Virus record (IMG/VR): IMGVR_UViG_3300047472_000102
Span: 1 to 64,000 of that record
Strand: one strand, 5' to 3'
Length of the DNA stretch: 64,000 nucleotides
Source of the DNA: a virus
The translations under genes and the position numbers were made by a program. Under the pieces are notes generated by a model that ran no database searches, had not been told where the DNA came from, and saw nothing but the letters and a program-made list of their open reading frames with translations. Below are positions 1 to 64,000 of the stretch, piece by piece (the first letter of the stretch is position 1; each line of letters opens with the position of its first letter).

Positions 1-3000
1 CAATCCTAGAAGACTCATCAATGTCAGTAGCAGGTAAGTTGATACCGTCGAACACCTTCAGGGTGCCCTTAGGAGCATTCCTAACAGTAGCAGCATCCTG
101 CATGATCATTCCATCGCCTGTCCCAATAACAAGGCTAGGAACACCCTTCACGCCTGCTACATCTGGTCCATAGACAAAGGCTGGAGATTGACCATTACCA
201 TCTATACCCCTTGCAAAGGTATCAGGCATGGCAATCTTGGTACCGTTCACGGTGACGGTATCCATGATGTCAGCCTTCTGATTACCAGCAATAAAGAAAT
301 TCTGGGTACCAGTATTTACAATAGGGCTGAGTGGCTTCAAATCTTTCATGATTTGATCCAGATCAGACTGACTCAAAAAGTCCCCTTCATGATAACCTTC
401 CTGAGATTTCAGAGCCAATAATTTATCAACAATTGCCTGCTGATAGGCACCAGTCAAAAAGATTGACTGGAGATTAGTAGCAAGCTGCAAAGCACTGGTA
501 GAGGGCTCTACGTGCTGGAGAATTTGATCATGTATTCCTTGATGCATTTGGTTGACAAAAAACACTCTCACGTGAGACTTGAAAGCATTGAATTGCGAAG
601 GGCTAAAAGTGAAGTCCTGTGGACTATTCGATTTTCCGCCCTTGTCCGATCCCTTGGCAGGAGAAAACTTAATCTCCTTCTCCTTGGTGAGTCGAACCTC
701 CTCACTGATGAGTTCCTTGAGATCGCCTACAAAACCGTCATACGTCTTACCATCAAGGGTGCCCCCGTTCTTGGTGAGATCGGACATGTGTTTGTAGATG
801 CCATCAAGCAGGCTGGAAGCAAGCTTGCCAGCAATACCATCAATACCAGAACCATAGATGGAAATGGTGAGCGGATTTTTCGTGACACCACGATCAAGTT
901 TGAGCGTAGGAACTCCGTTCTCGTCGTCCTCTCCAAGAGTGATATTGGCATCAATAGCAGCCATCACTCTGGATAGAGCAGCAAGCTTGTCCAGTGCCTT
1001 TGGATTATCACTAATACTCTGAGTAAAATCATCCTGAGCCTTACCAGTAGCCGTAGTCGTGGCTTGGTACAAATCCTCAGGATCACGATTTAGAATATGA
1101 TCATTCAGAGAGCGATTTTCTTCCCCAAGGAAGATACCACCCTTACGAAGAACCTTGATAATATCAGGAGTAATACGGCTCGCAAAAAGAGCCGTGGTCA
1201 TGATGGGTCCATTGGTCTTTCCGTCTGCTTCAAGATAGTTGTAATGCTCGAATTTGGAATCACTTCCATCTTTAAAAGCATTAAGATATTGAGCAACAGA
1301 AAGGAGACCATGCAAGCCGTGCATAGTGCTGCCAACAGGCATAGCATCAATGATGGTCTGTCCGAATCCATCTGGCAGTTCCCCTCCTTTTAGGAACGCC
1401 GCAATAGTATCAATAATCGGACGTACCTTTGCATCCCCAAGAGTCTTATCCTGTGCCTGCTGGATAGCATTAGCACGAGTAACCTTTTCGGTTTTGACTC
1501 CAACACCCTGTGCCACAGTCATCCAGAACTGTGCTTCTTGCTTTGGATCATTCAGGTCCAAAGTCACCTTGGTAGGCATAAAGATTTCACGAGCAAGCTT
1601 GTCAGATTGAGGGTTGTTATTACCCTGCATCTGCATACGACCTACCTTGGACATGTTGAAGTCATAGTAGGCAGGATACTCGGTAATAGGCTTCTCAGCC
1701 TTCTCTGCATGAGACCTGAGTTCTTCCACTTGGTTCATGACGTTCTGGTAGGAATACTCAAGAGTACGGTTTTTACCTTCCAGAGAGCGTTCATGGTTTA
1801 CGTTCAAATCACCTTCCTGGTAGATTTGACCACCCATGTAATTCAGGAAGAATTCAAAGCCCAAATTACTCATCAGACGATGCATAGGCTCGTTCAATAG
1901 GTAAGGCGTAGACCCTTCATGGGCCAATGCCTCACGCTGCTTAGGCGTGTTTTTGACACCCGGAGAACGTAACTGCTCGACAGGAATATTCCCGGATGGG
2001 GAACCATAGGAAATACCCAGTGTCTTGGACTTCTCAGTCAGGATCATATCATCCAGAAGCTTGGAAGCTGCACCAAGCTTACCAATCTCATCTATAAGGG
2101 CTTGTGGACGTTGATCAAAATAGACACGGTTCTGTGTAAAGTGCGTATCCCCATCGTGATACTCAAAGGAACCAGTAGAAAGAAGATCAGCTTTGGCAAG
2201 GCCGTGTATGACCTCGATTGCCACTGCTTCTGCAATACCCTGAGTCTGAGACAGAGATGCCTTATTATTCGTAGTAATCCCCCAATAATCGATAATATTA
2301 GAAGCAAGGTTACGGATGAAATCAGACTGAGTCTGTCCACGATTGAAATCGGCAACCATGGCAGGGGTAACACGATCAGGACTAATACCCATGATGTCAG
2401 CAACATCTGACGCTTCAAGATTGGGCTTAAGTCGGTCTCCATTGAGAGACTGATTGATACCAGCAAGAATAGCAGACTGAACCAGTTGCTTATTATAAAT
2501 AAAGCCATTGCCTTTACGCTCCATAATATTGAGCATACGGCCTTCCTTCCAGCGATTGGCTGGTTTACCAGCCGTAAAAGCTGCAAGAATTTTCTTGGCT
2601 GCTGGGAGAGTCATTCGTTCATTCATGGCTCTCATTACATTGGAACCAAGAGAAAGAATCTCATCTAGTGCATCTAGATTAGCACCACTAATATTATAAT
2701 TTACGTCCTTGCCATCCATAAACTCGACCATGAGCTTAGGGGTATCAAGAAGCTTACGGAGATCATTAATAGGACTAATAAGTTTAGCCAGACGAGACTT
2801 AGGCTTATCTGGAAGACGATAAGCAGCATGGAACTGGTTTGCACCAGTACCTTCATTGCTCATAAGACGAGGGTAAGCCGTTTCAACGGTTTCTTTCTGA
2901 ACAGGAGCTTCAGACTCACTGACTGGTTGTTTATCACCAGATGTCCGCTCACTTGGTTGTTCAATCTCATTGCGAATGCTCTTGGTGTTTTCTCCTGTCT

Positions 3001-5626
3001 CAGTAGTTGCCTTCGGTTCACTAGATAATGCTTCAGGAGCCTCACTGGTAGTCGTTTCCTTCTGTGGGGTAGATTCTTCCGTTGGCTCCGCCTTCGGCGT
3101 TTGCTGAGCCTCTGTGAGTTGTTCTGAAGGTGCACGGAGATTAAGCTTCGGAACATCCACCTGCTTCATATTAAGCTGGGGATATTGCTCTTTAATCGAG
3201 TTGGAAAGCTGAGCCAAAGCAGAAGCTTCTGCATAGACAGTACGAGCAAAATTCTCAGAATTTTCATTGCCAAGATGTACCGCGGCAGTAAACTGACGAG
3301 CTTCAGGAATCCATTCATTATTGGGACCAGCAGACTGGTACTTAACCTTCGCACCTTTACCATGTTCAATAGAGCGGTTCAGGGCACCAACCTTATTGCT
3401 CTGACCTTGAGCAAACATCTCAAGAGCCTGTGCTCTTTGTTGTGCCAATAAGTCATTACCAGCACTAATGGCTTCATTAATGCCTTGAACATGCTGAACC
3501 ATAGAAAGCTGATGAGATGCCTTCCCACCCTCAGTCGCAATTTGACGAGATACTATGTCTGATACAAAAGCCTTTCCTTCTGGCTTCGTATTCGTCATTT
3601 GGTCATAGGTTTGACCAGCACGAGTTACAGCGATGGAGGAACGGATTTGGTTCTTTTGGACTTCCGTTAATTGGGCATTCCCTTGATCAGCCTGATATAA
3701 GACCTTTTCTGCAAGATCAGGATTGACAGCTTGTGGAGCAAATTGAGCCTGTCCTGCTACTTGATTAGCAACAGTAACTGGATTGCTATTAGCAGGAATA
3801 AGATCAGGCTTTTCCAGAGTAAAAAGAGCTTCTTTTACATCTGGAATAGAACCAATAGATTGAGCAATCTTTCCATAGGTCTCAAACTTCTGATAATTTT
3901 CATCATCATGGCTTACATTCTGAAGGAATGCAGGTAGATCATTATTGAAAAGATCAGCATTGTCTTTCAGCTTTTGAGCCACAAAGAGAGCAGCAGATGC
4001 TCGATCTTCAGGACTATTTTGCTCATCTCTAGCTTCGGTAGCCATGAAAGCCATGGCTTCTACGAGGTCAGGTTTAGCACCTAAAGTCTGAACCATAGAC
4101 TCCAGATTACCACGAGGAATATTTAGCAAATCCTGGTTCGAAAGAGTCAGTGCATTTTGCACCTTACCAATGTAATCCTGTGCCTGTAGATCATCCTTGG
4201 GAGCCAAGGAAGACAGACCAGTCACAACATCATTAGTCTGAGTATTAGCATCATTAACCGCAGCAGAGACAGTATCTACACTATTAGGAGCAGCACTCTG
4301 CATATTGGCAATAATAGACTTGCCTTTATCATAGACAGCCTTTGGAGCACCTGCCAATGAAGCAGCAGCATGAGACAACACAGCAGGGCCTTCAATCGCG
4401 CCTGCCGAGAGACCACCAGCCAGCGCTCCCTGTACTACTTGAGACCCAAGATCGTCCGTCAAACGCTGAGTGGTATCAGCATGTTGCTGAATTGCAAGAT
4501 TTTGAGAGAGAGTACCACTGGCGTTTTGAAGCCCCTCTTCCAGAGTCTCTTTCCCCACATTCTGTAACGCTGGCACAAGTCCGGTACCATGTAGAGGATG
4601 CGCTTCGAACCCTTCTACCAACTTACCAGTGGCAGCAGCTAAGGGGCCTTGGATCGCAGCCGCTTCTAGACCTGCTGCGTCTGCTACTCGACTGCGTGCC
4701 TCCTCTGGAGAGTACCCCTGTTGAATATAATTTCGATACTCAGGGGATTTATTCGACAGGTCATCGAATGGCGTTGAGAGAACCTGTTGACTCACTTGTG
4801 CATAAGCACCACCTGCCTCCATCGTTCCGACAGATAGCGGTATGTTTCCTTCAGCAGTTTGAACCACGCGTGGAACGAGTCCCGTACCCTCCAATGAACC
4901 AATCTCTGACAGGGCAGTCTTCGCAACAGACCCCTCAACAGCAGTCTTTAATACATCTTTACCCACTTTCTGCATCACCGAGATTGCGCCGCCAGTAGGA
5001 GCAGCTGCAAGAACAGAGCCAATACCCTGTTCAGTCAGTTCAGCAGCAGAGGTAGGATTCTCAATAAGGCGAGCAGCAGCATCTACTGCTCCTCGTCCTA
5101 CAGAGTTCAATTCAGCACTAAAACGACCATTATCAGCAAGGTCTTTTTGATATTGAGCAGTGTTATCCTGCTTATCCAATTGTTCAGTAGTTCCTGCCAA
5201 GAAGCGGGAATTCTTCTGTTCCTGGCTTTGCTGGCCTTGAAAATAGGCAATGTCATTTGCAACGGTCCGACCCACAGACTGTGCAGCATCTCGACCAAAC
5301 AAACGGGAACCAAGAGTGACAGCACCACCAGCTGAATTGATGACACCAATGCCAATATTGGAAATAGCATCACCAAGGGTCTGACCTTGGCTATCCTGAA
5401 GGTTCTGGGTAGATGCACGATTGAGGTCTACATTATTGAGACTATTAACTACCTCTGGCCCATACTTCTGGGCAAAGGTAAAAGGGTCCATCTGTGCTCG
5501 ATCAACCAGTACCTGATTATTAGCAATATCATTGCCACGGTCGAGAGCAATATTGGTAGCAGTAGGGTTCTGAGCAGCAGCCAGAATAGAGGCAATATCA
5601 TTAGAATTAGGAAGATTATCTGCCAT
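1..5626 (-). CDS. Giant virion RNA polymerase (N4 gp50-like), N-terminal 1875 residues, C-terminus outside window
   Basis: The frame is open from ATG at 5626 (Shine-Dalgarno GAGG five bases upstream) to the window edge. N4 vRNAP (about 3500 aa) is packaged in the head, injected with the DNA, and transcribes early genes from hairpin promoters. Seen here: a TxxGR-like motif (SKVGRMQMQG, Arg1330), motif A (EADGKTNG, Asp1468), motif B (RGVTKNPLTISIYGSG, Tyr1591) and a probable motif C (KVFDGINLP, Asp1860). The Asp1468-Asp1860 distance is 392 residues, the same as Asp559-Asp951 in N4 mini-vRNAP, and the A-to-B spacing is 123 against 119. The polymerase domain should therefore start near residue 910. 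It is preceded by a Glu/Thr/Ser/Pro-rich linker (about residues 840-920, near 2880-3110) and an Ala/Gln-rich N-terminal domain presumably used in ejection. Assignment is firm; the motif C call is an inference from spacing. Confidence 0.95.
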   Translation of the reverse strand, partial: MADNLPNSNDIASILAAAQNPTATNIALDRGNDIANNQVLVDRAQMDPFTFAQKYGPEVVNSLNNVDLNRASTQNLQDSQGQTLGDAISNIGIGVINSAGGAVTLGSRLFGRDAAQSVGRTVANDIAYFQGQQSQEQKNSRFLAGTTEQLDKQDNTAQYQKDLADNGRFSAELNSVGRGAVDAAARLIENPTSAAELTEQGIGSVLAAAPTGGAISVMQKVGKDVLKTAVEGSVAKTALSEIGSLEGTGLVPRVVQTAEGNIPLSVGTMEAGGAYAQVSQQVLSTPFDDLSNKSPEYRNYIQQGYSPEEARSRVADAAGLEAAAIQGPLAAATGKLVEGFEAHPLHGTGLVPALQNVGKETLEEGLQNASGTLSQNLAIQQHADTTQRLTDDLGSQVVQGALAGGLSAGAIEGPAVLSHAAASLAGAPKAVYDKGKSIIANMQSAAPNSVDTVSAAVNDANTQTNDVVTGLSSLAPKDDLQAQDYIGKVQNALTLSNQDLLNIPRGNLESMVQTLGAKPDLVEAMAFMATEARDEQNSPEDRASAALFVAQKLKDNADLFNNDLPAFLQNVSHDDENYQKFETYGKIAQSIGSIPDVKEALFTLEKPDLIPANSNPVTVANQVAGQAQFAPQAVNPDLAEKVLYQADQGNAQLTEVQKNQIRSSIAVTRAGQTYDQMTNTKPEGKAFVSDIVSRQIATEGGKASHQLSMVQHVQGINEAISAGNDLLAQQRAQALEMFAQGQSNKVGALNRSIEHGKGAKVKYQSAGPNNEWIPEARQFTAAVHLGNENSENFARTVYAEASALAQLSNSIKEQYPQLNMKQVDVPKLNLRAPSEQLTEAQQTPKAEPTEESTPQKETTTSEAPEALSSEPKATTETGENTKSIRNEIEQPSERTSGDKQPVSESEAPVQKETVETAYPRLMSNEGTGANQFHAAYRLPDKPKSRLAKLISPINDLRKLLDTPKLMVEFMDGKDVNYNISGANLDALDEILSLGSNVMRAMNERMTLPAAKKILAAFTAGKPANRWKEGRMLNIMERKGNGFIYNKQLVQSAILAGINQSLNGDRLKPNLEASDVADIMGISPDRVTPAMVADFNRGQTQSDFIRNLASNIIDYWGITTNNKASLSQTQGIAEAVAIEVIHGLAKADLLSTGSFEYHDGDTHFTQNRVYFDQRPQALIDEIGKLGAASKLLDDMILTEKSKTLGISYGSPSGNIPVEQLRSPGVKNTPKQREALAHEGSTPYLLNEPMHRLMSNLGFEFFLNYMGGQIYQEGDLNVNHERSLEGKNRTLEYSYQNVMNQVEELRSHAEKAEKPITEYPAYYDFNMSKVGRMQMQGNNNPQSDKLAREIFMPTKVTLDLNDPKQEAQFWMTVAQGVGVKTEKVTRANAIQQAQDKTLGDAKVRPIIDTIAAFLKGGELPDGFGQTIIDAMPVGSTMHGLHGLLSVAQYLNAFKDGSDSKFEHYNYLEADGKTNGPIMTTALFASRITPDIIKVLRKGGIFLGEENRSLNDHILNRDPEDLYQATTTATGKAQDDFTQSISDNPKALDKLAALSRVMAAIDANITLGEDDENGVPTLKLDRGVTKNPLTISIYGSGIDGIAGKLASSLLDGIYKHMSDLTKNGGTLDGKTYDGFVGDLKELISEEVRLTKEKEIKFSPAKGSDKGGKSNSPQDFTFSPSQFNAFKSHVRVFFVNQMHQGIHDQILQHVEPSTSALQLATNLQSIFLTGAYQQAIVDKLLALKSQEGYHEGDFLSQSDLDQIMKDLKPLSPIVNTGTQNFFIAGNQKADIMDTVTVNGTKIAMPDTFARGIDGNGQSPAFVYGPDVAGVKGVPSLVIGTGDGMIMQDAATVRNAPKGTLKVFDGINLPATDIDESSRI

Positions 5627-5636
5627 ACTATCCTCA

Positions 5637-5658
5637 GTAATGAAATGGTTTTCATTAC
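5637..5658 (-). promoter_or_regulatory. Perfect 9-bp hairpin in the leader of the vRNAP gene
   Basis: Two 9-base arms (GTAATGAAA and TTTCATTAC) flank a 4-base loop, ending 11 bases before the vRNAP start codon. It lies between the upstream terminator and the GAGG ribosome site. It may be a promoter element, an mRNA-stabilising hairpin or an operator; the sequence does not decide. Confidence 0.5.
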
Positions 5659-5675
5659 GTATAGTAGGCTACTCC

Positions 5676-5707
5676 TGAAAAAGAAAGCCCCTCATTGCTG
5701 AGGGGCT
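5676..5707 (-). terminator. Intrinsic terminator upstream of the vRNAP gene
   Basis: Stem AGCCCCTCA/TGAGGGGCT with a 4-base loop (GCAA on the minus strand), followed on the minus strand by TTCTTTTTC. The stem overlaps the stop codon of the preceding 868-aa gene. It should lower transcription into the vRNAP gene. Confidence 0.85.
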
Positions 5708-8298
5708 GGAGTAGTTGTAGCAGGTACAGGAGCCTGTGCTTTAGTATATGGTGTAACACCACTGTTAGCTGCACTAATCAAAATACTATTGAGTAACTGC
5801 AATTGTGCTTGTGCTTGTTGAAGCTGTGCTTTCAGCGATTCATTCTGAGGATTAGCATTCAAAGCAGCAGCAAGTCTATTTATACGATCCTGTACAGCAG
5901 TAACCTGTTGTGCAGTCTGTTGTACCTGTTGCTGGACAATTTGCTGTCCTTGAGCCGTAGAGAGGCGAGCAGCACCCGGAGCAATAGAAGCACCATCCTG
6001 AGTCTTCTGAACATAGTTCTTGAAGAGATCAGATGCGTGATCAGTATCAATACGTTGGGTGGTAAGACCTTCTCCTGGATTTGCTCCACCATATTTGTCA
6101 TTAAGAAATCGAGTAGCATCTGGACCATAATTCCAATTCCATAGTGGGAAACCCCACCAAGAACCAGCAGTACCAGTTTTTGGAGACTGGGCAGCAAGGA
6201 TACCTGCTACATCAGCATCTACGTTATTATTCTTCATAATCTCAGTAACTGCATCATTGATTGCAGTCGTAGGAACACCAGCCAATGGTCCCTTCTTGAG
6301 ACGTGCTACTGTATCAGCAACACTTTCTCCTCTATTAGGCCGAGAGCTAAGCTGTTGATCCAAGGAACCCAGATTGTTATTCAACTGGTCAACAACACCA
6401 GTATTGGCAATCGTAGCTGCATTACTGATAATATTCGTAGCAGCCTGATCAGGTTGGGGTTGTGGACCTTGTGTAGGTGCAGGGGTATTAGCAGCAGTAA
6501 TAGCCTGAGGCTGATATGCAGCAGTACCACCAGTAGGAATACCAGTAGCATCTACTTGCGTAGCAGTACCATTGGCATCTACCGTGAAGGTATTACCATT
6601 AGTGTCTATATAAGCTTTCTGACCATTATCCATAGTAATAGTCTTAAGCTTGGATAGAGCTTCTTGGTTCTGTTGAGCAGACGTAGGCTGATCCTGGTTA
6701 GCCTGTGTATTCGTGACATTGGTTACCGATGGAGAATCATCCACTGAACCAACGGAAGCACGAATAATAGCAGATGGATCAGAGGCAGCAGATAACTGAC
6801 CACTGAGAACACCATTAGCAGCCCCAGCAGGCGTTACAATAGGAGCATTGGTGTTATAACCACCACCAGCTACAACGCTGTTCCTAATAATCTGTGAAGG
6901 CGATAGAGGGCTGCTAGGAACTGGTTCATTAGTTCCACCAAGCTCATTAACGATCTGTCCTACGACAGAATCAGGAGCATTCTTGAGACCTACCCACTGA
7001 CCGCGAAGAGCATCAATCTTACCAGCCATGGTTCGAGGACCAGAAATAGCCTGCTTACCTATATGGGTAGCAATGGCATCCTGAGTCTGTGCATCGAATG
7101 GGGTATTGGGATCAAGACCCATCTCACGAGCAGCTTGGGCAAGCGTAGAACCAACGATCTGATAACGACCCAAGGGAGTAGCAACTACACCTTTGTTATT
7201 GGCAGCTACGAACTGACCATAAGCACCCTTTGGATTAGCAAATTCAACAGCCTGTCCAATAGTTAACTTACTTGGATCAACACCAGCAAACTGGTTATTT
7301 TGGGCATTCTTAAAGAGGGTACTATAGGAACCACCGCCCTCATATTTATCCAGAGCAGCAGTAAAAGTAGGCGTAGCATTCATGGCTCCAGTAGGAGTAT
7401 TTGGGCCAGCAGTCTGGATAAGCTGAGTAGCTGTCTTACCTACATTTGGAAGGGTATCCAACGTATCAGGAGCACGCCAGAAAGACTGGGCACCCTTACT
7501 AATTTGATCCTGAGCAGCTGCATATTCTTCAGCAGTAAGCTGAGTCTTGTATTTATCCAGAGCCTTAAGAGCAGTGTTGCTATCAACGATATCTGGACTC
7601 TGAACGATCTTATCAATGACCGTACGAACATTATTAGCACTATTATTAGTCCTAGTAAAATTCTGATCTTTGATAATGTTTTCATTGCTAGTCAGACCAC
7701 TATTGATGGCATCCAAATTTCCATTCTGGAAATCAAGCTGTTGCTGTCCATTATAGCCAGCAGCCGTAAGGGTCTTGTTATTATCAACAATAAGCTGACG
7801 ACCCTGTGCGATCTGTGCAGGATCACCAGTCTGCATAAGATCACGAGCACGAGTGAGAACATCGTTAGCAGCAGGCTGATTAGTGATATAACCTTGCTTA
7901 CGAGCTTCATCAGACTTGGCCGTATCCAGATTAAACTGGGCAGCATTATTGGCAATACCTCGACCTTGATTGGCAAGGACACCACCTTGATTATTGATAA
8001 GTTGGCCCGGTTGGGTCTGAATGTAGTTTATAGCAGCAGAATTCAGATTAGCAGGATTAATAGCACCAGAGGCAATGCCACTAGCCAGAGCCTGACGAAA
8101 CGAATTCTGATCCCCAGCAGCTGCAAGAGAAGCAATTGCCTGTCCACTATTGGCATCGATAGCAGACTTATTGAAGTCAGCAATACGATCGCTCAAACCA
8201 TTAGAAGCTTGAGCCAAAAGAGAACCAGCAGTACGTAAAGCCTCAGCTGAACCAGAGAAATTAGGGGCGTCTACATTACGCCAAGTAAGAGCGGCCAT
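5692..8298 (-). CDS. Internal virion protein with lysozyme-like domain
   Basis: 868 aa. Residues about 310-450 form a lysozyme/transglycosylase-like domain of the kind found in phage ejection proteins: LDKYEGGGSYSTLF (Glu320 is the likely catalytic acid), then GVDPSKLTIGQAVEF, PLGRYQIVG and DAIATHIG. The first 300 residues are Ala/Asn/Gln-rich and helical. The C-terminus is a Gln-rich coiled coil (about 770-845) ending in a Pro/Thr tail. No signal peptide is seen. By position next to the vRNAP it is probably packaged and ejected, cutting the peptidoglycan locally so the polymerase and DNA can pass. The enzymatic call is by motif; the exact bond cut is not known. Confidence 0.75.
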   Translation of the reverse strand: MAALTWRNVDAPNFSGSAEALRTAGSLLAQASNGLSDRIADFNKSAIDANSGQAIASLAAAGDQNSFRQALASGIASGAINPANLNSAAINYIQTQPGQLINNQGGVLANQGRGIANNAAQFNLDTAKSDEARKQGYITNQPAANDVLTRARDLMQTGDPAQIAQGRQLIVDNNKTLTAAGYNGQQQLDFQNGNLDAINSGLTSNENIIKDQNFTRTNNSANNVRTVIDKIVQSPDIVDSNTALKALDKYKTQLTAEEYAAAQDQISKGAQSFWRAPDTLDTLPNVGKTATQLIQTAGPNTPTGAMNATPTFTAALDKYEGGGSYSTLFKNAQNNQFAGVDPSKLTIGQAVEFANPKGAYGQFVAANNKGVVATPLGRYQIVGSTLAQAAREMGLDPNTPFDAQTQDAIATHIGKQAISGPRTMAGKIDALRGQWVGLKNAPDSVVGQIVNELGGTNEPVPSSPLSPSQIIRNSVVAGGGYNTNAPIVTPAGAANGVLSGQLSAASDPSAIIRASVGSVDDSPSVTNVTNTQANQDQPTSAQQNQEALSKLKTITMDNGQKAYIDTNGNTFTVDANGTATQVDATGIPTGGTAAYQPQAITAANTPAPTQGPQPQPDQAATNIISNAATIANTGVVDQLNNNLGSLDQQLSSRPNRGESVADTVARLKKGPLAGVPTTAINDAVTEIMKNNNVDADVAGILAAQSPKTGTAGSWWGFPLWNWNYGPDATRFLNDKYGGANPGEGLTTQRIDTDHASDLFKNYVQKTQDGASIAPGAARLSTAQGQQIVQQQVQQTAQQVTAVQDRINRLAAALNANPQNESLKAQLQQAQAQLQLLNSILISAANSGVTPYTKAQAPVPATTTPAPQQ

Positions 8299-8307
8299 GA
8301 TTACCCC

Positions 8308-8703
8308 TTAGAGCGAATTCTGATCAATATATTGATTGACTTGATCCTGCGTCTGTCCTTCAACGACACCACGAGAGCGAGCACGATCAGAGAGAGTCGT
8401 ATTATAGCTTTTAATCTGATTGGCCAAATTATCCTGAGCAAATTGCTTTTGGAAATTGAACTGGTCCTTGGCAAGCTTGTTAGCCTGAAAGGCCCCATAC
8501 AGATTACCAATAGTACTCAAGGCTCCAAGGCCAAAATTAAGAGTATTGGCATTGAAACCAAAACCAGAATTATTACCAAAGAATCCACCACCAGGATTTG
8601 CAGCAGCAATAGCTGGGGAGGAACTGGAACCAAAGAGATTAATACCACCACCTTGTTGGTAGTTTGGGTTATTCAAATAAGTATTAAGACTGGAGAAATC
8701 CAT
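8308..8703 (-). CDS. Small virion protein (N4 gp52-like by position)
   Basis: 131 aa from ATG at 8703, chosen because GGAGG lies five bases upstream; an in-frame TTG at 8715 would place that site inside the gene. The N-terminal half is Gly/Asn/Phe-rich and low complexity. The C-terminal half (GALSTIGNLYGAFQANKLAK onward) is amphipathic and Gln/Asn-rich, a pattern common in small internal virion proteins next to ejection proteins. A role as a co-ejected or connector protein is inferred from context only. Confidence 0.65.
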   Translation of the reverse strand: MDFSSLNTYLNNPNYQQGGGINLFGSSSSPAIAAANPGGGFFGNNSGFGFNANTLNFGLGALSTIGNLYGAFQANKLAKDQFNFQKQFAQDNLANQIKSYNTTLSDRARSRGVVEGQTQDQVNQYIDQNSL

Positions 8704-8715
8704 TAATGCCTCCAA

Positions 8716-11391
8716 CTACCCATATACAGAAGGTAGGGTCAAATTCAGCGTTGTGTAATCACTTACCATGTCATAGGACATTTGTGCAATGTCCGAGCCA
8801 GTCATAAGTGTACGTGTGAGGAATGAGCTACTTGGTTCAAACTGTTTGTAGCCAGTGCTCTGTGTCATCCAAGTAGGATTGAAGGCAACATTAGTATAGC
8901 CGATATTTTGGTCGTACAAAGACTTAATATTATCGGATTGGTTTTTAAAAGAAGTCTGTAAGTCCTCAATTTTACCTTGGTAAGACTGAGTGACAGAATT
9001 CATATAAGCACTAATACCATTACCTACAGCATCCGTCAGCTTCAGAAGGTTATCTGGTCTCATCAGATCACCCCAGTTAAACTGGAAGCTCTGAAGACCC
9101 TGAAAAGCCTGTGCTACCTGTCCTACGACAAAGCCAAGGATTAATCCTAGTACTTGGCCTAATACACCAAGGCGGCTAGTAACAGCACTAATCACCGAAC
9201 TAACCACAACAGCGGCAAGAGCATTAGCCACACTTCCGACGATAGCGGCGGTGATACCACTAAAGCCAAGGCTGGTGCCAACAGCAATATTAGAACCCAA
9301 AAGCCCAATGCCTGCACCTCCTGTGAAAGCCACGGATACAATGGCCACCACAACGATAAGCAGGATTTTGAAGATACCAGTCTGGTACCATTTCTGCTTC
9401 ACAATCTGATAGCAATTAAAGACCATAAAGCAGCAAGCAGTTGTCATCTGATTTGAGCTAAGAAGGCTCATAGCTCGCATAGTGTCATAGTGCATAGGAA
9501 CTATGAAACCAGACTCATCCGCATCTGCTAGGGCTTCTTTGGCTGTAATATCAACGCTCTTGCCATCATAGACATAGTTATGATGTACCATGCCATAGAT
9601 ATCCAGCACCTTGTAATTAGTGTCAGTAACCTGCCACCACAGCCTTATATGTTCAGTACTAACACTACCAGTTTGGATCAGAGATGGAGGACTTGGATGT
9701 TCTCCACCTGTACCAGACGAATAGGTATATTTGGGGAAGACCTCATCTGATTCAGTCGTGAACCATAGGTCTCCAGCAATGGCATCATCTTTGCCACGTC
9801 CGGTACCAGTACTCTCAGTAATAAAGTTCCAAGCAATACGGATATCATAAGGCACATTGCTAGTGCCTTCTGGATGAATTCGTACGAGGTTTTGAGGCAG
9901 ATCAGGCATGGATGGAAGGTTAGGTTTAGTACCTACCTGACCACCATCAAGCCAGTCCTGAAGAGCAGCTACAGCTGCCTGATAGTTGTCTTTGGCTGCT
10001 TGGAAATTAGCCCATTGATCAGCACCATTTTGCTGAGAGGTCATCAGCTTATAGAAGAAATCATAAACGTATTTCTTGCACTGGGTATCGATCACATTAA
10101 GAGATACCCCAAAAACTACGAATGCAAAATCAATGTCTGATAAGCTCTCATTATCAGAAATACTGTCCACAACAGTAGAGAATTTCTTACCCGTCATCTT
10201 CTTATAAGCTTGAGCAGACTGGGTATATAGATCTCCATCATGAGCTTCTGTCAGGAAGTCATTGGAAATACGAACCGGGATAGGTGGAAAGAATTCACCA
10301 GGAATAGTAACAGGGTGGGCTATATGCTCATCAATAACTGTATTACCACTATTAATCTTATAGAGCCAAATTGTTCTACCAGTGGAACCAGAGAGAATAG
10401 AATCCGTAGTATCCAGTCTCCAAGAGTGCTGGATTTCATCCAGAGTCTCTGTAGTCGTGGTAACCGTAGTGGTTATGGTGACTCCACCAATGACCTGTGT
10501 AGAGGTCTGAGTATCCACATTAGTATCAATAATGGGATTGGTCATATAGTACAGTTCATTGAACCGGGAGGTTAGCTCACCAGTTTCAGAATCAGATACA
10601 TATGCAGGATCAGTCTTGGTAAATCGAGCTTCACGATCACTATAGGTAAAATGGGCTACACTATTAGTATCAGTGGTACTGGTAGGAGTACCATCCGAAT
10701 AGGTTACTACCGTATGTATATTTGTATTCAAATCACCAGTAACAGAAGCATTGGTATCAAAATCAATTGTATAACCATCATGATCAGGAAATGCTTCAGC
10801 AGCATCCATTATATTCGTGGTTCCAGTTACTAAGGAACCAGTAGTAGCAGAAGTATAGTATGCATAATTTACATACAGATACTGAGCATTCTGGTCAAAG
10901 CCTACGGGTGTAAAAGTAACACTAGAGGCATCAGCAAATTGGATAAGTATTTGACCGTTATCCAGAAACAAGGACTCCCAGGCAGTATCATAATCAGCAG
11001 GACGATTAACCAGAATATACTGTTCAGCCCATGATGTATAATCTGCCTGTTCTTCAAAAGCAGCAATGACATATGGTGTTGCACCCACAACAATAGGAAG
11101 CTGGGTGACGATGATTGCAGGATCAATATTAGCATAACCGTTAATAGATGCTGTAGGCATCCCCACCGTTGTGTAGTTATCCTTGGCCCATCTATAGAAT
11201 TTACGGAAATCCATATTAGGGCCATGCAGTTCGCCATCGTTAATGGAGTCTGCAATGCTACTTTGAGTATCGCTAGTAATATTCTTAAGGATAAGGGTTT
11301 TTAAATAGTCCACACGACCATCAGCATCCCCCGCCATATTGTAAGCGACGGAGGATACATAGGTGATCTTTTTGCCTGAAAATAAGCCCAT
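8716..11391 (-). CDS. Large virion structural protein with hydrophobic C-terminal segment
   Basis: 891 aa. It starts at an ATG overlapping the previous stop (TAATG). The first 600 residues are soluble and beta-rich, with many Thr/Asp/Tyr. Residues about 670-770 contain long Gly/Ala/Val hydrophobic stretches (ILLIVVVAIVSVAFTGGAG and VLGLILGFVVGQVAQAF) that could span a membrane. Such segments are expected of proteins that form or line a channel through the host envelope during ejection. It belongs to the conserved vRNAP-proximal structural block of N4-like phages. I do not recognise a catalytic motif. Confidence 0.7.
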   Translation of the reverse strand: MGLFSGKKITYVSSVAYNMAGDADGRVDYLKTLILKNITSDTQSSIADSINDGELHGPNMDFRKFYRWAKDNYTTVGMPTASINGYANIDPAIIVTQLPIVVGATPYVIAAFEEQADYTSWAEQYILVNRPADYDTAWESLFLDNGQILIQFADASSVTFTPVGFDQNAQYLYVNYAYYTSATTGSLVTGTTNIMDAAEAFPDHDGYTIDFDTNASVTGDLNTNIHTVVTYSDGTPTSTTDTNSVAHFTYSDREARFTKTDPAYVSDSETGELTSRFNELYYMTNPIIDTNVDTQTSTQVIGGVTITTTVTTTTETLDEIQHSWRLDTTDSILSGSTGRTIWLYKINSGNTVIDEHIAHPVTIPGEFFPPIPVRISNDFLTEAHDGDLYTQSAQAYKKMTGKKFSTVVDSISDNESLSDIDFAFVVFGVSLNVIDTQCKKYVYDFFYKLMTSQQNGADQWANFQAAKDNYQAAVAALQDWLDGGQVGTKPNLPSMPDLPQNLVRIHPEGTSNVPYDIRIAWNFITESTGTGRGKDDAIAGDLWFTTESDEVFPKYTYSSGTGGEHPSPPSLIQTGSVSTEHIRLWWQVTDTNYKVLDIYGMVHHNYVYDGKSVDITAKEALADADESGFIVPMHYDTMRAMSLLSSNQMTTACCFMVFNCYQIVKQKWYQTGIFKILLIVVVAIVSVAFTGGAGIGLLGSNIAVGTSLGFSGITAAIVGSVANALAAVVVSSVISAVTSRLGVLGQVLGLILGFVVGQVAQAFQGLQSFQFNWGDLMRPDNLLKLTDAVGNGISAYMNSVTQSYQGKIEDLQTSFKNQSDNIKSLYDQNIGYTNVAFNPTWMTQSTGYKQFEPSSSFLTRTLMTGSDIAQMSYDMVSDYTTLNLTLPSVYG

Positions 11392-12224
11392 TAGCTGAGA
11401 TCGTTATTAGCCTGAATATGTCCGAGGACAATTTGCAGATTATCATTGGTAAAGCTAGTAGGTGGAACAAGACCTTCATCAATGGTCTTCATAACCGTCC
11501 AAGCATCCGTATAGAGCTTAGCAGCCTTTACTTCTGCATCACGCTGATAAGACGTGATCTGCTGGTCATATAGGTCTTTCTGCTTGCCTACAGAGCCTTC
11601 TACAGTCGAACCATCAGTACGAGTATCCAAGGTCTGTGCACGAGCAGCTTCACCCTGTTCGGAGATAAGAATACCCTGCTTCACAGCATTATCATAGGTA
11701 ACAGATTCCTCTGCCAGTTTGATCTTGCTAGTAGCGTATTCGACTTCTGCCTGCCAAGCTTGGCTCTTTGCCACAGCGAGGCCCGCCAGAGCGGTTTTGA
11801 GACCAACACGAGCAGTTACAAGGTCTACTGCTGCTTTCTGTGCTTGAGCCTGTACAAGGGCAGATTGCCAAAATGCCTGATCCCTTTGCAGAAGAAATTG
11901 AATACCACCAGACATAGCTGTCTGAGTCATGCCAATATAGGCAGTGGTATAGTCATTGCCTGTAATTCGACCCTTGTCGAATTGGTCTGCAAGATGAGCA
12001 TTTAGGGCAGTCATAATGACATCGAAAGTGCCATTACCATTAATAATCTTCTGAGTGAGATCAGCATTGGTCAACTTAACAAGTGGACCATAGAGATCAC
12101 CAGTATCATCTGGTAACTCAAAAGATGGATCATCTAAATCGATATCTGGAAATGAGAAATCCTTCCCCTCAGTCAAGAGAGGAAGGAGTTCGTTTGCCAG
12201 ATCAGCTGCTGGGCTGTCAGACAT
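11391..12224 (-). CDS. Virion structural protein (N4 gp54-like by position)
   Basis: 277 aa with AGGAG at good spacing before ATG 12224. The N-terminus is acidic (about residues 15-45). The middle is a long Ala/Gln-rich helical region (about 125-230). No enzyme motif is seen. Size and place between the capsid block and the large structural protein match the roughly 30-kDa structural protein of N4. Assignment is by synteny, not by a recognised domain. Confidence 0.65.
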   Translation of the reverse strand: MSDSPAADLANELLPLLTEGKDFSFPDIDLDDPSFELPDDTGDLYGPLVKLTNADLTQKIINGNGTFDVIMTALNAHLADQFDKGRITGNDYTTAYIGMTQTAMSGGIQFLLQRDQAFWQSALVQAQAQKAAVDLVTARVGLKTALAGLAVAKSQAWQAEVEYATSKIKLAEESVTYDNAVKQGILISEQGEAARAQTLDTRTDGSTVEGSVGKQKDLYDQQITSYQRDAEVKAAKLYTDAWTVMKTIDEGLVPPTSFTNDNLQIVLGHIQANNDLS

Positions 12225-12235
12225 GATTACTCCTG

Positions 12236-12961
12236 TTAATCAATGGAGCCAGCTGCAAGCTGTGCAGTAGCTAACTTTCTAATTTCAGCAGGCGTCAGAG
12301 GATCGAGTACTTCAAGAGCAAACTTGCGGACCTCGTTCATTTCCACATGTTCCTTACCACCTTTCTTGGTGGTTCGAATCTGAAGAAACTTCTGACCCTT
12401 CATGAACTTATAGATACAATACGGAACATGATAGCCATTTTCCGTAGCTTCACCAAATGGGACATACTTGGAAACAGTACCAAGGAACTCATTAGCTACA
12501 GTAAAGATGCCACCAGGAAGGTCTTTATCCTTTGGATCCATATTGGTGATACGAAGCCGTACAAGCTTCATATGCTCTTCCTTGAGCCTATGACGAATAG
12601 ACTGAGCAGCAGAATGCTTCTTCGCTTGAACCATAGGAATAACAACCTTTTGCTCCGGTTCAGCTTCACCATCGAGCTTTGCCTTGATAGCTGCACGAAT
12701 CTCTGCAACATCCTTGTCTTCAGTATTAATACCCATAATCTTAGCACGGGCTTGAAGCATGGAGAGTTCCGTTACCTGTTCAGGTTCAGGAGCTTCTTCC
12801 TCTTCCTCTGGTTCCTGTGCAGCAAGCTTTTCAGCTTCAGTCAGCTCTTCAGAGTCATCTTCAATATTAACAGAGGTATCCGAAGGATTTTCTTCATCCT
12901 TGGTTCCAGTAGTTCCGAGAGAGGCAAATAGGTTGTTGGTAGATACAGGCGTCTTGGCCAT
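12236..12961 (-). CDS. Conserved N4-like late protein (gp55 position)
   Basis: 241 aa, ATG 12961 preceded by AAAGGA. Residues about 20-95 are a disordered, very acidic stretch (runs of Glu/Asp/Pro). The C-terminal 120 residues are a compact basic/hydrophobic domain (MKLVRLRITNMDPKDKDLPG, then VPYCIYKFMKGQKFLQIRTT). It lies directly downstream of the capsid gene. Function unknown; a small head-associated protein is plausible. Confidence 0.65.
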   Translation of the reverse strand: MAKTPVSTNNLFASLGTTGTKDEENPSDTSVNIEDDSEELTEAEKLAAQEPEEEEEAPEPEQVTELSMLQARAKIMGINTEDKDVAEIRAAIKAKLDGEAEPEQKVVIPMVQAKKHSAAQSIRHRLKEEHMKLVRLRITNMDPKDKDLPGGIFTVANEFLGTVSKYVPFGEATENGYHVPYCIYKFMKGQKFLQIRTTKKGGKEHVEMNEVRKFALEVLDPLTPAEIRKLATAQLAAGSID

Positions 12962-12984
12962 TTTTATATAGTCCTTTGATTAAT

Positions 12985-13019
12985 GCATATAATGAAAGGG
13001 GGAGCTTGGTAGCTCCCCC
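12985..13019 (-). terminator. Hairpin terminator after the major capsid gene
   Basis: Stem GGGGGAGC/GCTCCCCC with 6-base loop at 12998-13019, followed on the minus strand by TTTCATTATAT. The U-run is short, so partial termination is likely. This would give more capsid mRNA than downstream mRNA. Confidence 0.7.
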
Positions 13020-13028
13020 AGTTAATCA

Positions 13029-14237
13029 TCAGATTGGAGCAACAGTCTTGATAACTGCGAGACGCTCTGCTCGCTTGATCAGGATACCGTAGTACCACTT
13101 GATCGAGGAGAAGCCCGTTTCACCATAAGGATCATTACGGTCAGCAGTATCGTTACCCGGCATCTTGGTCAGAACCGAGAACTTCAAAGTCTTACCATCA
13201 GTCTGGAAGCCAATGGTAGAGAACGAATCAGCACCAACCACGAGGATTGGGAAGATATCGTAGTGGTCAGTACCACCTACTACCGTAGACTGATAACCAG
13301 GGTTATCGGTAACAGCAGCACCTGCACCTGCCCAATGCAGCATTTCCGGTACTTCGATGAAGCGGAACGGACCAACCGAACCAATTTCACCGTTAAGGAT
13401 CGTACCAGCATCAGCATAGTGCTGAATGGCGATAAAGGCAGGATTACCAAAGAGATCGGTCATGCCACGGATAACGATCGAGAGATCGGAACCAATGTAA
13501 GCAATACGACCACCCTGAACAACCTTGGTATCGATAAGACGAGAACCAGTGATAACACGGGTCTGCTTAGGGGTACGGTTGTCGTTCAGGATTTTATCCA
13601 GACGCATCAGGTTCTTGTAGGTGACGATAGAAGCAGGAACATCACCAGCTACTTCACCCGTAACATCGTCGTCTTCAACGGCAGCACCAGCATAAAGCAC
13701 AGTACCAGCAGAGTTGAGAAGATCGATCTGAAGGGCTGCTTCAGTCAGCTGTACAGCACCATTCATAAGTTCGGTGGACAGATGCTTCATCAGACCATCG
13801 TCAGAATCGAAGTCCAGAGACTCTTGCGTAAATTCTGTGAAGAAACCGAACTTGGCAATAGAGCCTTCACGCATCAGACGAGTGAAACCGACACGGTTAA
13901 CACGACCACCATTTTCCGTCAGAGCAGGAAGCTTGCCGGTAATAGTACCCACGTCACGGCTCGAACCATAGAGATTACCATTAGCAATGGTAACGCCATT
14001 AGCATCAATACCCTGATCGTTGATGTTACGATCATCCAAAAGTGGTACGTACTCATAGACCTTGATGGTCTTGCCATAGTGCTTAGGCATATTAACAGCC
14101 GTAGCAAGAGGCATGAAATACTGTTCCTTACGGGCAGTGATGATAGCTGCCTTCAGGTACAGGTAAGTATTCATTTGCGAAGAGCCATCACCGTCAATAG
14201 ACGAAGCAACAGCGTTCGGAGCATTATAGTTCAACAT
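13029..14237 (-). CDS. Major capsid protein (N4 gp56-like)
   Basis: 402 aa, the size of the N4 capsid protein. The pattern fits N4-type HK97-fold capsid proteins: N-terminal [22 protein letters not shown], a long E-loop-like region, a helix around [20 protein letters not shown], and a beta-rich C-terminal domain with [20 protein letters not shown]. It is flanked by a scaffold-like gene upstream and a strong hairpin downstream, as expected for the most abundant virion protein. Codon choice is more regular than in the neighbours (frequent CGT, GGT, AAC), consistent with high expression. Confidence 0.9.
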
Positions 14238-14269
14238 GGCTTAAATGGTCTCCATATTAGTGGGTATAA

Positions 14270-15499
14270 TTACCCAACAAAATTGCCATACTGTTTAGCG
14301 AAATCCTCGTCAGACATAGCCAGTGGATTAATCACTGGGGCAGTCTTCTTAGGCGTTGTTTTCGTTGCAGCAGCAGCTTTTGCTTTGTCGTTGTTGGAGA
14401 CAACTGGCTTAGGAGCAGCAACCTTAGTATCGATAATCTGGGGTTCCTGTTTAACAGGGACTTGCCGAGTTTTCTCAATAAGGTCTGCAAAGCCATTGGT
14501 GCTCTGAATATGATCACCGACTTGCTTATATGCCTGCAAAAATGGGGTGCTATGAGGAAGATTACCCAATGCCTTCTGACGGTCCATTTCGGAAACAATA
14601 CGGTCATAGACGCCCGATTGCTTCTGTTGATGGATGACGTCCAAAAGATTTGGATCATTCATCAAAGCACCATGACTAGGTGCATCCCAGTTATTGGCCA
14701 TTTCGTTAAGAAGTTCTGGACCACCATCACGATGTTTAAGGTTATCCAGAGCCTCCTGAAACACGACTTGTTGGTCAGTTACTGGAGTAATATTTGTGTG
14801 GTAATTTACTTGCTCTTCACTTTGAAAGTCAAGAGGGTCAATTCCACTGTCTTTTACAAGCTTCTTAATAGCATCTGGGTTTTTATTCTTAAGGTCTATA
14901 AGAAATGCTAGTTCTGCTTGATCTGCATTCAGCAGATTATTCTGTTCCATGAATCGGAGAGTCTTTAGATGAGGCTGAATATCCTGCATCTTGCGGCCAA
15001 AACCCGCACCCATTTGCATAAGACGAAGAACGTCTTCTGGTCCCTTGATTTCAATGGTTTTTCCATTGGCTTTCAGGGGAGCAGTGATTTGCTCGTAAAG
15101 TGCCTTATAATCTGGCTCCTTAGGAGTCTCTTCTGCATCGGTTTTCTCTTTACCGGATGCATCGTTATCAATGAGTGCATCCTTGGATTTATCTCCAGTA
15201 TCACCTTCTTTTTTCCCAGCTTCCTCAGCAGCCTTAATGACTTCATCATCAGGCTTTTCTTCGGATTTCTTGCTGGCTTCTGGATGGGAAGAATCTACGG
15301 ACTTTTCATCGATGACCTCAGATTTCGTATCGCCTTCATTAGGCGTTACAACCACCTCGGCTGGCGTTTCTTCCTGCTTAACCTGTGATTCTTCAACTAC
15401 TTGGGCTTCCTCTTTGGGAAGCCCTGTAGCTGCTTCAGGTAGAGCAAGAAACTCCTCATCGGACATTTCAAGGTAATTTTTCTTGTTCTCGCCTGTCAT
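14270..15499 (-). CDS. Scaffold/tape-like head assembly protein (N4 gp57 position)
   Basis: 409 aa. Residues 30-135 are highly acidic and low in hydrophobics (Glu/Lys/Asp/Ser), followed by a helical region (about 135-330) and a Lys/Ala/Pro-rich tail. The motif MSDEEFLAL near the N-terminus is echoed by MSDEDFAKQY at the C-terminus. An acidic, helical, unstructured protein encoded just upstream of the capsid gene is typical of scaffolding proteins. No direct proof of scaffold function is visible. Confidence 0.65.
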   Translation of the reverse strand: MTGENKKNYLEMSDEEFLALPEAATGLPKEEAQVVEESQVKQEETPAEVVVTPNEGDTKSEVIDEKSVDSSHPEASKKSEEKPDDEVIKAAEEAGKKEGDTGDKSKDALIDNDASGKEKTDAEETPKEPDYKALYEQITAPLKANGKTIEIKGPEDVLRLMQMGAGFGRKMQDIQPHLKTLRFMEQNNLLNADQAELAFLIDLKNKNPDAIKKLVKDSGIDPLDFQSEEQVNYHTNITPVTDQQVVFQEALDNLKHRDGGPELLNEMANNWDAPSHGALMNDPNLLDVIHQQKQSGVYDRIVSEMDRQKALGNLPHSTPFLQAYKQVGDHIQSTNGFADLIEKTRQVPVKQEPQIIDTKVAAPKPVVSNNDKAKAAAATKTTPKKTAPVINPLAMSDEDFAKQYGNFVG

Positions 15500-15505
15500 G
15501 ATGGA

Positions 15506-15871
15506 TTAGTCCTCTTCACCAGTTTCGCCATTGGCAATAGCAATACGGAGTTCTTCCACAGTGCTATCCATTTCACCAAGACGATCCCGGAGCGTATCAG
15601 CAACCGTCTGAGTGACTTGTAGCCACTGCTTCAGGTGGCCTGTGGCCTGAGCCATAGAGAGAGAATCCTTACGCTGAGATTCATTCAGTGCAGGTGATAC
15701 TGACTGTTGAACCAAGCGAGCAGCTTCCTGAACGATATACTCTTCCATAATTACTGCACGGAAGTCTGGATTTTCCAGAAGACGAGTAACTCGTTCTGCA
15801 AATGCAATACGCTTCTTGGAAGCATCAATATCTCTTTCAAGTGCTTCCAGTTCTAATTCATATGGAGTCAT
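15506..15871 (-). CDS. Small late protein between portal and scaffold genes (gp58 position)
   Basis: 121 aa, GGAAG ribosome site nine bases before ATG. Predicted nearly all helical, with charged heptad-like repeats (LEALERDIDASKKRIAFAER) and an acidic C-terminus. Function unknown; presumably head assembly by its position. Confidence 0.65.
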   Translation of the reverse strand: MTPYELELEALERDIDASKKRIAFAERVTRLLENPDFRAVIMEEYIVQEAARLVQQSVSPALNESQRKDSLSMAQATGHLKQWLQVTQTVADTLRDRLGEMDSTVEELRIAIANGETGEED

Positions 15872-15940
15872 TAGGGGTTACTTCCTTTTGTTACTTTTAA
15901 TTATTGGCAATACTTAACTTTAGTAACCAAACCCGTCAAC

Positions 15941-18193
15941 CTAGAAATTTTGCTGACGGGTAAAGGCACTAGCTGGCAAAGGTGCAGCAGGACGATTATT
16001 AGCACTATTCAGTTGTTTACTGATTGCATTATATCCTACAGCACCTTCAACATCTGGCTTGGACTCTTGTCCATTGGCTTGCTTACGAGGTTTGAGAAGA
16101 GCCTTGGTAACTTCCAGATGCTGATTTGCTTCAGCCTGACCACCCATGAGTTCCATATCTCTGGCGTGCTTGGTTCCAGTCTCTTGTTCGACTGTATCCA
16201 GGTTATTCTGGTCAGCTTGTGTGCGGCTCTCAGCCGCCTTGGCAATATTAAGAGCTTGTTTGGTTTGAAGCTCTTTGATCTGTTCCTGAACCATCTGAAC
16301 CTGTAGCTGCTTAAGTGCTTGATCCAATGGATCAGGCTGAGGCTGGAAGTTCTTAAGGGTATGAGCCAAATCAGGCATACGCATAAGCTTAGCAATCTGA
16401 ACCAAGATTATCTGTACTAATTCCCAACCTGCATTAGGTCCAATAGTCTGAAGCATGAATGCAAGGTCTTGGCTCTTTTTGTTATCTACTTCAGCAGTAG
16501 AGATATCAACAATCAGGTCAAAATTACCTGCAAGATCTTCACGGTTAACTGTGACGAATTCTTCATTAGTGACTCTAACCACTTCCTGTTCAGACAGAAA
16601 TGCACCATTCATGGCGATGATCTTGTCACCGATTTTCTTCACACCATTAGCCAGACGACGAAGAATACCCATTTCACGCTTGCTAGTGGCATCGAGAACA
16701 CCTCGGATACCTGCTGCTACGTCACCATAGGCTTCACCAGAGACACCACCTGAGAAGGCTTTAACGCCTGAAAGGGACTCTGCATCATTGTTCATAGCCT
16801 GAACCATGAGCATAGAAGTCTGAGGAATTTCAGGGAATTTATGTTCCACTAATCCAATCTGAGGATTGGTTGTTGGATTGAATTCATAGTCCAATCCCTG
16901 GTCAAACTTCCTACGATTCACCGCATCAAGCATCCCCTTGGCAATGCCCTGTTGGGCATTTGCAGATCGACCAAGCAAGTCGATCATACCACGGGTAATA
17001 GCACCAATAACTTGTTGATTATCACTGATAATCGCTGCATCTGGTTCACCAAAGAGGTCTCTCTTCTCTGGCATATAGTTTTCGATTATAAATGGTAATT
17101 TACCGTCAGGGAATGGATTCTCTTCCATTCGAACAATAGTGTCATTAACCCATGTAGCAACAATGGGGACAAGCTCACCTGTGCCATGGATATCTGAGAA
17201 ACCCCAATACTCATAAGCAACTACACGCTTACGAAGGATATCAGAGAAATTGAAGTCATTGGGAGTCTTGGTGGCATGATCAGGATTGGTAATAGGAGCA
17301 GCTGCTTCCCAGTTAACATTATCCAAATTCTTGTATCTATCTGGCTCCTTCAACATGTCAGCTTTGCTGGTCTCAAATGAGATCACAACAAAGTTGGCCT
17401 TATCCAGATCACCTTCACAAGATGGGTCTGGATAGAAGTTATCAGGATGAATCATGGAAACCGTAGGACGGTTATCCAGTACCTTTTCAACAGGAACCTG
17501 TTGAGTACCAGTCTGAACTGCAATGACTACCTGCTGATTCTGTTCATAGTAATTAACAGATTCCTTTACATCATCAGGTACATTCTTTTCATAGTCAGCT
17601 GGAGACTGATGCTTAGCTTGTAAGGCATCCTGGATCATTTTAACCTGATCCGCATCCTGTGGAGCCATATAGGCCCATACAGGAGCATCCTGCATCTCGA
17701 TCTTAGTGTAACGACACCAGCCAAGACGAACGATTACAGAGCCTTCATCGACAGCTGTACGTATATAATCATCAATAAACTTGACTCGTGGAATCTTGGT
17801 ACGCCACTGCCAATTAAGGACTAATTCGTTTTGTTCAGCAGCATCACGATCTTCCCACGTAGCAGGAGATACCTGAAAGAGCTTATCCGAACCAAGGAAA
17901 GGCTCTGAGAGAGCCGCATAACGCCATTCAGCTTGTCTACGAACAAGTTTAGGAGTTACTTGAGAACGTCCTTTGACAGACTTAGCTTTATATTTTCCAC
18001 GTACATTACGAGCATCATTCCAGTCTTGTACTCGAATGGATCGTAAATCATGGGCAGGCTTGGCAGCTGCAAGGTCTTCCTTTAGAGACTGAACTGTAGG
18101 CTCATTCTCCCAATCTGTAAGCTTGCTGGTTCCATCAACCTGCTTAGCTCGCTGTTCGTCTAGGTCAAATTGATCATCAGCAACTTCAGCCAT
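15941..18193 (-). CDS. Portal protein (N4 gp59-like)
   Basis: 750 aa from ATG 18193 (GAGG site just upstream), close to the 763 aa of N4 portal. Seen: an N-terminal helical arm, a stem/clip region with WQWRTKIPRVKFIDDYIRTA and SMIHPDNFYPDPSCEGD, the conserved YMPEKRDLFGEPDAAII, and a C-terminal Gln-rich helical barrel-like region (about 630-690) ending in an Asn/Pro/Ala tail. The dodecameric portal joins head and tail, and DNA is packaged through it. It is transcribed first in the capsid block. The gap to the divergent thyA gene (18194-18246) must hold its promoter. Confidence 0.85.
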   Translation of the reverse strand: MAEVADDQFDLDEQRAKQVDGTSKLTDWENEPTVQSLKEDLAAAKPAHDLRSIRVQDWNDARNVRGKYKAKSVKGRSQVTPKLVRRQAEWRYAALSEPFLGSDKLFQVSPATWEDRDAAEQNELVLNWQWRTKIPRVKFIDDYIRTAVDEGSVIVRLGWCRYTKIEMQDAPVWAYMAPQDADQVKMIQDALQAKHQSPADYEKNVPDDVKESVNYYEQNQQVVIAVQTGTQQVPVEKVLDNRPTVSMIHPDNFYPDPSCEGDLDKANFVVISFETSKADMLKEPDRYKNLDNVNWEAAAPITNPDHATKTPNDFNFSDILRKRVVAYEYWGFSDIHGTGELVPIVATWVNDTIVRMEENPFPDGKLPFIIENYMPEKRDLFGEPDAAIISDNQQVIGAITRGMIDLLGRSANAQQGIAKGMLDAVNRRKFDQGLDYEFNPTTNPQIGLVEHKFPEIPQTSMLMVQAMNNDAESLSGVKAFSGGVSGEAYGDVAAGIRGVLDATSKREMGILRRLANGVKKIGDKIIAMNGAFLSEQEVVRVTNEEFVTVNREDLAGNFDLIVDISTAEVDNKKSQDLAFMLQTIGPNAGWELVQIILVQIAKLMRMPDLAHTLKNFQPQPDPLDQALKQLQVQMVQEQIKELQTKQALNIAKAAESRTQADQNNLDTVEQETGTKHARDMELMGGQAEANQHLEVTKALLKPRKQANGQESKPDVEGAVGYNAISKQLNSANNRPAAPLPASAFTRQQNF

Positions 18194-18216
18194 TATGGTC
18201 CTCAATAGGGTTTTTT

Positions 18217-18229
18217 GAGTAATTTACTC
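18217..18229. promoter_or_regulatory. Dyad in the divergent portal-thyA intergenic region
   Basis: GAGTAA-T-TTACTC lies in the 53-bp space between the divergent portal and thyA starts, next to a T6 run. It is a candidate operator or part of back-to-back promoters. No clear sigma70 -35/-10 pair is visible in this short gap. Confidence 0.35.
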
Positions 18230-18246
18230 TCAATAAAGGAAATACA

Positions 18247-19086
18247 ATGAACCAGACAGATAAACAATACCTCGAAGTTCTGGAAGAGCTTCTTGGCTCA
18301 GAAGAACATGTAGAAGGCCGTAATGGTGGAGTTACTACACTCTTCGGCAAGCAACTTGTATTTGAGGATGTTGGAACTTCATTTCCACTTCTTACCACGA
18401 AGAAGGTTCACTTCAAATCTATCCTTGTTGAACTTCTATGGTTCATTAAAGGCATGACCAACATCGATTATCTTCATAAATATGATGTGACGATCTGGGA
18501 TGAATGGGCAGATGAGAATAGTGAGCTTGGTCCAGTCTACGGCAAACAGTGGCGCAAGTGGAAGACCTTCGCTGGGATTGAAATGGGCAATAAGCCTTAT
18601 TTTCAATACATCGACCAAATTCAGAATGTAATAAAATCACTTAAAGAACAGCCATATGGTCGCCGTCATATTGTCTCGGCATGGAACCCAGCTGAAGTAG
18701 ATCAGATGGCACTTCCTCCTTGCCATGTACTATTCCAATTTCATGTACGCAAAACAGGTGAACTGGATGTTCAACTTTATCAGAGGTCTGCTGATTGGTT
18801 CCTTGGTGTGCCTTTCAATATTGCTTCCTATGCTCTGCTACTCATATTGGTGGCTAGGGAGGTTGGAAGAGTCCCTGGTAAGCTGGTGCATACTTTTGGT
18901 AACTATCATCTATATGATAATCACCGGGAACAGGCTGTAGAGCAACTGGATCGCTATCCTTATGGATTACCAAGAGTAATCATTAATGCTGAACCAGAGA
19001 AGAGCATCTTCGATCTTGAACCTGAAGATATCGAATTGATTGGATACCGTTCTTGGGCTGGTATTAAGGCTCAAGTATCAAAATGA
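18247..19086 (+). CDS. thyA: Thymidylate synthase
   Basis: 279 aa. ThyA converts dUMP to dTMP using methylene-tetrahydrofolate. All signatures are present: RNGGVTTLFGKQLVFED, FPLLTTKKVHFKSI, the phosphate-binding EQPYGRRHIVSAWNP, the catalytic cysteine in LPPCHVLFQF, and LYQRSADWFLGVPFNIASYA. It ends in GYRSWAGIKAQ, a variant of the usual C-terminal GIKAPVA. The gene is inverted relative to all its late neighbours, with its own ribosome site (AAAGGA) and a following terminator, so it looks like an inserted self-contained cassette. It should supply dTTP for phage DNA. Confidence 0.97.
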   Translation: MNQTDKQYLEVLEELLGSEEHVEGRNGGVTTLFGKQLVFEDVGTSFPLLTTKKVHFKSILVELLWFIKGMTNIDYLHKYDVTIWDEWADENSELGPVYGKQWRKWKTFAGIEMGNKPYFQYIDQIQNVIKSLKEQPYGRRHIVSAWNPAEVDQMALPPCHVLFQFHVRKTGELDVQLYQRSADWFLGVPFNIASYALLLILVAREVGRVPGKLVHTFGNYHLYDNHREQAVEQLDRYPYGLPRVIINAEPEKSIFDLEPEDIELIGYRSWAGIKAQVSK

Positions 19087-19088
19087 TT

Positions 19089-19109
19089 AGAGGGGCTATT
19101 AGCCCCTCT
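19089..19109. terminator. Bidirectional hairpin between convergent thyA and o-spanin genes
   Basis: Perfect 9-bp stem AGAGGGGCT/AGCCCCTCT with a 3-base loop (ATT). Tails are only moderately T-rich on both strands (CTTACC; AATCATTTT). Its place between convergent genes fits a shared terminator. Confidence 0.7.
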
Positions 19110-19312
19110 TACCAACACCCATAATTCTTACCGTCTGTCTGAACTTGTCCGAACCAAGTAAGAAAAGGCTTATCCTTGAAAATAGCAGTCTTTGTAGGAC
19201 TAGCCATTTCAGGAGGTTTACGGAGTACGTTACATGCACTCCCCTTTGTTTGACAGCTTGCCATGGAGAACATCACGGCAAAACTGAAGATCATTGAAGC
19301 TATTAACTTCAT
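19109..19312 (-). CDS. o-spanin (Rz1-like outer-membrane lipoprotein)
   Basis: 67 aa with GGAG before ATG 19312. It starts with a short basic N-terminus, a hydrophobic signal and a lipobox FSMASC (Cys20 becomes the lipidated first residue). The mature part is short and has four Lys/Thr/Pro-containing segments. It overlaps the i-spanin gene in another frame, the classic Rz/Rz1 arrangement. Its role is fusion of inner and outer membranes in the last step of lysis, which implies a Gram-negative host. Confidence 0.8.
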   Translation of the reverse strand: MKLIASMIFSFAVMFSMASCQTKGSACNVLRKPPEMASPTKTAIFKDKPFLTWFGQVQTDGKNYGCW

Positions 19313-19496
19313 TGGTAGTTTTCTCCTTCTGGATCAACTGTTTCTGATCTTGAGCATCCTGCTCGACATGAACAGTATGACGACCATAGAAGAAGGTACC
19401 CCCAAGAATGAGGGCACCAATGATTATACCTCCTAATGCTACCCAGAGAGTCTTATTCTCCGGGAGCAATGAGGTCAGTAGAGACAGCGGGAACAT
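19230..19496 (-). CDS. i-spanin (Rz-like inner-membrane protein)
   Basis: 88 aa from ATG 19496, chosen because TGAGGA sits at proper spacing; it overlaps the endolysin 3' end by 44 bases. One transmembrane helix (WVALGGIIIGALILGGTFFY, about residues 17-36) is followed by a charged periplasmic coiled-coil segment. It pairs with the o-spanin encoded in the overlapping frame. Confidence 0.75.
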   Translation of the reverse strand: MFPLSLLTSLLPENKTLWVALGGIIIGALILGGTFFYGRHTVHVEQDAQDQKQLIQKEKTTNEVNSFNDLQFCRDVLHGKLSNKGECM

Positions 19497-20601
19497 AGGT
19501 ATCCTCACTCTTGGTTCCGTAATGAGTCTTCTTCGACTTCCAGTAGCCATAACCAGCATAGGCTACACCACCGATAATACCCAGTAATGCCAAGGCACCT
19601 AAGCCATACTGGGCATAGGTAACGACATCACTGAACATCGAGTAAGGTCCAAGCTGGTCCACGACGCTCTGTAGAGGCTTCTTAACGGTCTCCAGAGCGA
19701 CAGGAACACTTACAGCAGTAGTCAGACCCTGCTTGACCTCAGAAACGTTCATAAGAGGCTGTATGGTTGTTTCTGTGGGGTTTACTTCACGTACACCCGC
19801 CAGTGCCTGCTGAGTCTCTGGACCAACCACGCCATCAACAGTAATGCCATTACGCTGCTGGAAGGCACGTACGGCCTGCTGAGTAGTCTTACCGAAGTCA
19901 CCATCCACATTAATGGTAAAGCCAGCAGTGTTCAGAAGCTTCTGGATATCCCTTACAGCTGCACCCTTTGAACCAATACGAAGAGAATTAGCTCTCGTTG
20001 GATCAATAGAGGTTGTACCACCATTTTCCACATAAGCCTTTGCAAGCTTATTGGCATAGTCGTTCTTGATGTAGTTAGGCCCATTATAGCCACGAGCAAA
20101 ACCAGACCAATCCAGGTTACGAAGCTCATCATCCAAGCCAAATAGCTTGATAAATTTGGTCATTAGTCGAACCTGACCAATAAGACCCATTCGAGCATCA
20201 TTAACGAGGTCCATTACTGAAGCATATCCAAGCTTCTTGTAATGAGCACCCATGACCTGTCCTACACCATAGGAACAAGCCTGATAGGCAGCATCCTTGT
20301 CGTACTGGGCAGCTTTGCGAACCAAAGCCCAAACATCTACTTGATCGCTAGGATTTTTAACTTTTCCGGCGATTGGACTAGATACACCAGCTTTACGGGC
20401 TGCGTCCCGTACGGATGGATTACACAACTTGTCAAAATAATGGCCTTCATAGCGAATCAGTGGCTCCAGCTTACCAGCAATAATCTTGCCGGGAACACCA
20501 TTAGATTCTGTTTCGATTACTGCAAGTAAAGTAGGAAGCTGTACTTGAATGGAATCAGATAGGGTTTGAATCTGTTGTTTATCTTGGTCAGAGAATTTCA
20601 T
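19453..20601 (-). CDS. Endolysin: N-acetylmuramidase + PG-binding domain + C-terminal membrane segment
   Basis: 382 aa. Residues about 1-195 are an N4-type N-acetylmuramidase (PF11860-like): LLAVIETESNG with Glu30/Glu32 as candidate catalytic acids, PLIRYEGHYF, CSYGVGQVMGAHYKKLGY and FARGYNGPNY. Residues about 207-268 are a PG_binding_1 repeat (LRIGSKGAAVRDIQKLLNTA, then GDFGKTTQQAVRAFQQ). Residues about 325-350 form a hydrophobic helix (YGLGALALLGIIGGVAYAGY) followed by a basic tail. No N-terminal signal or SAR helix is seen. The C-terminal anchor is unusual and could hold the enzyme at the membrane or give holin-like activity; no separate holin gene is evident next to it. Confidence 0.85.
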   Translation of the reverse strand: MKFSDQDKQQIQTLSDSIQVQLPTLLAVIETESNGVPGKIIAGKLEPLIRYEGHYFDKLCNPSVRDAARKAGVSSPIAGKVKNPSDQVDVWALVRKAAQYDKDAAYQACSYGVGQVMGAHYKKLGYASVMDLVNDARMGLIGQVRLMTKFIKLFGLDDELRNLDWSGFARGYNGPNYIKNDYANKLAKAYVENGGTTSIDPTRANSLRIGSKGAAVRDIQKLLNTAGFTINVDGDFGKTTQQAVRAFQQRNGITVDGVVGPETQQALAGVREVNPTETTIQPLMNVSEVKQGLTTAVSVPVALETVKKPLQSVVDQLGPYSMFSDVVTYAQYGLGALALLGIIGGVAYAGYGYWKSKKTHYGTKSEDTYVPAVSTDLIAPGE

Positions 20602-20615
20602 GAGTATTAATACTC
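20602..20615 (-). promoter_or_regulatory. 14-bp palindrome covering the endolysin ribosome-binding site
   Basis: GAGTATTAATACTC is a perfect palindrome placed directly before the endolysin ATG; its upstream arm contains the GGAG ribosome site. Folding or protein binding here could limit translation and delay lysis. This role is inferred. Confidence 0.45.
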
Positions 20616-20682
20616 CAAATAAAAATGGGGGCTAATTGCCCCCATTACTTACCATACCCATATAGCTTAGCAAGACTAAGCT
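20614..20682 (-). terminator. Terminator between tailspike and lysis genes, plus a second hairpin
   Basis: Stem AATGGGGGC/GCCCCCATT (20624-20646) with 5-base loop, followed on the minus strand by TTTATTTGG: a good intrinsic terminator for transcription leaving the tail genes. Upstream of it, 20664-20682 forms a second perfect 7-bp hairpin (AGCTTAG/CTAAGCT). Lysis genes therefore depend on read-through or on a promoter in this short gap. Confidence 0.8.
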
Positions 20683-20689
20683 GCCTGGG

Positions 20690-22762
20690 CTAAACCGGAG
20701 TGATCGTATTTCCGGCCAGCATGTCTTTCCACGTCGCACCCGTAGCGCCACCATTCGCCCGCATCAACATGCCGGTGGTTGAGTTGAACACGAGTTTATT
20801 CAGGAATTTTCCAGTCGTGTTAATCGAACTGGTCAAGCTCGAAAGATTGGCCGTCGTATCTGAAGGTATCGACAGGCCGCCCTTGCTGCCAAACGTCATC
20901 ACACCGTCATGAGTAATCTGCACCGGGACATTGTTGCTTTCGTCGATAACACGCCAGCCTTGAGAAGAGCCGCGCAGTCGCGGACCAATCCATGAAGCGA
21001 AGCGTTGCTCACCATAATCGTCATCGAACGCCTGAGCAGGGCTGAAGACTCCAGCTGCAGTATATCGACCGGTTGCGAGGCCGATATCTCTGCCCTGGTA
21101 CGGGGTAAAATCAACCGCAAACTTTGCATGCTGCACCCACATGAGGGCCGCCGCACTAGAAGTTGCGATCATCCGCGAGCCCTGGCTATTCGCCAGCAAC
21201 GAGCCGCTGACTTTTATCATTTGCGCTTCGGCATATGCGCCAGTGAAAAACAGCTCGCTAGCCTTACCGAAAAAGATGCAAATATCGTCCGGCCCGATGA
21301 ACGTGCAATTGTACCATTTGAGCCCGCGCATGACGCCGCCGGAAATCTCCATGCACATCGACGGGGACGCGAATGGTGTATCCAGTTGATCCGACGTCGC
21401 AAGATGACCAGATTGATGACTAAGCGGTCGAATATCGCAATCGATGAAACTTGTTCCGGCAAAGCCCCAGTTGCTCCCAACGATAACCTCAGGGCTGCGA
21501 ACCGAGACGCCAGCGAACCCTTGGAAATGAGAGCCAATAGCTCGACCTTTTTCGCAGCTTGGGGTTTTCCCGTCGCCCAGATCATGAGACGAGACAAGCA
21601 AGGCGGTCTTGCGCCAGTGGCCGTAGACAATGCAATTGTCGATCTGCCACCAGTCGGCGTTCCTTGCCCAAACACCGACATCCCAATCATCCGACAGGCG
21701 GCCATCCGTCCCGACGTATCCATCCGTTCCGTCGAAAAAGGGATAGATACCGAGATTATGTAGACCACTATTCTTGCCGAGGATGATGCCAGCGCTGAAA
21801 TTGACTGAGAAGTCATTCGTCTTGTAAGTATCGCCACGCGTGCCGCTATCCGCTAGATAGGCCTCACCCACAGACAGGTTTGCGACACTCGTAGCGGTCG
21901 CGCCGTCGATCGAATATGACTTCGTACCCGTTCCGTTGAAGACGATTTTGGTATTGTGGCTGTAAAGATAGCCGCCGCCATCGCCTCGCACGTGGACGCC
22001 GTCGGGAACGACGAACGTAGAGGCTATGAGATAGGTTCCGGCAGGAACAAAGACGTCAGCTTTCGTGAGCTGTGCGTACGCGAATGTTGCTGTGAATGCT
22101 GGCGTATCATCGGCAGCGCCATCACCCGCAGCGCCGAGCATCCTCACATTAATCTGCTGTCCGCTTGCAATACCCCATCGTTTAATTCCATTATTGGAAA
22201 TAAGCTGACCGGGTTCATCTGCCTCAGCTTGAGCTTTTAAACGGTAGTATGCTCCACCACCATCGCCTGGATTATAATAACCATTAGTCCTAATAACATT
22301 CATATCATTAGGAACATTTTGATTACTAAGTACTACAGCACTATCATAAAGACTTTGGGTAGCTAAAGAAGCTGAACCAGAGAGAGTAATGAATTCTGCC
22401 CCTCTAGCATCTCCAGTATCGACGTAGATACCTCCTGTGTGACTTCCTACAGTGTGAGGAGTATATTTCACTTGAATAGCTGCATGGCTACCAGCATTGA
22501 TCTGTGTGGGCATTGTACCCACAAGAGCAAAATCACCTACAACTGAAATGGAATTAATAGTCAAATCCTGAAAACCAGAATTGACTAAAACCACAGTTTG
22601 GGGATCAGATTCTTCCCCTGCAACAATCTCTTGAAAGATTAATGAAGTAGGAAAAATGGAGAGGGCATAACGCCCCCTCCCATCTGGATAGGTACCTTGA
22701 TTAGGGTCATTAATAACGACCGGATCATTAAAATCAGTAACTGGATGATATACTTCAGTCAT
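20690..22762 (-). CDS. Tailspike: Ig-like N-domain + GC-rich beta-helix receptor-binding domain
   Basis: 690 aa. Residues about 45-130 resemble an ASPM/Hydin-type Ig-like domain (VLVNSGFQDLTINSISVVGD, then IQVKYTPHTVGSHTG). After a Gly-rich linker comes VRMLGAAGDGAADDTPAFTA, the standard start of phage right-handed beta-helix (pectate-lyase-fold) tailspikes, then helix repeats to about residue 600 and a short C-terminal cap. Base composition changes sharply: about 22200-22762 looks like the rest of the phage, while 20690-22190 is clearly GC-richer with different codons. The receptor-binding part therefore appears to have been swapped in. It probably binds or cleaves host surface polysaccharide; no catalytic pair can be fixed by eye. 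Confidence 0.85.
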   Translation of the reverse strand: MTEVYHPVTDFNDPVVINDPNQGTYPDGRGRYALSIFPTSLIFQEIVAGEESDPQTVVLVNSGFQDLTINSISVVGDFALVGTMPTQINAGSHAAIQVKYTPHTVGSHTGGIYVDTGDARGAEFITLSGSASLATQSLYDSAVVLSNQNVPNDMNVIRTNGYYNPGDGGGAYYRLKAQAEADEPGQLISNNGIKRWGIASGQQINVRMLGAAGDGAADDTPAFTATFAYAQLTKADVFVPAGTYLIASTFVVPDGVHVRGDGGGYLYSHNTKIVFNGTGTKSYSIDGATATSVANLSVGEAYLADSGTRGDTYKTNDFSVNFSAGIILGKNSGLHNLGIYPFFDGTDGYVGTDGRLSDDWDVGVWARNADWWQIDNCIVYGHWRKTALLVSSHDLGDGKTPSCEKGRAIGSHFQGFAGVSVRSPEVIVGSNWGFAGTSFIDCDIRPLSHQSGHLATSDQLDTPFASPSMCMEISGGVMRGLKWYNCTFIGPDDICIFFGKASELFFTGAYAEAQMIKVSGSLLANSQGSRMIATSSAAALMWVQHAKFAVDFTPYQGRDIGLATGRYTAAGVFSPAQAFDDDYGEQRFASWIGPRLRGSSQGWRVIDESNNVPVQITHDGVMTFGSKGGLSIPSDTTANLSSLTSSINTTGKFLNKLVFNSTTGMLMRANGGATGATWKDMLAGNTITPV

Positions 22763-22771
22763 TTTACCCTC

Positions 22772-25276
22772 TTAATCCAAACGGCTAATCTGGACACTGC
22801 AATAACCAGCACCAGTAGTAAGCGGAACCACTGAACTATGTGCAGAAGTAGCTGCAATTTGAACAGTGTCTGAAGTACCTCCAATAACTGGAGTCAGATT
22901 AAAAATACCAGTAATTGCTAGCATACAGGTACCATCAGCAGCAGCCTTACCTTCCTGAATTTTGGCAGTTCCAGAAGGGAGAATAATACCTAGTGTTGCC
23001 CCTTCTCCAGAGGTCATAGAGCCAGAAATACGCATATTGGCTTGGATTTCGTAGACACCTGGAAATAAGGGAACAAAAGTATGAGCAGTATTATCCCATT
23101 CCCCAAGAGTATCGATACCAGTAGTATCCACAAGATTTAGAATAGTGGCAGCATTTGATGCAGCAACATTCTGGCCTACACCATTCAGGTTAGCTGTAAC
23201 ACGACTCTTAACCGATGGTTTCATGGTTAGACCAGCCCAACCCTGAGAGCAGTAACGCTGCTTAACATCCGTGGCACTACCAGCAGTCAGTTTACCTGTA
23301 ATAATATTGTTCGGGTTAGAGCCTACCTGAGCAGTGTTACGGCAAACCGTATTGCCACCAGATGGGTTATAAACACCATCCAAGAACTGGTTACCATAGA
23401 CAGAACCAGTACCAGAAGCTGATAGCTGAATGCAGCTATTATCTGGATAATCCACAATAGACATATTGTAGATGACATTATTAGAACCAGTATTGTCATG
23501 GCAATCAAAACCGGTAGAGCCTTGGCAGACGATACCAGCAGCACCAGCAGCAATAATGGTATTGGAATCAATGGTGTTATACGAAGCACCATAAATGAAC
23601 TTCAGGCCAAAGATATTGCAGCCAAAAAGATGGTTGTTATGGACCTTGCCATAACACTCAAAAATATCACAACCTTCAGCAACACTCTCGATGTAATTAT
23701 CATGAATATTGAAGTAGGTAAGTCCAGACATCTCAGCCAGATTAATACCATCAGACTGGTCAGTATGACGAGCTAATCCAGCACCAGTAAAGTGGATATT
23801 CTTAATATGGTTCTCATAGATATGAGTACCCTTGCTTACACCATGGTAGGCAGCAAAGTCATTCATTGAACCAATAGCAGTAACATTAGGTGCAGAGTCC
23901 GCAGCATCGCCAGCAGAGACAGCTGGGTAGATACCAGACTCAAGGCAGTCATGAATGTAGTTATGATGGATTTGCGTGTTCCAACAGCCATAGATACCAA
24001 TCATAATACCCATGCCAAAACCAGTAAACTCGCAATGATCGATCTCGCAATCAGACAGGTTACGCAGTTCAACAGGGTATTGAGCCAATCCAGAAGGATT
24101 GTTACCCAAAAACTTGATGCCCGACATACGAATATTCGCACGACGAACACCACCAGAACTCTGGTGACCAATAACGATACCAATGGCATTAGAGCCAAAT
24201 CGACCGGTAGAATTCAATGACCAGCCACCGGGACCAGCATTGACCTGAGCAATACGGGCATCACCTGCAATATAAGGATTATTGTTATTAAAATACTGCT
24301 TATCCATAAAGATAGTAGCAGTACCATCTGAAGTGAACTTCAGATTATCAACAGTAATAGACAAGTTGGAACGAGGATAATAAGTTTTACCTGGGGTAAG
24401 ACGAATATCCAACCAACCTGAATTTAAAGCAGCTTGCATAGCTGGTTGATCATCAAAAGCCGCAGAGCATTTAGCACCACATTGTTCTGGTGTTAGGGTA
24501 GCTCCCACAAACCCATACCATTGAACAGTCACTCCATCCTGAAGCGTAATAGAGAATTTAGGTCCATTAGCAGGTTGAGAAGCCACAGCCTTATAATAGG
24601 CACCGCCATCATCGAAAATCGTATTATAACCTAATACCTGGATAAACGTTGGTGCAGTAACAGGTGTCATAGCTTGAGCAGCTGTACGAGTAAGAGCAAT
24701 AGCAGTAGTACCATTAACTGAATCAGCAGCTGACTGTGCTGCCTCAGCAGCGGCCTCAGCCGCAGTCTGAGCAATTACTGCATTACCAGCAGCAGTAGTA
24801 GCAGTATCACGGCTATTAGCTGCATTAGTGGCACTACTGGAAGCAGCTGTAGCACTGGCAGCAGCAGCATTTTGAGCAGCTTGTGCACCTGCAATAGCAG
24901 TAGCTACATCACCAAACTCGTCAACTAGATTTTCAACAGTATCGATTTTAGCATTAACTTCAGTAATCTGACCCGGTAGAGCAGTGATAACATCAAGCTC
25001 ATTATAGACTGCATTAATCTGATTAATATTAGTCGATACAGTCGTAAGAGCAGTCACATAAGGGAAGATGTTCTGAATATCACTAATGTGAGTAGACACA
25101 TTAATAATGTTATCAATATCGTTAGAAACCTTCCAGATGTCTTCCATATAAAAGGAGACATGCTTTACAGTTGGAAGATTATCCGAAACATTCTTAACAG
25201 TCTCAAAGGCCGTACCGATCAAACGGGATACGACCTGAGCACCATCGTAAGGATTATTCGTAGGTGAAATGGACAT
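22772..25276 (-). CDS. Tail appendage/tailspike with coiled coil, beta-helix and C1q-like tip
   Basis: 834 aa. N-terminal 120 residues form a heptad-like attachment region (WKVSNDIDNIINVSTHISDI). Residues about 125-190 are an Ala/Ser coiled coil. About 190-640 is a parallel beta-helix of NosD type (NTIDSNTIIAAGAAGIVCQG). The last 130 residues resemble a TNF/C1q-like jelly roll (TFVPLFPGVYEIQANMRISG). It keeps phage-like base composition throughout, unlike the neighbouring tailspike. Its start overlaps the preceding stop (TAATG), so the two are translationally coupled. It is a virion receptor-binding appendage by architecture. Confidence 0.85.
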   Translation of the reverse strand: MSISPTNNPYDGAQVVSRLIGTAFETVKNVSDNLPTVKHVSFYMEDIWKVSNDIDNIINVSTHISDIQNIFPYVTALTTVSTNINQINAVYNELDVITALPGQITEVNAKIDTVENLVDEFGDVATAIAGAQAAQNAAAASATAASSSATNAANSRDTATTAAGNAVIAQTAAEAAAEAAQSAADSVNGTTAIALTRTAAQAMTPVTAPTFIQVLGYNTIFDDGGAYYKAVASQPANGPKFSITLQDGVTVQWYGFVGATLTPEQCGAKCSAAFDDQPAMQAALNSGWLDIRLTPGKTYYPRSNLSITVDNLKFTSDGTATIFMDKQYFNNNNPYIAGDARIAQVNAGPGGWSLNSTGRFGSNAIGIVIGHQSSGGVRRANIRMSGIKFLGNNPSGLAQYPVELRNLSDCEIDHCEFTGFGMGIMIGIYGCWNTQIHHNYIHDCLESGIYPAVSAGDAADSAPNVTAIGSMNDFAAYHGVSKGTHIYENHIKNIHFTGAGLARHTDQSDGINLAEMSGLTYFNIHDNYIESVAEGCDIFECYGKVHNNHLFGCNIFGLKFIYGASYNTIDSNTIIAAGAAGIVCQGSTGFDCHDNTGSNNVIYNMSIVDYPDNSCIQLSASGTGSVYGNQFLDGVYNPSGGNTVCRNTAQVGSNPNNIITGKLTAGSATDVKQRYCSQGWAGLTMKPSVKSRVTANLNGVGQNVAASNAATILNLVDTTGIDTLGEWDNTAHTFVPLFPGVYEIQANMRISGSMTSGEGATLGIILPSGTAKIQEGKAAADGTCMLAITGIFNLTPVIGGTSDTVQIAATSAHSSVVPLTTGAGYCSVQISRLD

Positions 25277-25992
25277 TAGACGAAACCTCGTTCTTCCAAT
25301 TTAGTGGTAGTATTCGATTGGGTCTGACTGACCAAATCCTTTTCTTCAATAAGAGTGCAGTCTGCTTCAAATAAAGCGAAGTAGTCCTGTGCCTTGGCAG
25401 AGTGATCCTGCCCATTCATATGGTTATATACCTTAAAAGCTACATGATTTGTAAGTGCCGATATTAGAAAATCTGGCAAAGGTATTTCCTGTGCAATCAG
25501 ATCATCTTGGCTCAATCCCAATGCCTTTAGTGGTTTTGCTTTAGCCTGATAAACCACGGACAGATATTGGCCGTTAATAGGATTAGGCACTTGCAGAACC
25601 AAAGGAGAAGGGGTGTAGACGCTATTATGTCTGCCTGGGTCATTCAGAGGAAGCTTGTGACGCAAAGCATCCCAGACCTCAACGACCTGAACTACATTCT
25701 CCATATAGGGATGTTCTGGAAGATCAAGGATGTACTTGTACTTCTGCTTGGAACCACTAGACATGGCAAATTCCTTCCTAAGATTATAGGAAGTAATCCA
25801 GTCGTGAAGCTCTAAAATAAGTTCATCAGTAGACAAGATGAATCGCTTATAGAGGAGGTCTAGTCCACTATTAATATAGGTAATAAGTTTACCTGTATCC
25901 TTCTCTCTAATGGTTCCAGAGCCTTCATTGCTAATAGCAAGATTAGAAAGTTCACCAACCGAGAGGATATAGAAGAGTTCGGAAACCTTCAT
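25276..25992 (-). CDS. Head-tail junction/tail protein (N4 gp67 position)
   Basis: 238 aa, GAGGA before ATG 25992. Conserved-looking stretches include TGKLITYINSGLDLLYKRFI and FLISALTNHVAFKVYNHMNG, the pattern of phage neck/adaptor proteins (short helices at both ends around a beta core). It lies between terminase and tail appendage genes, where N4 encodes a tail/connector structural protein. Specific role inferred from synteny. Confidence 0.65.
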   Translation of the reverse strand: MKVSELFYILSVGELSNLAISNEGSGTIREKDTGKLITYINSGLDLLYKRFILSTDELILELHDWITSYNLRKEFAMSSGSKQKYKYILDLPEHPYMENVVQVVEVWDALRHKLPLNDPGRHNSVYTPSPLVLQVPNPINGQYLSVVYQAKAKPLKALGLSQDDLIAQEIPLPDFLISALTNHVAFKVYNHMNGQDHSAKAQDYFALFEADCTLIEEKDLVSQTQSNTTTKLEERGFV

Positions 25993-26005
25993 CTTGATTC
26001 CTCAA

Positions 26006-27607
26006 TTAGACAACATAAGACATCATAGGGGTAACAGCTTCTTCGGGAGCTTCATCCTCGAAAACGTTGTTGCCTTCCTCATCCTTTATGTTGCCGCTGG
26101 AATCAGTCGGTTTCCAAGGCTTGAGATAGCCTAGCATAGAGACAGTATCAACACAGTCATCTTTGCCTTTAATGCCATTTATTGTTACCAGCTTTATTTG
26201 ATTTAGGAAATGCCCCAAAACAACAGTGTCTCTCATTTCCATAGGCCAATAAATCTTACCTGCCTTGAACCAAGGAACTACAATATTAAATCTTGCCAGT
26301 TTATTAGCATCTGGCCAAATTCCTGGTTCTCCTGATTTGCGATTACTTGCAAAACTAAACCAGATATTACGATTGATCATCTCCTGTTCAAGCCATTTGA
26401 CGAATGTGTTCTGTTGGCCTGACACTTCAATGCCCACTTGCTGGGGACGATACTTGGAAACAAGCCTGAAGAGGTCATTGACTGACTTATCAGCTGTCTG
26501 ACGTGTACATACCCCATCGACCCAGAACCAGTCTCCATTGGCATTGTAGGCCCATACAGAGATAACCGAAAAGTCAGAGCGTTGCTTATCTGTAGTGGCA
26601 AAGTCCGTAGTGATGTAGAAGTTATACATCGACCTACGTTCCATCAGAGGAACACGATTATACCATCTAATATCAGCATCCTGAACAAGACGCTCTTCAT
26701 CACTCGAAATGCGAAGCATAAGCTCTTGAAAGAATGCAGCCGTATGTCCAGTGGCTACAGCCTTCTGGTACATGTCGTTTACGAACTTGTAAGTGAATCG
26801 ATCAGGCCATGCAGAGACGAATTCTTCTTCTGGGACAGGCCAAGACTCACATACGGGATAGACACTGGCATCCCAACCACCACTCTCAACGGCTTTTACA
26901 ATTGGATCGACTTGAGAAAATGGGGTTCCATTGAAGATCACCTTTCTACGGGTAGGATCAAGAGCAAAATCGACACCTTTATAGATCGTATCTTCAATAG
27001 AGGATATGGCCGTAGGCGACCGTGCATCGTCGTCAGAGAGCAAATCGTCAAGAACTGCTAGTGGAGGGCGTCTACCGAAGATTTTCGTTCCACGAAGTCC
27101 TGTCTGGGCACCAAAGAGCTTCACTCCAAACTGCTCACCATCCTTGTTGGCAAATTCCCAGTATTTTTCGGTGAAATGAGCTTCTGGGAGCCATTCTTGA
27201 AGGAACTCGGAATTGTCATAGCGATGCTGGGTATTCTTACGGGCACTGGCTACACCGTTATCCATACTATCAGAGACATAGATCATGCTTTCCACACTGC
27301 CGAAATTAGGCAAATAATGCATGGTACCCAAAAACAGGCTGAAATACTCCATAAACAGAGTAGTCTTAGCAGCACCACGGAAAATCAGATTAACGATATT
27401 AGTACTATCACTAATCGTTTTATCGAGCATTTTCAGATGGACTGCTGGGGTCTTGTGAGTTTCCCCTTCAGAGCCATTTACGAGCTTAATGAAATTCATG
27501 AAATAAAGGGCAAATTCAGAAGGTACATAAGAACCCTCTGAAAGGTCTGTATAATCGACTTGATTAAGCCATTCATCTAATGATTTTTTGATAATAATCT
27601 GTGTCAT
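26006..27607 (-). CDS. terL: Terminase large subunit (N4 gp68-like)
   Basis: 533 aa packaging motor. The ATPase part has a Walker A variant FRGAAKTTLFMEYF, a Walker B PLAVLDDLLSDDD and the coupling segment VIFNGTPFSQVDPI. The RNase H-like nuclease part begins FYITTDFATTDKQRSDFSVI (first metal Asp), with VGIEVSGQQNTFVKWL (Glu) and GKDDCVDTVSMLGYL (Asp cluster). ATG 27607 overlaps the upstream stop by four bases. N4 cuts at fixed ends with direct terminal repeats; this enzyme should do the same. Confidence 0.93.
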   Translation of the reverse strand: MTQIIIKKSLDEWLNQVDYTDLSEGSYVPSEFALYFMNFIKLVNGSEGETHKTPAVHLKMLDKTISDSTNIVNLIFRGAAKTTLFMEYFSLFLGTMHYLPNFGSVESMIYVSDSMDNGVASARKNTQHRYDNSEFLQEWLPEAHFTEKYWEFANKDGEQFGVKLFGAQTGLRGTKIFGRRPPLAVLDDLLSDDDARSPTAISSIEDTIYKGVDFALDPTRRKVIFNGTPFSQVDPIVKAVESGGWDASVYPVCESWPVPEEEFVSAWPDRFTYKFVNDMYQKAVATGHTAAFFQELMLRISSDEERLVQDADIRWYNRVPLMERRSMYNFYITTDFATTDKQRSDFSVISVWAYNANGDWFWVDGVCTRQTADKSVNDLFRLVSKYRPQQVGIEVSGQQNTFVKWLEQEMINRNIWFSFASNRKSGEPGIWPDANKLARFNIVVPWFKAGKIYWPMEMRDTVVLGHFLNQIKLVTINGIKGKDDCVDTVSMLGYLKPWKPTDSSGNIKDEEGNNVFEDEAPEEAVTPMMSYVV

Positions 27608-28338
27608 TCTTCATCCTCTGCCTTGTGCAGACGTGTGGCAGCTACTTCAATGGTTTTCATGGTTCCCATTTGAATGGCTTGCCTCTGGCCTTGAGCCAAG
27701 GAAGTAAGAGCATCCGTGAGTGCCCTCATGCCTTGCTGGTCAGACTCGCTCATATTAATTTGAAGCTGTCCCTTAATGGTCTCTGGCTTCTTTAAGTGGG
27801 TGAGAATACTGTTAGCTGCTTCTGTTCGAACCTTTTCACTATCAGCATTTTTCATGAGATCGAACTGCACATTAAGTGCTTCCTGATACATGTGCTGATT
27901 AAGTACCCATGAAGGTACGAGGCTCTGCTCAAGAATGAGGTTAACCAGTTTGCCCTTCTTGTAGATGGCAATGTAGCTAGCAATCTCTTTTTCGGGTTTC
28001 CCAGCTGCCACGAGCTTTGTGTAGCGATCTGGAAAGGTCTTTATCCAAGATTCCTTATCCGTATAGCCCATAAGCTTGAACGATACGAAGGACACTGCAT
28101 AGAGATAATCCTCTGTCTTGAACTTACCATCCTTAAGGACGGCAGTATAAGACATGAAGTTATCACGTATAATCTCCCTGATATTATCATCAGTACTAAT
28201 AGCATTAATCTTATCAACAAATGCTTGAGTAATAGATGATTTGAGGGTTGTAGGTACTGCTGCTTTGACTTGATCAATAGTAATAAGATTCTGTGGCAAA
28301 TCAGGTTTAGTACTAAAAGGTGCAGATAGTTCTGTCAT
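27604..28338 (-). CDS. N4 gp69-like protein upstream of terminase
   Basis: 244 aa from ATG 28338 (an in-frame GTG at 28347 is an alternative; neither has a strong ribosome site). Helical and charged throughout, with MGYTDKESWIKTFPDRYTKL and a C-terminal SESDQQGMRALTDALTSLAQ. The position directly upstream of terL and its helical make-up suggest a small-terminase-like DNA recognition protein. No HTH can be asserted by eye. First gene of the leftward late block. Confidence 0.65.
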   Translation of the reverse strand: MTELSAPFSTKPDLPQNLITIDQVKAAVPTTLKSSITQAFVDKINAISTDDNIREIIRDNFMSYTAVLKDGKFKTEDYLYAVSFVSFKLMGYTDKESWIKTFPDRYTKLVAAGKPEKEIASYIAIYKKGKLVNLILEQSLVPSWVLNQHMYQEALNVQFDLMKNADSEKVRTEAANSILTHLKKPETIKGQLQINMSESDQQGMRALTDALTSLAQGQRQAIQMGTMKTIEVAATRLHKAEDEE

Positions 28339-28401
28339 TTCATTCACTTGATTTTTGTTAAATACTTATTGTACTAATCAGTTGGGTAGTCGAGTTTGTC
28401 T

Positions 28402-28482
28402 CCTACCCCCTGATTGGGTTTTGATGGGTTGACCCTTAATCAGGTGCTTGGGGAGGTAGGTTTTCCTACCTCCCTCTTTTTT
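28402..28482 (+). terminator. Rightward terminator with a competing upstream pairing (attenuator-like)
   Basis: Perfect stem GGGAGGTAGG/CCTACCTCCC with TTTT loop (28451-28474) followed by CTTTTTT on the plus strand: a very strong rightward terminator. An upstream CCTACC near 28402 and paired CTGATT/AATCAG can form an alternative stem with the same GGTAGG. No rightward gene lies just before it, so it may end a short RNA or mark the end of an inserted early unit. The rest of 28339-28492 shows no gene. Confidence 0.7.
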
Positions 28483-28492
28483 CTTCGGTTCT

Positions 28493-28741
28493 TTACATGT
28501 GATCTTCAGGAAGAGTGATACGAGCAGGTTGGAAAACCGCTCTATTCATCCACATAAAAGCAGACTGAATTTCCGTCTTGGCAATAGAAAGCATACGCTT
28601 ATCATGATTATCAGAACTCATTAGTTCTTCTAAACGTCTCAATAATCTTTCTTCCATAATTTTATTGACGTTGACTGTCTGAACATTGTCATCAGACTGT
28701 TTCTTGTAACCTGCTACTGGAAGTCCTTTGTGTTCGGTCAT
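28493..28741 (-). CDS. Acb2-like anti-CBASS cyclic-nucleotide sponge (putative)
   Basis: 82 aa from ATG 28741. The C-terminal half KRMLSIAKTEIQSAFMWMNR, followed by AVFQPARI, has the two-helix pattern of the Acb2 family (DUF7681), proteins that bind CBASS cyclic di-/trinucleotides. The N-terminal KGLPVAGYKKQSDD and VNVNKIMEERLLRRLEEL are also typical. Known Acb2 proteins form small helical hexamers and block CBASS and related signalling. The start is uncertain (weak AAAGG site; an upstream in-frame start is possible). It is isolated between the late block and the early region and reads leftward. Confidence 0.6.
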   Translation of the reverse strand: MTEHKGLPVAGYKKQSDDNVQTVNVNKIMEERLLRRLEELMSSDNHDKRMLSIAKTEIQSAFMWMNRAVFQPARITLPEDHM

Positions 28742-28810
28742 TGAAAATACTAGCCTTTTATTGGGTTGGTTTACAGGTGTTATATAGGTCAGCAAATTAT
28801 GATTAAGTCA

Positions 28811-28840
28811 ACTAATGATTATTGAGATAATCATGTTAGT
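28811..28840. promoter_or_regulatory. AT-rich hairpin at the left edge of the non-coding hinge
   Basis: TGATTAT/ATAATCA stem with TGAG loop, extended by ACTAA/TTAGT after a 2-base bulge. N4 early promoters are short hairpins with 3-base loops, so this is only a loose candidate. The segment 28842-29000 that follows has one further 6-bp stem (TATCCC/GGGATA) and no gene. Confidence 0.3.
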
Positions 28841-29000
28841 CTTATTAATCAAAATGAATTTTAGTTTTGACCCCCCTTGCCTGAACCAAAAAGAAGAGCT
28901 AGACAACATTAACAATCAGAAATGCAAAATATCCCTTAAAATCTAGATAGGGATAAATGGGGAAGCTATGCCTATTCGGTGTAACTACCTTATAAGAGTT

Positions 29001-29115
29001 TAGAACCAGAGAGAAAAATTACTCATAAGACTAATCATATTATCAGGTTTAATCTGGTCAGATAGGATTCGTCATCTGCAAGACCGTGAGTAGGTCAATA
29101 TCGCCTCTGGTTCTA
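29001..29115 (+). ncRNA. Structured RNA element 1 (multi-helix, closed by an 11-bp stem)
   Basis: Outer helix TAGAACCAGAG (29001-29011) with CTCTGGTTCTA (29105-29115) is perfect. Inside are TACTCA/TGAGTA (29020-29025 with 29087-29092), CAGAT/ATCTG and GACC/GGTC hairpins, giving a multi-branch fold. No protein frame of note lies here. The class is unknown. It may be a stable leader RNA or a replication/packaging structure near the genome end. Confidence 0.5.
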
Positions 29116-29123
29116 ATGCCTTT

Positions 29124-29278
29124 GTAATACCGAATGCCGATAGGTCTACATTTTGGATATGAGATGACTTATCATTCCTTGTCGGTATTACATTAATTTG
29201 AGTAATAGGAATTTGGATTTATTCCGCCTATTATTCAAAGGTTAGGTATGTTCTCTGGGTACACCAGCTTACCTAACC
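29124..29278 (+). ncRNA. Structured RNA region with three perfect stems before tRNA-Pro
   Basis: Stems: GTAATACCGA/TCGGTATTAC (29124-29133 with 29182-29191, 10 bp), TAATAGG/CCTATTA (29203-29209 with 29227-29233) and GGTTAGGTA/TACCTAACC (29240-29248 with 29270-29278, 9 bp). The last ends four bases before the tRNA-Pro gene. Perfect helices of this length in series are unlikely by chance. Function unknown. Confidence 0.5.
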
Positions 29279-29282
29279 ACTT

Positions 29283-29359
29283 CTGTGTGTAGCCCAGTCT
29301 GGTAGGGTATCTGATTTGGAGTCAGAGGGTCGCAGGTTCAAATCCTGCCACGCAGACCA
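29283..29359 (+). tRNA. tRNA-Pro (UGG)
   Basis: Acceptor CTGTGTG/CACGCAG, A73 and encoded CCA; anticodon arm CTGAT-TTGGA-GTCAG region with anticodon TGG; T-arm GGTTCAAATCC. C1-G72 and A73 match bacterial tRNA-Pro. It serves CCA codons and, through wobble, other Pro codons. Confidence 0.9.
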
Positions 29360-29373
29360 ATTTGAAGAGTACT

Positions 29374-29458
29374 TTGGCGCGAGGTAGAAGCGCTAGGTGC
29401 CATCCAATTCGTCACCTAATGACATAGGACAGGATGGTTAAATGGGGGTATGCGCCAA
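29374..29458 (+). ncRNA. Structured RNA element with H-type pseudoknot between two tRNA genes
   Basis: Outer stem TTGGCGC (29374-29380) with GCGCCAA (29452-29458). Inside, TAGGTG (29394-29399) pairs with CACCTA (29413-29418), and the loop CCATCC (29400-29405) pairs with downstream GGATGG (29432-29437): an H-type pseudoknot enclosed in a closed domain. It is tRNA-sized but lacks a T-arm consensus. Class unknown. Confidence 0.55.
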
Positions 29459-29467
29459 GCCTATTAT

Positions 29468-29543
29468 TGGAATATAGCTCAGTTGGTAGAGCAGGTGACT
29501 GTTAATCACCTTGTCCCTGGTTCGAGTCCAGGTATTCCAGCCA
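29468..29543 (+). tRNA. tRNA-Asn (GUU)
   Basis: Acceptor TGGAATA/TATTCCA, G73 and encoded CCA; D-arm AGCTCAGTTGGTAGAGC; anticodon loop CTGTTAA between GGTGA and TCACC; T-arm CCTGGTTCGAGTCCAGG. All canonical. Confidence 0.95.
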
Positions 29544-29612
29544 TTAAAATCAAGAAGATGAACTGGCCCTTAGTAAGGATAATCCTGAAAAGAATAAGCA
29601 AGCTTCTTGTAG

Positions 29613-29684
29613 TCGTAGAGCAGGCTAGTATCCCTTTCTCTCCTGTGAGGGTACACTCCCTGATAAGGCTAGATAGCTCTACGA
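29613..29684 (+). ncRNA. Structured RNA element closed by a 9-bp stem
   Basis: TCGTAGAGC (29613-29621) pairs with GCTCTACGA (29676-29684). Inside, CTAG/CTAG and TATC/GATA extend the axis, and AGGG/CCCT forms a 4-bp hairpin. The opening GTAGAGCAGG resembles a tRNA D-arm, so it may derive from a tRNA, but no T-arm is present. Class unknown. Confidence 0.45.
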
Positions 29685-29719
29685 AGAATTCCTGATAGCC
29701 AGACACTATCGGGTTTAGT

Positions 29720-29827
29720 GCTGAAGGTACGCGTAAAACCGTGCTGCGAAAGAGCAGGAAGCTTGCTGTGGGGAGTTTACCCCTGTGTACTGCCTTGAGA
29801 TACGGAGCAAGAGCCTCTGCCTTCAGC
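29720..29827 (+). ncRNA. Structured RNA element (108 nt) closed by an 8-bp stem
   Basis: GCTGAAGG (29720-29727) pairs with CCTTCAGC (29820-29827). Inside: hairpin CTGC/GCAG with GAAAGA loop, hairpin GGGG/CCCC, stem CTTGCT/AGCAAG and CCGT/ACGG. It contains TTGAGATACGGAG (29795-29807), which recurs exactly at 32510-32522 in another folded element. Class unknown. Confidence 0.5.
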
Positions 29828-29864
29828 CAACTAATTCGCATGGTGAGAAATGGGTGATAACCAT

Positions 29865-30053
29865 TCAAAACCTTGCAATCACCTGCTTGGTGTAATCAGC
29901 CGTCTGTCTCTCTATGTCCCAGATACGTACCTCACAGACATAGTGGTTCAGGAATGCCACACATCCTAGAGTGCTTGAGCCGAGCAGTATTAGTCCAATC
30001 AGACAGGCCAAGGGGAGGGTAGAGTTGCAAATCTCCCTCCCTATTAATCTCAA
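29865..30053 (-). CDS. Possible small membrane protein
   Basis: Up to 62 aa, with a hydrophobic helix (LPLACLIGLILLGSSTLGCV) followed by a charged tail. The third-position pattern on this strand looks protein-coding, but the start is unclear: a TTG at 30053 has no good ribosome site. No family recognised. It could be a holin-like or accessory membrane protein, or non-coding. Confidence 0.35.
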   Translation of the reverse strand: MRLIGREICNSTLPLACLIGLILLGSSTLGCVAFLNHYVCEVRIWDIERQTADYTKQVIARF

Positions 30054-30128
30054 TTTACATTAGTCAAATCTTAATCTATGAGTATTCATAATCCGGTCTA
30101 TTCCTCCCAAGGCTCCCGGATTGTGCTA

Positions 30129-30160
30129 GGGGTAGGTTTAATACCTACCCCACTTTTTCT
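30129..30160 (+). terminator. Intrinsic terminator at the end of the tRNA/structured-RNA unit
   Basis: Perfect stem GGGGTAGGT/ACCTACCCC with TTAAT loop, followed by ACTTTTTCT. It should end transcripts carrying tRNA-Pro, tRNA-Asn and the folded elements, separating them from the genes downstream. Confidence 0.9.
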
Positions 30161-30173
30161 ATTAGAGGTTATA

Positions 30174-30368
30174 ATGTCCCAAGATGTACTTCTAAATGCA
30201 TGGGATAATCTGGAACCAATAGAAAGAGATTCCCTCAAGAAACTCTCTCCATTTAACCTCTCTGTTTATTTCAAGAATACAAATAAAGAGATCAATCTCT
30301 TTTCTCTTGACCAAATCATACCTGCTGTGGTTGATTTCATTCATTCGAATTATGGGAAGATTGGCTGA
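30174..30368 (+). CDS. Hypothetical early protein, 64 aa
   Basis: Starts at ATG 30174 with GAGGT upstream and follows directly after the terminator, so a promoter must overlap or read through it. Acidic N-terminal half (LNAWDNLEPIERDSLKKL), hydrophobic helix near the C-terminus (DQIIPAVVDFIHSNY). No family recognised. Confidence 0.6.
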   Translation: MSQDVLLNAWDNLEPIERDSLKKLSPFNLSVYFKNTNKEINLFSLDQIIPAVVDFIHSNYGKIG

Positions 30369-30466
30369 CGTGGTAAGGCCAAAGGTTCATACCCTTTGAG
30401 TACTAATGCTTCTGGGATGCGGTATTAGTCTATTGTTCGTTCAACTCGAACTCTTCTCTTGTTGAG

Positions 30467-30497
30467 TCCCCTTGGTTGTTGTCGCGGGCCAAGGGGA
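30467..30497 (+). promoter_or_regulatory. Hairpin in the leader of the DnaA-domain gene
   Basis: TCCCCTTGG/CCAAGGGGA, 9 bp with a 13-base loop, 24 bases before ATG 30521. Two weaker hairpins lie upstream (CAAAGG/CCTTTG and ACTAAT/ATTAGT, about 30380-30430). The leader 30369-30520 is non-coding and folded. Confidence 0.45.
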
Positions 30498-30520
30498 TTC
30501 CAACCCTCTCAAAAGTTACT

Positions 30521-30883
30521 ATGCAAAAATATAAAAACAGAGCACTACAAATTAGTGCAAATAATAACTGGCCATCAGAAGGTTTGTTTACACCAAAACG
30601 TGGTGACATTCTTGCCAAGGTAAGACGCCATCTGATACTAGCCATCAGTGAAGAATATCCTCATTTATCTACTACCCAACTTGGCAAGATATTTGAAAGA
30701 GATCATTCTTCCATCGTGGTTCAAAGACAACGTGCATTGAAGGAACGTGCAGATGGTGACCTACCGCATACGATACACGAAATTCAAACTGCACTACGAA
30801 GCAACAGCAGACTCGTTCTCCGAGTTGATAAAAAAGTTCGAAAAAGATACGAACCACGAAGAGAAAAGCATTACCTCGATTGA
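30521..30883 (+). CDS. Stand-alone DnaA domain IV-like DNA-binding protein
   Basis: 120 aa from ATG 30521. Residues about 30-85 match the C-terminal DNA-binding domain of DnaA (Bac_DnaA_C): RRHLILAISEEYPHLSTTQLGKIF aligns with the RxIAMYLxRExTxxSLxEIGxxF pattern, and RDHSSIVVQRQRAL corresponds to the DnaA signature RDHTTVxxAxxKI that reads DnaA boxes. The AAA+ part is absent. The C-terminal tail is very basic. It may bind DnaA boxes on host or phage DNA, competing with host DnaA or marking the phage origin. The start lacks a clear ribosome site. A short stem ACCTC/GAGGT at the stop codon followed by TTCTTTAATT may terminate it. Confidence 0.75.
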   Translation: MQKYKNRALQISANNNWPSEGLFTPKRGDILAKVRRHLILAISEEYPHLSTTQLGKIFERDHSSIVVQRQRALKERADGDLPHTIHEIQTALRSNSRLVLRVDKKVRKRYEPRREKHYLD

Positions 30884-30892
30884 GGTTCTTTA

Positions 30893-30916
30893 ATTATTAT
30901 CAATAATGATAATAAT
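30893..30916 (+). promoter_or_regulatory. Perfect AT-rich inverted repeat before the HU-like gene
   Basis: ATTATTATCA/TGATAATAAT, 10 bp with ATAA loop, 26 bases before the HU-like start. All A/T except one pair, so it is more likely an operator or DNA-unwinding/bending site than a terminator. Confidence 0.4.
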
Positions 30917-30941
30917 GCATGGTAAAAAGGAACTATAGAAA

Positions 30942-31217
30942 ATGAAAAACCTTACTGATATTGCTACAGGTATTGGCGAAGTTAATACCTATACCAAGAC
31001 CACCGCCAAGGGGGTACTGGAGCAAGCTCTGACAGTCATCTCTGCTCATCTGGCAGATGGTGAAGAGGTCAATCTTCCTGGATTTGGCAAGTTCGCTACC
31101 AGTCGTCGTGAAGCCCGTATGGGTCGCAATCCAAAGACTGGTGAGGCTACCGAGATTCCTGCTACCAACGTAGTCAAGTTCAAGCCTGCCAAGGCTCTGA
31201 AGGACTCCGTCAAGTAA
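30942..31217 (+). CDS. HU/IHF-family DNA-bending protein
   Basis: 91 aa, the normal length for HU/IHF. The core VNLPGFGKFATSRREARMGR followed by NPKTGEATEIPATNVVKFKP carries the family signature GFGxFxxxxRxxRxGRNPxTGExixIPAxxxxxFxxGKxL, including the intercalating Pro on the beta arm. The N-terminal helices are present (LTDIATGIGEVNTYTKTTAK). It is expected to compact or bend phage DNA, helping replication, packaging or transcription. It sits next to the DnaA-domain gene, a combination relevant to origin activity. Confidence 0.95.
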   Translation: MKNLTDIATGIGEVNTYTKTTAKGVLEQALTVISAHLADGEEVNLPGFGKFATSRREARMGRNPKTGEATEIPATNVVKFKPAKALKDSVK

Positions 31218-31287
31218 CACAGAGGTTGCTCTCGCTTACCTCCTTTCTCCACTCTGGTCCCGTAGTGGGTGTAAAACGGGACATTCA

Positions 31288-31363
31288 GCTTCCTTAGTTC
31301 AGTGGATAGAACGTTGGATTTCTACTCCAAATGTCAGAGGTTCGAATCCTCTAGGAAGCTCCA
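31288..31363 (+). tRNA. tRNA-Arg (UCU)
   Basis: Acceptor GCTTCCT/AGGAAGC and encoded CCA; D-stem GTTC/GAAC; anticodon loop TTTCTAC between TTGGA and TCCAA; T-arm AGAGGTTCGAATCCTCT. With this alignment base 73 is T rather than the usual A or G, which is odd. It reads AGA, frequent in AT-rich phages and rare in GC-rich hosts. Confidence 0.9.
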
Positions 31364-31374
31364 AAGGATTCAAA

Positions 31375-31557
31375 ATGGCAGGCAAAGAAATCTATCGTAA
31401 GTATCGTCAAGGATACACATTATTCATAGTAATAATTAACTTCATTAGAGGTCGCAATCGTACTGAAGAAAAATTCCAGTATGAAGACATGGAATTTACC
31501 ATGAAAAAAGACCCTAATATTAATGGTATTATTACTATTAATTATAAGGAAATTTAA
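31375..31557 (+). CDS. Hypothetical protein, 60 aa
   Basis: ATG 31375 with AAAGGA six bases upstream, right after tRNA-Arg. Basic N-terminus with a short hydrophobic stretch (TLFIVIINFI) and a Lys/Asn-rich tail. The next gene follows at one base. No family recognised. Confidence 0.55.
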   Translation: MAGKEIYRKYRQGYTLFIVIINFIRGRNRTEEKFQYEDMEFTMKKDPNINGIITINYKEI

Positions 31558-31558
31558 G

Positions 31559-31780
31559 ATGTCACTAAGCCATAAAGAAATAGGTCTTTACAGTAAATTC
31601 TACATTGAACGTGTGGATGGCAGAGACCAACCGGGTGGAGATAGAGAGAATGCAATCTACTATGTCCTCGATCTGGTCCATGACGAGTTCGCTAAAGTAG
31701 CCATGGCAGCATATGCAGAAGCCTGCATTGCAAAGTACCCTCTCTTGGCTCAAGACATTCAGAAGTTGATCAATGAATGA
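31559..31780 (+). CDS. Conserved-looking hypothetical protein, 73 aa
   Basis: ATG 31559 with AAGGA upstream. The sequence includes KFYIERVDGRDQPGGDREN and YYVLDLVHDEFAKVAMAAYA, the pattern of a small phage protein family (acidic/aromatic start, amphipathic helices). Function unknown. Its stop overlaps the next start, so the two are translationally coupled. Confidence 0.65.
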   Translation: MSLSHKEIGLYSKFYIERVDGRDQPGGDRENAIYYVLDLVHDEFAKVAMAAYAEACIAKYPLLAQDIQKLINE

Positions 31781-31949
31781 GACGCAGAAGAACATCATTA
31801 TCTCTATTTTTAATAGCTATAATATGGATCGTTCTAAGCTAGAAAAAGTACTCATTATCATTGCAGTAAAACTCCAACAAAACAGGGTCACAGATACCCT
31901 CCACGATATGGCTCATGAAGCCTGTCTACATGTCGAGTGGGAATTATGA
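31773..31949 (+). CDS. Hypothetical small helical protein, 58 aa
   Basis: ATG 31773 lies inside the end of the preceding gene and the stop TGA overlaps the next start (TTATGA). Predicted helical (SKLEKVLIIIAVKLQQNRVT), ending LHDMAHEACLHVEWEL. The tight overlaps on both sides support it as a real gene despite its size. Function unknown. Confidence 0.55.
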   Translation: MNETQKNIIISIFNSYNMDRSKLEKVLIIIAVKLQQNRVTDTLHDMAHEACLHVEWEL

Positions 31950-32161
31950 AAATCTACAAACACAAGATTAGAGGCGGATATTACATCCGCCTTTTTCATG
32001 CTCGGCTTCAGATAAATTGTTCATATGACATGGCTCATTGCGTAGTCTATATGTCCCTGAAGAAACCCTTCCTCTGGGTACGTCCAGCATCTGATTTCTA
32101 TGATGGACGATTCAAAAGAATCACATTATGGGGAGTAATAAATGATCGTTATAAAGGTTGA
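31946..32161 (+). CDS. Hypothetical basic protein, 71 aa
   Basis: ATG 31946 overlaps the previous stop (ATGA). Basic and aromatic (KIYKHKIRGGYYIRLFHARL), with GYYI-like strands that suggest a small beta-barrel. No family recognised. It overlaps the following gene by 20 bases. Confidence 0.55.
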   Translation: MKIYKHKIRGGYYIRLFHARLQINCSYDMAHCVVYMSLKKPFLWVRPASDFYDGRFKRITLWGVINDRYKG

Positions 32162-32390
32162 ACTCCATTCAGCAGTTACAGGTCGAATTACTCAATTGGG
32201 TAAGATGATAATTGCAAACGATGGCAAGTCGTATGACCCCAACATTGGTTCCTATGATGGTGTTGTCCTACGCAAACCTGACTTCAAAATAGTCACCAGA
32301 ATGGGACGAATTGAATCTCATAAAAAACATGCTGAAACCATTTGGCACTTGATAGGAAAAATGCTTTCAAATATGGGTTATATAAAATAA
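32142..32390 (+). CDS. Hypothetical protein, 82 aa
   Basis: ATG 32142 with GGGGAG at good spacing. Beta-rich N-terminal half (VIKVELHSAVTGRITQLGKM) and a helical C-terminus. The mix of short strands and a final helix is reminiscent of small phage adaptor folds. No assignment possible. tRNA-Leu follows four bases after the stop. Confidence 0.6.
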   Translation: MIVIKVELHSAVTGRITQLGKMIIANDGKSYDPNIGSYDGVVLRKPDFKIVTRMGRIESHKKHAETIWHLIGKMLSNMGYIK

Positions 32391-32393
32391 CTC

Positions 32394-32477
32394 GTGGGCT
32401 TGGTGAAACGGTAGACACAAGAGACTTAAAATCTCTCGCTTAAATGCATACCGGTTCAAGTCCGGTAGCCCACACCA
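32394..32477 (+). tRNA. tRNA-Leu (UAA)
   Basis: Acceptor GTGGGCT/AGCCCAC, A73, encoded CCA; anticodon loop CTTAAAA between AGAGA and TCTCT; long class II variable arm (CGCTTAAATGCAT); T-arm ACCGGTTCAAGTCCGGT. Canonical. Confidence 0.95.
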
Positions 32478-32478
32478 C

Positions 32479-32545
32479 TTCCCTGAAAAGACTGCCCTTT
32501 CTAGAGGGGTTGAGATACGGAGACACTCCAGTCGCAGTAAGGGAA
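32479..32545 (+). ncRNA. Structured RNA element after tRNA-Leu
   Basis: TTCCCT (32479-32484) pairs with AGGGAA (32540-32545), GACTG (32490-32494) with CAGTC (32529-32533); inner hairpins CCCT/AGGG and GGAG/CTCC. Contains TTGAGATACGGAG (32510-32522), identical to a segment of the folded element at 29720-29827. Tandem helices with a shared 13-mer suggest a small RNA family. Class unknown. Confidence 0.45.
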
Positions 32546-32627
32546 TAGGGATAGCTAGTAACTCAGTCTGGTAGAGTAGCTTCGCGAGCGTGTCGTTGGT
32601 TCAAATCCAACCTAGTGACTCCCTATT
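32544..32627 (+). ncRNA. tRNA-like element with a shortened anticodon arm
   Basis: D-arm ACTCAGTCTGGTAGAGT and T-arm GTTGGTTCAAATCCAAC are textbook, and CTAG/CTAG closes them. The anticodon arm is only about 11 nt (GCTTCGCGAGC) in place of 17. There is no CCA. Outside the body, AATAGGGA (32544-32551) pairs perfectly with TCCCTATT (32620-32627). It is either a decayed tRNA or a tRNA mimic with another job. Confidence 0.5.
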
Positions 32628-32746
32628 AATTCAAGTTGCCTCTCCATTAAACCATGGTCAAAGTGGGGTGGCATTTCCGAAGAGGGTTGCCCTTTGAACG
32701 TCGGGTAACTTAAATGATGAAGCTCAAATTCACGCCTCTTTCGTGG

Positions 32747-32821
32747 TCCCTCTTCGTTCAGTGGTAGGACGCCAGATTTTGAGTCTGGATGTGGGTGGTT
32801 CGAGTCCATCAGAGGGAACCA
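32747..32821 (+). tRNA. tRNA-Gln (UUG)
   Basis: Acceptor TCCCTCT/AGAGGGA, A73, encoded CCA; anticodon loop TTTTGAG between CCAGA and TCTGG; T-arm with GGTTCGAGTCC. Canonical; reads CAA. Confidence 0.93.
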
Positions 32822-32838
32822 TTATAAAGGATAATATA

Positions 32839-33027
32839 ATGATCACTGATCATGACTTATCACTACTAATCGCAGATGAAGGTAGATGGGAAGAATTCCA
32901 TCAAAAGAATGGTAATTTTTTTATGTATGATTACCATAAACGTATTCGTCTAAACCTAGAAAAAATGTACCGAGATCGTCAGAATCCTAAACCCAAATTT
33001 GATGATGGGTTTACTCCTGATAATTAG
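32839..33027 (+). CDS. Hypothetical protein, 62 aa
   Basis: ATG 32839 with AAAGGA upstream, just after tRNA-Gln. Starts MITDHDLSLLIADEGRWEEF; polar, with an Asp/Pro-rich tail. No family recognised. Confidence 0.6.
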   Translation: MITDHDLSLLIADEGRWEEFHQKNGNFFMYDYHKRIRLNLEKMYRDRQNPKPKFDDGFTPDN

Positions 33028-33080
33028 TATCACTAATCCCATAGTGGAAAATACTCATATAATTTTTTGGAGTGAACTTT

Positions 33081-33215
33081 ATGTTTAAAATCGTATGGTT
33101 CAAACTCAAACAATCATTTGGTTTCATTCCATATTATCATCCCTGTGATAATTGCTTTTGTTTAATGAAGTCCAATGGATTTGGACTTTGTGAAGAATGC
33201 TTAAATAAATATTAA
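33081..33215 (+). CDS. Small zinc-ribbon-like protein, 44 aa
   Basis: ATG 33081 with TTGGAG upstream. It has two cysteine pairs, CDNC and CEEC, separated by 16 residues, the pattern of a zinc ribbon. The N-terminus is basic/aromatic (FKIVWFKLKQSFGF). Probably a small metal-stabilised binding protein; target unknown. Confidence 0.6.
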   Translation: MFKIVWFKLKQSFGFIPYYHPCDNCFCLMKSNGFGLCEECLNKY

Positions 33216-33281
33216 TAGTAATAATTATTATGAATAATCGCAGTACGTTAAAATTCATATAAATGTGCACCCCCAGTGTAC

Positions 33282-33333
33282 ACCCGGTACACCCTCCTTA
33301 CACCAACTATCCCCCCCCCTATGTGTACCGGGT
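33282..33333 (+). other. 11-bp perfect inverted repeat around a C9 run
   Basis: ACCCGGTACAC (33282-33292) and GTGTACCGGGT (33323-33333) flank a 30-base pyrimidine-rich loop containing nine consecutive C. It lies in the 166-base non-coding gap before the gene at 33382, together with an AT-rich -10-like stretch (CATATAAAT). It may be an operator, promoter hairpin or origin element. Confidence 0.5.
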
Positions 33334-33381
33334 ATCCGTCGCTCCGCTCCTTATAGTGTCAACTCATTAGGAGTAATAATC

Positions 33382-33720
33382 ATGAGCAACATCACACAGA
33401 CCTTTGGTAAGCTACTCAACACTGTCAGCACTGTAGCTGACGCAGCTACCAAGATCGTAGATACATCCACATCTGGTGTGGATATGCTGGATACGTTCGT
33501 ACGTAGCCAGAAGCAGAAGCAGGATGCTCGTACAGCAGTAGATATGTCTACGTTCTACGAAGATCTTCAGAATGAAGCAGCATTGGAAAATGCATACAAA
33601 GCAGATGCTCTTGAAAAAGCACTTGCAAGTGATCCAACACTGAAAAAGCATTTCGAAAATCAACACAAAAACCTGAACGATATCATCAATACCGTTCGAA
33701 CCAAGTATCAACCTGAATAA
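33382..33720 (+). CDS. Hypothetical helical protein, 112 aa
   Basis: ATG 33382 with AGGAG upstream. Almost entirely helical and polar, with N-terminal TFGKLLNTVSTVADAATKIV and a charged coiled-coil C-terminal half (ADALEKALASDPTLKKHFEN). Such Ala/Thr/Lys helical proteins are common in early phage operons. Codon use suggests good expression. Function unknown. Confidence 0.7.
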   Translation: MSNITQTFGKLLNTVSTVADAATKIVDTSTSGVDMLDTFVRSQKQKQDARTAVDMSTFYEDLQNEAALENAYKADALEKALASDPTLKKHFENQHKNLNDIINTVRTKYQPE

Positions 33721-33728
33721 CAAAAAAC

Positions 33729-33754
33729 GTAGCTCACTGTAAAAGGTGAGCTAC
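33729..33754. terminator. Hairpin after the 112-aa gene
   Basis: GTAGCTCAC/GTGAGCTAC, 9 bp with 8-base loop. The T-run (GTTTTTTG) is on the minus-strand side, so it is a good leftward terminator but a poor rightward one; on the plus strand it may act mainly as an mRNA 3' stabiliser. Confidence 0.55.
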
Positions 33755-33790
33755 TAAAAATTATGTCTGATAGTAAGTAGGATAATTACT

Positions 33791-34018
33791 ATGATAGAGA
33801 AAGACACACACAGCCTCACAGACGAGCGAGAGACCTATTGGTATATCGCAGGTCATCCAATTGACAGAAAGCGCTCAGCGAGACGCTGGATGGGAAAGCT
33901 CTATGGTCACGATCTCTGCAATGATCCAGTCATGAAGATATCGGTCCATGGAAGCAAAAACACACTGGTTCAATTTGAAGATAATGATGGATGGAAATCC
34001 ATGATCTTCACTTATTAG
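33791..34018 (+). CDS. Hypothetical protein, 75 aa
   Basis: ATG 33791. Mixed alpha/beta with WYIAGHPIDRKRSARRWMGK and a beta-rich C-terminus (NTLVQFEDNDGWKSMIFTY). Followed after 15 bases by the next gene with an identical GGAGTAATAA leader. No family recognised. Confidence 0.6.
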   Translation: MIEKDTHSLTDERETYWYIAGHPIDRKRSARRWMGKLYGHDLCNDPVMKISVHGSKNTLVQFEDNDGWKSMIFTY

Positions 34019-34033
34019 TGGGAGTAATAAACT

Positions 34034-34249
34034 ATGTCTATAAAAAGAACACTAAGACCTGACATCAGGAGACACGATCTCCTTGGTGAAGACTACGGTC
34101 GAACCAAGAGACAGAATCGTAGATATCTTGGTCAGGCAATTGGTCCAATCCTATACCGGAAGATCAAGAACTATCGGACCTATGATGGTCTGATAACTGT
34201 CCATGAAAAACATATCAGCGGTAAAGAATATTACGAGCTGTATTACTAG
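34034..34249 (+). CDS. Hypothetical basic protein, 71 aa
   Basis: ATG 34034 after GGGAGTAATAA. Very basic N-terminal half (SIKRTLRPDIRRHDLLGEDY, RTKRQNRRYL), suggesting nucleic-acid contact. No known motif. Confidence 0.6.
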   Translation: MSIKRTLRPDIRRHDLLGEDYGRTKRQNRRYLGQAIGPILYRKIKNYRTYDGLITVHEKHISGKEYYELYY

Positions 34250-34262
34250 GAGTAATCATCAG

Positions 34263-34421
34263 ATGTATATCTACTATCATCTCTTCGAGAAAGAAGACGC
34301 AGAGTACTACAACATGCCTCAAAGCGTCATACAAGAAGGCACTGGAGATCCAATGCCATGGAACAGACCAAGCGATTGCTTGTGGATGGTTCCTGGTACA
34401 GTTGATCCAAACGACGATTAA
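34263..34421 (+). CDS. Hypothetical acidic protein, 52 aa
   Basis: ATG 34263 after AGGAGTAATCATC. Aromatic/acidic start (MYIYYHLFEKEDAEYY) and a Pro/Trp-containing tail. Same leader pattern as its neighbours, supporting co-expression. Function unknown. Confidence 0.55.
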   Translation: MYIYYHLFEKEDAEYYNMPQSVIQEGTGDPMPWNRPSDCLWMVPGTVDPNDD

Positions 34422-34434
34422 CAGGAGTAATCAC

Positions 34435-34617
34435 ATGGCAAGACGTAAGGAAGAGCATGACTACAACTTCGATCATCCAGACATGGATGAATTCGATGCG
34501 CATCATGTTGTGCATGGTGATCTATGGACAAAAGAGGATGATCAAGCTTATCGAGAATATATGAATAATAAGACTAATAAGTCTCATTTTCTCGGTAGAG
34601 AATTCATCTCAAACTAG
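34435..34617 (+). CDS. Hypothetical His/Asp-rich protein, 60 aa
   Basis: ATG 34435 after AGGAGTAATCAC. Rich in His, Asp and Glu (HDYNFDHPDMDEFDAHHVVH), which could bind metal; the C-terminus is polar. No family recognised. Confidence 0.55.
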   Translation: MARRKEEHDYNFDHPDMDEFDAHHVVHGDLWTKEDDQAYREYMNNKTNKSHFLGREFISN

Positions 34618-34625
34618 AGGGTTAA

Positions 34626-34751
34626 ATGAAATACCTCATACTTCCATTACTGGCAATAACCATGGTGGCTTGTGTATCTTACAAGCCACTTACTGTAGCT
34701 AATGCATCAATCAAACAATTGAGTGATGCTATTCAACAGGAGAACCAATGA
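34626..34751 (+). CDS. Small lipoprotein, 41 aa
   Basis: ATG 34626 follows GAGGG. The N-terminus KYLILPLLAITMVAC is a type II signal peptide with lipobox TMVAC (Cys16). The mature part is only 26 residues and polar. Its stop overlaps the next start (ATGA). A small early lipoprotein could act in superinfection exclusion or envelope protection; this is inference. Confidence 0.65.
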   Translation: MKYLILPLLAITMVACVSYKPLTVANASIKQLSDAIQQENQ

Positions 34752-34948
34752 AAAACCATACAATCAACGTCCAAGATTTCGATGATTGGGAAAGCATATC
34801 ACTTGCCAGTTCGTCATCTGCCAAGGGAACCAAGAGGCTAAGTCTACTGGTCCATCCACATAGTCAGGCTGTTCACTACAAGGTAAATACTAAGATTTAC
34901 CACAGCCTTGGCTCAGCAATAGAGGCATACAATGCAATACAACTATAA
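34748..34948 (+). CDS. Hypothetical protein, 66 aa
   Basis: ATG 34748 overlaps the lipoprotein stop. Contains LSLLVHPHSQAVHYKVNTKI and a helical end (LGSAIEAYNAIQL). Coupled on both sides by overlaps. No family recognised. Confidence 0.6.
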   Translation: MKNHTINVQDFDDWESISLASSSSAKGTKRLSLLVHPHSQAVHYKVNTKIYHSLGSAIEAYNAIQL

Positions 34949-35075
34949 CTCCAAGATTCTTGTCGAATACGACAAGGATCGCAAAGAGGTAATAACCTCA
35001 GTAATCGAATATCATTCAACCATTGATGTACCGAAGCTTGCTCGGTATTTCAGACAGAAAACAATAGGGATGTGA
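34932..35075 (+). CDS. Hypothetical protein, 47 aa
   Basis: ATG 34932 overlaps the end of the previous gene. Starts MQYNYNSKILVEYDKDRKEV; resembles its upstream neighbour in having strands followed by a helix (IDVPKLARYFRQKT). Function unknown. Confidence 0.5.
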   Translation: MQYNYNSKILVEYDKDRKEVITSVIEYHSTIDVPKLARYFRQKTIGM

Positions 35076-35079
35076 ACCA

Positions 35080-35220
35080 ATGGAGAAACCATTATTATGG
35101 GCTCTAATATTCATAGCAGTCCTTGCAGGATCGGTCTTGTTCAACCAGGATCAAAAGGTAGCAATGGACATCTGCCAACATACCCATTCGTATGGGGTGT
35201 GTCAGGATCAAATGAGGTGA
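35080..35220 (+). CDS. Small secreted or membrane-anchored protein, 46 aa
   Basis: ATG 35080, four bases after the previous stop. N-terminal hydrophobic segment PLLWALIFIAVLAGSVLF works as a signal anchor; the tail has two cysteines (CQHTHSYGVC). Envelope-associated by sequence; function unknown. Confidence 0.5.
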   Translation: MEKPLLWALIFIAVLAGSVLFNQDQKVAMDICQHTHSYGVCQDQMR

Positions 35221-35225
35221 ACATC

Positions 35226-35486
35226 ATGTTCCTGTTAGCCATCATAGCCATTGTGCTATTTGCTCTCTGCACCAGTACCAATATTGATGCGGAAGCAAAT
35301 CTCATTAACACTATTAATCGGTTCTTTCGAACCATGAAGGTAACTGCATTTGTCCTTATGGGTGCAATGGCAGGTCTCATTATGTGGGTTATCTGGATGG
35401 TTCTATGGATCGTCCAGATACCACTAGCCATGATCGGAATGGGTGCAGCCATTGGCTATGCAGCCACACGCAAAACCAAAAAGTAA
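35226..35486 (+). CDS. Small membrane protein, 86 aa
   Basis: ATG 35226 after GAGGTGA. Three hydrophobic segments: about 2-15 (FLLAIIAIVLFALC), 38-62 (VTAFVLMGAMAGLIMWVIWM) and 63-80 (IVQIPLAMIGMGAAIGYA), with a basic C-terminus. Follows two other small envelope proteins. Could be holin-like or an exclusion factor; no family recognised. Confidence 0.65.
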   Translation: MFLLAIIAIVLFALCTSTNIDAEANLINTINRFFRTMKVTAFVLMGAMAGLIMWVIWMVLWIVQIPLAMIGMGAAIGYAATRKTKK

Positions 35487-35535
35487 ACAACCTCTTTTTG
35501 TGAATAGAATATCCACACTGGAAAGGTGAACAGCT

Positions 35536-35688
35536 ATGAAATTCAGGGTGCATTTTGAGAATAACGAGGGTGAACGCAAGGTCGAAGTAGTCGATGCAGA
35601 ACACCCAGAAAAAGCAGCCAACATCATTCGTAAGAAGCATGAAGGCTCATTCGTCATCAAAACCAAGATTGACCGTGAGGCAGCTTAA
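35536..35688 (+). CDS. Hypothetical protein, 50 aa
   Basis: ATG 35536 with AAAGGTGA upstream. Sequence KFRVHFENNEGERKVEVVDA then a Lys-rich helix resembles small phage proteins with a beta-beta-alpha layout. Stop overlaps the next start (TAAATG). Confidence 0.55.
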   Translation: MKFRVHFENNEGERKVEVVDAEHPEKAANIIRKKHEGSFVIKTKIDREAA

Positions 35689-35940
35689 ATGTCCAAGCTC
35701 AAAGGCATTTCACAACGTGAACTGGCTGAGATCGAAGATGAACATGAATATCTGACTAGCATCGATAAAATCTCCAAGCAGGATTTGGAGGAACAACAAC
35801 GTATTACTGATGAAGCAGATTACCAGCAATATCTTAAGGAAGTTGAATGGGAGATTGCTGAAGAAAATAGACGTATCCAAGACAACTATGAACATTCATG
35901 GGATGGCATGGATGATGATCCCTCATGGGATTGGGACTAA
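35689..35940 (+). CDS. Hypothetical very acidic protein, 83 aa
   Basis: ATG 35689. Strongly acidic helical protein (Glu/Asp near one third of residues), e.g. RELAEIEDEHEYLTSI, ending WDGMDDDPSWDWD. DNA-mimic proteins of phages share such composition, but no specific family is recognised. The hammerhead ribozyme begins one base after the stop. Confidence 0.6.
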   Translation: MSKLKGISQRELAEIEDEHEYLTSIDKISKQDLEEQQRITDEADYQQYLKEVEWEIAEENRRIQDNYEHSWDGMDDDPSWDWD

Positions 35941-35941
35941 A

Positions 35942-36005
35942 GCATCACTGATGAGACTTGATTAGTTGAAATAATAGCTTCAGAAATGGAGCTATTATCT
36001 GATGC
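35942..36005 (+). ncRNA. Type I hammerhead ribozyme
   Basis: All elements are present in order. Stem I: GCATCA (35942-35947) with TGATGC (36000-36005). Core CTGATGA (35948-35954). Stem II: GACT/AGTT with TGATT loop (35955-35967). Core GAAA (35968-35971). Stem III: TAATAGCT/AGCTATTA (35972-35979 with 35990-35997) with a 10-base loop. Then T35998 and C35999, with cleavage predicted after C35999 (AUC site). Both ends are in stem I, so it is type I. It lies between two genes in the sense direction. After cleavage the new 5' end can refold as GATGC/GCATC (36001-36018), a hairpin that would cap the mRNA of the downstream gene. Confidence 0.88.
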
Positions 36006-36050
36006 AATGTGTAGCATCTTTATATTAACCCCATTAATAGGAGATTTATA

Positions 36051-36455
36051 ATGGGCCTTCTCGATAACCTCGCAGCAGAACGTAACCGTACTGCTAACAC
36101 TTCCAGCACCACTCGTCGTACCAATACCGATACTCGTGAGCAGGCCAAGGTCTGGCTCAATGTAGGCTTTGAAGTTGACGGCAAGTTCGTCAACCTGCCT
36201 TTGGGTCTGGCTATCGATACCATGGAGCCTGTACAGGTCCGTGGTCAGAACCAGGAATGGCTGGAACTCCAGACTGCACGTAATGAATTGCTTCAGGCAA
36301 TTCAGGAAGCAGGTGCTGAACTCGAACCCGGTCAGGAGCGTGAGCTTCCTCTCGTGGTTCGTATTCGTCATGTCAATGACGCTGTACAGATCGATGCCAA
36401 GAGCAATCCGCTCAGCATGGCAAAGGCTGGCATCAGCTTCAAGAAGGAAGCTTAG
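36051..36455 (+). CDS. Conserved phage early protein downstream of the ribozyme, 134 aa
   Basis: ATG 36051 with TAGGAG upstream. Ser/Thr/Arg-rich N-terminus, then KVWLNVGFEVDGKFVNLPLG and LAIDTMEPVQVRGQNQEW, ending in a beta strand region (LVVRIRHVNDAVQIDA). Similar proteins recur in many unrelated phages and are sometimes called ssDNA-binding; I cannot confirm that. Codons are strongly optimised (CGT, CTG, GGT), it has its own ribozyme-processed leader and a strong terminator, so it is probably abundant as a monocistronic mRNA. Confidence 0.75.
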   Translation: MGLLDNLAAERNRTANTSSTTRRTNTDTREQAKVWLNVGFEVDGKFVNLPLGLAIDTMEPVQVRGQNQEWLELQTARNELLQAIQEAGAELEPGQERELPLVVRIRHVNDAVQIDAKSNPLSMAKAGISFKKEA

Positions 36456-36466
36456 TATCAATAATC

Positions 36467-36494
36467 GAGGAGAGCCAAAAGCTCTCCTCTTTTA
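36467..36494 (+). terminator. Intrinsic terminator after the 134-aa gene
   Basis: GAGGAGAGC/GCTCTCCTC with CAAAA loop followed by TTTTAAATT. Strong. The following 36496-36596 is non-coding, with hairpin GACTG-ATT-CAGTC (5-bp stem, 3-base loop) near 36525-36537 and a TATAAT box near 36564, so a promoter is likely here. Confidence 0.92.
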
Positions 36495-36596
36495 AATTGA
36501 AATACGATAGTAAATATGGATGACTGATTCAGTCCACATTTATTATCCTATTAATCCTCGACTATAATCTAACACACCCAAAACAGGTCATTTTCA

Positions 36597-37058
36597 ATGA
36601 GTGACACCTGTAACCTATCGAGGTCTAAAATGATCGACTTATTTAGAGGAGAATATGCATTCCTAAGCAACTTCTATCCATGCATTATTGAGATTAATGG
36701 ATATAAGTTTAAAAGCTCAGAAGCAGCTTATCAGGCTGCTAAATCAGAAGACCCAATAGATTGGGCTAGATTTCAGCATTACGATGCATCCACATCCAAG
36801 AAGCAAGGAAGAGAGCTAAAGCTCCGTCCTGACTGGGAAGAGATCAAGCTAGACGTTATGCGTCAGATTCTTGCAGTCAAATTCATAGACAATCGAGAGC
36901 TACTCATGGCACTCCTAGCCACACGTCCACATGAACTCGTAGAGGGTAATTGGTGGGGTGATAGGTTCTGGGGTGTCTGTAGTGGTCAAGGACAGAACCA
37001 ATTAGGCAAGCTCCTCATGGAATTGAGAGAGCGTTTACAAGGAGACCTACCATGGTAA
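36597..37058 (+). CDS. NADAR-family protein (YbiA-like N-glycosidase)
   Basis: 153 aa. Motifs of the NADAR/YbiA family: LFRGEYAFLSNFYPC, YKFKSSEAAYQAAKSED, KKQGRELKLRPDWEEIKLDV, LLATRPHELVEGNWWGDRFWGV and GQNQLGKLLMELR. NADAR enzymes hydrolyse N-glycosidic bonds, including removal of ADP-ribose from guanine in DNA (as antitoxin to DarT1-type toxins) and of riboflavin intermediates. In a phage it may reverse host ADP-ribosylation or handle NAD-derived defence signals. Starts at ATG 36597 or ATG 36630 (MIDLFRGEY); the latter fits the family N-terminus. Overlaps the next gene by seven bases. Confidence 0.85.
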   Translation: MSDTCNLSRSKMIDLFRGEYAFLSNFYPCIIEINGYKFKSSEAAYQAAKSEDPIDWARFQHYDASTSKKQGRELKLRPDWEEIKLDVMRQILAVKFIDNRELLMALLATRPHELVEGNWWGDRFWGVCSGQGQNQLGKLLMELRERLQGDLPW

Positions 37059-37393
37059 ATCGAATCAAAGAAATTCTCATTGGTGCACGTAATCTGATTG
37101 CTAATGCACCTGATATTGCTCGGTGTTCATTTGAAGATAAGGGGTGTTTCTGTACCCATGGTGCAATCATTAAAACGATGCACCCAAATGTGCAGATGTT
37201 CGATAGGAACCAAGACCTCACTACATTGAATTATGGTGACAAAATGAATGATGAATCCGATGAAGCCCTTAAGGCTATTATGGCAGTAATCGGTGTAGTC
37301 GAAGTTGAAGATGTCTACGATGCTAACTATAGTGCCACCAAGGAAGATGTGCTCGCTTGGTTCAATACTGCTATCGCGAACCAAGGGGAATAA
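37052..37393 (+). CDS. DUF6197-like conserved phage protein
   Basis: 113 aa. Pattern: a helix with LIGARNLIANAP, a Cys-containing GCFCTHGAII, and a C-terminal YDANYSATKEDVLAWFNTAI, resembling the DUF6197 family of phage/actinobacterial proteins. Function unknown. Overlaps the NADAR gene. Confidence 0.6.
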   Translation: MVNRIKEILIGARNLIANAPDIARCSFEDKGCFCTHGAIIKTMHPNVQMFDRNQDLTTLNYGDKMNDESDEALKAIMAVIGVVEVEDVYDANYSATKEDVLAWFNTAIANQGE

Positions 37394-37396
37394 GCC

Positions 37397-37597
37397 ATGC
37401 CTCATTGGGTATTTTACAGCTGCATCTTCTTCTATAGCTTATGGACGCTATGGGCATTAGTATCAATAATACAAGTTATCATTCATTTGGATGATAAGTT
37501 TCCCATGCGACATACAGAAGAAGCAAAAATAGCTTTTCTTCTTTGGCTCGCTTCGCTCGTATTTATCATAAATTACATCATCACAGGTGGATCATGA
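37397..37597 (+). CDS. Small two-helix membrane protein, 66 aa
   Basis: ATG 37397. Two hydrophobic segments (FYSCIFFYSLWTLWALVSII and AFLLWLASLVFIINYIITG) separated by a charged loop. Stop overlaps the next start (ATGA). Function unknown; holin-like topology is possible. Confidence 0.6.
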   Translation: MPHWVFYSCIFFYSLWTLWALVSIIQVIIHLDDKFPMRHTEEAKIAFLLWLASLVFIINYIITGGS

Positions 37598-37911
37598 TCA
37601 GATATGCAATCAAGCATATACCTACTGGTTATTACATTCCTGAACCAGAAGGCAGAGCAGGACGTGGTGGCTCACACACAGAGCCTCATCCCAATTCAAA
37701 TGATGCACGTCTCTTCAAAACGGAACGCTCTGCAAAGCTATTCCTTGGCTCTTGGCTCAAAGGCAAATACGTAGCTGATAGAGGTTATTCAGCGGGGCAT
37801 CCTGGTAATGATTGGGAACAAGATTACTGGGAAGAAATACATATAGTTCCTCAACCTAATCGTAAGCGTGAGGATATGGAAATCATCAAGCTGGAAATCC
37901 TATTACCATAA
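37594..37911 (+). CDS. Conserved phage protein, 105 aa
   Basis: ATG 37594 overlaps the previous stop. KHIPTGYYIPEPEGRAGRGG followed by SHTEP and RLFKTERSAKLFLGSWLKGK is a pattern seen in many phage hypothetical proteins. Basic beta-rich N-terminus, helical middle, Ile/Leu-rich end. Function unknown. Confidence 0.65.
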   Translation: MIRYAIKHIPTGYYIPEPEGRAGRGGSHTEPHPNSNDARLFKTERSAKLFLGSWLKGKYVADRGYSAGHPGNDWEQDYWEEIHIVPQPNRKREDMEIIKLEILLP

Positions 37912-37930
37912 ATAATCAAGGAAATTAAGA

Positions 37931-38452
37931 ATGGGTAAGTGTTATGCAGGCGTAGGGAGTCGAAAGACTCCTATCGATATACAGGGCATGATGACTGGCT
38001 TTGCAGAGCTTGCAGCATCCCTTCAATGGACACTTCGCAGTGGTCATGCTGAAGGTGCTGATCAGGCATTCGAAGATGGTGTTCCTAATAAGGAACCATA
38101 TAAGAAAGAAATCTACCTACCGTGGGGAGGCTTCAATGGTTCAGACAGCATATTCTCCCATCCAAGTGACTTGGCGATTGAGATGGCCCAGAAGCTCCTC
38201 GGAGAAGCCCATTGGGAAAACCTATCGGCTGGAGGACAGAAACTCCATGCACGGAATATACATCAGGTATTGGGTAAGACGCTCAATGATCCAGTCAAAT
38301 TTCTCATTTGTTGGACACCTGATGGCAAGGACCAAGGAGGTACGGCTACCGCTCTTAGAGTAGCTAGGATGTACCACGTGCCTGTTTTCAATATGGCTAC
38401 ACTCACCGAAGATGAAGAGAAGAAACTAGAGGATATTCTCTATGGACGATAA
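37931..38452 (+). CDS. SLOG/DprA-like nucleotide-binding protein
   Basis: 173 aa. Rossmann-like SLOG-family features: N-terminal CYAGVGSRKTP, LRSGHAEGADQAFEDG (the GGAxGAD-type loop), EIYLPWGGFNG, and FLICWTPDGKDQGGTATALR. SLOG domains bind nucleotides or ADP-ribose-derived ligands and occur in defence and phage proteins. Ligand unknown here. Lies near NADAR and a macro-like gene. Confidence 0.75.
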   Translation: MGKCYAGVGSRKTPIDIQGMMTGFAELAASLQWTLRSGHAEGADQAFEDGVPNKEPYKKEIYLPWGGFNGSDSIFSHPSDLAIEMAQKLLGEAHWENLSAGGQKLHARNIHQVLGKTLNDPVKFLICWTPDGKDQGGTATALRVARMYHVPVFNMATLTEDEEKKLEDILYGR

Positions 38453-38828
38453 AGCGAAATTAGCTGAAATAATGAAAGTCATGAATCACTTTCTAGAAGG
38501 AGGTGAAGTGGAGTTTGCAGGCAAAACTACATATAATTCTGAATGGACTAAATGTTCAAATCCAGGATGGAATTGGGTAGATTTTGACTATCGTATAGTA
38601 CCCACACAACCATTGGATATTCCATGGGATATAATTAATCCTAAATGGAAATGGGTAGCTATGGATGAAGATAAAAACATTTATCTTTATACAACCGAAC
38701 CCACTAAAATGGATTATCAGTGGATTATAGTGCAGGGCGCTACATGTGATTTAAATAATTGTCTGGTTATTAAACCTACAAATATTCCATGGGATCAATC
38801 TCTGGTAAAACGCCCAGAATCAAAGTAA
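38442..38828 (+). CDS. Hypothetical Trp-rich protein, 128 aa
   Basis: ATG 38442 overlaps the SLOG gene by 11 bases. After a helical N-terminus it is rich in Trp/Asp/Pro and has an internal echo: LDIPWDIINPKWKWVAM and TNIPWDQSL. This kind of phage protein (DxR-type beta domain, WVDFDYRIVP) is widespread but uncharacterised. Confidence 0.65.
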   Translation: MDDKAKLAEIMKVMNHFLEGGEVEFAGKTTYNSEWTKCSNPGWNWVDFDYRIVPTQPLDIPWDIINPKWKWVAMDEDKNIYLYTTEPTKMDYQWIIVQGATCDLNNCLVIKPTNIPWDQSLVKRPESK

Positions 38829-38870
38829 TAATACTCCGTTCGAACAAAACACAAATGGAGTACTTCAATA

Positions 38871-39365
38871 ATGGCTATCAAGATTTGGTATAAGGCTGCT
38901 GAGAAGCGAGCAGTAATTGCTCCTTCTGCACAAGCAGTTCCTTCTGGTTGGACTGCCTCTGCTGCTATCGATAGTGTAGCATCAGGTGCTGAGGCCGATA
39001 ATACATTTGAGAAATACGAATTTGGTCAGAACCATGTGGTTTGGCACCATGTTCGTGATTACCTCTATAGCCTGCATCAGCTGGATATGCAGGAAGTAGT
39101 TATTACGAATTATGTAACTGCTGCTTCCGTTGATGTTCAACCTACTACTCAGAGCATTGTTCATGGTAACAAGGCCACTCTTACGGCTACAGTAAGCCCT
39201 GCAAACGCATCTGAGAAAGGTGTCACTTGGGCTAGCTCTGACGCTACCAAGGCTACTGTGGACGCTAATGGTGTCGTTACAGGCGTGGCTGCTGGTACTG
39301 CTACGATTACTGCTACGACCAAGGACGGTGTACACACCGACACCTGTGCGGTTACTGTGACGTAA
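38871..39365 (+). CDS. Ig-like (BIG2) domain protein, candidate capsid decoration protein
   Basis: 164 aa. Residues about 1-80 are an N-terminal domain without known family. Residues about 84-164 are a bacterial Ig-like group 2 domain: VQPTTQSIVHGNKATLTATV, KGVTWASSDATKATVDANGV, then GTATITATT. Phage BIG2 proteins decorate heads or tails. N4 itself has an Ig-like outer capsid protein (gp17) encoded in the early-side region, so the place fits. Optimised codons and a strong terminator suggest high expression. Confidence 0.75.
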   Translation: MAIKIWYKAAEKRAVIAPSAQAVPSGWTASAAIDSVASGAEADNTFEKYEFGQNHVVWHHVRDYLYSLHQLDMQEVVITNYVTAASVDVQPTTQSIVHGNKATLTATVSPANASEKGVTWASSDATKATVDANGVVTGVAAGTATITATTKDGVHTDTCAVTVT

Positions 39366-39389
39366 TCAAAATACCATTTGGAACCAAGA

Positions 39390-39416
39390 AAGGAGAGCTA
39401 TATGCTCTCCTTTTTA
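39390..39416 (+). terminator. Intrinsic terminator after the Ig-like gene
   Basis: AAGGAGAGC/GCTCTCCTT with TATAT loop followed by TTTATTAT. Strong rightward terminator. Confidence 0.92.
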
Positions 39417-39444
39417 TTATCTGGATTAATGAGGAGTGAATGAA

Positions 39445-39810
39445 ATGTGCGATAGATGTGTCAATCTATTGGCTAATCAACCATCTGGTCATATTGACCT
39501 ATTGAAGAAATATCGTGAGCGTTTGAGAACCCTAGCCAAGGAAATGGCTGAAGATTTCAATAATGAGATTTTCACTATTAATAAAGATTCTTTTGTAGCT
39601 GACACTCCAGAAGGTCAAAAGATTCTAGATGCTACTCATGAGTCTCATGCTCTCATGGTAGCACTTGCTCTTGGAACAGGATTTGTATGCCATGCAGAAA
39701 ATCATATTGGAATATATGCCCAAGAGATTGATCAGCTATTTCATCATGGTGCACATCTAGGATGGGCGTATAGTCATCTAGAAAACATACCAAAGAACAA
39801 CGTCAACTAA
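39445..39810 (+). CDS. Hypothetical protein, 121 aa
   Basis: ATG 39445 with GAGGAG eight bases upstream (GTG at 39436 is a poorer alternative). N-terminal CDRC pair, then helical: KKYRERLRTLAKEMAEDFNN and HALMVALALGTGFVCHAENH; end is aromatic. A terminator follows at once, so it is the last gene of a short unit. No family recognised. Confidence 0.65.
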   Translation: MCDRCVNLLANQPSGHIDLLKKYRERLRTLAKEMAEDFNNEIFTINKDSFVADTPEGQKILDATHESHALMVALALGTGFVCHAENHIGIYAQEIDQLFHHGAHLGWAYSHLENIPKNNVN

Positions 39811-39811
39811 G

Positions 39812-39832
39812 GGCTCCTTCGGGAGCCTTTTC
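39812..39832 (+). terminator. Intrinsic terminator
   Basis: GGCTCC/GGAGCC with UUCG tetraloop, followed by TTTTCATT. Confidence 0.9.
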
Positions 39833-39848
39833 ATTATGGAGAATAATC

Positions 39849-40076
39849 ATGCTGAAGAAGTTCATTCGGTGGCTCCAGAGTGGAGATACCAAGTCCGATC
39901 GTTACCGTCAGGGCTACGACGAGATGCAGAGACTAATCAACACACTGCCAGAAAAGATAGCTGTAAACACGATGATGAAAGTCTCTCGTGATTACGCCAA
40001 TCCCTATGATGCAGGGATGCTCGATTGCTGGAATGAGCATGTAGCTCGTCAGAAGCCTCAGAGAAAATCCAAATGA
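39849..40076 (+). CDS. Hypothetical protein, 75 aa
   Basis: ATG 39849 with GGAG upstream, directly after a terminator. Basic helical protein (LKKFIRWLQSGDTKSDRYRQ, VNTMMKVSRDYANPYDAGML). Stop overlaps the next start (ATGA). Confidence 0.6.
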   Translation: MLKKFIRWLQSGDTKSDRYRQGYDEMQRLINTLPEKIAVNTMMKVSRDYANPYDAGMLDCWNEHVARQKPQRKSK

Positions 40077-40258
40077 AGATGTCACGCACCATTACACTCA
40101 ATGATGATGACATATTCAGAGCAGTTAAAAACTTTATCACCGATCATGTTGACGGAGTTAATGCCACTGAAGTCTGCAATTATCGCATTCGTTTTGAAGG
40201 CAATAATGATCAGAACAAACCAATCATCTACGTTGAACTTGAGGATAAGAGCATATGA
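40073..40258 (+). CDS. Hypothetical protein, 61 aa
   Basis: ATG 40073. DDDIFRAVKNFITDHVDGVN then RIRFEGNNDQNKPIIYVELE: alpha-beta layout like small adaptor proteins. Overlaps neighbours on both sides (ATGA each). Function unknown. Confidence 0.6.
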   Translation: MKMSRTITLNDDDIFRAVKNFITDHVDGVNATEVCNYRIRFEGNNDQNKPIIYVELEDKSI

Positions 40259-40650
40259 AATTTGATTATCAAAATGCTATTTTCGTCTTTGGTTCCAACG
40301 AAGCTGGATACCATGGAGCAGGTGCAGCCAAGTTCGCACTCATGCATAAAGGTGCAATAATGCGTAAGGGAATTGGGCATCATGGACAATCATATGCCCT
40401 ACCGACAAAAGACCATCAGATCAGGACTTTGCCTATCGATAAGGTCAAAGCCTATATCCACAATTTTCGATGCTATGCAGAGATTTATCCTCATCTCCAA
40501 TTCCAGGTCACATGCGTAGGCTGTGGCCTTGCAGGCTTTGAGCATCAACAGATTGCTCCTCTTTTCTTTGGTTCGCCTGATAACTGCTGGTTCGATACAG
40601 CATGGCAACCATGGCTTGGTGAAACTCATCAATATTGGGGGCACAAATGA
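40255..40650 (+). CDS. Macro-like domain protein (ADP-ribose-type ligand)
   Basis: 131 aa. IFVFGSNEAGYHGAGAAKFA resembles the macrodomain ligand loop (fxGxNxxGxxGxGxAxxA), with GQSYALPTKD, VGCGLAGFEHQQIAPLF (GxAGF, second loop) and a C-terminal Trp-rich end. Phage homologues are usually described as macro-like or A1S_2505-type proteins. Macrodomains bind or hydrolyse ADP-ribose and derivatives. With the NADAR and SLOG genes this suggests handling of NAD-derived signals. Ligand not proven. Confidence 0.75.
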   Translation: MKFDYQNAIFVFGSNEAGYHGAGAAKFALMHKGAIMRKGIGHHGQSYALPTKDHQIRTLPIDKVKAYIHNFRCYAEIYPHLQFQVTCVGCGLAGFEHQQIAPLFFGSPDNCWFDTAWQPWLGETHQYWGHK

Positions 40651-40964
40651 AAGACTACGATTCAGCCAAATATGCAGACTTGGAAGAGTCTGCATTAAAA
40701 GCACTAACCGAAACCAAAACAGCAAAAGACCTTCAGGTCATGATGCTTGAGGAAGAACTCAACAAACCACTATCTGGAGGTGTCCATGTTACCACAGCTA
40801 ATGGATACTCTCTTGGTATTAGCTCGGATGATAGGCTTGTCTATTTTCCTTCTAATAAAAGAACAAAAGCAACCCAAGTTGACGTGGGACCAGCGACCAA
40901 GAAAAACATTTCCACGCTTATATACGCTCTTGAGAGACTACAAATTCACGCGTCAGATAATTGA
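40647..40964 (+). CDS. Hypothetical protein, 105 aa
   Basis: ATG 40647 overlaps the macro-like stop. N-terminal helix (YADLEESALKALTETKTAKD), then a beta segment (GGVHVTTANGYSLGISSDDR) and a helical end (ISTLIYALERLQIHA). Lies immediately upstream of the polymerase subunit. Function unknown. Confidence 0.65.
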   Translation: MKDYDSAKYADLEESALKALTETKTAKDLQVMMLEEELNKPLSGGVHVTTANGYSLGISSDDRLVYFPSNKRTKATQVDVGPATKKNISTLIYALERLQIHASDN

Positions 40965-40995
40965 TGTAACCCCTGAACCAGTGGAGGAAAAGCCC

Positions 40996-41808
40996 GTGGA
41001 CCTTATGCCTATGCAAATCGAAATGGAAAAGCTTTTCCATAAGAATCAATTACATGATCGCATCCGTCGAGAGTTTACTGAGAGTAATATCAATTTCCGT
41101 GCAGCATTTGACGAAGCTAGTATTCCCCATGAGTTCGGCTATGACCTCATGGTTCAGATGGTTTTGCATAAGAGAGCAAACCTACCCACTTTAGTGGGTA
41201 TCCTGCGAAAGCATTTTGGAGGGGATCTCCAGAAGACAGCAGACATGATCCTGGAAGCAGCCAAGGCTGATGTCATGGATTGGAGTAACCCACTAGAGGT
41301 ATTCATCGTCCGCTTCGATATTACCGAAGATGTCAAGGACGAAATTGATACTTACCAATATCCACTGCCTTTAATCGTTGAACCAAAGGAAGTGAGGAAT
41401 AATATGGATAATGGTTATTACACCTCCAAAGGATCGGTTATTCTGCGTAATAATCACCATGAGGATGATGTCTGTCTGGACTACCTCAATCGAGCCAATA
41501 AGGTGAAGCTGAGGGTCAACTCAGACACAGTAGCATTCATCCATAACGAATGGGCCAATCTCGATAAGCCTAAGCCCGGTGAAGATCGACAAGACTTCCT
41601 GAAGCGTAAGAAGGCATTCGAGAAATATGATCGTACTGCCAAAGAGGTATTCCAGCATTTGGATACCACTGGCGGTGAATTCTATTTGACCCATAAATAT
41701 GACAAGCGTGGTCGTGTCTATTGCCAAGGTTATCATACCACTTACCAAGGCAATGACTGGAACAAGGCAACCATCGAGTTTGCTCATGGAGAGCCATTGG
41801 AGGATTAA
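40996..41808 (+). CDS. RNA polymerase II, small subunit (N4 gp15-like; N-terminal part of a T7-type RNAP)
   Basis: 270 aa from GTG 40996, chosen because GGAGG lies eight bases upstream and the length equals N4 gp15 (about 269 aa); ATG 41005 is an alternative. The C-terminus carries the single-subunit RNAP TxxGR-type motif HKYDKRGRVYCQGYHTTYQG and NDWNKATIEFAHGEP, which match the T7 segment before motif A. The chain ends there. The rest of the polymerase is in the gene at 43712. In N4 the two proteins form a heterodimer that transcribes middle genes. Confidence 0.9.
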   Translation: MDLMPMQIEMEKLFHKNQLHDRIRREFTESNINFRAAFDEASIPHEFGYDLMVQMVLHKRANLPTLVGILRKHFGGDLQKTADMILEAAKADVMDWSNPLEVFIVRFDITEDVKDEIDTYQYPLPLIVEPKEVRNNMDNGYYTSKGSVILRNNHHEDDVCLDYLNRANKVKLRVNSDTVAFIHNEWANLDKPKPGEDRQDFLKRKKAFEKYDRTAKEVFQHLDTTGGEFYLTHKYDKRGRVYCQGYHTTYQGNDWNKATIEFAHGEPLED

Positions 41809-42090
41809 ATGGGATTACCAGCGACAGTATATAAAAGACCTCATGGTCAGCAAATTGAAATTACAATGAGTAATATCACTCCTGAAGATGAGGAATGGTA
41901 TAGGTTAAATAATATAAAGGTAGGCTTCGAGGAAATAACACCAGAACAGTTAGTAATCTATGCTGAATATGGTGAAACCGATGGGGAGCCAGATGAGATA
42001 AATTATCTGGTTCCCTCTGGTGAACAATGCATTATAAGCATGTCCAAAATCAGAACCAAAATAGAGGGAATTATTAATGCCAATAAGTAA
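41809..42090 (+). CDS. Hypothetical protein between RNAP subunit genes, 93 aa
   Basis: ATG 41809 follows the stop of the small RNAP subunit directly. Acidic with alternating strands (QQIEITMSNITPEDEEWYRL, EITPEQLVIYAEYGETDG). No family recognised. Confidence 0.6.
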   Translation: MGLPATVYKRPHGQQIEITMSNITPEDEEWYRLNNIKVGFEEITPEQLVIYAEYGETDGEPDEINYLVPSGEQCIISMSKIRTKIEGIINANK

Positions 42091-42355
42091 CTCTATTAAT
42101 AGCACCTCAAACGATAATGAGATGCATCCCCAAAAGACCCATATGCCTCATACCAAGGGTTCTTGGTTGAGGTACAACATCGAAGATGGTGAAGTAGAGT
42201 TCTGGTATGACGGAAAGCTTGAGTACGCTTTCCAAGGATCAATTACACAAGATAATCGAATCGATGGATCATTGGTAATAGCATTTATCAACGATGCTAT
42301 TGCCATTGGTAAACGTATTCGATCCAGAGAAATCAAGGATTTGCTCAATGGCTAA
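42077..42355 (+). CDS. Hypothetical protein, 92 aa
   Basis: ATG 42077 with GAGGG upstream, overlapping the previous gene. After a polar start: KGSWLRYNIEDGEVEFWYDG and IAFINDAIAIGKRIRSREIK. Unknown function. Confidence 0.6.
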   Translation: MPISNSINSTSNDNEMHPQKTHMPHTKGSWLRYNIEDGEVEFWYDGKLEYAFQGSITQDNRIDGSLVIAFINDAIAIGKRIRSREIKDLLNG

Positions 42356-42794
42356 GTTTCAGAAAGGTGATGTAGTTACTTGCAATTATAGTGGATACCA
42401 GATGTATGGAATTGGTTCGAAAGCTATAGTATTAGATGTGGTAATAAGTTCAAATGGTAATGAACTTATTACTCTCAAAAATGATCTTACGGAATATGGT
42501 AGCACAGACTACCTTGCTCGTAATTTCTCACTTGTTCATCGCTCCAAAAAGAAGGAAGAACCTATGGCTAATTACAATCAGAAGACTTTCTACTTCGCTA
42601 TGCGTCGTACTGAATCAGATCAGTTGGAGTTCTTCCAATCTACTCGTACACCTCTACGTGAGCAGAAAAGTCAGGCTATCCAGGATGCTAAGCAGTCAAT
42701 GCAGGAAGGGGAGGAATGGATGGTCCTTCAAGCTGTAGCCATGCTAAAGCACGAAGAGCCTAAGCCTCCTATTATTATCACTGAATATAGGTGA
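42348..42794 (+). CDS. Hypothetical protein with KOW/SH3-like start, 148 aa
   Basis: ATG 42348 overlaps the previous stop region. Residues 1-50 look like a small SH3/KOW-type barrel (FQKGDVVTCNYSGYQMYGIG, SKAIVLDVV). Residues about 73-148 form a second unit starting MANYNQKTFYFAMRRTESDQ; an internal ATG at 42564 could also start this part alone. Function unknown. Confidence 0.6.
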   Translation: MAKFQKGDVVTCNYSGYQMYGIGSKAIVLDVVISSNGNELITLKNDLTEYGSTDYLARNFSLVHRSKKKEEPMANYNQKTFYFAMRRTESDQLEFFQSTRTPLREQKSQAIQDAKQSMQEGEEWMVLQAVAMLKHEEPKPPIIITEYR

Positions 42795-42799
42795 TAATA

Positions 42800-43054
42800 A
42801 TGGAAAAAGAACAAACCCTTATAGGAATGGATATTATCTTACGAGCTACAGCTGAAATGAAGAATGACTTCCTTGGTTCAGCCTACGGCATACAGAGGCA
42901 AGGAGACTATCGAGACACGCTAGCCTTGCCTTATCTGAACCAAGAGCAAAAACGCTCCAGTAAGCCTGTACGTGTCAAACCAAGCTCATCCAAACGAGAA
43001 CGTATCCTAGCTCGTAGAGCCAAGGATAAAATCAATCGAAAGCGAGGACGATAA
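42800..43054 (+). CDS. Hypothetical basic-tailed protein, 84 aa
   Basis: ATG 42800 with AGGTG upstream. Helical N-terminus, then a strongly basic tail (SSSKRERILARRAKDKINRK) that could bind nucleic acid. Stop/start overlap TAATG with the next gene. Confidence 0.6.
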   Translation: MEKEQTLIGMDIILRATAEMKNDFLGSAYGIQRQGDYRDTLALPYLNQEQKRSSKPVRVKPSSSKRERILARRAKDKINRKRGR

Positions 43055-43305
43055 TGTACCTACGTCATATAAACGTTATTGGTGATAATGAAACTATTAC
43101 CAGTGGTACTGTGGAATTTATAAATGAGGAACATTTCAATAGTTGGTGGCATAGTCTGTCATCTGCTGTTTTCAATAACGATCCTATTCGCATCAATTAT
43201 ACTGATGACAGAACGATCTTTATTAGACCAGATCGATTCAGCGTTCTGAGATTTCATCATTATGTAGAGCTAAGCGAAGCTGACAAACCCAAGCAAAGGA
43301 GTTGA
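43054..43305 (+). CDS. Hypothetical protein, 83 aa
   Basis: ATG 43054. Beta-rich: YLRHINVIGDNETITSGTVE, INYTDDRTIFIRPDRFSVLR. No family recognised. Confidence 0.55.
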   Translation: MYLRHINVIGDNETITSGTVEFINEEHFNSWWHSLSSAVFNNDPIRINYTDDRTIFIRPDRFSVLRFHHYVELSEADKPKQRS

Positions 43306-43308
43306 TAT

Positions 43309-43524
43309 ATGGCTGAATATCGATCAGCAGATACACGCATTGGCACTGATTGCATCGACCATGATTTGGTCTATACGGTCTTCTACATTCATGACGATGA
43401 GGGAATGAAGAAGGTTGAAACCGTTGCCAACGATCACGAAGATGCCATGAGTCAATTTATGACCAAGGGCGATGTACGTATCGTCATTAAGGGACACGTC
43501 GATGAGCCACTCTGGATCGGATAA
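43309..43524 (+). CDS. Hypothetical protein, 71 aa
   Basis: ATG 43309 with AAAGGAG upstream. VYTVFYIHDDEGMKKVETVA and a helix (HEDAMSQFMTKGDVR), i.e. a beta-beta-alpha fold. Overlaps the next gene by 23 bases. Confidence 0.55.
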   Translation: MAEYRSADTRIGTDCIDHDLVYTVFYIHDDEGMKKVETVANDHEDAMSQFMTKGDVRIVIKGHVDEPLWIG

Positions 43525-43693
43525 AATCTTCAAATCATCTGTACTCATGCGTCGAATAAAGAAATTCGAAGAAGCAGCAATTGAGCTTTCATGGAAAGGC
43601 TCTCGACATCCGGATGACCATAAAGACATCGAGAAGGAATATAACAGGGCCAGAAAGGCCCTGATTTCTTATGTGCTTGAACATATACTATGA
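43502..43693 (+). CDS. Hypothetical helical protein, 63 aa
   Basis: ATG 43502 within the end of the previous gene. Basic helices (LMRRIKKFEEAAIELSWKGS, IEKEYNRARKALISYVLEHI). Last gene before the large RNAP subunit. Confidence 0.5.
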   Translation: MSHSGSDKIFKSSVLMRRIKKFEEAAIELSWKGSRHPDDHKDIEKEYNRARKALISYVLEHIL

Positions 43694-43711
43694 ACCAAAG
43701 AGGATGAACCT

Positions 43712-44917
43712 ATGCAAACATTCACCGCAAAGCAGTATCTCCAAATCGACATTGCAAACAATTTTGGCAATGACAAGGAAGACTGGGATGTGCGTCTTGC
43801 TTGGTTCGAAGAGAACGAGCGTAGATTAGAATCACTAATCAAAGAGGCAGCAGAACCTGCAATGTATGAAGCAGGTGTAAGGGCATATCGATCTGCAATG
43901 AAGGGTAATGTAAATCATTACCCTATTTCTTTGGATGCAACATCCTCAGGAATTCAGATTCTCTCCTGCCTCACTGGTGATCGCAAGGGTGCCGAACTCT
44001 GCAATGTAGTAGACGTAGGTAGGCGTATGGATGCTTACACAACGATGTATCAGCAGATGGCAGAGAAGATTGGTGAGTCCACCAAGATCGACCGTAAGGA
44101 CGTTAAAAAGGCAGTTATGACTTCCTTCTATGGTTCCGAGGCTGTACCGAAGCGTGTCTTTGGAGAAGGTGCCCTATTGGCTACCTTCGAAGAAACCATG
44201 GAAGAAGGTGCACCTGGAGCATGGGAACTTAACAAGGCCATGCTCGATATCTGGGACCCAAATGCAACAAAATACTCATGGGTTATGCCTGATAATTTTC
44301 ATGTACATATCAAGGTCATGACCTCTGAAACTGGCATTGTTCATTTCCTGAACAAGCCCTATGAAATCACATACACAATCAATGCTTCACTTGAGAAGGG
44401 ACGTTCTCTTGGAGCCAATTCAACCCATTCCATTGACGGCATGATTGTTAGAGAAATGGGTCTACGTTGTAACTATGATCCAGAGCAGATTAGTAAGATT
44501 AATGCTTTGCTTGATCCCAAGCTAAGATTTCTTCCTACGGCTCCTACTTCAAAGGAAGACGAACTTGTCAAAATTCTATGGGATCATTATCTGGATTCTG
44601 GCTTTCTTAGTGCCCGCATCCTCAGCTATCTCAGCCATACGAACATCGGATTGGTTGACCGAACCGTCATCTTCGATCTGGTCATGTCACTACCAAAGAA
44701 ACCTTTCCAGATTATATCTGTGCACGACTGCTTCAGGTGTCTTCCAAACTATGGAAACGATTTGCGTAGGCAATACAATCTATTACTGGCACATATCGCA
44801 AAGTCCAATCTGCTTTCGTTCCTACTCTCTCAAATCACTGGACGACTACTTACAATAGGTAAGTTGGACCCTGATTTGTGGAAGGATGTAATCCACGCGA
44901 ATTACGCGTTAAGCTAA
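43712..44917 (+). CDS. RNA polymerase II, large subunit (N4 gp16-like; catalytic part of a T7-type RNAP)
   Basis: 401 aa (N4 gp16 is about 404). Contains the catalytic centre: motif A ISLDATSSGIQILSCLTGD (Asp75), motif B DRKDVKKAVMTSFYGSE (Arg128, Lys132, Tyr140, same internal spacing as T7 Arg627, Lys631, Tyr639) and motif C IISVHDCFRCLPNYG (His338-Asp339). The first 60 residues align with the region just before motif A. It needs the N-terminal subunit at 40996-41808 for a complete enzyme. Ribosome site AGAGGA before ATG. Confidence 0.93.
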   Translation: MQTFTAKQYLQIDIANNFGNDKEDWDVRLAWFEENERRLESLIKEAAEPAMYEAGVRAYRSAMKGNVNHYPISLDATSSGIQILSCLTGDRKGAELCNVVDVGRRMDAYTTMYQQMAEKIGESTKIDRKDVKKAVMTSFYGSEAVPKRVFGEGALLATFEETMEEGAPGAWELNKAMLDIWDPNATKYSWVMPDNFHVHIKVMTSETGIVHFLNKPYEITYTINASLEKGRSLGANSTHSIDGMIVREMGLRCNYDPEQISKINALLDPKLRFLPTAPTSKEDELVKILWDHYLDSGFLSARILSYLSHTNIGLVDRTVIFDLVMSLPKKPFQIISVHDCFRCLPNYGNDLRRQYNLLLAHIAKSNLLSFLLSQITGRLLTIGKLDPDLWKDVIHANYALS

Positions 44918-44922
44918 TAAAA

Positions 44923-44948
44923 TAACTCCCTGAGAAATCAGGGAGTTA
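44923..44948 (+). terminator. Hairpin after the RNAP II gene
   Basis: TAACTCCCTGA/TCAGGGAGTTA, 11 bp with GAAA loop. The following bases (TAAAATTTACT) are A/T-rich but have no clean T-run. Probably a terminator of modest strength or a 3'-end stabiliser. The remaining gap to 45061 is non-coding and AT-rich, with a possible -10 (TATATTATATT near 44975). Confidence 0.65.
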
Positions 44949-45061
44949 TAAAATTTACTACCGATAGTGCTAGATATATTATATTCTTAGACTAAGCTTT
45001 GTGATAGCTCGAATTCAATAGTAATCGGGCAAATTACATCACTAATAGCAGGATCAGTGAA

Positions 45062-45559
45062 ATGTCCATAGCAAGAGAGAACGGTCCCTTGAAGTGGAAT
45101 CTTAATAGTATCTTAGCAGTTAGCGGAGCATCCATTACGGTGGTAGCTCAGATAGTCACTTTTACTGTCCTGTGGACCAATAATAGTCGTGATGTACTAG
45201 ACCTTAATAATAAGGTTACTGATATTAATCACAGATTAGATAGTCAGGAAAATGATCGTAAAGATCGTCTAAAAGACTATACAAAAACCCTTACAGACAT
45301 GCAGGCTCAGATAGCCACCATAGTTCCAATGAGCTATAGAGTGGATCAAGCCCTTTCCCAAGCAGCAGAAAACAAAGCTGCTAATGCAGCCACTAATACT
45401 CGCATTGATAAAGTCGTTGAGTCAGTTGGAGCCAAGCTGGATAACGTACTTGATAGCGTGAACAAGCTATCAGCGAATGTAGCAGTCATAGGCTCAAAGC
45501 TTGAAGACACCGCGAAAGCTCAGAAATCCAATTTCCAGAATGTGCCGTTTCATCCATAA
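45062..45559 (+). CDS. Membrane-anchored coiled-coil protein, 165 aa
   Basis: One N-terminal transmembrane helix (AVSGASITVVAQIVTFTVLW, about residues 19-38) followed by a long coiled coil (about 48-150; DLNNKVTDINHRLDSQENDR, VVESVGAKLDNVLDSVNKL). Topology is like i-spanins or exclusion proteins, but it stands alone in the middle region with its own terminator. No family recognised. Confidence 0.7.
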   Translation: MSIARENGPLKWNLNSILAVSGASITVVAQIVTFTVLWTNNSRDVLDLNNKVTDINHRLDSQENDRKDRLKDYTKTLTDMQAQIATIVPMSYRVDQALSQAAENKAANAATNTRIDKVVESVGAKLDNVLDSVNKLSANVAVIGSKLEDTAKAQKSNFQNVPFHP

Positions 45560-45581
45560 CTTCACGTAATACTTTTTAGAT

Positions 45582-45611
45582 AAGCCCACCTATATGGTGG
45601 GCTTTTTTATT
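45582..45611 (+). terminator. Intrinsic terminator
   Basis: AAGCCCACC/GGTGGGCTT with TATAT loop followed by TTTTATT. Confidence 0.93.
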
Positions 45612-45628
45612 GAGTATAAGGATAGATC

Positions 45629-45979
45629 ATGCTTTACGAAAACCCTGATGATATCCTGTTAAGGATACAAGCTAAAATCCACATACGAGACTTGGGATTC
45701 ATTTTGAATGGTATCCCTAGCCCATGTCACATCTGGACTGGTGGAACGTCTGGAGAAGGCCGTGGAGGCGGATATGGACGTGTCTCTATCTTTGGTTCCA
45801 CGACAGCAGTGCATCTATTCATTTGGAAGCGATTCAAGGGAGCCATAAGGAAAGGCTACCAGATCGACCATATGTGCAATAATCGTCTATGCTGTAACCT
45901 ATTACATCTACAAATGGTTACACATCTCAAGAACCAGAGGCTTAGAGCCAAGAGAGCAAAGGAACTTATGTATGCCTGA
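45629..45979 (+). CDS. HNH homing endonuclease-like protein
   Basis: 116 aa. CHIWTGGTSGEGRGGGYGRV, YQIDHMCNNRLCCNLLHLQM and THLKNQRLRAKRA match the HNH_3 family of phage free-standing nucleases: the catalytic His is in QIDHMC, and Asn/His follow in the NLLHLQ segment. Such genes spread by cutting cognate sites in related phages. It is flanked by a terminator and a gene of mixed composition, in line with mobility. Confidence 0.88.
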   Translation: MLYENPDDILLRIQAKIHIRDLGFILNGIPSPCHIWTGGTSGEGRGGGYGRVSIFGSTTAVHLFIWKRFKGAIRKGYQIDHMCNNRLCCNLLHLQMVTHLKNQRLRAKRAKELMYA

Positions 45980-46295
45980 ACTAGATAAAAAAGCCTTGGC
46001 TTCCGCTGAGAAAGAACTCATCGATAGTTTGGCTGACTATGGTCAACTCCAAAATTTCAATGCTCATGCACCTGGGAGAATTGCTAGAGATATTATATCT
46101 AATTATCTCAGTGCCCTACCAGAGCAGGAGCCGGTGGCTGAAATCGTATCAGCACATGGCGACCCCGAAGCATTTGGGGAACGCGAACTTATCGCCCGAG
46201 CCGATATACAGAAATTTCCGTATGGTACAAAGCTCTTCGCCTCTTCCACCGCCCTCCAACCCGACCGTCCTGATACCGAGAAGGAGGGGAACTAA
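45972..46295 (+). CDS. Hypothetical protein, 107 aa, with GC-rich C-terminal half
   Basis: ATG 45972 overlaps the HNH gene. The C-terminal part (PEQEPVAEIVSAHGDPEAFG, ARADIQKFPYGTKLFASS) is the common EPVAxxxxxxLYAxP-type module of phage hypothetical proteins. The DNA of this half (about 46120-46290) is clearly GC-richer than its surroundings, so it was probably acquired with or next to the HNH gene. Confidence 0.65.
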   Translation: MPELDKKALASAEKELIDSLADYGQLQNFNAHAPGRIARDIISNYLSALPEQEPVAEIVSAHGDPEAFGERELIARADIQKFPYGTKLFASSTALQPDRPDTEKEGN

Positions 46296-46359
46296 ACCTA
46301 TACATAAAACGTATCAACGTTTAATATTGAATAGTCCCCACAATAGGAGAATACATATC

Positions 46360-46812
46360 ATGACCATGAAGACGTATAATATTACCTACAATAAGCAATC
46401 CAAGGAAACTCAAATTCTTGAAGCAGGTGTTGAAGTTGCTTCTGGTTTTGAGTCTCTTGGACAGGTAGAGCATGATGATTCGCTTACTGCACAGCAGATT
46501 TTCATTCAGGCTCGTCCTCTAATTCTTCAAGCCGATAGTACAGCAGATGCTTTCTCTGCAAAGATCGTTACTGCCAATAATGCAGAAACGGTTGTACTTC
46601 CTATTACTCAAGGAGAGACTCCAGTTGAAGAAACGTCTGTACCTGATCCAGAACCTGTACAAGATGCACAGACTGGAGAAGCTGCTCAAACGCAGGAACC
46701 AGCAGAACCAATGGCTACAAATGATGGTACTGCATCCACAAGTGATACGGGTACTGTAGCCTCTGAACCCTTTACACCAGCTGAAAATGTAGATACTAAT
46801 CAGCCTGCTTAA
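46360..46812 (+). CDS. Hypothetical protein with disordered acidic tail, 150 aa
   Basis: ATG 46360 with AGGAGA upstream. Residues 1-85 are a small beta-alpha domain (KTYNITYNKQSKETQILEAG, SLTAQQIFIQARPLILQA). The last 65 residues are Glu/Pro/Thr/Gln-rich and unstructured. Followed by a strong terminator. Function unknown. Confidence 0.65.
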   Translation: MTMKTYNITYNKQSKETQILEAGVEVASGFESLGQVEHDDSLTAQQIFIQARPLILQADSTADAFSAKIVTANNAETVVLPITQGETPVEETSVPDPEPVQDAQTGEAAQTQEPAEPMATNDGTASTSDTGTVASEPFTPAENVDTNQPA

Positions 46813-46843
46813 GGGGCTGGCGGACTTAGGTCTGCGGTCATAG

Positions 46844-46873
46844 AACCCTCGGAGAAATCCGAGGGTTTTTTAT
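46844..46873 (+). terminator. Intrinsic terminator before the MoxR/VWA pair
   Basis: AACCCTCGGA/TCCGAGGGTT with GAAA tetraloop followed by TTTTATT. Very strong. Confidence 0.95.
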
Positions 46874-46907
46874 TGGGTATAATCATCCACAAAAGGAAAC
46901 CTATCTA

Positions 46908-47984
46908 ATGGATGCAAGTGATATCAACCTCTATCGTGGTACTCCACGACAGGTAAAATATTGGGCACTACGTTGCCTGCAAGCTGGGCTTATTCCTATG
47001 GTTCAAGGATCACCCGGTCTGGGTAAGTCCTCTATGATCCGAGGCACGGCAAAGGAAATGAACCTCAAGCTTATTGACGATCGTATCGCTACGAATGGTC
47101 CTGAGCACTATACAGGATTGCCTGACGTATCAGGCGATAAGGCTGTTTACAAGCCTTTCGACGTGTTTCCTCTGGAAGGTGATCCTCTCCCGAAGGATGA
47201 GAACGGCAACGATATGGAAGGCTGGCTCTTTTTCCTAGATGAGTTCAATTCCGGTCTGCCTACTACCATGGTAGGTGCTTATAAGTTCCTGATGGAACGT
47301 GAAATTGCTCAGCGTAAAATCCATCCAAAGGTCTGGATTTGTGCAGCAGGCAACCGTGATGAAGATCGGGCCATTACCCAGCAATTGGGTACTGCTATTC
47401 AGCGTCGTGTAGTCTGGCTGGAAATGTACCTTGATGGTACCCAAACTGACCAATTCGATGCATTTATGCAGGATGTGGCTTTGCCACAAAACTGGAATTC
47501 TCAGGTTATTTCCTTCCTTCATTTCAAGAAGGCATACCTGAATAATTTCGATCCAAGCCATCAGGAAAAGACCTTTGCATGTCCTGCTACTTGGGAAATG
47601 GCTTCTAAGCTGGCAGACCTTGCACCTGTTGAGGTCGAGGATGGTCCATTGTATTGTGGTACCCTCGGTGCTGGCGTAGGAACTGAGTTCGTCAATTACT
47701 GCCAGTTATCCAAGAACATCCCTACGATCAAACAGGTGCTGGATAACCCTGCTTACTGCAATATCCCACAGGATATGGGTGAGCAATTCTATCTCGTCTC
47801 CACTCTGGTAGAAGCTACTAATGCTTCTAATCTCCAGGATTTTGGAGACTATGTAGAACGTCTGGGTCTGGAATTTCGTATCCTTTACTGGAGGTCTATC
47901 CAGATGCGTCAGCCTGCATTGCGTCGTGAACCAGCATTTACCAGAGCACAAGTCACCTTGGCTCGTTACCTCTTTGGAGCTTAA
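46908..47984 (+). CDS. MoxR-type AAA+ ATPase (N4 gp24-like)
   Basis: 358 aa. Walker A MVQGSPGLGKSSMIRGTA, Walker B GWLFFLDEFNSGLPTTMVGA, sensor 1 WICAAGNRDEDRAI and arginine-finger region QLGTAIQRRVVWLEM. MoxR ATPases remodel partner proteins, normally together with a VWA protein, which is encoded directly downstream. The pair is a hallmark of N4-like phages; its role in infection is unknown. Confidence 0.9.
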   Translation: MDASDINLYRGTPRQVKYWALRCLQAGLIPMVQGSPGLGKSSMIRGTAKEMNLKLIDDRIATNGPEHYTGLPDVSGDKAVYKPFDVFPLEGDPLPKDENGNDMEGWLFFLDEFNSGLPTTMVGAYKFLMEREIAQRKIHPKVWICAAGNRDEDRAITQQLGTAIQRRVVWLEMYLDGTQTDQFDAFMQDVALPQNWNSQVISFLHFKKAYLNNFDPSHQEKTFACPATWEMASKLADLAPVEVEDGPLYCGTLGAGVGTEFVNYCQLSKNIPTIKQVLDNPAYCNIPQDMGEQFYLVSTLVEATNASNLQDFGDYVERLGLEFRILYWRSIQMRQPALRREPAFTRAQVTLARYLFGA

Positions 47985-47986
47985 AT

Positions 47987-49189
47987 ATGGACTGGACACC
48001 GGATCAGCTTCAGCGGGAATTAGACCGCATGAAGTCAGAAATCTTCCTTCGTAAAGGTGAGGCTGTTCTGGCACAACTCCTCTGCTCGATCCCTGTGATC
48101 TGGGCAGAGGATGCAGTCACAGCCTATACCAATAGTATGGTTGTAGCTATGAACCCTAAGTTCGTGCTCAACCTACCTATCAGGACTCGTCCTACTGTCT
48201 TGGCTCATGAGTTATGGCACATAGGACTGTTGGATATCCTACGAGGTCAAGGCAAGGAATGGGAAATCTGGAATTGGGCAACCGATTATCGACATAATGC
48301 ATATCTCCAATCGAAGGGCTATTCTTTCGATGGCACCAAACCATTTCTCGATATGAGATATTTTGGTTTGGCAGCAGAAGAAATCTACGATGATCTTCTG
48401 TTGAGAAGAGACAGTGGTACCCTTGATAATCTAGGTGCCATGTGGGGGATTACTGACGATAATGGTATGTTTGATGTCACCGATCTCAAACATCCTACAG
48501 CTGACGATGAACGCTATGAGACCATTCCTCCATTGGATGCGAACCAAGCAGCTAAGCTTGTAAACACCGTGGTTCAAGCAACTCAGTATGCTGCCCAAAG
48601 TCCAGCTGGTGGTGGAGGTGACTCAGCAGAAATTGATTTTATTAATCAGTTCTTGCAGCCAAAAATCAGATGGGAAAAGGAAATCCTACCTTTCATGACA
48701 GCAGCAGAAGGACTGGATTATGATTGGCGTATTCCTAATCGTCGTATTAGGTACACTTATCTTCCAAGCCTTCGAACCAATAGTGAAGGTGGATTGACCC
48801 ACATTGCATTCTTTGGTGATAGCTCTGGCTCAATTACCAAGAGTCAATTGGTGCGTATCAACTCCGAAGCTCGGTATGTATGGAAGCGTTTCAATCCTGC
48901 ACTTTTTACCATGATTAATTTCGATGATGAAATTGAAATGGTTAAGCAGATGAGACGTGGAGATTCCTTCGAAGAAATGGAAGTGGTTGGACGAGGTGGA
49001 ACTGATCTACGTCCAGTACGTCAGTGGATTATTGATAATAAACCAAAGGCAGTCGTAATCTTCTCTGATCTGGACTGCACTGCTATGGAACCACTGGTTC
49101 CAAAGGATATGGTTCCAATCCTATGGATCGTCTTCAATAATCCTAATGCTGCCATTCCACATGGTAGACGAGTCGATATCAACGAATGA
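47987..49189 (+). CDS. VWA/metallopeptidase-like partner of MoxR (N4 gp25-like)
   Basis: 400 aa. N-terminal metallopeptidase-like region with TVLAHELWHIGLLDIL (HExxH) and WATDYRHNAYLQSKGY. C-terminal VWA-like domain with MIDAS DSSGSITKSQ, VVGRGGTDLRPV and IFSDLDCTAM. This is the DUF2201-type arrangement found next to MoxR ATPases. ATG 47987 lies two bases after the ATPase stop, so the two are made together and probably act as a complex. Confidence 0.88.
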   Translation: MDWTPDQLQRELDRMKSEIFLRKGEAVLAQLLCSIPVIWAEDAVTAYTNSMVVAMNPKFVLNLPIRTRPTVLAHELWHIGLLDILRGQGKEWEIWNWATDYRHNAYLQSKGYSFDGTKPFLDMRYFGLAAEEIYDDLLLRRDSGTLDNLGAMWGITDDNGMFDVTDLKHPTADDERYETIPPLDANQAAKLVNTVVQATQYAAQSPAGGGGDSAEIDFINQFLQPKIRWEKEILPFMTAAEGLDYDWRIPNRRIRYTYLPSLRTNSEGGLTHIAFFGDSSGSITKSQLVRINSEARYVWKRFNPALFTMINFDDEIEMVKQMRRGDSFEEMEVVGRGGTDLRPVRQWIIDNKPKAVVIFSDLDCTAMEPLVPKDMVPILWIVFNNPNAAIPHGRRVDINE

Positions 49190-49195
49190 ACCAAG

Positions 49196-49226
49196 AAGGA
49201 GAGGAGAAATCCTCTCCTTTATTATT
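49196..49226 (+). terminator. Intrinsic terminator after the MoxR/VWA pair
   Basis: AAGGAGAGGA/TCCTCTCCTT with GAAA tetraloop followed by TATTATT. Confidence 0.88.
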
Positions 49227-49236
49227 GGAGATAATA

Positions 49237-49419
49237 ATGTCAAATCTAATAGCTAAGCTACGACACCAACTTGAAGTGGCTCAAACCCTAGCTAAAGCTC
49301 ATATCAATTTTGTAGTAATACCTGCTGAAGATATCAAGGATGAGCTTCGCTTGGTTCAACTCCAAACAACTCGACTGGAGAAACTTGCAGATGTATCTGA
49401 GCGACAGACAAAGGGTTGA
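49237..49419 (+). CDS. Hypothetical helical protein, 60 aa
   Basis: ATG 49237 with TTGGAG upstream. Helical (AKLRHQLEVAQTLAKAHINF, LQTTRLEKLADVSERQTKG). Overlaps the next gene by 29 bases. Unknown function. Confidence 0.55.
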   Translation: MSNLIAKLRHQLEVAQTLAKAHINFVVIPAEDIKDELRLVQLQTTRLEKLADVSERQTKG

Positions 49420-49870
49420 GATAGGTCTACCCAGCCAGATGATGCTAGGTGCCTTTAAAGCAGGCGTAGAAGACCAAGGAAGCGAAGAATTCAAATCCGT
49501 GATCACTGACCTCCTAGAAGCCTCAATGGAGCCTGTGAGCGATCTTGTGTCAAAGAAGGCAGCTAAAATAATTCTTCGTATTAATTCGCTTCTCAAAGAC
49601 ATTACAGTAGAGTATGTCAAGCAAGATGCTGAAGTATCCAAGGTAGCCCTCATCACATTTCACTTCATGAGATTTATTATTGAAGATAATTATCTTCAGT
49701 ATGAGCAAGGAAGTGCATTTGACAGGTCCATACAAGCTTTCATGGAAGCATTGGAACACAAAGCCTCAGAACCAAGAGTGAATGAGTCTGCAATCAAGCA
49801 GGCCAAGAAAATGCTAAAAAGGCTTCAGGAATGGGGCTATTACCGAGGCGTACAAATCAATGATTGTTAA
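49391..49870 (+). CDS. Hypothetical helical protein, 159 aa
   Basis: ATG 49391 (GGAG about 11 bases upstream). All-helical and acidic/basic mixed: EEFKSVITDLLEASMEPVSD, FMRFIIEDNYLQYEQG, ESAIKQAKKMLKRLQEWGYY. Overlaps the dCTP deaminase-like gene by 11 bases. No family recognised. Confidence 0.65.
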   Translation: MYLSDRQRVEIGLPSQMMLGAFKAGVEDQGSEEFKSVITDLLEASMEPVSDLVSKKAAKIILRINSLLKDITVEYVKQDAEVSKVALITFHFMRFIIEDNYLQYEQGSAFDRSIQAFMEALEHKASEPRVNESAIKQAKKMLKRLQEWGYYRGVQINDC

Positions 49871-50456
49871 TGGTCGTTTTCTTACATTGAAGGCTCCGAT
49901 CAAGAATATGATCGAGGAAAAGAAAGTCTTCAATGGTTATTCATATGGTCTCTCAGAAGCAGGGTATGATTTTAGAATCAAACAACGTGTTATCTTCAGA
50001 GCACCCAAGATCGATGCATTAATGGATATAATGAGGAATGTCTGGCATCATGGCAGCAACTACGAACTTACCAAAGAAGATAAAGCTATCCTCTATGGTT
50101 CAGTCACGGTCCACACCGAAGACGGACCCAAGACAACTATTGGCCGAACAGCTCTTGCAAGTTCAATTGAAGAATTTGAAATACCATCTGATCTTTGGTG
50201 CGAATTCAGAAACAAAAGCAGTCACGCAAGACGTTTTCTTGATGCATCTATTACAACAGATGGCGAGCCGGGGTGGACAGGCTTTCTCACAATTGAGTTG
50301 GTCTTCAATGGGATGGCCGATTATATCCTTGAACCTGGAACCCCTATCCTGAAGGCTGTATTTCATCAGCTAATGGAACCAAGAGAGTATGCAGGAAAAT
50401 ACTCTCATCAACCTGATAGACCAATAGAAGCTATAATGGAGAAGGGGAGCATTTAG
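49860..50456 (+). CDS. dcd: dCTP deaminase/dUTPase-superfamily protein
   Basis: 198 aa. Superfamily motifs: YGLSEAGYDFRI (SxxGxDxR), EEFEIPSDLWCEFRNKSSHAR, TDGEPGWTGFLTIELVFNG and YAGKYSHQPDRP (the Dcd C-terminal YxGKYxxQxxP). dCTP deaminase makes dUTP from dCTP, feeding dUMP to thymidylate synthase, and the phage also encodes ThyA. In the Dcd family Glu and Arg in these motifs are catalytic; both are present. It could also be bifunctional or bind nucleotides only. Confidence 0.82.
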   Translation: MIVNGRFLTLKAPIKNMIEEKKVFNGYSYGLSEAGYDFRIKQRVIFRAPKIDALMDIMRNVWHHGSNYELTKEDKAILYGSVTVHTEDGPKTTIGRTALASSIEEFEIPSDLWCEFRNKSSHARRFLDASITTDGEPGWTGFLTIELVFNGMADYILEPGTPILKAVFHQLMEPREYAGKYSHQPDRPIEAIMEKGSI

Positions 50457-50472
50457 CTCCCCTTCTTTTATT
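50440..50472 (+). terminator. Terminator at the end of the rightward unit, overlapping the dcd stop
   Basis: AGAAGGGGAGC/GCTCCCCTTCT, 11 bp with ATTTA loop, followed by TTTATTA. It faces the convergent leftward gene at 50517-51809. Confidence 0.93.
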
Positions 50473-50516
50473 ACTAATAATAATAATCCCAACCTTGGTT
50501 AGGGCGGGGGTGAGTG

Positions 50517-51809
50517 CTACGGACCAATGACAATGGGCTTAGTGCAAACACCATCACGGGCGTAAAGCTGATCCGGCCTAAGGATAGCAGCGAGTCCAGC
50601 TGCCCTTTTGGCGACAAGCCAATCCATCGCGTCAATGGCCACTTGCGTTTGGATACCAATAGCCGAAGGCGATACCTTCATGTCATGCCAGTGCGTGAAG
50701 GTAGTTGCGCCCAACAATAAGCCGCGTTCAAGCGTCGCAATAAGTTGAGCGGAAGTTAAGCTACTCGTAGACCCGTTAGACGGATGCTGACGGGCGTCTC
50801 CCTTAGCGATACCGTGTTTCGTGTAGAGATATCCGGCCTGTACCGTGCGAAGCGTCCGCATGCCGCTGTCATACAGCGCGGCAGACGATGCCAATGGGGC
50901 AACGCCGTTGGGGTAGCAGCCATGGCGGCTATTATCGGACGTCACCGCCAAACCATTTGCGGCGATGAAATCTCGAATTCCCTGGCAAGCCGCTACGGCA
51001 GTCGTCGGGTCAGTCGAGACGGATGTATCATCTGGCGTGAGATCGTTGCCAATACCCCATCCGGCATTATGCATTTCTTGCAATTGGGCGAGGGTCATAC
51101 GATTTGCCTGCCCAATAAAATTGGGTGGCAGCATTAACGTTCCTACAAGGCCCCTAGCCTGCGCTAACGGGTACCAAGTGTTGAAGTGTGTGTCAAAAAT
51201 ATCATCGCCGGTCATGGAGTAGGTTGGCATACCTCCAGCATTCTTAATGAGCGCATCAAAAGTGCCCATGGCACCATACGGACCAGTGGGGACTTGTGTC
51301 ATTCTTTCGCTATGCGCGAGTGTGCCTAGACCAGCGGTGACGGGGGCGGTGAAGTCAGATTGATGGAATAGCAGCCATTGACCGCCCGCCGCCGGTGAGA
51401 AAGCCTTCGTAACCGTAGTTGACGACGCCCCTCGCGTTAGTCCCAGCGATGCACCGGATAGAGAGAGCGCAGAGGTATCGTTCTTGCAATCGAAATAGAC
51501 CGCTATGCTGCCGAAAGTCCCAACATCTTGACTTCCGGCATTGGCCGTATTGACGCCGATCGTGGCGTTTGTAGGCGTCGTCTGATTGATATTGATGCCG
51601 GCAGCACCCTCGATATTGCTCGTCGTGTCCAGAGAGCCAACGCTTGACGCCGCGCCTTGGATTACTCTGGTGTTACCGCCAGCATCCGTCATGCTGTCAA
51701 GAGCATCGATCAACTGCGAGGCCGGAGGTACGTAAGGCCCACCCCCACCCTGTCCTATAGAAGGCTTTCCATTAAGACCGATAATATTTCTCTGCCTTCT
51801 AGAATACAT
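50517..51809 (-). CDS. Tail/fibre protein with polysaccharide-deacetylase-like (CE4) domain
   Basis: 430 aa. N-terminal 100 residues are a Gly/Ala/Ser/Thr tail-fibre-like segment (QLIDALDSMTDAGGNTRVIQ). Residues about 190-400 follow the NodB/CE4 fold: YSMTGDDIFDTHF (Asp202-Asp203 as in the TFDDG motif), HNAGWGIGNDLTPDDTS where HxxxH is expected, CYPNGVAPLASSAALYDSGM, and FTHWHDM (His373, His375). The usual metal histidines of motif 2 are replaced by Asp, so it is either altered or inactive. DNA is GC-rich relative to the phage. It is probably a receptor-binding or capsule-modifying virion protein, encoded leftward inside a rightward region. Confidence 0.75.
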   Translation of the reverse strand: MYSRRQRNIIGLNGKPSIGQGGGGPYVPPASQLIDALDSMTDAGGNTRVIQGAASSVGSLDTTSNIEGAAGININQTTPTNATIGVNTANAGSQDVGTFGSIAVYFDCKNDTSALSLSGASLGLTRGASSTTVTKAFSPAAGGQWLLFHQSDFTAPVTAGLGTLAHSERMTQVPTGPYGAMGTFDALIKNAGGMPTYSMTGDDIFDTHFNTWYPLAQARGLVGTLMLPPNFIGQANRMTLAQLQEMHNAGWGIGNDLTPDDTSVSTDPTTAVAACQGIRDFIAANGLAVTSDNSRHGCYPNGVAPLASSAALYDSGMRTLRTVQAGYLYTKHGIAKGDARQHPSNGSTSSLTSAQLIATLERGLLLGATTFTHWHDMKVSPSAIGIQTQVAIDAMDWLVAKRAAGLAAILRPDQLYARDGVCTKPIVIGP

Positions 51810-51835
51810 TTAATTATCTCCAGTAATATATAGAT

Positions 51836-51860
51836 AATGGCTCCCTTTTGAGGAGCCATT
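51836..51860 (-). terminator. Hairpin between the two leftward structural genes
   Basis: AATGGCTCC/GGAGCCATT, 9 bp with 7-base loop. On the minus strand it is followed by ATCTATATATT, T-poor, so termination is partial at best. Confidence 0.55.
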
Positions 51861-51869
51861 CACTAAGTA

Positions 51870-52382
51870 TTAGTCTTGAAGGAATGCAAAATTAGCGATA
51901 ATGCCGTTGACGGTATATGTGGAAGTTCCCTTGGAAACGAGAGCCACATAAATATCTCGTCCAAGTCCTTCAACTACAAGACCGATATTAGTCTTGGTAG
52001 CTACACGAGATGCACCAACGTCATACCAATCACCAGTGGCAATAGAAACCACGCCAAGGAGATTGGCTGCTACGGCATCAGTCATAGCAAGGGCTGCATT
52101 TTCAGCACCAATAGAAGTTGGGGCTTTCAGAAAAAGCACATCGACAGCGCCACCAGTATCGTCCATATCCATGAAAACCATGGACTGAAGAACAGCATGA
52201 CCACCGCCCTCACGAACTGCACCAGCGATCTTCTGTGTGTCAGCAAGGAGATCACCAGATGCATATGCAGCAGTATCGAGAGTAAAGGTAACTTTACGGA
52301 CAGCAGTTACACCAGTTTCAGTAAGAGTTACTGTAGGTGCCTTTGGCATATCCGCATCACCAGAAAAATTTTGACCTGACAT
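51870..52382 (-). CDS. Virion structural protein, 170 aa
   Basis: Beta-rich, Gly/Ala/Thr-rich protein with no signal peptide: VRKVTFTLDTAAYASGDLLA, DDTGGAVDVLFLKAPTSIG and GLVVEGLGRDIYVALVSKG. This pattern matches small head or tail structural proteins found in many phages. It pairs with the downstream CE4-like gene in a two-gene leftward unit, so it may be its attachment partner. The promoter must lie in 52383-52433, facing the rightward gene at 52434. Confidence 0.7.
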   Translation of the reverse strand: MSGQNFSGDADMPKAPTVTLTETGVTAVRKVTFTLDTAAYASGDLLADTQKIAGAVREGGGHAVLQSMVFMDMDDTGGAVDVLFLKAPTSIGAENAALAMTDAVAANLLGVVSIATGDWYDVGASRVATKTNIGLVVEGLGRDIYVALVSKGTSTYTVNGIIANFAFLQD

Positions 52383-52433
52383 GGGGTATGATACTCCTCG
52401 GTTAATTTAAGTAATAATTGTAGGAAAAGACTA

Positions 52434-52628
52434 ATGCCCAAGTATCAAACGAATGTCTTGCCGCCTAAAGGTAAGGGGTGGCCAAAGAAACTCTTCGTTT
52501 ATTCGAATGGTTCGAATTATCCGAAATATACATTTATTCGTGAGAATGTAAATTCCCCATGGATTGGCCATGGAATTACTGGACCATCCATCGATAGCAT
52601 TATGAAGATAGTGGAGAATTGGAAATGA
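52434..52628 (+). CDS. Hypothetical protein, 64 aa
   Basis: ATG 52434 with TAGGAAAAG upstream; first rightward gene after the leftward pair. Basic/aromatic (KYQTNVLPPKGKGWPKKLFV), with a helical end. Overlaps the next gene (ATGA). Confidence 0.6.
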   Translation: MPKYQTNVLPPKGKGWPKKLFVYSNGSNYPKYTFIRENVNSPWIGHGITGPSIDSIMKIVENWK

Positions 52629-52828
52629 AATATTTTGCTTGTTACGAGAAGAGCTACACAGGCTCTTGGACTCTAGTCGTTTATCATGATGGTAAACCAG
52701 GAAAATCCGTAAATGCCTCTGATCCAGAGAGAAGCAATTTCTTTGCAGTTCCTCCTGAAATGATAGATATCGATGGCTCCCCAAGGATGGGGGCTATCAA
52801 GAGTATATTCCCTCCACCGGAGTATTGA
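52625..52828 (+). CDS. Hypothetical protein, 67 aa
   Basis: ATG 52625 overlaps the previous stop. Aromatic beta start (KYFACYEKSYTGSWTLVVYH) and Pro-rich end. Similar in style to the preceding gene product. Confidence 0.55.
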   Translation: MKYFACYEKSYTGSWTLVVYHDGKPGKSVNASDPERSNFFAVPPEMIDIDGSPRMGAIKSIFPPPEY

Positions 52829-52832
52829 ACCA

Positions 52833-53165
52833 ATGAGAACAGAAACCACCATTTTTCAAAGATACTGGCCGTACCTACGAAAGTGGGGTTTCAGTCTTCA
52901 GTGGAAGGGCAAATATGGTCCTATCAATAATTTGGAAGATATTCGTCAGTATCAACAGATAGAAAAAGATAGGATCATTTATATACGCATTAGTTCAAAT
53001 AATGACCAATGCCATGTATCCTATGCCTGTATGAACCCAGATAATCCAGAACCAAATAGATGGAGGGAGAAGACTCCTCCCATTAGTTGGTATAATCTGG
53101 AAACCCTAGAACAAGCCTTAGTACTTGCTCGTGATGCAAGGAACTATTACCACGACAAGGATTAA
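52833..53165 (+). CDS. Hypothetical protein, 110 aa
   Basis: ATG 52833. FQRYWPYLRKWGFSLQWKGK, YIRISSNNDQCHVSYACMNP, and a helical end LETLEQALVLARDARNYYHD. Immediately precedes rIIA. Function unknown. Confidence 0.65.
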   Translation: MRTETTIFQRYWPYLRKWGFSLQWKGKYGPINNLEDIRQYQQIEKDRIIYIRISSNNDQCHVSYACMNPDNPEPNRWREKTPPISWYNLETLEQALVLARDARNYYHDKD

Positions 53166-53168
53166 ATT

Positions 53169-55676
53169 ATGGAAGTCACGCATCAGTCCGACTACGATAC
53201 CCATGCCATCATGGGTGGCTCAGCAGCCAAGGCATTTGGTATTATCAACTCAGCTGAATTCATCACCGTCCTATCCAGCACTCTTTATTCCGATGCATTT
53301 TTGGCAGTAATCCGCGAAGTTGTCTGCAATGCATGGGATGCTCACAAAATGGTGGGCAAGGAAGATATGCCTGTAGATATCACCATTGATGAGACCTCCC
53401 TGAAGATCAGGGATTATGGTCCAGGTATCGATCCAAAGAAGATGATTGATATCTATTGCACCTATGGTGGCTCAACCAAGAAGCAGCAGGAAAACCAGAC
53501 AGGTGGTTTTGGCCTTGGTTCTAAGAGTCCATTTGCCTATACGGACCACTTTACTGTTCATAATTGGTTTGGTGGTAAGAAGGCTATCTGGGCTATCTCT
53601 CGTGGTTCCAGCGAGACAGGTGGTATGCCTGATGCCCGTACCATTATTGACAATATTCCCACTGAAGAATCTGGTCTGATGGTAGATATTCCAATCCAGC
53701 AGATTGATGACGTAGCTAATTTCACTAAGGTCATTCGCCAGATCGTTATGTTTGGCGAGATGAATGTAAATCTCAATGGTGTAAAGGTTAGAACCAAGGA
53801 GATCAGCAAAGCTCACGAAGGTATTTTCTTCACCAGTAGTGAGCCTTATACCATAAATGGGTTGCTGTATGTTCGATACGGAAATGTGATTTATCCCATT
53901 ACAGAACATCGAGAATATGAACAGCTATATGCTGCTGCAACCAGTCTTATGAAACGTACTGGTCGTACTAAATCCCATGGATATGAACGTGAAAATAGAA
54001 GTCCTATTTATGCAATCTTTGAAGCAGAACCGAATTCAATTTCGATTACTCCTTCAAGAGAGTCACTTCATACTTCTGATAGGACCATTGCTACAGTCAC
54101 TAAGCTTTTGAATAAATTTCTGGACATTGCCAAAACACTTGGAGGCAATGACATGCTCTTGAAGCACGAGCAAAAAATCCTGGAAATTTATGCTGCTAAT
54201 AGCAAAGACCCTCGTGAACTAATTATGCATGATAATCTGATCAACGCTTATCATACAAACCAGAATGATAAATATGCCACATGCGTTGGGGATTTCTATT
54301 CGGTAGAGGAAATCGTTCTAGCCACAGCGTGTAATGGTTATTACTACGATGATGGTAATTTCGTAGCCAAAATGAAGGCTGCACGCCTTCGCCAGATTAT
54401 CAAGAATAAACCTACTGACTGGGATATGCTTAAAAAGGTTGAGAAAATCCTTAAGCGTGATCCAAAGAAGTGGAATGACTATCACGAGTCCAAGCATGAA
54501 AATCGTAACTTTGGTCATATCCTGTCTCGTGCATCAGCAGCTGGCCTAAATCCCAAAAATCTAATCATGTGGAATCGACATGGTTATGAAGGACGTAAAG
54601 CCTATGCTGGTCAGGAACTTTATCTGACTCAGCTTAGTCTCACTAATCTGATTAAGCTCTCTCGACGTGTTATCATGCTTGTAGAGCAGAAGAGTCAGAT
54701 TAAGACCTATGGCTTTTGGCAGGAACCAGAATGGAAACAAGTTTGGGAACACATGCCTGCTGAGGGTTGTCTTGTCTATCTGATGAGCAACAAAAAGTAC
54801 CTAAACTATGAGGATACCAAACGGTATTGGATTAAGCAGGGATATCTTGTCATTGACATGGTTGCCTACAACAGGGAACAAACCCCCCTCGTAAAGCTGC
54901 CACTCAAGACAGTTGCTGCACCTGAACCAAGGAAGCCAAAGGGAAGCTATGTCAGCTTTCTCAATGTCGTTCTAAATGGGGATGCCGGATATCGAAAGCA
55001 TCTGGAAAAACCAAAGAAGGATATGATTTATCTTACTAATCCAGAATGGATTCATCGTCCTCACAAGACTCGTGAAAGTGCTTGGGATTCCAAGATGTTC
55101 TATTGGGGTGATCATAAACTCAAAGAGATATCTGATCTCTTTGGTTCCAATGGTGCTATTGCCCTGTCTGATGATGAATACAAAAAAGGACTCAAAACAG
55201 GGTTGTTAGATGGTACTACCTATATCGTAAATAGGATTATTAATGAAATAATGAGTAATTCTAATTACAAAGCAGTAATGGAAACTGAAGGACAGTTTCG
55301 TAACCTGACTAAACATATAGGTTCTTACGTATATGATCGTCTACGTAAGACTAAAACAGGTACCCATCTTATCTCTGCTCCAGTACTTACAGAAATGGAA
55401 GAAAAATACTGGAATATGTTTTGTCATCTAGTTCAGCGTAAGAATTGGATGAGCAATGAAAACATCAAAAGTCTAGAATTGGCTTGGAATACAACTTCAT
55501 CTTGGAAAAAGGATACTAAAGATAATAGTATCCAGAAGCAGTTTTCCCGAGGTTTCGAAAGACGGCTTCCTCAAATACGCATTAACGAAATCCTAGATCA
55601 ACTAGAAAGCAAGAAGATTTCAGTGAAAGAACAGGTTTATTATGAATCTATTCTTACGATGACTCTCTTCTGCTAA
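53169..55676 (+). CDS. rIIA: rIIA-like protein with GHKL ATPase domain
   Basis: 835 aa. Bergerat (GHKL) ATP-binding motifs: AVIREVVCNAWDAHKMVGKE (N box), SLKIRDYGPGIDPKKMIDIY (G1 box) and GGFGLGSKSPFAYTDHF (G2 box). The rest is long and without clear motifs. rIIA-like proteins with rIIB are found in T4 and all N4-like phages and protect against phage-exclusion systems; the mechanism is unresolved. Followed after 18 bases by the rIIB-like gene. Confidence 0.9.
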   Translation: MEVTHQSDYDTHAIMGGSAAKAFGIINSAEFITVLSSTLYSDAFLAVIREVVCNAWDAHKMVGKEDMPVDITIDETSLKIRDYGPGIDPKKMIDIYCTYGGSTKKQQENQTGGFGLGSKSPFAYTDHFTVHNWFGGKKAIWAISRGSSETGGMPDARTIIDNIPTEESGLMVDIPIQQIDDVANFTKVIRQIVMFGEMNVNLNGVKVRTKEISKAHEGIFFTSSEPYTINGLLYVRYGNVIYPITEHREYEQLYAAATSLMKRTGRTKSHGYERENRSPIYAIFEAEPNSISITPSRESLHTSDRTIATVTKLLNKFLDIAKTLGGNDMLLKHEQKILEIYAANSKDPRELIMHDNLINAYHTNQNDKYATCVGDFYSVEEIVLATACNGYYYDDGNFVAKMKAARLRQIIKNKPTDWDMLKKVEKILKRDPKKWNDYHESKHENRNFGHILSRASAAGLNPKNLIMWNRHGYEGRKAYAGQELYLTQLSLTNLIKLSRRVIMLVEQKSQIKTYGFWQEPEWKQVWEHMPAEGCLVYLMSNKKYLNYEDTKRYWIKQGYLVIDMVAYNREQTPLVKLPLKTVAAPEPRKPKGSYVSFLNVVLNGDAGYRKHLEKPKKDMIYLTNPEWIHRPHKTRESAWDSKMFYWGDHKLKEISDLFGSNGAIALSDDEYKKGLKTGLLDGTTYIVNRIINEIMSNSNYKAVMETEGQFRNLTKHIGSYVYDRLRKTKTGTHLISAPVLTEMEEKYWNMFCHLVQRKNWMSNENIKSLELAWNTTSSWKKDTKDNSIQKQFSRGFERRLPQIRINEILDQLESKKISVKEQVYYESILTMTLFC

Positions 55677-55694
55677 GAAAAGGAAACCCATTAA

Positions 55695-57497
55695 ATGGCT
55701 AAGGTCATTACAGTGGTTGCCGCCACTGTCGATAAAGTGAAGGTAGTCTTCTATACCGATACTGGCTCAACCGAAGTTATCAAGCAGGGAGACCCTCGTC
55801 TTACCGAATTGCTTGCAACCCTCATGCCACGAATCAATCGTGGTGAACGTGTAACTATCGATCTCGGTAGTTACTCCCTCTATGGTCAGTTCGAGAAGAA
55901 GAGCAACATGCTTGTTCGATTCTTCAAGGCTGCGAAGTCTGCCGTTCAGGCTGTGGTAGAAACACTAGTTCAGTCAGATATACCCGTGGACAGTGATGTA
56001 CCACAGCAGACGGTCAATCCTGTAGTTCAATCTCAAACCCCTCCTACAGTGGCTCCTACGGCCCCTGTAGAGGAACCAAAGGTAGAAGCTACTATTCCTG
56101 CTCCTGCTCCTCAGAAGCCACGCTATGAGGATTTGAAGGACAAGCTTGAACCGGTAGCAGATGACAATCTTCAGCCTGATGAGACTCTGGTAGCCGTCAT
56201 TAATGGTGTGGCTATTCCAGGAATCGAAAAGCTGAAGCCTTATCTGGCTCATGCAGTCAAGCACAACTCTACCAAGGCTGTTGTTTCATTCCTCGAACGT
56301 ATTAGTCGAGTAATCGACCAGCGTGGTCATTCCATTCCAGATCTGCTTAGGTTCTTGGAACGTGGTGACCTTCCTTTGGCTGAGGATGGTAGCATTATTG
56401 CCTATAAGATTCTCAGGAAGTCAAAGGAACATCAGGGCTTCAAGTATGTAGATTGCCACTCTGGCAAGGTGCATCAACGAGTGGGTACCTATGTACGTGT
56501 CGAAGAGAAACTCGTAGACAAGAATCGTCATAACGAATGTTCCAATGGTCTCCATGTCGCTCGACGTGGCTACATTGGTCAATTCTCAGGTGACGTTTGC
56601 GTCATGATCAAGATGCCTCCAGAGGACGTGATTGCAGTTCCACATAACGATCCTAACAAGGTTCGTTGCATGGGCTACCACATCATCTTTGAGCTTCCAG
56701 ATCACGTCTACAACGTCCTTCGTGCCAATCGTCCAATGACCTCTGATAGTGAAGCAGCAGCAATGCTTGCCAAGGCAATCAGTGGGGATCACATTGGTGT
56801 CACCGAGGAAGTCTGGATTGGTGGTCAAAAGGGCTCAAACCTCTCCATCAAGAATGCCATCCATCCTGAAGACTTCGAAAAGGAAGTGAAGAAGGCTGTA
56901 GTTACAGAAACAGCAAATGTTCCTGAATCTGCAAAGGCATTCGATCATGATGGGGAAGATAAACCTGTAGACGCTGTCTACGTTGATCCTCGTGCCATGG
57001 CAAAAGAGATCAAGGAAGACAAGGCCAAGGCTGCTCTTGAAACGCCTCTGGATGATTACAATAGGATTATCCAGACTAATGACAGAGTTGGTGCTCAGGC
57101 TTGGATCGACAAGAAGAAACGGGCTAAGAAGCCCTATACTTCTTGGGGTCTTCCAGAAAATGCAGGTGAACGTCTGAAGGCTATCATTGATGGTTATAAA
57201 GCTGAAATCACTAATGCAGTAGCATCACATGTGACTTCTGATAAGGATGATCCTATCGTAAGTCATAATGCAAAAGCTGCACAAACTGAACCAAAGGATC
57301 AGAAAGCTGATGAGTTCTTTGGAACCAAAAAGGTAAAGCCCATGGGTAATGCTGAAAAGGCTCGGAAGATGTTCGAGCAGAAGGATTGGCGTAATCTGTG
57401 GATTCTCAAGAAGACTGCAAAGAAATCTTGGGAAGCCCTTGGATTCAACACCAAGGAAGAAGAACGGATTAAGACGAATAAACCGTCTGATTTGTAA
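55695..57497 (+). CDS. rIIB: rIIB-like protein
   Basis: 600 aa. The conserved rIIB core is at about 180-360: LLRFLERGDLPLAEDGSIIA, YKILRKSKEHQGFKYVDCHS, NECSNGLHVARRGYIGQF and CVMIKMPPEDVIAVPHNDPN. The N-terminus is a small beta domain plus a Pro/Val-rich linker. The C-terminal 200 residues are charged and include two similar modules (NDRVGAQAWIDKKKRAKKPY and NAEKARKMFEQKDWRNLWIL). Works with the rIIA-like protein. Terminator follows. Confidence 0.9.
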   Translation: MAKVITVVAATVDKVKVVFYTDTGSTEVIKQGDPRLTELLATLMPRINRGERVTIDLGSYSLYGQFEKKSNMLVRFFKAAKSAVQAVVETLVQSDIPVDSDVPQQTVNPVVQSQTPPTVAPTAPVEEPKVEATIPAPAPQKPRYEDLKDKLEPVADDNLQPDETLVAVINGVAIPGIEKLKPYLAHAVKHNSTKAVVSFLERISRVIDQRGHSIPDLLRFLERGDLPLAEDGSIIAYKILRKSKEHQGFKYVDCHSGKVHQRVGTYVRVEEKLVDKNRHNECSNGLHVARRGYIGQFSGDVCVMIKMPPEDVIAVPHNDPNKVRCMGYHIIFELPDHVYNVLRANRPMTSDSEAAAMLAKAISGDHIGVTEEVWIGGQKGSNLSIKNAIHPEDFEKEVKKAVVTETANVPESAKAFDHDGEDKPVDAVYVDPRAMAKEIKEDKAKAALETPLDDYNRIIQTNDRVGAQAWIDKKKRAKKPYTSWGLPENAGERLKAIIDGYKAEITNAVASHVTSDKDDPIVSHNAKAAQTEPKDQKADEFFGTKKVKPMGNAEKARKMFEQKDWRNLWILKKTAKKSWEALGFNTKEEERIKTNKPSDL

Positions 57498-57506
57498 ACA
57501 TATAAG

Positions 57507-57530
57507 GGGAGGCTTCGGCCTCCCTTTTTC
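57507..57530 (+). terminator. Intrinsic terminator after rIIB
   Basis: GGGAGGC/GCCTCCC with UUCG tetraloop followed by TTTTTC. Confidence 0.93.
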
Positions 57531-57551
57531 ATTAGTAAGGATAATAATAAA

Positions 57552-57755
57552 ATGAACATTGAGCGTGTTAAAAATGCTCTCACACCTGATTTCAATTCTC
57601 AGGGTGCCTATACAGGTAGAATAATCCAGAGAGAAACATTTGTAATTCCTGATAGTGAAGGTAATCCTATCCAGGTAGAGCGTGATGTTGTAATCACTTG
57701 GGATACTATCAAGGAGATTCTCTCCTTGGTTCGAGAACGTGCTCAATTAGATTAG
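57552..57755 (+). CDS. Hypothetical protein, 67 aa
   Basis: ATG 57552 after a terminator. NIERVKNALTPDFNSQGAYT, then beta strands and a helical end. No family recognised. Confidence 0.6.
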   Translation: MNIERVKNALTPDFNSQGAYTGRIIQRETFVIPDSEGNPIQVERDVVITWDTIKEILSLVRERAQLD

Positions 57756-57763
57756 AGGCAATA

Positions 57764-58060
57764 ATGGCTACGGCCCGTGTGCAAACCGAAGTGCTCATGA
57801 AGCTGAATGACTTAGGTCTTTCATTAAAACGAATTGGCGAGCTTACCGGTTACCACTGGACAACTGTCAAAGAACGTCTTGAGGAAGCTGGAATACCTCG
57901 TACGGACACACGACGCTCTTTCATGGATGAAATCTATGGCAAGCTAACCCCTCAGCAGAGGGAATGGCTTTCCGAAGAGATTAATCTAGGCCAACCCATA
58001 GCATCCTTTCTGAGGATGCTTATCATTGAGAAATATAACTCAAGAAAGAGAGTCAAATAA
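57764..58060 (+). CDS. HTH domain protein, 98 aa
   Basis: ATG 57764 with GAGG upstream. LNDLGLSLKRIGELTGYHWT followed by TVKERLEEAG is a convincing helix-turn-helix (resolvase/sigma region 4 style: LGxSxxxIGxLTGxxxxTVxxRL). The C-terminal half is helical. Probably a DNA-binding regulator; target unknown. Stop overlaps the next start. Confidence 0.7.
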   Translation: MATARVQTEVLMKLNDLGLSLKRIGELTGYHWTTVKERLEEAGIPRTDTRRSFMDEIYGKLTPQQREWLSEEINLGQPIASFLRMLIIEKYNSRKRVK

Positions 58061-58512
58061 TGTTGTGTTACAAAGGCATTGAAGATTCTGTTGCTTGGAT
58101 CGCAAAGGCAAAACCTGAACCAAGTGATAAGGATCGTAGTACTCAATTAGGAGTACATGTAGAAGAATTCGCAGAGATGCTTGTAGAAGTCGATACAAAT
58201 GACCCTTTGCTTAAAAAAGCATTGAATATTCTATATGTACAAGCTCACTTTGTTTCTAGATTATTGAAAGAAACAGAGTACAAACTTGAGATTCAAGGGC
58301 GTGTAGGCTTCCTTGATAGTCTGGCAGATCAAGCAGTTACTTTGGCTGCTGTGGCTCAACTTAATGGCATGGACATTGTTAATGCCCTTAATGAAGTTAA
58401 TCGCTCCAACTGGTCAAAGTTCGATGAGAACGATAATCCGATCCTTGACAATAATCGCAAGATCATTAAAGGTCCGTATTATTCAAAACCTAATCTCACT
58501 AATTTAGTGTGA
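58060..58512 (+). CDS. MazG-like NTP pyrophosphohydrolase
   Basis: 150 aa. GVHVEEFAEMLVEV (ExxE of the all-alpha NTP-PPase fold), FLDSLADQAVTLAAVAQLNG (second acidic helix, ExxD replaced by DSLAD) and NALNEVNRSNWSKFDENDNP are typical of phage MazG-like proteins. It may adjust (p)ppGpp or sanitise dNTPs. One acidic pair differs from canonical MazG, so substrate is uncertain. Confidence 0.75.
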   Translation: MLCYKGIEDSVAWIAKAKPEPSDKDRSTQLGVHVEEFAEMLVEVDTNDPLLKKALNILYVQAHFVSRLLKETEYKLEIQGRVGFLDSLADQAVTLAAVAQLNGMDIVNALNEVNRSNWSKFDENDNPILDNNRKIIKGPYYSKPNLTNLV

Positions 58513-58541
58513 TTAATAAAAACCCAAAGGAATTAACTTCA

Positions 58542-59189
58542 ATGCAAATCGACAAGTCGATTGAGGGTGCTGACATTGCTCCTACAAAATCTCTTTTCGC
58601 CTCTGCTAACTCCACTGAAAGTCCTGATGCAATTGCAGAGGAAACTCCAGTCGAACCAGTCGAAGAATTGGAAGCAGACGAAGAACAAGCAGAAACGGAA
58701 ACCGTTCAGGCAGATAGTCCTGATACCATGGCCGTTGATGCTACTGGCACTGAATCCAGTGATGATAGCGAGCAAACCTTCGAAGAAGCGCAAGCTGAGC
58801 ACGAAGCAGAAGAAGCAGCACCAGTTGACGAACCTGCTGATAATGCAGCAGCAACAGCAACAGATACACCTACCACCAAAGAACCTACCGAGGAACCAAA
58901 AGAGGAATCGGTAGAGGCTTTGCAAGCTCAAAAAGCTGCGGTAGATAAGAAGCTTACCACCAAGCAGCTAGAGGAACGAAAATCCGTTATCTCCCAGATT
59001 GCAGCTGTGGTAAAAACCTATGATATCCCGATCAAAGACCTTGTTAAGGCTCTTGGTGGTATCCCTAGTCCTCGCAAGGGGATGAAGGCTCCCATTACCC
59101 ATCGGGATAAGAATGGCAACACTTGGTCAGGTAGGGGCAAGCTACCCAAGTGGTTGAAGGGCAAAAATCCAGACGATTACCGAGTATAA
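58542..59189 (+). CDS. H-NS-like DNA-binding protein with long acidic N-terminus
   Basis: 215 aa from ATG 58542 (AAGGA site). The last 45 residues match the H-NS C-terminal DNA-binding domain: THRDKNGNTWSGRGKLPKWL followed by KGKNPDDYRV, containing the hook motif (W)SGRG and the family end. Residues 1-135 are almost entirely Glu/Asp/Ala/Thr/Pro, not the H-NS oligomerisation coiled coil. A short helical region (about 135-175) precedes the DNA-binding part. It may compete with or replace host H-NS on AT-rich DNA. Own terminator follows. Confidence 0.85.
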   Translation: MQIDKSIEGADIAPTKSLFASANSTESPDAIAEETPVEPVEELEADEEQAETETVQADSPDTMAVDATGTESSDDSEQTFEEAQAEHEAEEAAPVDEPADNAAATATDTPTTKEPTEEPKEESVEALQAQKAAVDKKLTTKQLEERKSVISQIAAVVKTYDIPIKDLVKALGGIPSPRKGMKAPITHRDKNGNTWSGRGKLPKWLKGKNPDDYRV

Positions 59190-59219
59190 TCGCCTAAACA
59201 AAATAAACCCAACAATAAT

Positions 59220-59250
59220 AAAAGGCTCTCAGATAACGAGAGCCTTTTCC
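59220..59250 (+). terminator. Intrinsic terminator before the helicase gene
   Basis: AAAAGGCTCTC/GAGAGCCTTTT, 11 bp with 7-base loop; the T-run is part of the stem plus TTTTCC. Confidence 0.9.
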
Positions 59251-59268
59251 AATTCCAGGAAGAAAAAC

Positions 59269-60567
59269 TTGACCCAACGTAATCCTGTAACCTTGAACCA
59301 AGGACAACAGAAAGCTTCTGATGCTTTCTTCGAGTTTCTTCTCACTCCAGATCAAAAGGAGTTTATCGTCAGTGGTCCTGCTGGCGTGGGTAAAACAACT
59401 TTGATGGGATATATGATCGATGAGATCATGCCCCAGTATGCCAAGTCGTGTGAACTACTTGGTATCAAACCGGAGTACGATTCCGTAGCTATGACTGCTA
59501 CTACCAATAAGGCTGCTGAAGTCCTTAGTAGCTCTACGGGACGTGAGACCTCGACTATCCATTCCTTCCTGAATATCCGTGTCAGTGAAGACTACCAGAC
59601 TGGCAAACAGATTCTGGCTCGAACTCGTGACTGGATCGTGCATAATCGAAAGATCATTTTCATTGACGAATGCTCGATGATCGATAGTGATCTCTATCAC
59701 ATCCTCCATGAGGGCACGGAGAAATGCAAAATTGTCTATGTGGGTGATCATAATCAGTTGGCTCCTGTATTCGAGCCTATTAGTCCAATCTATAAACAAG
59801 ATGCTCCATTTTTTGAACTCACGGAACAGATGCGTAATAATGGCAGTCCTGATCTTATGGGTATTTGCCAGCAGCTTCGTGATACTGTGGACAGCGGGAT
59901 ATTTAAGCCCATCAAGGTTGGTGGTGATATCCAACTGCTAGACGACGTTCAAGCCCAACAGATTATTGCCAATAATTTTATAGATAATCAAACCAATAGT
60001 CGTATCCTTGCCTATACCAATAAGCAGGTTCAGCTTTTCAACCAATTCATTCGTCAGGGACGAAATCTTCCCGAGTTATTTCAAGAGGGGGAACGACTGA
60101 TTAATAACTCTGCTTATCAAGTAAATAAGCAACGCATGTCTGTAGAACAGGAAGTAACTGTTCTAGAGAACCAAGGAGTTAAGAAGATAGAAGTGTCCAA
60201 GGATATTGAACTTGAAGTTCAAACTCTGACACTCCGCAATAACTTTGGAGAATATATCTATGGTGTTAATGTCCCTTTGGACCTGGAACACTATGATAAA
60301 TCTGTCAAATGGTTTGCAAGGCAAAAGAACTGGGAACGATATTTCTTCCTGAAACAGTCCTTTGCTGATCTTCGTCCTCGTGATGCTGCCACGGTTCACA
60401 AGAGCCAAGGAAGCACCTATGACTCCGTTTTCATCGACCTGGATAATATCTCCAAGGTCACTCAACCCGATGTAGCCGCTCGAATGCTCTACGTAGCATT
60501 TAGTCGTGCCAGAGAGAAAGTTTACCTCTATGGTTCACTCGCAGAACGTTTTGGGGGGCTACGCTAA
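59269..60567 (+). CDS. SF1 DNA helicase (Dda/RecD-like, N4 gp37-like)
   Basis: 432 aa, start TTG 59269, supported by AGGAAG upstream and by the conserved N-terminus. Motif I IVSGPAGVGKTTLMGY, Ia AMTATTNKAAEVLSS, II KIIFIDECSMID, III VYVGDHNQLAPVFEP, V TVHKSQGSTYDSVFIDLDNI and VI MLYVAFSRAREKVYLYG are all present. It unwinds DNA with the polymerase encoded two genes downstream. Confidence 0.93.
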   Translation: MTQRNPVTLNQGQQKASDAFFEFLLTPDQKEFIVSGPAGVGKTTLMGYMIDEIMPQYAKSCELLGIKPEYDSVAMTATTNKAAEVLSSSTGRETSTIHSFLNIRVSEDYQTGKQILARTRDWIVHNRKIIFIDECSMIDSDLYHILHEGTEKCKIVYVGDHNQLAPVFEPISPIYKQDAPFFELTEQMRNNGSPDLMGICQQLRDTVDSGIFKPIKVGGDIQLLDDVQAQQIIANNFIDNQTNSRILAYTNKQVQLFNQFIRQGRNLPELFQEGERLINNSAYQVNKQRMSVEQEVTVLENQGVKKIEVSKDIELEVQTLTLRNNFGEYIYGVNVPLDLEHYDKSVKWFARQKNWERYFFLKQSFADLRPRDAATVHKSQGSTYDSVFIDLDNISKVTQPDVAARMLYVAFSRAREKVYLYGSLAERFGGLR

Positions 60568-60586
60568 GTACGATAGGTTTGCAAAC

Positions 60587-61123
60587 ATGAAAACCTTTCA
60601 ACAGGTGCAAAGTCGTCGTCATGACGATGAAGTTCGTAAAACCAAAATTGATGGTATGCTCAAACGCCTCATGGATTCAGATGTTAAACGCATCAATCGA
60701 ATGGTAGATGAGATCATAGTAGAGCATCGAAAGCTTACAGGTACAGATGGCTTTTATCATAAAGGTCAAATCTACGGTAATGTCATGGGTGTCAGCCAGT
60801 CATCTCCTGCCATGCAAAAGCAACCTATTCATGAGTCTCTCAGGGAACGGATGTTCGAGTATGACAGGCAGCTGGCTGAACTGGTCAAGGATAGGGACAT
60901 ACTGAGGCAGGGACTAGGCGTTCTAATTCGAAGGGCTAATACCCCTCAGGAGATCAGAAACGCTCTCCCTGACCTCCTATTGCCTGTTATGGATAGTCTT
61001 GAACATCTACTTGACCGGACTGAGCCAGAGATGCATACCCTCACCTCTCAGATACATCGTATTCAGTACGAAAGAACCTTGGACAAGATATATTTCTATC
61101 TTGGCTCCCGGTTACTGGGGTAA
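60587..61123 (+). CDS. Hypothetical protein between helicase and polymerase (N4 gp38 position)
   Basis: 178 aa from ATG 60587. Helical and charged: FQQVQSRRHDDEVRKTKIDG, ERMFEYDRQLAELVKDRDIL and TEPEMHTLTSQIHRIQYERT. No catalytic motif. Lies four bases before the DNA polymerase, so a role in replication is likely by context. Confidence 0.65.
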   Translation: MKTFQQVQSRRHDDEVRKTKIDGMLKRLMDSDVKRINRMVDEIIVEHRKLTGTDGFYHKGQIYGNVMGVSQSSPAMQKQPIHESLRERMFEYDRQLAELVKDRDILRQGLGVLIRRANTPQEIRNALPDLLLPVMDSLEHLLDRTEPEMHTLTSQIHRIQYERTLDKIYFYLGSRLLG

Positions 61124-61126
61124 TCA

Positions 61127-63745
61127 ATGCAATATCATGCATGGGTACAAGAGGACCAGTACTCTGTCGTAGTACTGGTCCCAAAAATTCGAGTAGACCT
61201 CATTGAAAAGGAGTATTTGGAACCAATAGGATTAGAACCTTCTTCAGTATTGGTAATGGATTTACATCAGAGCCAAGGGAAAAAGAAAACCCCTGTGTCT
61301 GAAATGAAGGATTATATTAATACTGAACTCCAGCCAGAGCTTAATGCTTTTGGAGCACAGTATCTAATCATTGGTGATGCAGAGTACTTTAAGGTTATTA
61401 CAGGTAATCCTCAAGCTGATAAGCTTATAGGTTACGTAGTACCTAGTAAGTATGGACCGCAAAGCTGCATCTATATTCCAAATATATTCCAGGTCTTCTA
61501 TAACCCTGATATTAATAGAGGTAAAATCCTCAGAGGACTTCAAGCTCTGGAAGCTCATGCTTCTGGTTGCTATACCGATCCGGGCTTTAATATTGTTCAG
61601 TTTGAGGAGTATCCCTCGTCCCCTACTGAAATTAAAGCTTGGCTAGACAAGCTAAAGGCTATGAAAAAGCCTCTGACTGTCGATATCGAGGGATGGGGCC
61701 TTAAGCCCTATAGCGCGGGAATTGCTACCATTACCTTCTGCTGGTCAGATAGTGAGGGGATCGCTTTTCCTGTTGATTACTCAGATAATCCAGCACTGGT
61801 CAGATGCCTGCTCAGAGACTTCTTTGAAACCTTTGAGCAGACACTGATTTATCATCACATAGCGTTCGACGTTATGGTGCTGATCTACCAGTTATATATG
61901 AAGCATATTAGAGACACTAAGGGGTTGCTCCGAGGTCTCAACGTGCTCCTGAGAAACTGGCATGATACCAAACTGATTGCTTATCTGGCGACAAATTCCT
62001 GTGCAGGAAACAAGCTAGGTCTGAAAGACCAAGCTCAAGAGTTCGCTGGGAATTGGGCGATGACCGATATCGTGGACATCACCAAAATCCCATTGGAAGA
62101 CTTATTGAGATACAATCTGGTGGATGGTCTATCCACTTGGTTCGTCTTCAATAAGCACTGGCAGACGATTATTGATGATAATCAATTGAAAATCTATAAC
62201 ACGATTTTCAAACCTGCCATTCGAGATATCATCCAGATGCAGCTTACCGGACTCCCGATCAATATGAATCGGGTGAAGGAAGTAAAAGCTATCCTGCAAA
62301 AGGATAACGATAATGCCATCAATAAGATGATGGGTACTGAACTCATGAAAGAGTTCAATTACTATCGAGTTGAAGAATACGTTCAGATCAAGAACAATGA
62401 ATGGAAGAAGAAACGTACCTCAGTGGAGGAAGTTCTTTCCATTATTGAGAGTAATACTAAGCAAGGAACCAAACTAAAGGAAGACATTTATTTTAATCCT
62501 AATAGTGGTCCTCAGCTTATTTATCTCTTGTATGATCAACTCAAGTTACCTGTTCTCGATAAGACAGATAGTGATCTACCTGCTACTGGTGGAGCTACTT
62601 TAAAGAAGCTCAAGAACCATACAAAAGACCAAAAAATTCTAGATTTCCTAGATGCATTGATCGCCTATAAGGCAGTCGATAAAATCCTGACATCCTTCAT
62701 TCCTGCATTCGAGAAAGCTCGACAAGGCCCAGATGGATGGCATTACTTGCTCGGTAACTTCAATCTTGGAGGAACCGTATCAGGTCGCTTGAGTTCCTCT
62801 GAACCAAATTTACAGAATCTCCCTGCAACTGGATCAAAGTATGCCAAGCTGATTAAGAGTTGCTTCCAAGCTCCTCCTGGTTGGCTCTTCTGTGGTATTG
62901 ATTTTGCCTCACTAGAAGACCGTATTAGTGCGTTAACCACTCGTGATCCAGAAAAGCTAAAGGTATATACCGATGGTTATGATGGCCACAGCCTACGTGC
63001 GTATGCTTATTTTGGTGACCAGATGCCGGACATTGATCCGAATTCTGTGGACTCGATTAATTCGATCCAGACAAAATACAAAGACCTGAGACAAGACAGT
63101 AAGGTTCCAACCTTCTCACTGACTTATGCAGGTACCTATATCACCATTATGAATTCTCAGGGATGGTCAGAAGAGAAAGCCAAGAAGGTAGAAGCCTCCT
63201 ATCACAACCTCTATAAAGTTTCAGATGAATGGGTAGCCAAGCATCTGGACAAGGCTTGTGACGTGGGCTACGTAGAAGCAGCCTTCGGTCTAAGAGTCAG
63301 AACTCCTCTATTAAAACAAGTAATTAGAAGAACCAGAAAGACTCCATTTGAGGCTGAAGCTGAAGGCAGAACTGCTGGTAATGCTCTAGGACAATCTTGG
63401 TGCTTGCTCAATTCAAGAGCAGGCTCCGAGTTTATGGGTAAGGTACGTAATAGCCGGTATGCAACCAGCATCCTGCCATGTGCCCAAATCCATGACGCAC
63501 AGTATTATCTCGTCAGAGATAATGTACGGGTGCTCAAATATGCCAACGATAATGTAGTTCAGGCTTGTGAATGGAATGATGATCCCATGATCTATCATCC
63601 TGATGTAGGTCTTGGAGGAGAATTCTCCATTTTCTATCCTGACTGGTCATCTGAATGTGGTTTAAAAAATCGCATTTCAGAGGAAGAAATAAGCATTACT
63701 GTTGGTAATTTCCTTCATAAACTAGAAGAGAAGAAAGCAGCTTAA
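61127..63745 (+). CDS. Family A DNA polymerase with 3'-5' exonuclease (N4 gp39-like)
   Basis: 872 aa. Exonuclease: Exo I KPLTVDIEGWGLKPYSAGIA, Exo II TLIYHHIAFDVMVLIYQ, Exo III LLRYNLVDGLSTWFVF (YxxxD). Polymerase: GGTVSGRLSSSEPNLQNLPA, motif A CGIDFASLEDRISALTT, motif B region DLRQDSKVPTFSLTYAGTYI and motif C CAQIHDAQYYLV. The N-terminal 170 residues have no clear domain. It is the replicative polymerase; both editing and synthesis sites are intact. Confidence 0.96.
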   Translation: MQYHAWVQEDQYSVVVLVPKIRVDLIEKEYLEPIGLEPSSVLVMDLHQSQGKKKTPVSEMKDYINTELQPELNAFGAQYLIIGDAEYFKVITGNPQADKLIGYVVPSKYGPQSCIYIPNIFQVFYNPDINRGKILRGLQALEAHASGCYTDPGFNIVQFEEYPSSPTEIKAWLDKLKAMKKPLTVDIEGWGLKPYSAGIATITFCWSDSEGIAFPVDYSDNPALVRCLLRDFFETFEQTLIYHHIAFDVMVLIYQLYMKHIRDTKGLLRGLNVLLRNWHDTKLIAYLATNSCAGNKLGLKDQAQEFAGNWAMTDIVDITKIPLEDLLRYNLVDGLSTWFVFNKHWQTIIDDNQLKIYNTIFKPAIRDIIQMQLTGLPINMNRVKEVKAILQKDNDNAINKMMGTELMKEFNYYRVEEYVQIKNNEWKKKRTSVEEVLSIIESNTKQGTKLKEDIYFNPNSGPQLIYLLYDQLKLPVLDKTDSDLPATGGATLKKLKNHTKDQKILDFLDALIAYKAVDKILTSFIPAFEKARQGPDGWHYLLGNFNLGGTVSGRLSSSEPNLQNLPATGSKYAKLIKSCFQAPPGWLFCGIDFASLEDRISALTTRDPEKLKVYTDGYDGHSLRAYAYFGDQMPDIDPNSVDSINSIQTKYKDLRQDSKVPTFSLTYAGTYITIMNSQGWSEEKAKKVEASYHNLYKVSDEWVAKHLDKACDVGYVEAAFGLRVRTPLLKQVIRRTRKTPFEAEAEGRTAGNALGQSWCLLNSRAGSEFMGKVRNSRYATSILPCAQIHDAQYYLVRDNVRVLKYANDNVVQACEWNDDPMIYHPDVGLGGEFSIFYPDWSSECGLKNRISEEEISITVGNFLHKLEEKKAA

Positions 63746-64000
63746 ATGCAAGAACCAACGAACCCAACACCAACTGATGAAGAGCTTGCAGCCATGGCTG
63801 ATGAGCTAAAGCAGCTTCAGGATGGTCACAGCATTTACTGGTTGGCTACGTGCACGGTCTATTATCGTGTTAATACCGATCTGAAGAACCGTAAGGTAAA
63901 CGTGCTAATCAGCACGATTACTCCTAATATTACCGAGAGTGTTATCGGTAATATTCAAGTTGCTGCCCAAAAGCAGGTGGTTGATTTCAACAAGATGCCC
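63746..64000 (+). CDS. Start of the next gene (N4 gp40 position), truncated by the window
   Basis: ATG 63746 directly after the polymerase stop (TAAATG). 85 residues are visible: MQEPTNPTPTDEELAAMADE, then GHSIYWLATCTVYYRVNTDL and NVLISTITPNITESVIGNIQ. A beta-rich conserved replication-region protein; function unknown. Confidence 0.8.
   Translation, partial: MQEPTNPTPTDEELAAMADELKQLQDGHSIYWLATCTVYYRVNTDLKNRKVNVLISTITPNITESVIGNIQVAAQKQVVDFNKMP

What the first reader, a model, noticed from the sequence alone, without database searches (positions are those of the whole stretch)
35942..36018. Complete type I hammerhead ribozyme in the early region of an N4-like phage
The sequence shows stem I GCATCA/TGATGC, core CTGATGA, stem II, core GAAA, an 8-bp stem III and the AUC cleavage site in the right order and spacing. 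Downstream, GATGC (36001-36005) can re-pair with GCATC (36014-36018), which would cap the cleaved 5' end. The gene that follows (36051-36455) has optimised codons and its own strong terminator, so the ribozyme may cut out a stable monocistronic mRNA and separate it from the upstream genes. Hammerheads are known in some phages, but its use as a processing site here is inference.
Basis: partly seen in the sequence, partly recalled or inferred. Interest (0 to 1): 0.88.

Follow-up and report, generated by a model that had tools for sequence, protein, structure and literature searches.

The report
Self-cutting RNA replacing a phage promoter
A bacterial virus related to coliphage N4 carries a complete hammerhead ribozyme (an RNA that cuts itself) exactly where its relatives have the early promoter for gene 2, so the cut probably makes the gene 2 messenger end that a promoter makes elsewhere.

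Summary
Window 35942-36005 (+) is a complete type I hammerhead. A covariance model built from 50 other phage hammerheads scores it 49.1 bits (E 2.3e-8 over 1.09 Mb). My descriptor finds it once, and never at that score in 2000 shuffles. It matches the phage class beyond the core (A before a 6-bp stem I, G-C closing pair, AA after, UNANU loop II). It departs at the nearly invariant G10.1-C11.1 pair (G-U here), so its rate is uncertain.

The next gene is the homologue of N4 gp2. In 48 of 58 N4-like loci a hairpin promoter of the virion RNA polymerase lies just upstream of gp2 (shuffles: mean 3.6, maximum 11), often followed by a hairpin at the RNA 5' end. The nearest relative, OLIVR1, has the promoter motif twice, before gp1 and before gp2. 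This phage has it only before gp1. Before gp2 it has instead an orphan gene plus the hammerhead, whose cut (35999|36000) falls at the expected +1, one base before an equivalent leader hairpin (36001-36018).

Best reading: the ribozyme releases gp2 mRNA in place of the lost early promoter. Cleavage and function are inferred. Phage hammerheads that process transcripts are known; this placement appears new.

The parts
33338..33356 (+). Putative early promoter P1 (GTCGCTCCGCTCCTTATAG, heptamer GCTCCGC centred 11 nt before A33355)
   Evidence: Only copy in the window at <=3 mismatches, none in the remaining 11.4 kb; OLIVR1 has two copies, at gp1 and gp2
33382..33720 (+). gp1 homologue (by position and similarity to OLIVR1 gp17)
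   Evidence: Translation; shared stretch with OLIVR1 4848-5189 seen
35536..35688 (+). Homologue of OLIVR1 gp25, the gene that directly precedes P2-gp2 in OLIVR1
   Evidence: 51% identity, E 1e-13
35689..35940 (+). Orphan 83-aa gene inserted between the gp25 homologue and the hammerhead; stop codon 1 nt from stem I
   Evidence: No match in 50,697 phage records
35942..36005 (+). Type I hammerhead ribozyme; predicted cleavage between C35999 and T36000
36001..36018 (+). Leader hairpin GATGC-AATGTGTA-GCATC; starts 1 nt after the cut; excludes stem I once formed
36030..36055 (+). Start-codon hairpin CCCATTA...TAATGGG with GGAG (36040-36043) in the loop
   Evidence: Kept with compensatory changes in rhizobial relatives
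36051..36455 (+). N4 gp2 homologue (ssDNA-binding cofactor of RNAPII in N4)
   Evidence: 32% identical to N4 gp2 over the alignment, 54% to OLIVR1; phrog_4099 E 1.6e-28
36467..36489 (+). Intrinsic terminator GAGGAGAGC-CAAAA-GCTCTCCTC-TTTT

Best explanation
The element is a type I hammerhead ribozyme that makes the 5' end of the gp2 mRNA by RNA cleavage, in place of the second early promoter (P2) that most relatives have at this spot. Early transcription from P1 (33338-33356), or from further upstream, reads through the orphan gene 35689-35940. The hammerhead folds as it leaves the polymerase and cuts after C35999. The downstream product begins U-GAUGC-AAUGUGUA-GCAUC: it folds into a hairpin that starts one base from its 5'-OH end, takes up the 3' strand of stem I so that the cut cannot easily be reversed, and is followed by the start-codon hairpin, gp2 and a terminator. 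An insertion of an orphan gene plus hammerhead would have removed P2, and the ribozyme keeps gp2 as a separate message. Shown: ribozyme sequence and structure, gp2 identity, presence of P1, absence of P2, geometry of the leader. Inferred: cleavage, read-through, the replacement event, and any gain in mRNA stability.
For: Ribozyme: model R1 49.1 bits, E 2.3e-8, 0 of 2000 shuffles, agreement with class features outside the core. Gene: N4 gp2 homologue, required for N4 middle transcription (PMC4496689). Promoter: hairpin promoter within 160 nt upstream of gp2 in 48 of 58 N4-like loci, shuffles mean 3.55 and maximum 11; leader hairpin within 2 nt of the expected +1 in 24 of 48, shuffles mean 7 and maximum 11. 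N4 itself shows GCTCCGC then GGATG-AAGTAATG-CATCC. The -11 heptamer rule is from PMC4496689. OLIVR1 has the motif at 4805 and 6977; this phage only at 33338. Synteny: gp25 homologue - P2 - gp2 in OLIVR1; gp25 homologue - orphan gene - hammerhead - gp2 here. From the predicted +1 or cut to ATG: 46 nt in OLIVR1, 51 nt here. No terminator with a T run was found on the + strand between P1 and the ribozyme.
Against: No RNA or cleavage data. G10.1-U11.1 occurs in only 2 of 558 phage hammerheads, this one included, so cleavage may be slow or lost. Nine other loci also lack the promoter by my descriptor without having a hammerhead, so absence alone is not diagnostic. The leader hairpins correspond by position and shape, not by sequence. 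No second phage with the same arrangement was found; the RNAPII tree does not firmly resolve the nearest branches. A hairpin without a T run follows gp1 (33729-33754) and could weaken read-through. OLIVR1's promoter hairpin is itself imperfect (2 bp, a 2-nt mismatch, then 2 bp).
Confidence: 0.58

Rival explanations
1. An ordinary phage processing hammerhead: it cuts the polycistronic early RNA between two genes as part of a gene-plus-hammerhead cassette. The loss of P2 is incidental and gp2 has another start, for example a middle promoter or read-through.
For: Phage hammerheads typically sit at the stop codon of one gene and about 24 nt before the next, often several per contig; processing into single-gene mRNAs was already proposed by Perreault 2011 (PMC3088659).
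Against: Does not explain why the cut lies at the position of the relatives' +1, one base before a leader hairpin of the same kind, nor why P2 is missing exactly here.
Confidence: 0.27
2. A decaying or very slow hammerhead: the G10.1-U11.1 wobble and the rare U15.2-A16.2 pair cripple it, and gp2 is expressed from the uncut message.
For: G-C at 10.1-11.1 in 555 of 558 class members; C-G at 15.2-16.2 in 95%. Once 36018 is transcribed, the predicted alternative fold beats the active fold.
Against: Catalytic core, long stem III, tertiary-contact positions and flanks are all intact, which is unexpected under decay; the active-like junction is the MFE until 36016 is made.
Confidence: 0.12
3. It limits upstream genes: cleavage leaves their mRNA with a 2',3'-cyclic phosphate end, or lets ribosomes stopping at 35938-35940 gate folding, so it tunes the orphan gene rather than gp2.
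For: The stop codon abuts stem I here and in many phage hammerheads.
Against: The upstream gene is an orphan, whereas gp2 is a conserved early gene that lost its promoter.
Confidence: 0.03

Closest known systems
Type I hammerhead ribozymes of phages and prophages (Perreault et al. 2011, PMC3088659)
   Same: Core, open stem I, intergenic position between small same-strand genes; cleavage shown in that paper for prophage examples, including a triple array in Agrobacterium tumefaciens.
   Different: Those flank variable genes; here the ribozyme sits at the site of a known early promoter, before gp2. G10.1-U11.1 is unusual.
RAGATH-1-hammerhead, Rfam RF03152
   Same: Best Rfam match, over the whole model, including CUGAUGAGACUU (32.6 bits).
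   Different: Below the gathering score of 56.3; stem II and the end of stem III depart from its consensus.
Hammerhead of Agrobacterium phage OLIVR1 (3958-4013) and schitovirus contig L096 (1817-1870, - strand)
   Same: Same class (57.4 and 58.8 bits), N4-like phages, early region.
   Different: Another site, upstream of gp1, followed by a conserved non-coding stretch rather than gp2.
N4 virion RNA polymerase early promoters P1/P2 (PMC4496689)
   Same: What the ribozyme seems to stand in for: both would give a gp2 mRNA with a hairpin at its 5' end.
   Different: A DNA hairpin recognised by a polymerase and giving a triphosphate end; here an RNA cut gives a 5'-OH end.

Membership tests
Hammerhead ribozyme, type I | Core C3UGANGA9, G12A13A14, A15.1-U16.1, H17 | tested here: met
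   CTGATGA, GAAA, A35971-T35998, C35999
Hammerhead ribozyme, type I | Three stems, with stem I open at the ends | tested here: met
   6, 4 and 11 bp; MFE keeps the three-way junction up to 36016
Hammerhead ribozyme, type I | G10.1-C11.1 closing pair of stem II | tested here: not met
   G-U wobble; G-C in 555 of 558 phage relatives. A strong preference, not one of the catalytic core positions, so I treat it as a doubt about rate and not about membership
Hammerhead ribozyme, type I | Self-cleavage after H17 | not testable with these tools
   Needs in vitro transcription
   All present; 49.1 bits by a model built without it
RAGATH-1-hammerhead RF03152 | Score at or above the curated gathering cut-off | tested here: not met
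   32.6 bits against 56.3
N4 vRNAP early promoter | GC-rich heptamer at -11 within a hairpin, upstream of gp2 | tested here: not met
   None within 160 nt upstream of 36051
N4 gp2 | Sequence homology and position early, before the RNAPII genes | tested here: met
N4 gp2 | ssDNA binding and RNAPII recruitment | not testable with these tools
   Shown for N4 gp2 (PMC4496689)

The most novel reading that the evidence does not exclude
A ribozyme has evolutionarily replaced a promoter: the early gp2 transcription unit of an N4-like phage, normally started by the virion RNA polymerase at P2, is instead produced by hammerhead cleavage at the same point, with the same kind of 5' hairpin leader. This would be RNA processing taking over the job of a transcription start site.
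Probability: 0.5. Interest if true: 0.7.

Novelty: new member of a known kind. Interest (0 to 1): 0.52.

Why it matters
Why phages carry hammerheads is an open question; the usual proposal, cutting long transcripts into single-gene mRNAs, lacks a case where the unprocessed alternative is known. Here relatives show what is probably the ancestral solution (promoter plus leader hairpin) and this phage shows the ribozyme in the same place, so the function becomes directly testable in one well-studied transcription programme.

Tried and rejected
1) Same-site comparison with relatives: none of about 70 N4-like loci has a hammerhead before gp2, so conservation at this site cannot be tested. 2) One-protein search for relatives with P0001 found none; the 11-row alignment found 57. 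3) General 're-pairing cap' rule for phage hammerheads: only 27 of 329 against 13.4 expected, too weak to be a class feature. A first clustering on whole contexts collapsed into one cluster and was discarded. 4) Sigma-70 promoter between ribozyme and gene: the one match (36025-36052) overlaps the start codon and the region has fewer matches than shuffles. 5) Genome-wide scan for promoter-plus-leader modules by geometry alone was swamped by coding-region hairpins; the motif route worked. 6) Rfam at gathering scores: tRNAs only. 7) The strict promoter descriptor gave 31 of 58; loops of 4 nt had to be allowed to reach 48 of 58, a choice made after seeing the sequences but applied equally to the shuffles.

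Full report
What is there. The window (64 kb of a 75,370-base virus record) is from an N4-like phage: the homologue of N4 RNAPII gp16 is at 43712-44914, 56% identical, and the nearest named relatives are Agrobacterium phages OLIVR1-3. At 35942-36005 lies a complete type I hammerhead: stem I GCATCA/TGATGC, CTGATGA, stem II GACT-TGATT-AGTT, GAAA, an 11-bp stem III with a GAAA tetraloop, U16.1 and C17. The predicted cut is C35999|T36000.

Is it more than chance. A descriptor for all three hammerhead types gives one hit in the window with score 20. In 2000 dinucleotide shuffles 14 hits reached 10, two reached 13 and none reached 18. Rfam's best family is RAGATH-1-hammerhead at 32.6 bits, under its gathering score of 56.3. 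The bare pattern CTGATGA...GAAA is expected about 1.5 times per window by chance, so the stems are what carries the evidence.

The phage class. With two more patterns I collected 558 type I hammerheads, in 329 clusters by downstream sequence. Features not fixed by the search patterns are strongly kept: stem I of exactly 6 bp (94%), A just before it (97%), G-C closing pair (89%), AA after it (70%), C17 (89%). The flanking A and AA remain the commonest letters in the 229 hammerheads that no pattern had matched (205 and 140 of 229). The stems covary: 98.9% of cells paired and 207 cells with both sides changed, against 48 in shuffles. The window element has all these features. A covariance model from 50 of them (window and OLIVR1 not included) finds three hits in 1.09 Mb of N4-like sequence: L096 (58.8 bits; this one was in the training set), OLIVR1 (57.4) and the window (49.1, E 2.3e-8). 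Two departures matter: G10.1-U11.1, seen in 2 of 558 including this one, and U15.2-A16.2. They leave the rate of cleavage open.

The gene behind it. ORF 36051-36455 is the homologue of N4 gp2 (54% identical to OLIVR1, 32% to N4; [quoted passage not shown] A strong terminator follows at 36467-36489. Its codon usage ranks 4th of 43 ORFs against a capsid reference.

The missing promoter. N4 early promoters have a GC-rich heptamer centred at -11 in a hairpin (PMC4496689). N4 shows AAGAAGC-TCC-GCTTCTT upstream of gp2, with a second hairpin GGATG-AAGTAATG-CATCC at +1. Upstream of gp2 in 58 N4-like loci, 48 have such a hairpin within 160 nt (shuffles mean 3.55, maximum 11), and 24 of these 48 have a leader hairpin within 2 nt of the expected +1 (shuffles mean 7, maximum 11). 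In OLIVR1 the motif GTCGCTCCGCTCCT-N-TAG occurs twice, at 4805 before gp1 and at 6977 before gp2. In the window it occurs once, at 33338-33356 before the gp1 homologue, and not in the remaining 11.4 kb. Before gp2 there is no promoter of this kind.

What stands there instead. In OLIVR1 the order is gp25, P2 overlapping its stop codon, gp2. In the window it is the gp25 homologue (51% identical), an orphan gene of 83 codons without relatives in 50,697 phage records, the hammerhead, gp2. The cut lies 51 nt before the gp2 ATG; the predicted OLIVR1 +1 lies 46 nt before it. One base after the cut comes GATGC-AATGTGTA-GCATC, placed like the leader hairpins of relatives (OLIVR1 GAGG-AATAAT-CCTC). Predicted folds keep the ribozyme junction until 36016 is transcribed; once GCATC is out, the leader hairpin wins. 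So cleavage has a kinetic window, and the product cannot easily re-form stem I.

Mechanism and its limits. The simplest reading is that an orphan-gene-plus-hammerhead insertion took the place of P2, and that ribozyme cleavage of read-through RNA now makes the gp2 message. Shown: sequence, structure, homology, motif presence and absence. Inferred: cleavage, read-through from P1, the replacement event, stability. Weak points: the wobble pair; nine other loci lack the promoter by my descriptor without a hammerhead; only one phage shows the arrangement; a hairpin without T run follows gp1; the RNAPII tree is poorly resolved near the window, though OLIVR1 is the nearest row at 66% identity.

Re-pairing as a general feature. 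Over 329 independent phage hammerheads, 27 have a downstream copy of the 5' stem I strand that could re-pair with loop 3-12, against 13.4 after permutation and never as many in 300 permutations. Real but sporadic.

Known or new. Hammerheads flanking phage genes, their cleavage and the processing idea are known (PMC3088659). No paper in the library joins hammerhead ribozymes with N4-like phages, or hammerheads with Schitoviridae. The ribozyme is a new member of a known kind; the placement in lieu of a defined early promoter is the new part.

Noticed in passing
window 36030-36055; L001, L002, L005, L006, L007, L015 upstream of gp2: Start-codon hairpin with the Shine-Dalgarno in its loop, kept with compensatory changes in rhizobial N4-like phages (CCCATTA/TAATGGG, CCATGA/TCATGG, CCATCA/TGATGG); possible translational control of gp2, perhaps by the protein itself.
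   Followed up: partly
L001 3958-4140 and L096 1690-1870 (- strand): A second schitovirus hammerhead, upstream of gp1, followed by about 130 nt of conserved, apparently non-coding and structured RNA; no Rfam family matched there in OLIVR1.
   Followed up: partly
L001 about 3834-3948: A tRNA-like stretch with a 7-bp GCCGGGG/CCCCGGC acceptor-like stem and ACCA end, just upstream of the OLIVR1 hammerhead.
   Followed up: no
L069-L386 (IMG/VR contigs): Phage hammerheads are very common and form a stereotyped class packed between small genes, median 0 nt after a stop and 24 nt before the next start; Rfam at its cut-offs misses them in contigs L163, L098 and L085.
   Followed up: partly
L183 5688-6813: Three pistol ribozymes on the same phage contig as several hammerheads.
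   Followed up: no
window 36597-37058: NADAR-domain protein gene right after the gp2 unit (Pfam PF08719); possible role in NAD or ADP-ribose counter-defence, by family only.
   Followed up: no
window 29360-33300: Long gene-poor early stretch with five tRNA genes and few long ORFs.
   Followed up: no
L042 upstream of gp2: Same imperfect promoter hairpin as OLIVR1 (GTCGCTTCGCTCC), suggesting a vRNAP promoter variant with a 2-nt internal loop.
   Followed up: no
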